A stretch of 26,131 nucleotides of DNA from positions 1 to 26,131 of the forward strand of contig JAKJBT010000011.1 in NCBI GenBank assembly GCA_022706865.1, read 5' to 3'. The position numbers were made by a program, and so were the translations under genes. Every line of letters begins with the position of its first letter. Within the stretch, counting starts at the first letter, position 1. The DNA comes from Bacillota bacterium (lineage in GTDB: Bacteria; Bacillota_A; Clostridia; Lutisporales; Lutisporaceae). This document shows, in pieces, positions 1 to 26,131 of this stretch. The notes under the pieces are model-generated. The model was not told the DNA's origin. It was given only the letters and a program-made list of their open reading frames with translations, and did no database searches.

Positions 1-105
1 AGCCATATCAGAGGCCTGTTGCCAAAATACATAAAAGTGTGCCCTGCTATACTATACAAGCTCTTGCTTGGTTATGCAGACTTATAACTACGACGCATTA
101 TTCTT
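1..105 (+). repeat. Right end of a palindromic repeat element (copy A, cut by window start)
   Basis: Positions 1-105 are nearly identical to the reverse complement of 25875-25975, and positions 1-72 match 12517-12580. The outer end (GACGCATTATTCTTC, 91-105) is the terminal inverted repeat seen in the other copies. No ORF lies in it. The element starts upstream of the window. It ends about 35 bp before the thrC promoter. Confidence 0.8.
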
Positions 106-141
106 CTATTGTGAAACTCTGCTGATTTTGCGATGATAAAT

Positions 142-169
142 TTGTTTCACGATATTTATATGATATAAT
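142..169 (+). promoter_or_regulatory. Probable sigma-A promoter of thrC
   Basis: TTGTTT (142-147), a 16-nt spacer and TATAAT (164-169) lie about 40 nt before the thrC start. The -10 box is perfect and the -35 box weak. The leader is too short for a T-box, and none is visible. Confidence 0.55.
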
Positions 170-210
170 TAAAAGAATATATTTGATTTTCAACAGGCGG
201 AGGTATAATC

Positions 211-1704
211 ATGAATAAGATATTGTACAAAAGTACCAGAGGAAGAGGCGGGCTGATAACTGCATCGGCCGCAATACTTAAAGGCATCGCAGACGATGGA
301 GGCCTTTTTGTCCCGACTGAAATACCAAGGCCCGACATTTCCCTGGAAAAGATGATAAATATGGACTACAAAAACCTGGCATACCACATTATGAAAGATT
401 ATCTGCAGGATTTTGAAGAAGCTGAAATACGCGAATGTATTGATAAAGCCTATGATGAAAAATTCGATACTCCGGAAATTGCACCTGTAGTAAAAAAATC
501 AGGTGTGTATTTCCTTGAGCTTTTCCACGGGCCAACCCTTGCCTTTAAGGACATGGCATTGTCCATCCTTCCATATTTTCTAAAAACCGCTGCCAAAAAG
601 CAGAAGCTGGATAAGGAAATCGTAATACTCACTGCCACCTCGGGAGACACCGGAAAAGCAGCCCTGGTAGGCTTTTCCGGGGTACCCGGCACTAAAATCA
701 TCGTGTTTTTCCCGGAAAGCGGAGTCAGTGAAGTTCAGAAATTGCAGATGGTTACCCAGACAGGCGAAAATACATATGTAATAGGTATACGAGGAAATTT
801 TGACGATGCTCAGACCGGTGTGAAGGAAATGTTCTCCGACAAAGATCTGCATATGGATATGTCAGCAGCAAACTTCGTATTTTCTTCTGCCAACTCCATA
901 AACATAGGCAGGCTGGTTCCCCAGATAGTGTATTATTTCCATGGTTATATGCAGCTTTGCAGAATGGGTGACATTAAAGCCGGCGAAGAAATCAACTTTA
1001 CCGTACCCACCGGAAACTTCGGCAATATATTGGCAGGATATTATGCTAAAAAAATGGGGCTCCCTATCAGGCACCTTATATGTGCTTCAAACGAAAACAA
1101 AGTGCTGTATGATTTCCTGAACACGGGAGTATATGATAAAAAGCGCAAATTCATTACAACCATGTCACCCTCAATGGATATACTTGTTTCAAGCAACCTG
1201 GAAAGGCTTCTGTTTTATCTTTTCGGTGAAGACAGCAGTATGGTGGGTGAGTTAATGGCACAATTGTCCGGTAAAGGTGCATATATGATAAATGGCAATG
1301 CGAAAGATAAGCTGGATGATTTTTACGGATATTATGCGTCTGAAGCGGATACTGCCGAGGCAATAAGAAAAATGTATAAAGACAGCGGATATGTTATTGA
1401 TACTCATACGGCAGTTGCTTTTTCAGCATACGGAAAGCACAGGAATCAGAAGTGTGATGAAAATATAAAAACTGTGATCGTTTCAACAGCCAGCCCCTAT
1501 AAATTTACGTCAGACGTAATGAAATCAATAGATCCTAAGCACTCGGGCCAAAACAGCTTCCAGCTGATAAAAGATATGAGCAGGCTTACCGGGGCAGAAA
1601 TTCCAAAGGGCATCAGGGATCTGGACAGCAGGCCTGTAATTCATAATACTGTTTGCAGTAAGGATGAAATGAAAAAACATGTTGAAAAAATTCTTGGCTT
1701 ATGA
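211..1704 (+). CDS. thrC: Threonine synthase
   Basis: PLP-dependent enzyme of the last step of threonine synthesis: O-phosphohomoserine to threonine plus phosphate, in the cytosol. At 497 residues it is the long (yeast/E. coli-like) form. The N-terminal part carries HGPTLAFKD with Lys113 as the expected PLP-binding lysine. It is followed by the Ser/Thr-rich TATSGDTGKAA segment that holds the cofactor phosphate, and by the PTGNFGN segment. The ATG at 211 has GGCGGAGG eight nt upstream. It appears monocistronic with its own promoter; no hom or thrB lies nearby. Its stop codon (TGA, 1702-1704) abuts that of the convergent response regulator with no base between them. Confidence 0.95.
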   Translation: MNKILYKSTRGRGGLITASAAILKGIADDGGLFVPTEIPRPDISLEKMINMDYKNLAYHIMKDYLQDFEEAEIRECIDKAYDEKFDTPEIAPVVKKSGVYFLELFHGPTLAFKDMALSILPYFLKTAAKKQKLDKEIVILTATSGDTGKAALVGFSGVPGTKIIVFFPESGVSEVQKLQMVTQTGENTYVIGIRGNFDDAQTGVKEMFSDKDLHMDMSAANFVFSSANSINIGRLVPQIVYYFHGYMQLCRMGDIKAGEEINFTVPTGNFGNILAGYYAKKMGLPIRHLICASNENKVLYDFLNTGVYDKKRKFITTMSPSMDILVSSNLERLLFYLFGEDSSMVGELMAQLSGKGAYMINGNAKDKLDDFYGYYASEADTAEAIRKMYKDSGYVIDTHTAVAFSAYGKHRNQKCDENIKTVIVSTASPYKFTSDVMKSIDPKHSGQNSFQLIKDMSRLTGAEIPKGIRDLDSRPVIHNTVCSKDEMKKHVEKILGL

Positions 1705-2406
1705 TTATTCACCGCCGAACTTATAGCCTACACCATAAACAGTCAATATGTATTTTGGTGATTTTGGATCCGGCTCAATCTTTTGGCGGAGGTTCTTCAC
1801 ATGGGTATCTATGGTTCTGTCGTAACCTTCATAATCTTCGCCCAGCACAAGGAAAACAAGCTCATCACGGGTAAAGGCCTTTTGAGGGTATTTCACCAGG
1901 GCCATTAAAATCTTGTATTCATTTGGAGTAAGGCTTACAGGCTTTCCGTCTCTTTTTACCTCATGCCTGATACTATCCACCAGCAGCTCCCCATCATTGA
2001 AGGACAGCACATCAGACAGGGGTATTATTTCATCCCCGGAGCGCCTTAAAAGAGCCATGACCCTTGCTGTCAGCTGCCGCGGGCTGAAGGGTTTTGTAAC
2101 ATAATCATCAGCCCCTATTCCAAGGCCGGTCAGTATGCTTTCCTCTTCCACCTTTGCAGTAAGCATTATAATCGGCACTCTTGATTTTTTTCTTATGCTC
2201 CTGCAAATATCCTCTCCTGACATGTCAGGAAGCATCAAATCCAATATTATCAGATCGGGATTTATCCTCTCAAAAAGCTCCAGAGCTTTGCTTCCGGTAT
2301 AGGCTGAATAGACTTTATAGCCGCTTTGCTTCAAATATGATTCAACTACTTCTGCGATCTTCTCTTCATCGTCAACTACAAGTATCCTTTTTGCATTTTC
2401 GTTCAC
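1705..2406 (-). CDS. OmpR/PhoB-family response regulator, orphan
   Basis: Two-component response regulator of 233 residues. The N-terminal receiver domain has the acidic pair at 12-13, the phospho-acceptor Asp56 (LIILDLMLPDMSG), the conserved Thr in MLTAK and Lys in VTKPF. The C-terminal winged-helix Trans_reg_C domain ends with TYGVGYKF-like residues. I choose the GTG at 2406 because AGGGAGGGAT sits directly upstream; an ATG at 2442 would add residues unlike the family. No histidine kinase is adjacent, so the partner is unknown. It lies 37 nt downstream of mntP on the same strand with no clear terminator between, so it may be partly co-transcribed and thus manganese-responsive. A TATAAT-like box just upstream could also give a separate transcript. 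Confidence 0.9.
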   Translation of the reverse strand: MNENAKRILVVDDEEKIAEVVESYLKQSGYKVYSAYTGSKALELFERINPDLIILDLMLPDMSGEDICRSIRKKSRVPIIMLTAKVEEESILTGLGIGADDYVTKPFSPRQLTARVMALLRRSGDEIIPLSDVLSFNDGELLVDSIRHEVKRDGKPVSLTPNEYKILMALVKYPQKAFTRDELVFLVLGEDYEGYDRTIDTHVKNLRQKIEPDPKSPKYILTVYGVGYKFGGE

Positions 2407-2443
2407 GGTAATCCCTCCCTTACATGAATTATAACACAACAAG

Positions 2444-3058
2444 CTACCCTATTATTCCCAAGTGCTCAAAAAGAATCTTCAGTCCAATGCATATCAATAT
2501 GAATCCTCCGACTGTCTCGGCTTTCTTTTTCATAAAGCAGCCGCACTTGTTTCCTAAATATACTCCTGCAAAGCATATTGCAAAGGTTATAGCTCCTATC
2601 AAAGCTGCAGATTGAACTATTGAAACTCTCAAAAATGCAAAGCTTATGCCGACTGCCAGAGCATCTATGCTTGTAGCCACGGCAAGCATAATCAATCTGC
2701 CCATACTCAGTGGATTTTTACATACTGTACCCTGATTTGATACGGCAACCTCGCACATTCCCTCAACGTCTTCTTCTTTATCCTCCGCCCCGCAAGCCTC
2801 CCGTATCATCTTTCCTCCTATGAAGGCCAACAAACCAAAGGCTATCCAATGATCGATACTTACTATGTATTCTTTGAACTGGGATCCTGCAAGCCAGCCT
2901 ATTAAAGGCATAAGAGCCTGAAACACCCCGAAATACAGGCCGATTTTCAATGCATGCCCGATTTTAAGATCACTGATAATGATTCCATTGGTTACCGATA
3001 CTGCGAAGGCATCCATCGAAAGGCCAACCGCAATTAAAATAATTGATATTATATCCAT
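2444..3058 (-). CDS. mntP: Manganese efflux pump MntP
   Basis: Integral membrane exporter of Mn(II), 204 residues with about six hydrophobic segments. It has the internally duplicated MntP layout, with GLSMDAFAVS near the N-terminus and TSIDALAVG in the second half; their Asp residues are the typical membrane aspartates of the family. An Asp/Glu-rich loop (EDKEEDVE) joins the halves. The ATG at 3058 follows GGAGGAGAG. An upstream in-frame ATG (3115) lies inside the leader RNA and is not used here. Expression is probably controlled by the yybP-ykoY-type manganese riboswitch and terminator just upstream. That arrangement supports the export role. Confidence 0.93.
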   Translation of the reverse strand: MDIISIILIAVGLSMDAFAVSVTNGIIISDLKIGHALKIGLYFGVFQALMPLIGWLAGSQFKEYIVSIDHWIAFGLLAFIGGKMIREACGAEDKEEDVEGMCEVAVSNQGTVCKNPLSMGRLIMLAVATSIDALAVGISFAFLRVSIVQSAALIGAITFAICFAGVYLGNKCGCFMKKKAETVGGFILICIGLKILFEHLGIIG

Positions 3059-3117
3059 GTCTCTCCTCCATTCATGCTTCTGAAGTATCGATGCATTTTG
3101 ATTTATGTTGTGCAAAC

Positions 3118-3159
3118 AAAAAAGAGACTATGTATAACAGAACGTTATACATGAGTCTC
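3118..3159 (-). terminator. Intrinsic terminator of the mntP leader (riboswitch expression platform)
   Basis: On the minus strand GAGACT, an unpaired C, then ATGTATAAC, loop GTTCT, GTTATACATAGTCTC and TTTTTT. The stem is about 15 bp with one bulge. Its 5' arm contains the GAGAC that ends the aptamer, so folding of aptamer and terminator is mutually exclusive. Confidence 0.85.
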
Positions 3160-3245
3160 ATTATTTCAGGCAAGCCAGACGTTTCCATCAGTATGTTGAC
3201 TTTGCCGCACAAACGTGCCAATTACTCCCCCATGTTGACTTTCAA
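3155..3245 (-). ncRNA. yybP-ykoY-type manganese riboswitch aptamer
   Basis: The minus-strand leader of mntP holds the family's signature GGGGAGTA (complement at 3223-3230), a second conserved segment GTCAACATACT, then CTGGCTTGCC and the closing AATGAGAC, in the expected order. A perfect terminator follows and overlaps the 3' arm. Mn-responsive yybP-ykoY RNAs commonly precede mntP, so context agrees. Binding Mn(II) would favour read-through and export. The assignment rests on motif order; a covariance-model search would settle it. Confidence 0.85.
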
Positions 3246-3257
3246 TTTCTAGTTATA

Positions 3258-3286
3258 ATTATAGACAAGTTTCCGCTATTTTACAA
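3258..3286 (-). promoter_or_regulatory. Sigma-A promoter of the mntP riboswitch transcript
   Basis: On the minus strand TTGTAA (3286-3281), exactly 17 nt, then TATAAT (3263-3258). It lies just upstream of the aptamer. Confidence 0.75.
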
Positions 3287-3322
3287 CTGCTTTTTTGGAG
3301 CCGGGATTTGTCAGTATTTCCG

Positions 3323-3352
3323 GTAACCTAACTTCAGTATTAACATAATATG
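3323..3352 (+). promoter_or_regulatory. Spore-type promoter P1 (GTAACC-N15-CATA)
   Basis: GTAACC (3323-3328), 15 nt, CATAATATG (3344-3352). The -35 AC and -10 CATA resemble the sigma-K/sigma-G consensus, though the last base of CATAnnnTA is G. The same -35 box and spacing recur at 3697 and 15521. Confidence 0.5.
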
Positions 3353-3397
3353 TAACTGGGGACATACCAATTTTGTAAAGGCATTGGAGGTGAAAGT

Positions 3398-3625
3398 ATG
3401 GCGAGTAGATTTATGAAAGGCATCAAGTGTACTCCTGCGGAACTGCCCCCAAAAAAGAATTTCAGGTGTGAAGAATTCCTGATTCTGATTCTGTTGTTTG
3501 TTCTGCTTGCCGCGAGTCCTTCTTTGGGATTGGACAGCAGTTATTTCTTTATCATTATTATGGCTGTTATTGCTCTTGGGGGCATAGATAAAGCCTTTGG
3601 ATTAACAGGCAGGAACATCGTATAA
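3398..3625 (+). CDS. Small hydrophobic protein, paralog of the one at 3981
   Basis: A 75-residue protein of unknown function. It has a short polar N-terminus with two Cys (KCTP and FRCEEF) and a hydrophobic C-terminal half that could span the membrane twice as a hairpin (LILILLFVLLAAS and YFFIIIMAVIALGG). The pattern LLF.LLAA.PS.G.D....FFIII.A.IA.GG is shared with the protein at 3981, so the two are paralogs. GGAGGTGAAAG precedes the ATG. A spore-type promoter lies upstream and a terminator follows. The pattern suggests a small spore or forespore-membrane protein, but that is inference. Confidence 0.75.
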   Translation: MASRFMKGIKCTPAELPPKKNFRCEEFLILILLFVLLAASPSLGLDSSYFFIIIMAVIALGGIDKAFGLTGRNIV

Positions 3626-3641
3626 ACGATTCGAAAAAAGT

Positions 3642-3662
3642 CTGGCCAATCGGCCAGTTTTT
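3642..3662 (+). terminator. Intrinsic terminator
   Basis: CTGGCC, loop AATC, GGCCAG then TTTTTG. It closes the transcript of the small gene at 3398. Confidence 0.7.
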
Positions 3663-3696
3663 GATTGTTTTTGAATGCCCAAGCTATGTTCTGAAA

Positions 3697-3726
3697 GTAA
3701 CCAAATTATAAATATTACATAGTATA
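3697..3726 (+). promoter_or_regulatory. Spore-type promoter P2 (GTAACC-N15-CATAGTATA)
   Basis: GTAACC (3697-3702), 15 nt, CATAGTATA (3718-3726). The -10 box fits CATAnnnTA of sigma-K/sigma-G exactly and the -35 box contains the expected AC. It drives the Gly-Tyr gene at 3778. Confidence 0.55.
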
Positions 3727-3777
3727 GAGTAGGACATGTAAGGATTATCCCTCATTATTCAAGGAGGAGGTGAGACC

Positions 3778-3921
3778 ATGCCATTAGGCTATGGTTATGG
3801 TTATGGTTATGGTTATGGATACGGATATCCATGGTATAACTACGGATACGGATATGGTTATCCATACTACAGAAGCTTTTTGGACTTCCTGGCATTGACA
3901 GCATTTTTCGTTTTGGTTTAG
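3778..3921 (+). CDS. Gly-Tyr repeat small protein with hydrophobic tail
   Basis: A 47-residue protein. After MPL, a run of Gly-Tyr dipeptides (about residues 4-17), PWYN, a second GY run, then PYYRSF and a hydrophobic C-terminus (LDFLALTAFFVLV). The ATG at 3778 has the very strong site AAGGAGGAGGTGA upstream. GY-rich short proteins are typical of spore coat or other surface assemblies that are cross-linked through tyrosines; the sigma-K-like promoter agrees. Function is inferred only from composition and promoter. It probably shares a transcript with the gene at 3981, since no terminator lies in the 59-nt gap. Confidence 0.8.
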   Translation: MPLGYGYGYGYGYGYGYPWYNYGYGYGYPYYRSFLDFLALTAFFVLV

Positions 3922-3980
3922 AAGCTCTCAATGAATTACTTTAGATAAGTCCAAAATTTTCAAGGAAAGGGGGGTTAAAT

Positions 3981-4223
3981 ATGGCAAATAGTTATGGAGG
4001 AGTAAACCCATGCGGCACGCCTGATTTTTGCCGGCCACAAGCAGTATCACCTTTTGAAAAGAAGTGTGACGGCAACGGCTTCCTGCTTCTGCTTCTTCTG
4101 TTCATACTGTTGGCGGCAGGTCCATCCTGGGGTATAGACAACAACTTCTTCTTCATTATAATACTTGCAATAATCGCCTTTGGCGGTTTTGGAAGGACCT
4201 TCGGCGTCAATGGCGTATTCTAG
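3981..4223 (+). CDS. Small hydrophobic protein, paralog of the one at 3398
   Basis: An 80-residue protein of unknown function. The N-terminal 30 residues are polar with three Cys (NPCG, DFCR, KKCDG). The C-terminal part has two hydrophobic stretches, FLLLLLLFILLAAG and FFFIIILAIIAFGG, separated by PSWGIDNN, which suggests a membrane hairpin. It shares the spaced pattern of the 3398 protein. GGAAAGGGGGG lies before the ATG. It is probably co-transcribed with the Gly-Tyr gene upstream and ends at a shared bidirectional terminator. Confidence 0.75.
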   Translation: MANSYGGVNPCGTPDFCRPQAVSPFEKKCDGNGFLLLLLLFILLAAGPSWGIDNNFFFIIILAIIAFGGFGRTFGVNGVF

Positions 4224-4239
4224 CAGGCTCACGAACAGC

Positions 4240-4268
4240 AAAAGGCCTAACCTTTTCGGTTAGGTCTT
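4240..4268. terminator. Bidirectional terminator
   Basis: CCTAACC, loop TTTTC, GGTTAGG, flanked by an A-run on the left (T-run on the minus strand) and TCTT on the right. It separates the small-protein genes from the convergent regulator. It is stronger for the minus strand. Confidence 0.6.
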
Positions 4269-4280
4269 ATGCTTTATATA

Positions 4281-5060
4281 TCATATAATACTGAGTTCTT
4301 TTGCCCGAAGGACCGCATCCTTTGCATTGTTTACACCCAGTTTCTGATAAGCCAGTTTTGTATGGTATCGGATAGTATTAATAGAAAGTCCTGTCAGTTC
4401 AACGACTTCAGCATTTTTATAACCTTTGGCCAGCAGTTCAATCATATGTTTTTGCTGGGCTGAAAGCTTTACCTGTTTTCGACCCATACTGGTACCTATT
4501 CCTTTATACCGCTTTGACTGTTCATAAACCGACATATACACAGTTTTCATATAAGGGCTGCCGGGCATAACCGTTCCATTCCCCATATCAGCCTTTTTTA
4601 TAAGTTTTTTTAGAACCGGTAGAATTGCATTGCCCTCATCCGCAAATACCCTGATATAACAGTAGGGTTCCATATCCAACAGGGTTTTCTGAAGAAGGGC
4701 TGAAGCCTGCGTTTCTCTGTCCGTCAACCGCAGAATAACGGTCAGAAGTACGGCGGCCTCAGCCGCATCAATAAGCCTGTGATAGTCAGTACACAGCTTC
4801 CAAAGCTTTTCGCAAAGTAATTCTGCTTTTTCATATTCCTCAAGAACAATATAAGCCCTTACAGTTGTAAAGTGCAGAAAAATCCTATGCAGTTCAGGAT
4901 TATAGGATTCGGTAATGAAATAATTTTCGAGCCATTCCTTTGCCGCGCTGCTGTCGCCGTCCAGAAGCTTCAGCTTCGTTTCATAAGCTGAGAATACAGG
5001 AAGCAATCTGCATCCTGGACAGAAATTCAAGCTCAGGTGAAACGGAAACCGGATTTTCAT
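4281..5060 (-). CDS. MalT/LuxR-type regulator, C-terminal part (frameshifted from the N-terminal part)
   Basis: This frame carries the rest of the regulator that starts at 6702. It has TPR-like helices (SAYETKLKLLDGD...AAKEWLENYF) and ends in a LuxR helix-turn-helix with LSAQQKHMIELLAKGYKNAE, INTIRYHTKLAYQKLGV and KDAVLRA motifs. The ATG at 5060 has no ribosome binding site, so separate translation is unlikely. The reading frame differs from the N-terminal part by one base, and the switch must fall in or just above 4981-5060. Either the gene is broken, or the sequence has a one-base error, or a frameshift is programmed; no classic slippery heptamer is evident. Confidence 0.75.
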   Translation of the reverse strand: MKIRFPFHLSLNFCPGCRLLPVFSAYETKLKLLDGDSSAAKEWLENYFITESYNPELHRIFLHFTTVRAYIVLEEYEKAELLCEKLWKLCTDYHRLIDAAEAAVLLTVILRLTDRETQASALLQKTLLDMEPYCYIRVFADEGNAILPVLKKLIKKADMGNGTVMPGSPYMKTVYMSVYEQSKRYKGIGTSMGRKQVKLSAQQKHMIELLAKGYKNAEVVELTGLSINTIRYHTKLAYQKLGVNNAKDAVLRAKELSII

Positions 5061-6702
5061 CTACAAGTGAAAGCGCATCCTGGATCCGGTTTTGGTCATA
5101 CAGCAGTCCGGCGCGTATACCCGATTCAATGATGTCGTAATCACTGCCCAAAAGGGATGAAAACACAAGAGAGAATTCGGCGAAATGCTCCTCAGTGTTC
5201 AGCGCATAATGGGAATAATCCCTGTAAGTCCTGTGAAAATAAGGCATGTTATGGCTGATTGTTTTCGGAATATTCGCGGGATCTACATCAAGGGGGACAG
5301 AGGCTGCCTGCAATCTTGCCAGCTGTTCCATAAACGTATATCTTTGATCTGCCGAATACACAAAAAGCGAGATTTCCAGCAGTGCTTTGTTCTCCCGTAC
5401 GATATCGTAAATCCTGTCATACAGCTTGTCCGAATAAAAATACAGCTCTTCGGCATCGCCGAATAAAAGGGCACACCATGCACAGCTGACATATAAACAC
5501 GGATTTTGCTCCAAGGTTTCTGCCGGCAGCTTGTTAATGAAATACACTTTGGACATTTCCGAGCTTGATTGAGCGTTGAACTTCATAAAGTGATACAAGG
5601 CATCGGCAATCCCCTTGCCGAAGTTACACTTTATATAAAAGCAAAGTGCGTTGAAAAAATCCCCTGAATCAAAATAATAATCTGCCGCCCTCTGATACAA
5701 AGCCTGCCGATCTATTTCAGTCTCTTCCGATAACTCCTCCCGCAAGAAATCCAGAAACAAATTATGGTATCTGTATTCGGCCTCCCGACGGCTGAGAAAC
5801 ATATTCTCGCCAAGTAATTGAAGAAGAATCTGCCGGCTTTCCGGATTCTCAGTAATCTGCCGGCAAAGCTCTGCGGAAAATTTATCCACAACAGCGGTCT
5901 GCAGCATAAATAAGCACAAGTCCCTGTCAAGCTTATCCCATATTTGTGCCTTGATATATTTGCGCAGAGGATTGCCTGGAGATTTTTCCCCCGGATAAAA
6001 GTCTCCGCTCATTGCCAGAGCGTTTACCGCAATAGCCCACCCTTCGGTCAGGGCGCATACTCCTTCAGCCTCCCTCTCGGTGATGAAACGGCCGTAGTTT
6101 GCGAAGTGCTGCCGTATCTCATATCCTTTAAATGCCTGCTCATCAGCACCGATACAAGCAATTTTTCCGCTTTCTTTGTATTGGGAAAAGGCCTCCGGCA
6201 GCTCGCTGCGGCTTAATACCATAATAGTAAAGGATAACGGAAGCCGTTTAAAAGCATAGATGAGAGACTTAATAATTTCTTTATTGGTAATAAGATGGAA
6301 GTCATCCAACACAAGAGCATATTTGCAATCCTCAAAAGAAAGCAGCGAGATGATCTCGATGGTGTATTCAACCGATGATGCACTGAATTCCGGGGCTTTG
6401 ATCAGTTCCGCCAGGTTTTCCTTATGGGGGACTGCAGAAAAGAGCGCCATACAGAAAACTCGATAAAAGCCTGCCAGTGTGTTATCATATGCATCAAGGC
6501 CAATCCAGATGGTTTTGTACTCAGACTCCCTCAGCCACAAAAGGGTAGACACGGTTTTCCCGCTGCCGGCAGGCGCATGTATGTAAATACATCTTTTTTC
6601 GCTGGCTTTCCGATAAACATCCATCAGCAGAGCCCGCGGAGCACATATCTCGGGAAGGTTTATCGGAACAAGCTTTTCGGTTTTATATTTCTGAGGGTTC
6701 AT
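4981..6702 (-). CDS. MalT/LuxR-type ATP-dependent transcriptional regulator, N-terminal part (frameshifted)
   Basis: N-terminal 573 residues of a large signal-sensing activator. The STAND-type NTPase domain has Walker A APAGSGKT (43-50) and Walker B LVLDDFH (130-136), then helical TPR-like repeats. The frame ends at a TGA at 4981-4983, just where homologs continue to a LuxR DNA-binding domain; that domain lies in the next frame, down to 4281. Joined by a one-base change, the protein would be about 806 residues, a little short for the family. The ATG at 6702 has GGAGG six nt upstream. A sigma-A promoter (TTGTAA-N16-TATAAT) precedes it. It faces the surface-protein operon at 6928 and is the obvious candidate to control it. 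Confidence 0.85.
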   Translation of the reverse strand: MNPQKYKTEKLVPINLPEICAPRALLMDVYRKASEKRCIYIHAPAGSGKTVSTLLWLRESEYKTIWIGLDAYDNTLAGFYRVFCMALFSAVPHKENLAELIKAPEFSASSVEYTIEIISLLSFEDCKYALVLDDFHLITNKEIIKSLIYAFKRLPLSFTIMVLSRSELPEAFSQYKESGKIACIGADEQAFKGYEIRQHFANYGRFITEREAEGVCALTEGWAIAVNALAMSGDFYPGEKSPGNPLRKYIKAQIWDKLDRDLCLFMLQTAVVDKFSAELCRQITENPESRQILLQLLGENMFLSRREAEYRYHNLFLDFLREELSEETEIDRQALYQRAADYYFDSGDFFNALCFYIKCNFGKGIADALYHFMKFNAQSSSEMSKVYFINKLPAETLEQNPCLYVSCAWCALLFGDAEELYFYSDKLYDRIYDIVRENKALLEISLFVYSADQRYTFMEQLARLQAASVPLDVDPANIPKTISHNMPYFHRTYRDYSHYALNTEEHFAEFSLVFSSLLGSDYDIIESGIRAGLLYDQNRIQDALSLVDENPVSVSPELEFLSRMQIASCILSL

Positions 6703-6741
6703 AAAACACCTCCATATATTATCGTTATACCCATTATTATC

Positions 6742-6769
6742 ATTATACTAAGTATATCAGAATTTACAA
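6742..6769 (-). promoter_or_regulatory. Promoter of the MalT-like regulator gene
   Basis: On the minus strand TTGTAA (6769-6764), 16 nt, TATAAT (6747-6742). Direct repeats TTATCGTTATAC and TTATCATTATAC (plus strand, about 6721-6747) overlap it and could be an operator. Confidence 0.55.
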
Positions 6770-6795
6770 AATATTCAATTGAATCAGGCATATAT

Positions 6796-6883
6796 TCCCA
6801 CATTATTGCCTAGTGTCTCCCAAAATAATTATCAATTATCCCACATCAATGTAGTTTTTTAATCATAAGTACCATATTAAAAT
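6796..6883 (+). promoter_or_regulatory. Three TCCCA boxes and weak promoter of the surface-protein operon
   Basis: TCCCACAT (6796), TCCCAAAA (6818) and TCCCACAT (6839) are spaced 22 and 21 nt, two helical turns each. The last ends about eight nt before a poor -35 (TTTTTT, 6855-6860), followed by 17 nt and TAAAAT (6878-6883). A weak -35 with phased upstream boxes is the layout of an activator-dependent promoter. The MalT-like protein encoded divergently is the likely activator; this is inference. Confidence 0.45.
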
Positions 6884-6927
6884 TAAATAAAAATACCGGA
6901 CTTTATTACGGAAAGGAGATGTCAGAA

Positions 6928-7269
6928 GTGGAGCGGCTTCTTGTCAAAAGCTTTGATTTTTCTGTCCGCATCACAGAGCTGATTAAGTACCTTGAGAGAG
7001 AGAATAAAAGCTTTCCTTTGAGCGGGAGGCTGCTTGCATGCGCAACCGGAATAGGTGTATGCATGAAACAGGCCGCATCCGCCGGCAGTATGTCCTTTGA
7101 AACCAATCAGAAAGCCATGAACTATGTTTCAGAAGCGGAATACCTGCTGGAACTAATGGAAAAAACAGAATACCTGACTGAAAAGCAAAGCAGGCCTATC
7201 CTTGGCGATTGCCGGGGGCTTAAGTCGGCTATTGCAGCTTTTAACATCAAACAGAAAGGGAAGGATTAA
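6928..7269 (+). CDS. Four-helix-bundle protein (S23/IVP-like)
   Basis: A 113-residue, entirely helical cytosolic protein resembling the S23/intervening-sequence four-helix-bundle family. Four amphipathic helices can be placed, with the turn around FPLSGRLLACATGIG. Proteins of this family form small oligomers and some act as accessory proteins beside other genes, for instance with diversity-generating retroelements; none is present here. I choose GTG at 6928 because AGGAG ends nine nt before it; the ATG at 6919 touches the Shine-Dalgarno sequence. It is the first gene of the surface-protein operon and the following lipoprotein starts one base after its stop. Confidence 0.75.
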   Translation: MERLLVKSFDFSVRITELIKYLERENKSFPLSGRLLACATGIGVCMKQAASAGSMSFETNQKAMNYVSEAEYLLELMEKTEYLTEKQSRPILGDCRGLKSAIAAFNIKQKGKD

Positions 7270-7270
7270 C

Positions 7271-8617
7271 ATGAGTAAGACAAGTTTTATAGTTGTCTCA
7301 ATCTTAATCATGGTTTGTTCCGTACTATTCTTGTCTTCATGCTCCTCGGGGGGCTCTGAGGCTCCGGATGTCAAGCCCGAATCGCCGGTGCAATCGCCTG
7401 CGACGGAAGCCACAGATCAAAAAACAGCAGAAGCAGAAGCTGTAAATCAAAATACGGCAGCAAAAACTGAAGATCAGAACACAGCAGGGGCAGAAGCTGC
7501 GGAGCAAAATGCGGCAGGGGCAGAAGCTGTACCCGACAGCGGCCTGACACTGGAAAAACTTAAGGCGAAGGCGGAAGAGCTTGGATATGAAGTAACATCC
7601 ATTGAGGGCTATCAGCCTGTGGACAGCATAAAGCCTGAAAACGGCTTCTACGTACACTATTCAGACAGTAACAGCGACGCTTTTATACCGGTGTTTGAAT
7701 TCGGCAGTCCTGACGATGCCCTGAAATATGCCGAGGGCGTCAACTCGGCGGGGTATAATTTATGCATCGTGAACGGCCGCTTTATCACAATGGCGGGGGC
7801 GCAATACGGCATCGTTACAAACGACGCTCAGGCGGACTTCCTTGCCAATTTGCTTGAAAGCGAGGTCATGGCAGCCCCAAAAATTGCCGGCAGCCCTGTC
7901 ATACCTCCGGCCGGTGATTATGCCGGCGCCTGCAAACAGATTGACAGTATCAGAAATGTGCTTAATACACTCGTAAATAGAACTGTATTGATTCACGATA
8001 AGAGCGCCGCGGAAGATAAGAACTTTTCAGCTGCGTTTATCAGCTTTAACATGCTTTCTTCGGGTAATCTTGGGTTTACGGCTACTCTGAGCGAGGACGA
8101 AGCCAGCCGCGATGCAATGGCTCAAATGTGGACCTCCTTCGGTGTAACGGACATGAAGATTGAAAGAACCGCCCCGCATACTTACGAACTGACGGGAACC
8201 CGGGCGGGAATGGAAACACCGTTTCTGATCCGCTGCATGTTCGCCCCGTCCTCCGGCTCCCTGCGGCTTGCAGAGATGGACGGAGACAGGGCAGTTGAAC
8301 TGTTTGAATATGTTCCGTTGGGCGGGGACACCTATGCCTTTCAGACAATTAACGAGCGTGCCGTCGTAAAGTATCAGGGGGGCCAGATCACCGACTTTAC
8401 TTTTTCGCTTTTGAAATCCGGGACTGCTGCATACAGCCCCGACGCAGACGGCATTTATGATAAAACCGGCCTTGACGCGGCGTGGGTAACGGCAGCCGGA
8501 GAGGACCTCTTTGAGCAGCTTGTCACCTACGACGGAACGATTCTGAAAATCTACGCCGAAAGTTTCTTTACAGGCAGCCGCATAACAGCGGATATAAATG
8601 TGCCTCAAAATCCTTGA
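7271..8617 (+). CDS. Lipoprotein with Ala/Glu/Gln-rich repeat linker
   Basis: A 448-residue predicted lipoprotein of unknown function. The signal peptide ends in LSSC with Cys24 as the lipidation site. A low-complexity linker (about residues 40-95) has a degenerate repeat of the type (A/T)EAxxQNTA. The folded part follows and has no domain that I recognise. The ATG at 7271 lies one base after the stop of the preceding gene, with GGGAAGGA upstream; earlier in-frame starts lie within that gene. With the SLH protein and the third surface protein downstream, it suggests an assembly at the outer face of the membrane and wall. GC content is visibly higher than in the flanking genes. Confidence 0.85.
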   Translation: MSKTSFIVVSILIMVCSVLFLSSCSSGGSEAPDVKPESPVQSPATEATDQKTAEAEAVNQNTAAKTEDQNTAGAEAAEQNAAGAEAVPDSGLTLEKLKAKAEELGYEVTSIEGYQPVDSIKPENGFYVHYSDSNSDAFIPVFEFGSPDDALKYAEGVNSAGYNLCIVNGRFITMAGAQYGIVTNDAQADFLANLLESEVMAAPKIAGSPVIPPAGDYAGACKQIDSIRNVLNTLVNRTVLIHDKSAAEDKNFSAAFISFNMLSSGNLGFTATLSEDEASRDAMAQMWTSFGVTDMKIERTAPHTYELTGTRAGMETPFLIRCMFAPSSGSLRLAEMDGDRAVELFEYVPLGGDTYAFQTINERAVVKYQGGQITDFTFSLLKSGTAAYSPDADGIYDKTGLDAAWVTAAGEDLFEQLVTYDGTILKIYAESFFTGSRITADINVPQNP

Positions 8618-8678
8618 TGCAAAAATTCCCGAAATTGCGTGAGATTTTATAAAAATAAATATTTAAGGAGGCATCCAA

Positions 8679-10214
8679 ATGAAAAAGAAGTTACTGACAT
8701 TATTATTAATACTTGCAATGGCTTCGGGTTTTACCTCCCTGTCGACGCTGGCGGCGTCCCCGCCCACAACGATTTCCGCGCCAGAAAACTTCGCTGCCGC
8801 CGACTACATGGGCAATTCCGTCTACTGCACCCTGAGCGCGCCGGAGGACTTGCGCAAGCTCATTGTCCAAACGGATGAGGAACGGGGCTACCACATGACG
8901 ATTATGGCCCAGGTGGATTTCAAAACGGATGGAGGAAGCTGGCATTATTCGCCGGAATGGGACGACAGGGACACCTATTCGAAATACGTGCTGTATTTTT
9001 ACAATAGTCTGACCGGCGGTGACGGCGGAATATTTCTGGGCGGCCAGTATCTCACTTTCAAAAATATGTTCCCTGAGGAATCAAACATTCCTGTCGAGTC
9101 AGGCTTTAACAGCTGGGACTGGTACAAAAGCCACTCCATGACACTGCGGGCACGCTTTGCAATTATATTCGGAGATAACATTGTGTTTTCCGACTGGTCG
9201 GAGGAGTATACCCTGTCAAACAGCAGTAAAATGGACTATAAAAAAATTATGAATGAAAACGCACCCACCCTAGTGTCCTCCAAAATTGAAGCGCGGGGCC
9301 CGGACAATGTCCCTTGGGTTGTTTTGCAATTGAAGCAGCATCCCGCTGCGGTGCAGAAGTTCAATGCCGCTTCATTCGGCAATATGTGGACGGAAATCTG
9401 GCTTCGCAAGCTTGGCGATACCGATTTCATAAATGTCGGCGCTGCACCGTTCTCTAATGAAAGGATCAGCCTTGACATAAGCGCTTACTTTCAGGAAAAC
9501 CTTGCCAGCTACGATGCACAGGCCTACGAGGTCAAGGTGCGCTACAAAATTGACGAGCGGTCCTACAACCAATCAGGGGTGGCATCGCAGACCTGGCTGT
9601 ACAGCCCCTTTTCCAATACGCTTTCTTATGGCATGCCCGCGTGGAGTGCGGCTTCCAGCTGGGCTGCAAATGAACTGAAAAAGGCTGATGAATACGGCCT
9701 CATTCCCGATATTCTTAAAAATACGGATTTGACAAAGCCCATTACGCGGGAAGAATTCTGCGAACTGGCGCTGGTATTGTACGAAAAGACTACGGGCAAA
9801 ACTCCCACACCTTACGCCCCCAACCCCTTTACCGATACGACAAATCCGCAGATTCTGAAGGCTTTTGCCTTAGGCATCACAAAAGGTACATCAGCAACCA
9901 CCTTTGAACCCAATAAAACCATAACCAGGCAGGAGTGCGCAACAATGCTGTTCAGGACGATCAAAGGCATCGTGCCGGAAGCCGACTATTCCATTACCGG
10001 TGTGCCTGATTTCCCGGATCAGAAGAATATCGACTCATGGGCGGTTGAAGGCACGAAATATATGTCAAAACTGGGTATCATAAAAGGCGATGATAAAGGC
10101 TACTTCATGCCGAAAGCAACGACAACCGCGCAGCAGGCAACTGGCTACGGCACGGCGACAAGGGAGGCAGCGATCCTCATGAGCGTGAGAACTTACGGTG
10201 TGATGCCACGATGA
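8679..10214 (+). CDS. S-layer homology (SLH) domain surface protein
   Basis: A 511-residue secreted protein. A Sec signal peptide (about residues 1-26, MKKKLLTLLLILAMASG) is followed by an approximately 290-residue region of no recognised family. It contains repeated segments of beta-strand character rich in Trp and Tyr. Three C-terminal SLH repeats (about 325-510) contain the landmarks PITREEFCELA, TFEPNKTITRQECATML and FMPKATTTAQQA. SLH repeats anchor proteins to secondary wall polymer. AGGAGG precedes the ATG. The stop codon overlaps the start of the next gene (ATGA at 10211-10214), so the two are translationally coupled. Confidence 0.88.
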   Translation: MKKKLLTLLLILAMASGFTSLSTLAASPPTTISAPENFAAADYMGNSVYCTLSAPEDLRKLIVQTDEERGYHMTIMAQVDFKTDGGSWHYSPEWDDRDTYSKYVLYFYNSLTGGDGGIFLGGQYLTFKNMFPEESNIPVESGFNSWDWYKSHSMTLRARFAIIFGDNIVFSDWSEEYTLSNSSKMDYKKIMNENAPTLVSSKIEARGPDNVPWVVLQLKQHPAAVQKFNAASFGNMWTEIWLRKLGDTDFINVGAAPFSNERISLDISAYFQENLASYDAQAYEVKVRYKIDERSYNQSGVASQTWLYSPFSNTLSYGMPAWSAASSWAANELKKADEYGLIPDILKNTDLTKPITREEFCELALVLYEKTTGKTPTPYAPNPFTDTTNPQILKAFALGITKGTSATTFEPNKTITRQECATMLFRTIKGIVPEADYSITGVPDFPDQKNIDSWAVEGTKYMSKLGIIKGDDKGYFMPKATTTAQQATGYGTATREAAILMSVRTYGVMPR

Positions 10215-10903
10215 GACATGCCTTCCGATATTTAATCATCATTGCCGTCGCAGGATTACTTTTCCTATGCGCATGCAGTCCTCAGGCACAGGCCGGTGAA
10301 AATACTTCCCAGGCGTCCTCAGCCTCGGCTCAGCAGGAGGAAACTAATACCGCTTCAAAGGAAGAGGCGGCAGCAGCCTCCGAAGAATCCTCTGCGGAAG
10401 TTGAATGCAACTGGACTCTTGAAGTCAGCGATACAGTAACAACACAGCTTAACGGCTACGACTTTAAATGCACCCTTGCGATTATGGCAGTCAAGCTGGG
10501 CGGTAAGGATGAACTGGGAACCTACAGAGGGATTGTCACTCTCAATTATCAATATGACATGAAGCAGGGCAATGTTGCCGGCAACGCCGCAGGTGAGGGT
10601 CAGGAAATCGACGCCATCATTGAGGTGGTACAATACGAGGAACAGGTGTACAATGAGGCAACAGGGCAGACAGATCTGGCAGAACTTGTACAATATGACG
10701 CCATGGCTATAGGCAGCCTGGCCTTGACCGGAAGCGGTGAAGCCGCCGAATCTGCCGAAGGCGCCAGCTGGAGCACAAGTGACAAAAAGACAATTCCGGT
10801 ACCGTATAGGATGGCAGTAGACGGCGGCAAGGTAACCATTGAGCTTTTTACCATCGCTCCGGGAGTCAAATTCAACGGAATGATTACGGGAACTCCAACT
10901 TGA
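10211..10903 (+). CDS. Small lipoprotein, last gene of the surface operon
   Basis: A 230-residue predicted lipoprotein with lipobox LCAC (Cys22). A Ser/Ala/Glu-rich linker follows (about 27-60), then a domain of mostly beta character (NWTLEVSDTVTTQLNGYDF onwards) without a recognised family. Its ATG overlaps the stop of the SLH gene by four bases. A strong terminator follows. Its composition and linker resemble those of the lipoprotein at 7271. Confidence 0.82.
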   Translation: MRHAFRYLIIIAVAGLLFLCACSPQAQAGENTSQASSASAQQEETNTASKEEAAAASEESSAEVECNWTLEVSDTVTTQLNGYDFKCTLAIMAVKLGGKDELGTYRGIVTLNYQYDMKQGNVAGNAAGEGQEIDAIIEVVQYEEQVYNEATGQTDLAELVQYDAMAIGSLALTGSGEAAESAEGASWSTSDKKTIPVPYRMAVDGGKVTIELFTIAPGVKFNGMITGTPT

Positions 10904-10920
10904 GGAAACATCGCTAATAG

Positions 10921-10954
10921 GAAAGCCAGCCACTAAATCGTGACTGGCTTTTTG
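10921..10954 (+). terminator. Intrinsic terminator of the surface-protein operon
   Basis: AAAGCCAG, one mismatch, CAC, loop TAAATC, GTG, CTGGCTTT then TTTG. It is a long GC-rich stem with a T-run. Confidence 0.85.
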
Positions 10955-10970
10955 TATTTATTTATTAAAA

Positions 10971-11729
10971 TTAATAACCGCTTTCAGCTGCTTCTTTTAC
11001 ACAAGCCTGGTGCTTCTTGTCCACTTTGTTTGTGTTGTGGGTCCTGCTGTTAAGGAAATGAACATCTACTACTCCGCTCATCCCATTGTTCTTTATCTTG
11101 TCAAGATTTGCACCTCTGCCGTAGCCGCCGCTCCTGCTGCTGATATACTTATCTGCCGGGGACTTGTCCACTCCTGCATGAGGCATAGCCGCCATAGAAG
11201 CTGCTATCTTACGTCCGTCTACCTCTACAATTATCGGCCTGCGTTCCCAGCTCCAGCCGCCCCAAATTTCTTTGATCTTTTTTGAATCCTCTGCGGTCCT
11301 GGCCTCACAGTCAGCATGGTTACCGCCGTATGTACGAACAATATCAAAGGTTTCTCCTGTCCTTACGTCAGTTACCTTTGCTACCGTTCCTCTTTTAAAA
11401 ATTTCGGATGCCTCAGACCACCAATCCAAAGCCTCTACTTCAGCAGTATATGTCCATTCCGTTTCAAAAAGCGCTTTCCCTGTATCCGGTCCGACAATCC
11501 CATCAGCTGTCAGATTGTTATCCTCCTGGAACTTTTTCACCGCTTCTTCAGTAACGTTTCCGAAGTAACCTGTTACTTCCTCGGTAAAATACCCTTTCTC
11601 CTTCAGCTGAGACTGAATCTTGGATACTTCTTCACCCTTGCACCCGTTTTTCAGAACATCGGCAAAGGTTACTGAAGTGGTAAAAAGTATAACTACAAGC
11701 ATAAGTACCAACGATTTGACAATCTTCAA
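10971..11729 (-). CDS. Secreted peptidoglycan-binding domain protein
   Basis: A 252-residue secreted protein. Signal peptide of about 23 residues (LVLMLVVILFTTSVTFA), then one PG_binding_1 domain (about 30-85, with EEVSKIQSQLKEKGYF and FQEDNNLTADGIVGPDT). The C-terminal domain (about 90-250) contains TYGGNHADCEART, RRPIIVEVDGR, MAAMPHAG and VDVHFLNSRTHNTN; I have seen similar tails on clostridial wall proteins but cannot name a function. The start is TTG at 11729 with GGGGAGG upstream. A sigma-A-type promoter lies at 11810-11838. It is convergent with the surface-protein operon. Confidence 0.85.
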   Translation of the reverse strand: MKIVKSLVLMLVVILFTTSVTFADVLKNGCKGEEVSKIQSQLKEKGYFTEEVTGYFGNVTEEAVKKFQEDNNLTADGIVGPDTGKALFETEWTYTAEVEALDWWSEASEIFKRGTVAKVTDVRTGETFDIVRTYGGNHADCEARTAEDSKKIKEIWGGWSWERRPIIVEVDGRKIAASMAAMPHAGVDKSPADKYISSRSGGYGRGANLDKIKNNGMSGVVDVHFLNSRTHNTNKVDKKHQACVKEAAESGY

Positions 11730-11809
11730 TACTGCCTCCCCTTTCTGCTTACGGACTTTAATTAACCCTTATTTGTCCCTCGCTCTTCTGAGGAATATAG
11801 CTTGTCTCT

Positions 11810-11838
11810 ATTTTAACAATTTTTTCTTGCCAATTCAA
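11810..11838 (-). promoter_or_regulatory. Promoter of the peptidoglycan-binding gene
   Basis: On the minus strand TTGAAT (11838-11833), 17 nt, TAAAAT (11815-11810). The leader to the TTG start is about 75 nt. Confidence 0.55.
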
Positions 11839-11856
11839 TGGTAAAAAAATACAGCG

Positions 11857-12240
11857 TCATACTACAAATGCACCTAAAGTCCCTGCCATTTCAGGTTGGG
11901 CTGATAATTCAGTCGTCTGTTTTACTGATACTTCAATAAGCAACGCCCAAAGGAGAATAATCGACACAAATAATCCCGTATGACTGCCTATAAGCTTCAG
12001 GCGATTCGCAAAGGTAGTCACCCCCGGAGCAATCTGCTGCTCTTCGGCTTCCAGCCTGGCAGACTTTATTGTAAGAAAACTGGCTATAACACTTAATACT
12101 GACGCTATTATAAGAAAGGTATCCCCTCCAATCACATTTACAATAATGGAACTTGTAAGGAGCATTCTGCCGGCCAGCTTGGCTTCAGCAGTACCTGCCT
12201 TTTCCCGCCCCTCCTGCGGTAGTACGCTCTCTGTATCCAT
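11857..12240 (-). CDS. Small membrane protein of unknown function
   Basis: A 127-residue protein with a charged N-terminus, two hydrophobic stretches in the first half (MLLTSSIIVNVIGG and FLIIASVLSVIASFL), a charged central segment (SARLEAEEQQ) and another hydrophobic stretch (GLFVSIILLWALLIEV). I do not recognise the family. I choose ATG at 12240 because GGAGG is spaced correctly; the in-frame TTG at 12246 sits only two nt from it. It lies between the composite repeat element and the peptidoglycan-binding gene, on the same strand as the latter, which has its own promoter. Confidence 0.65.
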   Translation of the reverse strand: MDTESVLPQEGREKAGTAEAKLAGRMLLTSSIIVNVIGGDTFLIIASVLSVIASFLTIKSARLEAEEQQIAPGVTTFANRLKLIGSHTGLFVSIILLWALLIEVSVKQTTELSAQPEMAGTLGAFVV

Positions 12241-12321
12241 ATCCAACTCCTCCCTAGTAACATTATATTATTGTCCATATTCTGTGTGCCTCTTGAATCC
12301 TCCATTAGGGCTTTGTTCAAT

Positions 12322-12854
12322 AGAAGAAGGGCTTAATATCTGAAGTTTGCATAACCCTCCGCAAGAGACAGTATAGTATATCGAGGCACACGGATTATGA
12401 TTTTGACAGGACTACTGCTATGCCTTTGGAAAAGTTCTAACGGTGCCAAAAGGCCCTCCATGGCCCGAGACACCTAAGCCGGCGTCCATGCCGGCTTCAC
12501 GAACTTTTTACCAAAGCCATATCAGAGGCCTGTTGCAAAATGCATAAAAGTGTGCCCTGCTATACTATACAAGCTCTTGCTTGGTATGTAACCTACAGAG
12601 CACTGGCCTTGTATATTAGCGAGCACTTATTATTGGCTTTGGTCAACAGAATCGAGTGAAGATGCGCAGTAAAATCCGTGGGATTTACGTGAGGTAAATC
12701 CAGCACATACCAACAGGAGGTTGGGTTTATGTGCGTCAGGATTTTACAAGTATCAAGCTCTGATTTTGTCCAAAGCTAATATCGTGCGAGTTGGTATACA
12801 AGGCTAGTGCTCTGAGAGTATGACTGCAAACTTATATCTATGTCGCATTCTTCT
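12322..12854. repeat. Composite palindromic element (copy B, two nested modules)
   Basis: Non-coding 533-bp unit. Module I (about 12322-12586) folds on itself: its left arm (GCAAGAGACAGTATAGTATA, 12361-12380) is the imperfect inverse of its right arm (TATACTATACAAGCTCTTGC, 12561-12580), and the right arm matches copies A and C. Module II (about 12587-12854) is also a long palindrome and matches copy D at 21656 in reverse. The outer ends are inverted copies (AGAAG...GAAGTTTGCA left, inverse of TGCAAACTTAT...ATTCTTCTT right). It carries no transposase or ORF. It ends at the stop codon of the P-type ATPase gene. It fills most of the 613-nt gap between that gene and the one at 12240. Confidence 0.8.
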
Positions 12855-15019
12855 TACATGTCTTTCAGGTTTAGTACCCTAATTGCATTCAATACCGCTA
12901 TCAGCGCAACTCCCACATCTGCAAATACCGCTTCCCACATCGTTGCCAATCCTCCGGCACCCAGAAGCAGCACAATCAGCTTAACGCTCATTGCAAATAC
13001 AATATTTTGCCATACAATCCTCCTGGTTTTCTTTGCTATCCTTATGGCGCTGACTATTTTGGACGGCTCATCCGTCATTATCACTATATCCGCTGCTTCA
13101 ATTGCCGCGTCGGAGCCCAGGCCGCCCATCGCAATTCCGACATCTGCCCTTGCCAATACAGGGGCATCGTTAATACCGTCTCCCACAAAGGCAACCTTGC
13201 CCTTGGATCTCATCTCATTCTTAATCCATTCAAGCTTTTCAACCTTTTGATCCGGCAACAGCTCCGAATGCACCTCGTCCAGCCCCAGTGCCGACCCTAC
13301 TTTCTCTCCTGCTGCTCTGACGTCCCCGGTAAGCATCACGGTTTTCTTTATGCCTGAAGCCTTAAGGAGGCGAATGGCTCTTTCCGCATCATCTTTTATT
13401 TCATCAGAAATTACTATATATCCCGCATAAGCTCCTTCAATTGCTATATGCACAAGAGCTCCCGCAATATCAGGACTTTTTTCTGATATTCCCTCCAATT
13501 GCATCATTTTCATATTTCCTGCTGCTATCCTTTTCCCGGAGACCTCTGCCCTGACCCCATGTCCGGGAATCTCCTCGTAATCCGAAATTTCGCTTCCGAC
13601 TATCTCACTTCCGTATGCCTTAAGTATTGATAATGCAATGGGATGGCCGGAGTAGCTTTCGACATATGCCGCATATTTCAGCAGCTCTTCTTCCTTCATT
13701 TCACCCAGTGCTTTGACTTCAGTCACTTTAAAGACTCCTTTTGTCAGTGTGCCGGTCTTGTCAAATACAATGGTATCCACCTGGTTTAATACATCAAGAT
13801 AATTACTTCCTTTTATAAGCACTCCGTTCTTTGAAGCACCTCCAATACCCCCGAAAAATCCCAAAGGTATTGATATGACCAAAGCACAGGGACATGAAAC
13901 CACAAGGAATATCAATGCCCTGTAAATCCAGTCTGAGAAAGCTTCTCCCTGCAGCACCAAAGGCGGAACAAAAGCAAGAGCTAATGCGGAAAACACGACT
14001 ACAGGAGTGTAATACCTTGCAAACTTGGTAATGAAGTTTTCGGTGTGGGATTTTTTACTGCTTGCGTTCTCTACCATGTCAAGAATCTTGGATACCGTCG
14101 ATTCTCCAAACTCCTTGCTCACTTCAACGGTAATAGCACCACTGTTATTAATAAAGCCAGCCAGAATCTCATCCCCGGCATTGGCTTCCCTTGGTGCCGA
14201 CTCTCCGGTCAAAGCCGAAGTATCCAGCATTGATCTGCCTTCTGTTATTCTGCCGTCCAGAGGAACCCTTTCCCCCGGCTTTACAATTATATAAGCTCCC
14301 ACCGGCACATCTTCCGGGGGCACCTGTATTATCCGGTCTTCAGAGACCAGGTTGGCATATTCAGGCCGTATGTCCATCAGTTCTTTTATAGACCTTCTGG
14401 AACGATCTACCGCTAAATCCTGGAACATCTCACCTATCTGATAAAAAATCATTACCGCGACGCCTTCGGAGTATTCTCCTATTGCAAATGCTCCAATAGT
14501 TGCAAGACTCATAAGGAAGTTCTCATCAAAGACCTGCCCCTTGAAAATATTCCTTATCGATTTGATAAGTACTTCTCCTCCGACCAATGCATATGCTGTC
14601 AAATATATAGCCAATTCTACACCGGCAGAAAGCTTAAGCAAAACAGCCGCAGCAAAAAATGCGGCACCGATACCTAATTGAAGCAGCTTCAGCCTTTGTA
14701 TCCCTGATTCATTTTCTTCTTCCGAGTCTATTTCCCCGGTCTTTCTATTTGTTATCTCTTTAAGCTTTACGTCAGGCTCAATATCCCTTACTATTTGCTT
14801 TACTTCTTTTACTGCTGCCGCCTCATCGGCAGATTCGAATATCTCAAGCTTCAGCTTTTTTGTCACAAAATCTATAGATGAGCTCCTAATCCCTTCCAGG
14901 GATTTGATGCCAAGATCCATCTTGGCAGCACATGCTGCTCAGCCAAGGCCTGTGAGTATGAATTCTTTTACAACATATTCATCGTTTTTCTCAAGATCTG
15001 CTGCCGTTTCTCTTTTCAC
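12854..15019 (-). CDS. cadA: Zn/Cd/Pb P1B-type ATPase, probable selenoprotein (in-frame UGA at 14939-14941)
   Basis: Metal-exporting P-type ATPase, 721 residues if the UGA is read. The core has TGE (271-273), the ion-binding CPC (376-378), DKTGT with phosphorylated Asp420, an HP motif (His459), GDGIND, and membrane Lys680 and Asp701, which indicate the P1B-2 (CadA/ZntA) Zn/Cd/Pb group. An ordinary reading would start at ATG 14920 and lose the beginning of the heavy-metal-associated domain. Upstream the same frame continues through one TGA to GTG 15019 (GGGGGA six nt before). It reads EYVVKEFILTGLG-UGA-AACAAKM, the HMA metal motif GxxCxxCAxK with residue 27 as UGA in place of the first Cys. 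A SECIS-like hairpin follows. It is 32 nt downstream of its ArsR-type repressor. Confidence 0.88.
14908..14927 (-). promoter_or_regulatory. Bacterial SECIS-like hairpin after the cadA UGA
   Basis: Counting from the base after UGA, bases 12-19 (TGCCAAGA) pair perfectly with 24-31 (TCTTGGCA) around loop TGGA (20-23). A G in the apical loop at 21-22 lies in the distance range known for bacterial SECIS elements bound by SelB. Confidence 0.8.
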
Positions 15020-15051
15020 ATTAATTCCCCCGTCTCACGCTTTGTTTGATG

Positions 15052-15420
15052 CTATCTCTCCTTGATATGTACCAGGCCTTGGTCGAATATCTGTTTTACA
15101 TGTTCATCATCCAAGGAATAATACACTACTTTGCCTTCTTTTCTGTATTTAACAAGCCTTGCCTGTTTCAGAACTCTGAGTTGGTGGGATATTGCAGACT
15201 GATTCATAGATAATAGTGCCGCTATATCGCATACACACATCTCAGATTCAAACAATGCACACAGTATTTTAATTCTTGTAGTGTCGCCAAAAACCTTGAA
15301 CAACTCGGCCAGGTCATATAACGTCTCTTCTTCAGGCATGCTGTCCCTTACTTTTGACACGGTATCTTCATGTATCACGGAACAGCTGCAGCTTTCAATA
15401 CTTACCCTCTTTTCTCCCAT
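15052..15420 (-). CDS. ArsR/SmtB-family metal-responsive repressor (CadC-like)
   Basis: A 122-residue winged-helix repressor that would release DNA on binding metal. It has the CadC-type thiol site: Cys11 and Cys13 near the N-terminus and Cys62-x-Cys64 (MCVCDIA) in the DNA-binding region. It also has the SmtB-type alpha-5 site: Asp105, His107, His118, Glu121. Recognition helix: NQSAISHQLRVLKQA. Zn, Cd and Pb are therefore the likely inducers. I choose ATG 15420, with CGGAGGGA upstream; an upstream in-frame ATG at 15456 lies within the operator. It is the first gene of the operon with cadA and has its own promoter and operator. Confidence 0.92.
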   Translation of the reverse strand: MGEKRVSIESCSCSVIHEDTVSKVRDSMPEEETLYDLAELFKVFGDTTRIKILCALFESEMCVCDIAALLSMNQSAISHQLRVLKQARLVKYRKEGKVVYYSLDDEHVKQIFDQGLVHIKER

Positions 15421-15440
15421 AATTCCCTCCGCATTATTAT

Positions 15441-15468
15441 ATATGAACATATGCATATGTGTTCATAT
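15441..15468. promoter_or_regulatory. Operator palindrome of the metal-resistance operon
   Basis: ATATGAACA (15441-15449) and TGTTCATAT (15460-15468) are inverted around an ATGCAT core. This is the TGAACA-type operator usual for SmtB/CadC regulators. It lies just downstream of the -10 box of the arsR promoter, where binding would block transcription. Confidence 0.8.
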
Positions 15469-15480
15469 GTTTATATTTAT

Positions 15481-15509
15481 ATATTACTGCTTTAATATAT
15501 AAAAGTCAA
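15481..15509 (-). promoter_or_regulatory. Sigma-A promoter of the arsR-cadA operon
   Basis: On the minus strand TTGACT (15509-15504), exactly 17 nt, TAATAT (15486-15481). The operator lies immediately downstream. Confidence 0.75.
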
Positions 15510-15520
15510 CAAAAACAATT

Positions 15521-15550
15521 GTAACCAAAAGCAGATTACAACATAAAATA
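15521..15550 (+). promoter_or_regulatory. Spore-type promoter P3 (GTAACC-N15-CATAAAATA)
   Basis: GTAACC (15521-15526), 15 nt, CATAAAATA (15542-15550). The -10 box fits CATAnnnTA. The -35 box and spacing are identical to P1 and P2 ahead of the small-protein genes at 3398 and 3778. Confidence 0.55.
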
Positions 15551-15595
15551 TGAATAGGATGATGAACAACCTCTTTTGCAGAAGGAGGTGCAATT

Positions 15596-15925
15596 ATGGC
15601 GAGAGGTTTTAACCATGGCTTGTATGGATTGAATAAGCCCGGCTGAGAGCCGGTATCAGCACCGGAAGATTTTTCGGGAGTATTTTACTCAAAATCAAGA
15701 AAGCAGCATCTCTCTGCCGCAGTTCCCCCGCCGTCCCCTGATCCGGCCCCCCCTGCAGCAGTTCCCCCTCCGCAGAATCTTGGCGTAATGTTTAACGGGC
15801 TTTTGGGAAATGTGTTTGAGAATAATAACTGGTGGTTGTGGGCTGCTTTACTATTTATCTTCTTTAATCCCGACCTGAGAAAAAAATTCATTGGGAAGTC
15901 AAAAGAGGCTGACCAGGAGCCCTAG
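15596..15925 (+). CDS. Small membrane-anchored protein with in-frame UGA, candidate selenoprotein
   Basis: An open frame of 109 codons including one TGA (codon 17, 15644-15646). The ATG at 15596 has the perfect site AAGGAGG. The frame reads MARGFNHGLYGLNKPG, UGA, EPVSAPEDFSG, a Pro/Ala-rich linker (about 43-62), then a C-terminal membrane helix (WWLWAALLFIFF) and a basic tail. Its TAG overlaps the stop of the convergent cooS (shared CTAG at 15922-15925), so the frame is kept to the very end. A SECIS-like hairpin follows the UGA. It might be a selenoprotein, a decayed gene, or a start downstream of the TGA; no ribosome site supports the last. The two small paralogs at 3398 and 3981 have Cys in the comparable N-terminal region. 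The promoter suggests sporulation. Confidence 0.5.
15662..15677 (+). promoter_or_regulatory. SECIS-like hairpin after the UGA of the small ORF
   Basis: CCGGAA pairs with TTTCGG (one G-U pair) around loop GATT; the loop G is base 22 after the UGA, the same distance as in the cadA hairpin. A second small hairpin, CCGGT-ATCAGC-ACCGG, overlaps its 5' arm, so the fold is ambiguous. Confidence 0.45.
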
Positions 15926-15937
15926 TCAGCCTCTCTC
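15905..15937. terminator. Bidirectional terminator hairpin between the small ORF and cooS
   Basis: AGAGGCTGAC and GTCAGCCTCT form a perfect 10-bp stem around an 11-base loop. It spans the last codons and overlapping stops of both convergent genes. T-runs are short, so its strength is uncertain. Confidence 0.55.
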
Positions 15938-17823
15938 AACCCCAAGCCTTTTCTCTTGGAAATGATATGCGCTTCAATATTGTTTGCCGCTTCCACCGGA
16001 TCATCCCCCAGTGCGATCTTACCCCCTGTCAGTCCTTCCACATCTTCTGTAAGAAGCTTAACCAACCCCGGAGCTCCTGTGACAAAAGGTATCGGTGACA
16101 GGTGGGTATAGGCACCGTAGGCTACTGCAAAGAAGCCGTCGATAGTTGCCTTCTGCTCCATCCACTCAGGTGCTGTTACCGCTATGGGAAGCTGCGGTAT
16201 GTCGGCATCCAGATGGTCTGCCAGTGCCGTTACCAGCATGGATAACCTGCCTGTATCGGTACAGGTGCCAAAGCTTAATACCGGTGGAATCTTAAGCAGG
16301 CCGCAGACTTCCTTCAAACCGTTCCCTGCCAAATTGACAGCATCCATATTACAGAGTCCTGCCACCTCAAGGGCATGGTTGCCGCAGCCGCCGGCTGCCA
16401 CAAGTATGTCTTTCTTAATCAGCTCTTTTACAAGATTCACAGTCATCCAATCCTGGGGCCCGTTCCTAAGGGTTGAACAGTTGGCAAGAGCCACTACCCC
16501 TTTAATCTTTCCGGCGGCTATTACATCAACCAGGGGATCCAGCTTGCCTCCCAGAGCCTCCAGCACTGCTTCGGTTGAAAAGCCTGCTATGGCTTTAGTA
16601 ATATGCTGCGGTACTTTTGGGACTATTTTGTTGTGTCGTTTTTTAAAGTTCTCCAGAGCAAGCTCAATGAGCCTGTCTGCCATTTCGCCTGCCTTTTCGG
16701 GATCATAGGGTATCTTGTGCTTCAGCCCCGGAAGGTCTATTATAGTGCTTACTGATACAAGAGTAGCCTGATATTTTTCAGCATACATATCAATAGCCGG
16801 AGGCGAGCAATTTTCTTCCATAGCCAATACATCCACCGCACCGGTTGCAAGCATCGGTTCAATAGAAAGCCAGTTGCCCATCAGTCCTGCAAATATATCG
16901 TCAATCTCAAACCTTTGAAGCAGCTCCTGCCCGGTTTCTATTGACCCCACAATTCGAAGCCCCTTAGCCCCCTCCTTTCTTGCCCGTTCCTGAACCTCAG
17001 GGGTCCTGGCCTTCTGCAGCGTGGCCACACCGGGCCATGGCTGATGGCCGTTAAAAACTATATTCACATAGTCCGGGTCAAAAATACCCAAATCGACATT
17101 TACTTCATGGGGTTTCGGGGTTCCGAACAGTATATCCTGAACCATTTCCAGCCCTATTTGTGAATTGTATATTGTTGCCAGGCCCAGGCGCAAAGCTTTT
17201 ATTGCCAGAGATACATGGCTGCCGTCCACATTTGTAAGGCAGCTTGCCACACAATTCTGCTCCTCATGTATACTGCCCGCCGGATACAAGCCCAGCTTCC
17301 TCCATACTTCCTTCCTCTTCCGGGGTGCGAATGCTTCAACCATTATATTGGTCTCTTCAGAGCCTATATGCATTTGGGCCTCCAGAAAGTTTGCCAGTTC
17401 CTCCGCCATTTTGTTCACATCCTGCTTGCTGTCAATCCCTACGGTATCACACATCCATTTAAGCTTATCCACATCGGTGATCTTAAAGGGGGTTTTCCCC
17501 TGTGCGGTCTCCCTAAGGGTTCGGAAAGCCTCATAGGCATGATGGCTGTATGTACCTGCCCCCATGATATTTCTCAGAAGCATATTCCTCATTGCCATTG
17601 CGTCACTGCCTATTCCGCATACTCCCTTGTCTTGTCCGCTTTTTTCGCTGATTCTGCAAGGGCCGTTGGTACAAAGCTGGCAGCTTAATCCCTGTAGGCA
17701 GAATTTACAGCGGATTTTCTCCTGCTGTGCATATCTGTCAAAAGCATTGGACATTCCGTCTTCCCTTATTCTCGGAAGCATCTCCTCTACCGAATCATGA
17801 TAGCTTACCCTAGTTTCTACCAT
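15922..17823 (-). CDS. cooS: Nickel-iron carbon monoxide dehydrogenase catalytic subunit (variant)
   Basis: A 633-residue anaerobic CO dehydrogenase (CO + H2O to CO2 + 2 electrons), full length for the family. The N-terminal cluster region has Cys39, 42, 48, 51, 56 and 69. Kept active-site features include GHQPWPG (His ligand), EENCSPPAID, ANCST, GGCGNHA, GTCTDTGR and the Lys of WMEQKATIDG. Two things differ from the Carboxydothermus CODH-II pattern as I recall it: the Cys pair of the D cluster reads CxxC (39, 42) rather than Cx7C, and the segment usually CCTGNE reads IETGQE, without the C-cluster cysteine. No cooF, cooC or acetyl-CoA synthase gene is near. The ATG at 17823 follows GGAAGGAG. 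Confidence 0.93.
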   Translation of the reverse strand: MVETRVSYHDSVEEMLPRIREDGMSNAFDRYAQQEKIRCKFCLQGLSCQLCTNGPCRISEKSGQDKGVCGIGSDAMAMRNMLLRNIMGAGTYSHHAYEAFRTLRETAQGKTPFKITDVDKLKWMCDTVGIDSKQDVNKMAEELANFLEAQMHIGSEETNIMVEAFAPRKRKEVWRKLGLYPAGSIHEEQNCVASCLTNVDGSHVSLAIKALRLGLATIYNSQIGLEMVQDILFGTPKPHEVNVDLGIFDPDYVNIVFNGHQPWPGVATLQKARTPEVQERARKEGAKGLRIVGSIETGQELLQRFEIDDIFAGLMGNWLSIEPMLATGAVDVLAMEENCSPPAIDMYAEKYQATLVSVSTIIDLPGLKHKIPYDPEKAGEMADRLIELALENFKKRHNKIVPKVPQHITKAIAGFSTEAVLEALGGKLDPLVDVIAAGKIKGVVALANCSTLRNGPQDWMTVNLVKELIKKDILVAAGGCGNHALEVAGLCNMDAVNLAGNGLKEVCGLLKIPPVLSFGTCTDTGRLSMLVTALADHLDADIPQLPIAVTAPEWMEQKATIDGFFAVAYGAYTHLSPIPFVTGAPGLVKLLTEDVEGLTGGKIALGDDPVEAANNIEAHIISKRKGLGLREAD

Positions 17824-17910
17824 TGATATTACTCCTTCCTTTCAATCATGTTTCAAGGTAAGTTTTCTCATAAAGCAGGGTAAATATGTGCATAAGACTG
17901 TAAACCGAAT

Positions 17911-17946
17911 AAAAAGGCATGATGCAATTTAAGCAACATGCCGATT
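17911..17946 (-). terminator. Intrinsic terminator of the PPC-to-rhodanese operon
   Basis: On the minus strand GGCATG...TGC, loop TTAAATT, GCA...CATGCC then TTTTTATT. It lies directly after the rhodanese gene and before cooS, so the two transcripts are probably separate. An A/T-run on the other side would allow it to work in both directions. Confidence 0.75.
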
Positions 17947-17949
17947 TTT

Positions 17950-18405
17950 TTATTTCCCTGATTCCACCTCATAAGGCCAATCCATTATTCCGCCCAGGTT
18001 GTATACCTTGGTGTATCCAAGTCCTGCCAATATGTTAGCAGCACTGGTACTTCTTTTGCCGCTTGCACAGTATACGATAATATCCGCATTCTTATCGGTC
18101 AACTCTGCTTCTGCTCTCTTCTCCAATTCATTTACCGGTATCGAAATACTTCCCGGTATATGTTGTTCTTCGTATTCACCCTGGCTCCTTACATCCAAAA
18201 GTATAATATCCTCTTCCGATTCCAGCCTTTTGTATGCCTCTTCAGGAGAAATACTTTCGGGTTGAACTACTTCAGGTTGAACTATTTCGGGCTGAACTAT
18301 TTCTGCGGGACTTTGAGAGACGTTCTGCTGTGGTTTTGTACCGCAGGCTGAAAATACTGCGGCCCCCAATATTACTGCCAGCAATAATATTACTATTCTC
18401 TTCAT
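17950..18405 (-). CDS. Rhodanese-domain lipoprotein
   Basis: A 151-residue predicted lipoprotein: signal peptide with lipobox FSAC (Cys21), a short linker with threefold repeat (E(I/V)VQPE), then one rhodanese domain. That domain has LLDVRSQGEYEEQHIPGSI, the active-site Cys113 in CASGKRS, and LGYTKVYNLGGIMDW. It would transfer or bind sulfane sulfur outside the membrane; the true substrate is unknown. I choose ATG 18405 with GGTGGAG nearby; an in-frame GTG at 18414 has a poorer site. It is the last gene of the operon. Confidence 0.85.
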   Translation of the reverse strand: MKRIVILLLAVILGAAVFSACGTKPQQNVSQSPAEIVQPEIVQPEVVQPESISPEEAYKRLESEEDIILLDVRSQGEYEEQHIPGSISIPVNELEKRAEAELTDKNADIIVYCASGKRSTSAANILAGLGYTKVYNLGGIMDWPYEVESGK

Positions 18406-18421
18406 TCGCTCCACCGTCCTG

Positions 18422-19000
18422 TTACAGACTTCCCTTTAAACCAATTTGTTCTGCAGCTTTCTTCATTCCGTCAATTGTTTCTCCGATAATAGTGTCCATT
18501 TCCATACCCAGAAGCGCTGCCCCCTCTTCTATGACTTCCCTGTTGACTCCTGCTGCAAAGCTCTTTTGCTTCCATTTCTTTTTTACGGATTTTACTTCCA
18601 TATCCAATATGCTTCTGCTTGGCCTCATGATGGCAGTTGCCGCAATAAGCCCTGTCAGCTCATCAATAGTATAAAGCACTTTTTCCATTTTCGCTGTCGG
18701 CTCTACATCGGAGCAAAGCTTCCAACCGTGGCTCAGCACTGCATGGATATATTCTTCAGGCCATCCTCTTTCGGTAAGTATCTCTTTTGCTTTTATACAA
18801 TGCTGTTCCGGATACATTTCATAATCAATATCGTGCAGCAGGCCTATAATGCCCCATTTTTCCTCATCCTCCCCAAGGAGTCCGGCAAAATGCCTCATAA
18901 CGGCTTCAACCGTCAGCGCGTGCTTCACCAGGCTGTCGTTCTTGTTAAACTCCTGCAGGAGTTCCAAAGCCGCTGCTCTGCTCGGAATCGTGTTTCCCAT
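18422..19000 (-). CDS. HD-domain protein (metal-dependent phosphohydrolase family)
   Basis: A 192-residue protein of the HD superfamily. The metal-binding residues are His27, His56-Asp57 (LLHDIDYE) and a later His in HAVLSHGW; a downstream Asp lies in YTIDELTG. It resembles the group of small HD proteins often called HDIG-type hydrolases, with an unknown substrate. GGAAGGAA precedes the ATG. It lies 34 nt after the transketolase C-terminal gene and 16 nt before the rhodanese gene, so is probably in the same operon. Confidence 0.85.
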   Translation of the reverse strand: MGNTIPSRAAALELLQEFNKNDSLVKHALTVEAVMRHFAGLLGEDEEKWGIIGLLHDIDYEMYPEQHCIKAKEILTERGWPEEYIHAVLSHGWKLCSDVEPTAKMEKVLYTIDELTGLIAATAIMRPSRSILDMEVKSVKKKWKQKSFAAGVNREVIEEGAALLGMEMDTIIGETIDGMKKAAEQIGLKGSL

Positions 19001-19034
19001 AGAAATTCCTTCCTTCGTATGTTTTTTGTCTGCA

Positions 19035-19982
19035 TTATCTGTCGGATTTTTTCTTAAGTGCAGCTTTGGTGCTTTTCACTATATCAGCTGCCGTCAAACC
19101 ATACATTTGGAGTAAAATATCCGGTTTGCCGGACTTTCCGAACTTATCCTGCACACCGACTCTTACAAGGGGTACCGGGTAATTCTCCGAGAGCACCTCA
19201 GCCACTGCGCTTCCAAGGCCCCCAATAATATTGTGCTCTTCAGCAGTGATAATAGCTCCTGTTTCCCTGGCTGCTTTCACTATTATATCCGCATCAATAG
19301 GCTTAATGGTATGAATATCTATTACCCTCGCACTTATTCCTTCCTGCTGAAGCAGTTCCTTTGCTTCAAGAGCCGCACTCACCATAAGCCCGGTAGCAAT
19401 AATTGCTGCATCATTTCCTTCTGAAAGGACAATACCTTTTCCTATTTCGAACTTATAGCTGCTTTCATCATATATTACGGGAACATTCAATCTTCCCAAT
19501 CTGAGATATACAGGCCCTTCATGCTCTATTGCAGCCTTAACGGCATATTTGGTTTCAACAGCGTCAGCAGGACTTATCACCGTCATGTTGGGAATAGCCC
19601 TCATTATTGCAATATCCTCAATTGCCTGGTGTGATGCCCCGTCCTCCCCTACTGACAAACCGGCATGGGTTGCACCGATTTTTACATTTAATTTTGGATA
19701 GCATATTGAGTTCCTTATCTGCTCGAAGGCCCTCCCTGCGGCAAACATGGCAAAAGTACTTGCAAATACGACCTTGCCGCAGGAGGCCATTCCTGCAGCC
19801 GTAGCCATCATATTGCCTTCAGCTATGCCCATATTGAAAAACCTTTCAGGGTATTTTTTTCTGAAATTATCTGTCTTTGTGGATTTTGACAAGTCTGCAT
19901 CAAATACCACTATTCTGCTGTCGGAGCCAAACTCCGCAAGTGCATTTCCGTATGCTTCCCTTGTAGCTATCTTATCTGCCAT
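19035..19982 (-). CDS. Transketolase, C-terminal subunit
   Basis: The pyrimidine-binding and C-terminal half of a split transketolase, 315 residues. It has FNMGIAEGNMMATAAGMA with the catalytic Glu that activates thiamine diphosphate, then the second domain (GNDAAIIATGLM...SARVIDIHTIKP). It works with the N-terminal subunit in the non-oxidative pentose phosphate pathway. The start is ATG 19982 with GGAGG upstream; the longer frame to 20123 overlaps the N-terminal subunit and is not used. The stop of the N-terminal gene and this ATG are one base apart (TAG-T-ATG). Confidence 0.93.
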   Translation of the reverse strand: MADKIATREAYGNALAEFGSDSRIVVFDADLSKSTKTDNFRKKYPERFFNMGIAEGNMMATAAGMASCGKVVFASTFAMFAAGRAFEQIRNSICYPKLNVKIGATHAGLSVGEDGASHQAIEDIAIMRAIPNMTVISPADAVETKYAVKAAIEHEGPVYLRLGRLNVPVIYDESSYKFEIGKGIVLSEGNDAAIIATGLMVSAALEAKELLQQEGISARVIDIHTIKPIDADIIVKAARETGAIITAEEHNIIGGLGSAVAEVLSENYPVPLVRVGVQDKFGKSGKPDILLQMYGLTAADIVKSTKAALKKKSDR

Positions 19983-19983
19983 A

Positions 19984-20829
19984 CTATTCAACCTCCAACT
20001 CTGCCAGGACTTTATCCAGCTCCGCCATTGCCTGGTCTCTCTGTTCCTTGTTCGGAGCACTGCCATGCCAGCCTGCCTGGTTCTCCATATAAGAGACCCC
20101 TTTCCCTTTGACGGTCTCGGCAATTATTACTGTAGGCTTGCCTTTATAATCCTTGGCCTGCCTTATAGAATCAAGTATTTTTTCAATATCATGGCCGTCT
20201 GTCTTCAGCACATTCCAGCCAAAGGCTTTAAATTTATCCGCTACAGGCTCAGGAGACATTACATCGGTAATCCTGCCGTCAATCTGAAGCCCGTTATGGT
20301 CCAGAAAAGCCGTCAGATTATCAAGCTTGTAGTGAGCCGCAGCCATAAACGCTTCCCAGACCTCACCTTCCTGAAGCTCCCCGTCACCCAGCAAGGCATA
20401 GATCCTATAATCCTTCTTATCCAGCTTGCCGGCCATAGCCATGCCCACAGCTGCCGAAATGCCCTGGCCCAAAGACCCGGTGGACATATCCACCCCGGGT
20501 ACATATCTCATGCTTGGGTGTCCTTCCAAATAGCTGTCAGCTTTCCTGAAGGTCAAAAGGTCCTCCTTAGGGAAAAAGCCCTTTTCTGCCAATACCGCAT
20601 ATAAGGCAGGGGTGCAATGTCCTTTTGACAGTACAAACCTATCCCTGTCCTCCCATAGGGGCTGTTTAGTGTTTACACGCATTTCAGCAAAATACAATAC
20701 TGTTAAAATTTCGGTACAGGACAGGGAACCTCCCGGATGTCCCGATGCAGCGCTGTAAACTTCGTCAATGATGTGTTTTCTTACTTTGACCGCATACTTT
20801 TGTAGATCTTTAATTTCAGGTTTTTTCAT
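19984..20829 (-). CDS. Transketolase, N-terminal subunit
   Basis: A 281-residue subunit carrying the thiamine diphosphate-binding domain: SGHPGGSLS near residue 30, SKGHCTPALYA, and the GDG (148-150)...N (179) motif that binds Mg and diphosphate. Together with the C-terminal subunit it makes a full transketolase, a common arrangement in Clostridia and archaea. AGGAGG precedes the ATG. It is 26 nt downstream of the PPC-domain gene. Confidence 0.93.
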   Translation of the reverse strand: MKKPEIKDLQKYAVKVRKHIIDEVYSAASGHPGGSLSCTEILTVLYFAEMRVNTKQPLWEDRDRFVLSKGHCTPALYAVLAEKGFFPKEDLLTFRKADSYLEGHPSMRYVPGVDMSTGSLGQGISAAVGMAMAGKLDKKDYRIYALLGDGELQEGEVWEAFMAAAHYKLDNLTAFLDHNGLQIDGRITDVMSPEPVADKFKAFGWNVLKTDGHDIEKILDSIRQAKDYKGKPTVIIAETVKGKGVSYMENQAGWHGSAPNKEQRDQAMAELDKVLAELEVE

Positions 20830-20855
20830 TTGCTGCCTCCTAATATTTTATAAAA

Positions 20856-21275
20856 TTATAGATTCCATATATTCAAACCGCAATAATCATCAAATACTCT
20901 TCCTATTTCTCCGTCAACCGCATCTATAATAAGTTCACAGGTCCCGGAAACCCAGCACTGATTCAAATGTCCCCCATGAGCATTATATTCCTCGTCACCA
21001 AATGTTATATGCAAATGAGGGTATACTTCACCATCCTTTTGAGTTATGTTGCCGGTCAGATTAGTGATCTCATATTCCCCAGTAAGCTCTTGATTATGAT
21101 ATTCCTTCGTAATCGTGTTAAAGACGCCTATCGTAATCCTGTTGGCTGCCCCTATACCAATGACAGACCCCAGCTTCAAACCATTATCCATGCAGAATTT
21201 ATGTAATGAAGCAACTACCTCTTCATCCTTGTCAATCCTCAAAAAATACTTGCTGCCTATTTTTTTATGCTTCAT
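20856..21275 (-). CDS. PPC-domain (DUF296) protein
   Basis: A 139-residue protein that is one plant-and-prokaryote-conserved (PPC) domain. It has LGSVIGIGAANRITIGVF, the His-rich YPHLHITFGDEE and AHGGHLNQC segments typical of the bacterial single-domain members. These form trimers and may bind a metal or small ligand; plant relatives join to AT-hook DNA-binding regions. The role is unknown. I choose ATG 21275 (GAGGAT just upstream) and not the longer frame to 21329. It is the first gene of the operon with transketolase. Confidence 0.85.
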   Translation of the reverse strand: MKHKKIGSKYFLRIDKDEEVVASLHKFCMDNGLKLGSVIGIGAANRITIGVFNTITKEYHNQELTGEYEITNLTGNITQKDGEVYPHLHITFGDEEYNAHGGHLNQCWVSGTCELIIDAVDGEIGRVFDDYCGLNIWNL

Positions 21276-21445
21276 ATCCTCATCCCTTTCAGATACATGT
21301 ATCAGACTTTTGAACTTATTATGACTCAAATATTCTTTTATGTCAATATTGCAGCAATAGGGTGTATTTATCCCTCCACTTTCTCTACAAAAATCCGCTT
21401 CTTTAGTGTATAATGATAGAGTGATTTTAATATTTGGAGGACGCT

Positions 21446-21640
21446 ATGATAAAGATTGATAATGATACGGTAAGATTTGAGGGCTACGAATTGGAAAATC
21501 TGGTGGTTTTATTGGAGCAGGTAGTAAGTAATTCAATTATAGATTCCGACAGCAGGGAATTCGCAATCTCCTTCTTAAAAGCATTCAGTAATTGCTTCGG
21601 TGAAGATGTGATTAAGAAGTTCAACTCAATTAAAAAATAG
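21446..21640 (+). CDS. Small hypothetical protein
   Basis: A 64-residue acidic protein (MIKIDNDTVRFEGYELEN...) of predicted helical character with no family that I recognise. GGAGG stands seven nt before ATG 21446. A perfect TATAAT box lies at 21409-21414, with a poor -35. It is divergent from the PPC gene and followed after 15 nt by palindromic element D. Confidence 0.65.
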   Translation: MIKIDNDTVRFEGYELENLVVLLEQVVSNSIIDSDSREFAISFLKAFSNCFGEDVIKKFNSIKK

Positions 21641-21655
21641 GGTTATTATATATAA

Positions 21656-21997
21656 GAAGTATGCGACATGTCTGAAGTTTGCAGTTATCCTGCAGAGCAC
21701 TAGCCTTATATCCCGACTCGCACGGTATTAGCTTTGGACAGAATCAGAGCTTGATACTTGTAAAATCCTGACGCACATAAACCCAACCTCCAGGTCTTTT
21801 GCTTGACAAAAGACTACATATATTCGTGGGCATAGCCCACATGTTGGTATGTGCTGGATTTACCTCACGTAAATCCCACGGATTTTACTTTGTATCTTCT
21901 CTCGATTCTGTTACCCAAAGCCAATAAGTGCTCGCTGATATACAAGGCTAGTGCTCTTGGAGTATGACTGCAAGTTAATAACTATGTTGCATACTTC
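21656..21997. repeat. Palindromic element (copy D)
   Basis: A 342-bp non-coding element with terminal inverted repeats of about 55-60 bp: GAAGTATGCGACAT on the left and ATGTTGCATACTTC on the right, followed by GAGCACTAGCCTT and its inverse. The palindrome continues inward (ACAGAATC...TAAAATC and inverse). Its reverse complement matches module II of copy B (12587-12854) with an extra 50 bases at the centre. It lies between the genes ending at 21640 and 22030 (389-nt gap). No target-site duplication is obvious. Confidence 0.85.
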
Positions 21998-22029
21998 CTC
22001 TTTTATGTGAAAGCAATTTCTTTACCAAT

Positions 22030-22443
22030 CTAAATCTTCCTATTCAGAAGCAATTTATAGAAGTAGTTGATAATGACACTCCTCTTGATTATACCGATAA
22101 ATATTTCATGGTCATCCACAACAGGTATGAAGTTCTGATTAATCGAGAGGAGAATCAGATCTTCTATATGTGATTCGATGGAAACCGGTTTATTATTCTG
22201 GTATTTGGAAACATCCCTTATCATAATCTTATTGGTGTCTTTGAACTCCAGATTCTGTGCATGCTTCAGATGCCACAGTATATCCCCCTCCGTTATTGTA
22301 CCTGCATATTTTCCGCTGCTGTCAACAAGGGGCAAAGCACTATATCTGTGATATTCCATCTTTTCAATAGCCTGTCTCATTGTAGAGTCCGCTGATATCC
22401 AGATAACTTCTTCTTTTGGTGTCAGAAAAAAAGCAATATTCAT
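22030..22443 (-). CDS. CBS-domain pair protein
   Basis: A 137-residue cytosolic protein made only of two CBS domains: the first around MRQAIEKMEYHRYSALPLVD and AGTITEGDIL, the second around KPVSIESHIEDLI and FIPVVDDHEIFIGIIKRS. Such Bateman modules bind adenosine nucleotides and act as sensors for energy state or other ligands; the partner here is unknown. GGAGGATATCA precedes the ATG. It is divergent from the MocR gene. Confidence 0.9.
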   Translation of the reverse strand: MNIAFFLTPKEEVIWISADSTMRQAIEKMEYHRYSALPLVDSSGKYAGTITEGDILWHLKHAQNLEFKDTNKIMIRDVSKYQNNKPVSIESHIEDLILLSINQNFIPVVDDHEIFIGIIKRSVIINYFYKLLLNRKI

Positions 22444-22559
22444 TGATATCCTCCTGATTCCCTTTGGCTATAATTTTCCCCTACTTATATTATAACGCAT
22501 CAGCATGAGATTTTCCGATAGCAGAAAAAAATTTTCTTACCTCCGCGCGTTTCAACAAT

Positions 22560-22664
22560 TTGGATTATTCCAATCATAAATTGGATGATTATAAAATATC
22601 AAAATTGGTGGATTTTATACTGTAAAATATTTGCTATAATAATAATTGGATGAGGCCAATCCAA
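22560..22664. promoter_or_regulatory. Repeated TTGGAT boxes and promoter upstream of the MocR gene
   Basis: TTGGAT at 22560, 22581 and 22646, a relaxed TTGGTGGAT at 22605, and ATCCAA at 22659. The first two are 21 nt apart. A -10 TATAAT lies at 22635-22640, so the last boxes flank the start of transcription. MocR regulators usually bind direct repeats near their own promoter, so autoregulation is likely; this is inference. Confidence 0.5.
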
Positions 22665-22692
22665 GAATACATATGGAAGAGAGAAGAGTGAT

Positions 22693-24216
22693 ATGATGCG
22701 CGTCAATATTAACCGGAACTCTGATACCCCTATTTATCTGCAAATAAAAAATCAAATCCGGGATATGATAATCTCCGGTGAACTGCCTGCCGGCCATATA
22801 CTCCCCCCTGAAAGGATCTTAAGCGAACTTCTTAATGTCAACAGAACAACTGTTGTAAAAGCATATCATGAGCTGAAATCCGATGGGCTGGTACAGGCAC
22901 GGGTCGGTAAAGGCACCATAGTTGCAGCCAAGCCCTTCAAGGGTCGTTTCAATAACATCCGGCAGTTCAACCCCATTCCATGGTATCAGTTCTTCAATGA
23001 GAGTGTAGATTCCGGCGGAGACCATATAATAAGCGATATCATGGATATTAACTGCAATGAAGATATCATTTCATTTTCCGGCGGTTTCCCCTCGGCTGAG
23101 CTTTATCCTTTGGAGGATCTGAGCAGCATCCAGGAGAACCTTTTCAAAACTCTTGGCAAGCAGCTTTTACTCCACAGCCCGGTTGAAGGGCTGACCTCCC
23201 TGAGGACAGGTATCAGCAGCCTGATGAAATCAAGAAATATAAATATCAGCCCAAAGGATGTAATGATAGTATCCGGCTCCCAGCAGGGCCTGGATTACAT
23301 TGCCCGAGTCTTCATAAAGCCTGGGGATACTGTAATACTTGAGGAGCCTTCTTTCTTCGGTGCAATGCAGATTTTCCGCTCCGCAGGAGCAAGGATTATC
23401 GGTGTGCCTGTGGACAGCTCCGGAATGAAAACAGATATACTTGAATCGCTTATACAAAGGTACAAACCGAAGTTCATTTATGTACTTCCTACTTTTCAAA
23501 ATCCTTCAGGAATAGTAATGAGCCTTGAGCGCAGGTATGAGCTGCTGGACTTGTCCTATAAATACCGAGTCCCCATAGTAGAGGATGACCCCTACGGAGA
23601 TCTGCGCTATGAAGGAAAAGCCATACCACCCTTGAAGGCTTTGGATCCCTATGAACATGTAATTTACTTAAGCACATTTTCCAAGGTTCTTTCCCTTGGG
23701 CTGCGCATCGGCTGGGTTGCTGCATCTCAGCAGGTCATCAGGAAGTTTGCATACCTTAAACAAATTACGGATATGCACGTAAATACACCGGGACAGTACA
23801 TGATTAGCGAATTCCTTTCCCAAGGGTGTTATGAGAAACATCTTAGTAAAGTGCTGAGTGAATACAGAAAAAAAAGAGAGCTGATGAATGCAGCATTGGA
23901 GAAATACAAACTGCCCGGGGTTCTGTGGGAAAAGCCGGAAGGCGGGTATTACATCTGGTGCCGCCTGCCGGAGTATGTCACAAATAACAGGCTGCTTTCA
24001 AAGGCTGCGGAAAAAGGTGTCGTATATCTTCCGGGAGAGGCTTTCTACCCGGATGGTACGCAGGGAGAAAACTATATGAGGCTCAACTTTACTTTCCCGA
24101 ATTCAAGCAGGATAGATGAAGGAATAAAATTACTCATGGATGCCTTGACAGAAGTTGAGGTAAGAAACATATCGAACTCCACGGGCAGAAGCTATTCAAG
24201 AAGTCCGATAGTATAG
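22693..24216 (+). CDS. MocR-family GntR/aminotransferase-like transcriptional regulator
   Basis: A 507-residue regulator. Its N-terminal GntR winged helix (about 10-80: PIYLQIKNQIRDMIISGELP, LPPERILSELLNVNRTTV) is joined to a fold-type I aminotransferase domain (about 115-490). That domain keeps PLP-contact residues Asn270-Pro271, Asp298-Tyr301 and Lys331 (STFSKVLSLGLRIGW), so it probably binds PLP and senses an amino acid or PLP itself. An adjacent ATG at 22696 could also be the start. The PhzF-like and racemase genes follow in the same direction, so it likely controls amino-acid racemization or degradation. Confidence 0.92.
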   Translation: MMRVNINRNSDTPIYLQIKNQIRDMIISGELPAGHILPPERILSELLNVNRTTVVKAYHELKSDGLVQARVGKGTIVAAKPFKGRFNNIRQFNPIPWYQFFNESVDSGGDHIISDIMDINCNEDIISFSGGFPSAELYPLEDLSSIQENLFKTLGKQLLLHSPVEGLTSLRTGISSLMKSRNINISPKDVMIVSGSQQGLDYIARVFIKPGDTVILEEPSFFGAMQIFRSAGARIIGVPVDSSGMKTDILESLIQRYKPKFIYVLPTFQNPSGIVMSLERRYELLDLSYKYRVPIVEDDPYGDLRYEGKAIPPLKALDPYEHVIYLSTFSKVLSLGLRIGWVAASQQVIRKFAYLKQITDMHVNTPGQYMISEFLSQGCYEKHLSKVLSEYRKKRELMNAALEKYKLPGVLWEKPEGGYYIWCRLPEYVTNNRLLSKAAEKGVVYLPGEAFYPDGTQGENYMRLNFTFPNSSRIDEGIKLLMDALTEVEVRNISNSTGRSYSRSPIV

Positions 24217-24246
24217 GACTAAAAACAAGATTGAGGAGGGTTTTAT

Positions 24247-25140
24247 ATGGAAATAAAAATAAAACAGGTGGATGCGTTCACCGGCATACCTTTTGGGGGA
24301 AACCCCGCCGGGGTGGTTACTGATGCCGCAGGCTTAAGCGATGAGCTGAAACAGAAAATCGCCAGGGAAATGAATCTTTCGGAAACTGCATTCGTTTCCC
24401 CGTCAAAGGTCGCCGATTTTAAAGTGCAGTTCTTCACTCCCAGATTTGAAGTGGACTTATGCGGCCATGCAACCATAGGCACTTTTTCAGCTCTATATGA
24501 AGAAGGAAAACTTCCTGCCGATAAGAACATATTATATCAGGAAACAAAAGCCGGAGTCCTTCCTGTGGAATTAACAAGCATCAATAATGAAAAAGTATTC
24601 ATGATGACCCAGGCATTACCTAAATTTGAAAACATTGATCTGAGTAAGAATGAAATCGCAGGACTCTTAGGCTTGGGTAAGGATGATCTGCTGGACACAC
24701 CGGCCTTAATGGTAAACACCGGGATATGGTGGCTGGTATTCGGAGTTAAAACACTGGATAAGCTTATGAATGCAAAGCCTGATTTGAAAACCATTGAGAG
24801 AATAAGCGAGCAGTACGGCATTATCGGTATCACTCCTTTCTGTCTCGAAACACTGAACCCGAAATATGACTATCACCTTAGAGGGATTGCCCCTTATGTA
24901 GGAGTTGCCGAAGATCCTGTATGCGGTACCTGCAATGGATGCGTATCTTCATACATAGTTCAGAACGGGCTGGCAAAGTGTGATGATACTGTAAATATGA
25001 TCGGAGAGGAAGGGCAGGAAGTGAACAGGCCCGGCTGCGTATATGCAAGCATTTCCAAGAAGGAAGGGGCAATAAGCCGGGTACAAATCGGGGGTACGGC
25101 AGTTACAATACTGCAGGGAGTAATAAAGATCACAGATTAG
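24247..25140 (+). CDS. PhzF-family isomerase/epimerase
   Basis: A 297-residue protein with the two-domain PhzF fold, related to diaminopimelate epimerase. The first half has the strand-turn GGNPAGVV, Glu46 of NLSETAFV (the family's catalytic base) and VDLCGHATIGT; the second half has EDPVCGTCNGC. No cofactor is needed. The reaction is not determinable from sequence; with an Asp/Glu racemase-family neighbour and a MocR regulator it probably acts on an amino acid or derivative. GAGGAGGG precedes the ATG, 30 nt after the MocR stop. Confidence 0.92.
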   Translation: MEIKIKQVDAFTGIPFGGNPAGVVTDAAGLSDELKQKIAREMNLSETAFVSPSKVADFKVQFFTPRFEVDLCGHATIGTFSALYEEGKLPADKNILYQETKAGVLPVELTSINNEKVFMMTQALPKFENIDLSKNEIAGLLGLGKDDLLDTPALMVNTGIWWLVFGVKTLDKLMNAKPDLKTIERISEQYGIIGITPFCLETLNPKYDYHLRGIAPYVGVAEDPVCGTCNGCVSSYIVQNGLAKCDDTVNMIGEEGQEVNRPGCVYASISKKEGAISRVQIGGTAVTILQGVIKITD

Positions 25141-25158
25141 CAAGGGGGAGGATAGCCA

Positions 25159-25848
25159 ATGAAAACTATCGGAATAATCGGCGGAACAAGCTGGGAATCT
25201 ACTGTCGAGTATTACAGGATACTGAATGAAACTGTAAATAAAAAACTGGGCGGACTCCATTCCGCCAAGTGCCTCATGTATTCTGTAGAATTCCAGGAAA
25301 TATCAGATATGATGCAGGCCGGGGACTGGAAGGCCATTTCAGTTCGGATGCAGGAGATAGCAAGTGTTCTGAAGTCAGGCGGAGCAGACTTTATTATCAT
25401 ATGCTCAAACACTCTTGGTACACCGGCTCCGGAAATAGAAAAAAATATCGGAATACCTGTGCACAGCATTACCGAAGCAACTGCAAAGGAAATACTCGGA
25501 ATGAAGCTTAAAAAAATAGGCTTGCTGGGAACAAAGTATACAATGGAGGGCAGCTGCTACAAGGATACATTACAGAAATACGGAATAGAAACCATTATAC
25601 CGGAGAAAGAGGATAGGGAAGCAATAAACTCAATAATATTTGATGAGCTTTGTCTTGGTATATTAAAGGAGTCCTCCAGGGAAATATTTAAAAATATCAT
25701 AAGCAAGCTTCAGTCAAAAGGCGCTGAGGGCATAGTCCTCGGGTGCACTGAAATCCCCTTGCTTGTAAAGCAGGAGGATGTAATCATACCGGTATTTGAT
25801 ACCATGACTATCCATGCGGTTTCCGCAGCCGAACTGTCACTAAGCTGA
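25159..25848 (+). CDS. Aspartate/glutamate racemase-family protein
   Basis: A 229-residue protein of the Asp/Glu racemase superfamily, PLP-independent with two catalytic cysteines: Cys82 (ICSNTLGT) and Cys196 (LGCTEIPLL). The N-terminal GIIGGTSWEST is typical of aspartate racemase-type members. The motif usually reading CNTxH or CTNTMH here reads CSNTLGT, so a different substrate is possible. AGGGGGAGG precedes the ATG. It is the last gene of the MocR operon; element C starts 26 nt after its stop. Confidence 0.92.
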   Translation: MKTIGIIGGTSWESTVEYYRILNETVNKKLGGLHSAKCLMYSVEFQEISDMMQAGDWKAISVRMQEIASVLKSGGADFIIICSNTLGTPAPEIEKNIGIPVHSITEATAKEILGMKLKKIGLLGTKYTMEGSCYKDTLQKYGIETIIPEKEDREAINSIIFDELCLGILKESSREIFKNIISKLQSKGAEGIVLGCTEIPLLVKQEDVIIPVFDTMTIHAVSAAELSLS

Positions 25849-25874
25849 GGAACAAATATGGGAACATCGCAAAA

Positions 25875-26131
25875 AGAATAATGCGACGCATATATAAGTC
25901 TGCATAACCAAGCAAGAGCTTGTATAGTATAGCAGGGCACACTTTTATGCATTTTGGCAACAGGCCTCTGATATGGCTTTGGTAAAAAGTTCGTAAACAC
26001 CGGTAGAACTTTTCCAAAGGCATTGAAGCGGCGGTAAAAAGCTGATATTCTATATGTTCTGTTACACTGCATGTGGATTCCCACAGGCAGCCCACAGAAA
26101 AGAATATCTAGCTTTTTACTACGCCTACCGC
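25875..26131. repeat. Palindromic element (copy C, cut by window end)
   Basis: The first about 100 bases are nearly identical to the reverse complement of copy A and share the module I arm with copy B. Beyond that is a hairpin TTTGGTAAAAAGTTC...GAACTTTTCCAAA (about 25977-26020), then a third module whose arms GGCGGTAAAAAGCTGATATT and AATATCTAGCTTTTTACTAC are inverted (26029 to the end). No ORF is in it. Confidence 0.8.

Follow-up and report, generated by a model that had tools for sequence, protein, structure and literature searches.

A P1B-type heavy-metal ATPase gene with a predicted selenocysteine codon in its metal-binding motif, followed by tandem RNA hairpins

A bacterial heavy-metal ATPase gene interrupted by a single TGA raises the question of whether this codon ends a short upstream frame or encodes selenocysteine (Sec) in the metal-binding domain of a longer pump. 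The gene lies in a stretch of 26,131 nucleotides from a Bacillota bacterium (assembly GCA_022706865.1, contig JAKJBT010000011.1), referred to here as the window. An earlier note on this DNA had proposed that the frame of cadA extends past ATG 14920 through one TGA to GTG 15019, and that the TGA falls exactly on the first Cys of the HMA metal motif. Translation agrees on both points: the minus-strand frame from 15019 to 12854 opens with GTG, holds a single TGA and encodes 721 residues followed by a stop, and the motif reads GLG-U-AAC-AAK, with TGA in the slot of the first Cys. Standard annotation gives the shortened 688-residue protein that the note had expected, as gene calling starts at ATG 14920. 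The features of the locus are collected in Table 1.

Table 1. Features of the ATPase locus, in window coordinates.
Feature	Position	Strand	Basis
cadA/zntA-like P1B-type ATPase gene, UGA read through, 721 residues	12854..15019	(-)	Translation; TIGR01525 and TIGR01512
Hairpin 2, 6 bp AATCCC/GGGATT, loop UGGAA, loop 40 nt after UGA	14888..14904	(-)	
Hairpin 1 (the hairpin of the earlier note), 8 bp, loop UGGA, loop 19 nt after UGA	14908..14927	(-)	
Internal ATG of standard gene calling, 688-residue product; overlaps the stem end and loop of hairpin 1	14918..14920	(-)	
HMA domain, residues 20-79, complete only with the UGA read through	14783..14962	(-)	Pfam PF00403
TGA within the frame at codon 27, predicted to encode selenocysteine in place of the first HMA Cys	14939..14941	(-)	Same codon in 8 other copies
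Shine-Dalgarno GGGGG (15031-15027) and GTG start (15019-15017)	15017..15031	(-)	Duplex energy
ArsR/SmtB metalloregulator immediately upstream of the ATPase gene; SCSC and CVC motifs	15052..15456	(-)	

The window protein belongs to the heavy-metal, cadmium-type P-type ATPases in the NCBIfam classification, scoring 576.7 bits against TIGR01525 (cut-off 346.25) and 532 bits against TIGR01512 (cut-off 313.5). Its CPC motif (C376-P-C378) and its DKTGT motif (D420-KTGT) are invariant across 29 aligned sequences, and its best solved relative is a zinc-transporting ATPase (4umv), with an alignment spanning residues 20-717. The claim that the added upstream codons complete the HMA domain also stands, with the read-through protein, Cys written for UGA, narrowly passing PF00403 (26.3 bits; cut-off 24.8). 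In an AlphaFold model (mean pLDDT 74.6, pTM 0.53), the HMA fold, β-α-β-β-α-β, occupies residues 15-88. In this model, the first HMA strand (15-23) lies entirely upstream of the UGA, and residue 27 sits in the loop between the first strand and the first helix. The whole architecture, including the HMA domain, the CPC site and the ArsR-family neighbor, is thus that of the Cys-type CadA/ZntA Zn/Cd/Pb ATPases represented by 4umv. In contrast to these, the window gene carries a predicted Sec for the first HMA Cys, followed by structured RNA.

The TGA recurs at codon 27 in nine copies of the gene, namely the window and L001, L097, L084, L086, L088, L100, L185 and L030, all of which read GLGUxxCAxKM[DE]. 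A contig scan for relatives, with the best 80 of 282 retained, contained two of these in clean frame: L001, at 94% identity, and L030 from Fonticella tunisiensis, at 63%. Within the order of L001's genome, an ATPase match is present in 20 of 22 genomes, 17 of them covering residue 27 and 6 carrying an internal TGA; all 6 read GLGUxxCAxK. The copy in G049 has an additional TAA and matches in two pieces, and the gene is therefore broken in that assembly. A search for the DNA pattern GGNYTNGRNTGANNNNNNTGYGCNNNNAAR gave matches in 5 of the 391 genomes sampled from L001's class and in 2 of 225 genomes of Fonticella's order, and all seven matches fall within the frame of this ATPase. The reversed pattern, used as a control, was found in 0/391 and 0/225 of the same genomes. 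Among 79 aligned copies, a set without L185, codon 27 is TGA in 8, TGT in 42 and TGC in 29, with no other codon. A Cys/Sec exchange at residue 27, which the earlier note had proposed looking for in homologs, is hence present, with a Cys codon in 71/71 non-UGA relatives compared and TGA in the nine copies.

The RNA downstream of the codon differs between the two classes of copies. Folding of the 54 nt after codon 27 was scored against shuffled versions built from synonymous codons of the same gene. The mean folding energy is -19.4 kcal/mol for 8 Sec copies versus -7.4 kcal/mol for 71 Cys copies, and the mean z is -3.9 versus -0.2 (-0.1 for a stricter selection of 46 Cys copies); the Mann-Whitney p of 1.5e-10 for this difference in z is too good, because the copies have a common ancestry. 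When stretches are ranked by z, the one after the UGA takes places 4, 2, 1, 1, 1 and 2 among 224 in six Sec genes. Together with the nine same-codon copies and the empty reversed-pattern control, these folding scores support the earlier view that a random stop at this position is improbable.

Two hairpins make up this structure, and they differ in conservation. The window's hairpin 1, TGCCAAGA-TGGA-TCTTGGCA, is a perfect 8-bp stem that starts at the 12th nt past the UGA, a form that belongs to the window's clade. Elsewhere its pairing is maintained by different codons in a shifted register, as GCCAGC-(9 nt)-GCTGGT in L088, L100 and L185 and as GCTTCC-(9 nt)-GGAAGT in L030, with ATGGA within or beside the loop in 9/9 copies. 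It is partly lost in L097, which retains 5 contiguous bp (synonymous test p 0.13). Over the nine copies, 66.7% of cells are paired in the window's register and 82.7% in another; having two registers, hairpin 1 was rejected as a single conserved helix. Hairpin 2 is paired in 54/54 cells, and reads GGCGCC-TGGAT-GGCGTT in L030 versus AATCCC-TGGAA-GGGATT in the window. Two of its pairs are changed on both sides, which is thin covariation, as both changes come from L030 and the nine sequences represent few clades.

The earlier note had likened the 8-bp TGGA hairpin to bacterial SECIS elements. Bacterial SECIS elements are described with a loop of 3-9 nt, a stem of 4-16 bp, a G position and, for most, a spacing of 16-37 nt in the available text of PMC13188914. 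Our test used these ranges, a G in the first two loop positions and an energy of -7.5 kcal/mol or lower. Hairpin 1 of the window fits (loop UGGA, 19 nt, 8 bp, -13.2 kcal/mol), and resembles known elements in lying directly downstream of the UGA with a small, G-bearing loop. The note's hairpin is thus present and consistent with the published description in the window, but it is one of two. The locus departs from a standard SECIS in that the second hairpin, at 40 nt and outside the 16-37 nt spacing, is better conserved than the first, and in that the first shifts register between clades and, as folded, has no G at the first two loop positions in 6/9 copies (L084, L086, L088, L100, L185 and L030). 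Owing to this missing G and to the spacing of hairpin 2, neither hairpin fits the published SECIS model in every copy. Rfam returned no match at gathering score on the window, and ARAGORN found nothing there.

The Sec gene selD, which has an internal TGA of its own in 23/23 genomes (loci L151-L173), served as a positive control. A hairpin of at least 6 bp with its loop 33 nt after the UGA is present in 20 of the 22 copies read, and a shorter one of at least 4 bp precedes it in 20/22, by a lax test without a control of its own. Since two hairpins occur both in Sec-encoding cadA and in selD, we think of the element as double.

The genes for Sec insertion are widespread in these relatives. A survey of 22 genomes of L001's order and Fonticella found selB and selD above cut-off in 23/23 and tRNA-Sec above cut-off in 17/23. 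Seven of the eight other Sec-cadA genomes were examined, and selB and selD are present in 7/7, each selD with its internal TGA. Four of these seven also have tRNA-Sec (G027, G041, G044 and G048), and G041 combines selB, selD and tRNA-Sec with a cadA copy 93% identical to the window's. In G001, the one genome searched for it, selA adjoins selB. tRNA-Sec was not found in G001, which holds the 94% identical copy, or in G049 and G050. The best Rfam match in G001, at 46.7 bits (cut-off 47), falls on tRNA-Ser genes according to ARAGORN and was counted as absent; so small a gene may have been missed in draft genomes. Sec genes are also present in those genomes of the order whose cadA has Cys, and the machinery thus allows Sec in cadA without dictating it.

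The main alternative is that the TGA is a true stop, with the ATPase made from ATG 14920 as a 688-residue protein without a functional HMA domain, and the upstream codons left over or serving as a leader peptide. The 688-residue frame is indeed open and carries the ATPase domains, and some relatives appear to do without the motif: 26 of 109 rows lack the motif and do not align over residue 27 either, some of them fragments or paralogues, and P0045, P0060 and P0064 have no HMA motif. However, translation signals point to the upstream start. The duplex energy in the window is -9.8 before the upstream GTG versus -1.9 before the internal ATG. A Shine-Dalgarno sequence precedes the upstream start in 9/9 copies, at -7.9 to -11.0 in 8/9 and weakest in L086 at -6.1, where a contig end is close by; before the internal ATG, energies of -1.9 to -2.2 indicate none in 9/9. 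The 11 codons upstream of the UGA show dN < dS in 8/8 pairs with finite dS, although counts are small and two pairs are saturated, and the downstream part does so in 10/10 pairs. The stop is, moreover, always TGA, always at the Cys codon and always followed by structured RNA, and the shorter product would, by the structural model, be missing the strand with which the HMA fold begins. We consider a true stop very unlikely.

Two further alternatives concern the codon itself. Reading of the UGA as another amino acid such as Trp, by a recoded genome or plain readthrough, would account for the continuation of the frame, which is all that speaks for it. However, selB and selD are present in the relatives, and selA and tRNA-Sec in some of them, and the aligned residue is Cys, not Trp, in 71/71 other relatives, making this reading extremely improbable. 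Likewise, a single base separates TGA from a Cys codon, and a sequencing or assembly error could create one from the other. Nevertheless, this TGA recurs across nine separate assemblies, with protein identity falling to about 63%, and the internal Met is the first residue of 47 of the 120 database relatives listed, the window's included. These independent copies refute an error in practice, and its probability is next to nil.

Selenocysteine at residue 27 is therefore the best reading, given the UGA in nine genomes, Cys in 71/71 other relatives, the structured RNA, the Sec genes of relatives, dN < dS on both sides of the codon and a start signal that is upstream only. We hold with high confidence that the window gene encodes a P1B-type Zn/Cd/Pb efflux ATPase in selenoprotein form; the earlier note's proposal of selenocysteine is by far the best account of the comparative and RNA evidence. 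In the mechanism that we infer, the ribosome would start at GTG 15019, and at UGA 14941-14939 SelB and tRNA-Sec would insert selenocysteine in place of the first HMA Cys, directed by one or both of the tandem hairpins just downstream. The resulting 721-residue protein would bind a soft metal ion through the Sec/Cys pair U27 and C30 in its cytoplasmic HMA domain, and would be phosphorylated at D420 as it exports the ion by way of the CPC site in the membrane. The neighboring ArsR-family repressor would probably place the ATPase under metal control.

The Sec and Cys forms are interleaved among relatives. The window clade (the window, L001, L097 and P0026) is sister to the Cys proteins P0028 and P0029 (SH-aLRT 99), and the window and P0028 form a Sec/Cys pair at 79% identity. 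Given that these nearest relatives outside the clade have Cys, Sec is not indispensable. A single origin of Sec was rejected, as the tree needs at least five Sec/Cys changes when DNA-verified copies only are counted, and eight if the 688-residue proteins are counted as Sec. These counts are soft and the direction of change unproved, since the quick tree covers 75 of 142 rows with SH-aLRT support only and has 22 open forks.

Some Cys copies may retain traces of the element. The strongest-folding among them are L087 (z -2.4), L025 (-2.3) and L096 (-2.1), all with Met after the motif, and L087 pairs in the tree with the Sec copy L088 (SH-aLRT 95). L087 (G054), with the motif GLSCAHCAAKME, is a Cys copy with this Met and a weakened hairpin 2 (AATCCT/GGGATT). 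It is possible that these three are Sec-to-Cys revertants with a decaying element. In the strict-motif set, Met follows the motif Lys in 8/8 Sec versus 4/46 Cys copies. That first set had been picked by the strict motif, and in the wider set the Met occurs in 20/71 Cys copies, 5/35 at 55% or more identity to the window protein and 15/36 below; it was therefore rejected as an indicator that a copy has, or once had, Sec. The 15 distant Met-bearing Cys copies have z between -1.3 and +1.5. A more far-reaching scheme, in which tandem double hairpins insert Sec in both cadA and selD and the gene alternates repeatedly between Sec and Cys, with a decaying element kept in some Cys copies, is tentative and in our judgment rather doubtful. 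If this holds, the pump would be tuned to very thiophilic metals by the Sec of its HMA site.

Among relatives at 77-83% identity, the HMA motif is missing or decayed in L085 (G042), P0045, P0060 and P0064, and the HMA head of the pump may occasionally be lost. The 47 internal-Met proteins noted above, listed among 120 of 7997 relatives, are a separate matter. They are 687-693 residues long, start with M[DE]LGI and include the window's own protein, P0002. Over the columns used for the tree, P0036 matches L084 exactly, and L084 carries the TGA in its DNA. The missing metal-binding head of the 47 proteins is thus probably a matter of annotation only, a statement for which the DNA of few has been seen.

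The kind of protein described here is already published. The earlier note had left open whether Sec-containing CadA-like ATPases were known, and they have been since 2008: a heavy-metal P-type ATPase with UxxC is given in the available text of the GOS selenoprotein survey (PMC2398784). Table 3 of PMC5029168 lists the UxxC ATPase family with 25 organisms and 32 proteins, and the family is also tabulated in the reviews PMC9312934 and PMC13188914, with ATPase named in the text of the latter among Sec-containing transporters. Nine Carboxydothermus selenoproteins appear in the available portion of PMC1794560 (2006), with no ATPase among them. Among the titles listed in open-access literature searches, none is on this ATPase in particular. 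With its TIGR01525 ATPase and Sec at the first CxxC position, the window protein fits the cation-transporting ATPase E1-E2, UxxC family (reference ABB15669.1), matched here by its description as a heavy-metal P-type ATPase with UxxC. The window gene is a well-supported addition to this published selenoprotein family.

In the parts of these sources available, the family is given by name, motif and counts, without RNA structure, tree or function. The present analysis adds the double hairpin, the signs of repeated Sec/Cys exchange and the 47 of 120 listed relatives that start at the internal Met. Selenocysteine as a predicted metal ligand instead of a redox catalyst is unusual, and the roles of Sec transporters in metal detoxification are said to need further study in the available text of PMC13188914. 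The natural Sec/Cys pairs, up to 79% identity, provide a clean test of selenium's contribution to a metal-binding domain.

The ArsR-family regulator beside the window ATPase, which we take to be CadC-like, occupies the same place at 5 of the 8 other Sec loci: L001, L125 (G044), L127 (G050), L129 (G041) and L186 (G439). The G048 and G049 copies lie at contig ends, and a relative of the regulator was not found in the examined DNA around L030 (Fonticella). A regulator of this family is also found beside several Cys loci. Further frames in the window run on through TGA, an observation from the frame listing alone that carries no claim of Sec. A MalT/LuxR-type regulator at 4281-6702 (-) is apparently split into two overlapping frames, as by a frameshift, with the ATPase part at 4981-6702 and TPR and LuxR helix-turn-helix parts at 4281-5060. 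Upstream of the ArsR-cadA pair lies a carbon monoxide dehydrogenase-like (Prismane/CODH) gene at 15922-17823 (-), adjoined by a rhodanese-domain gene at 17950-18414 (-).
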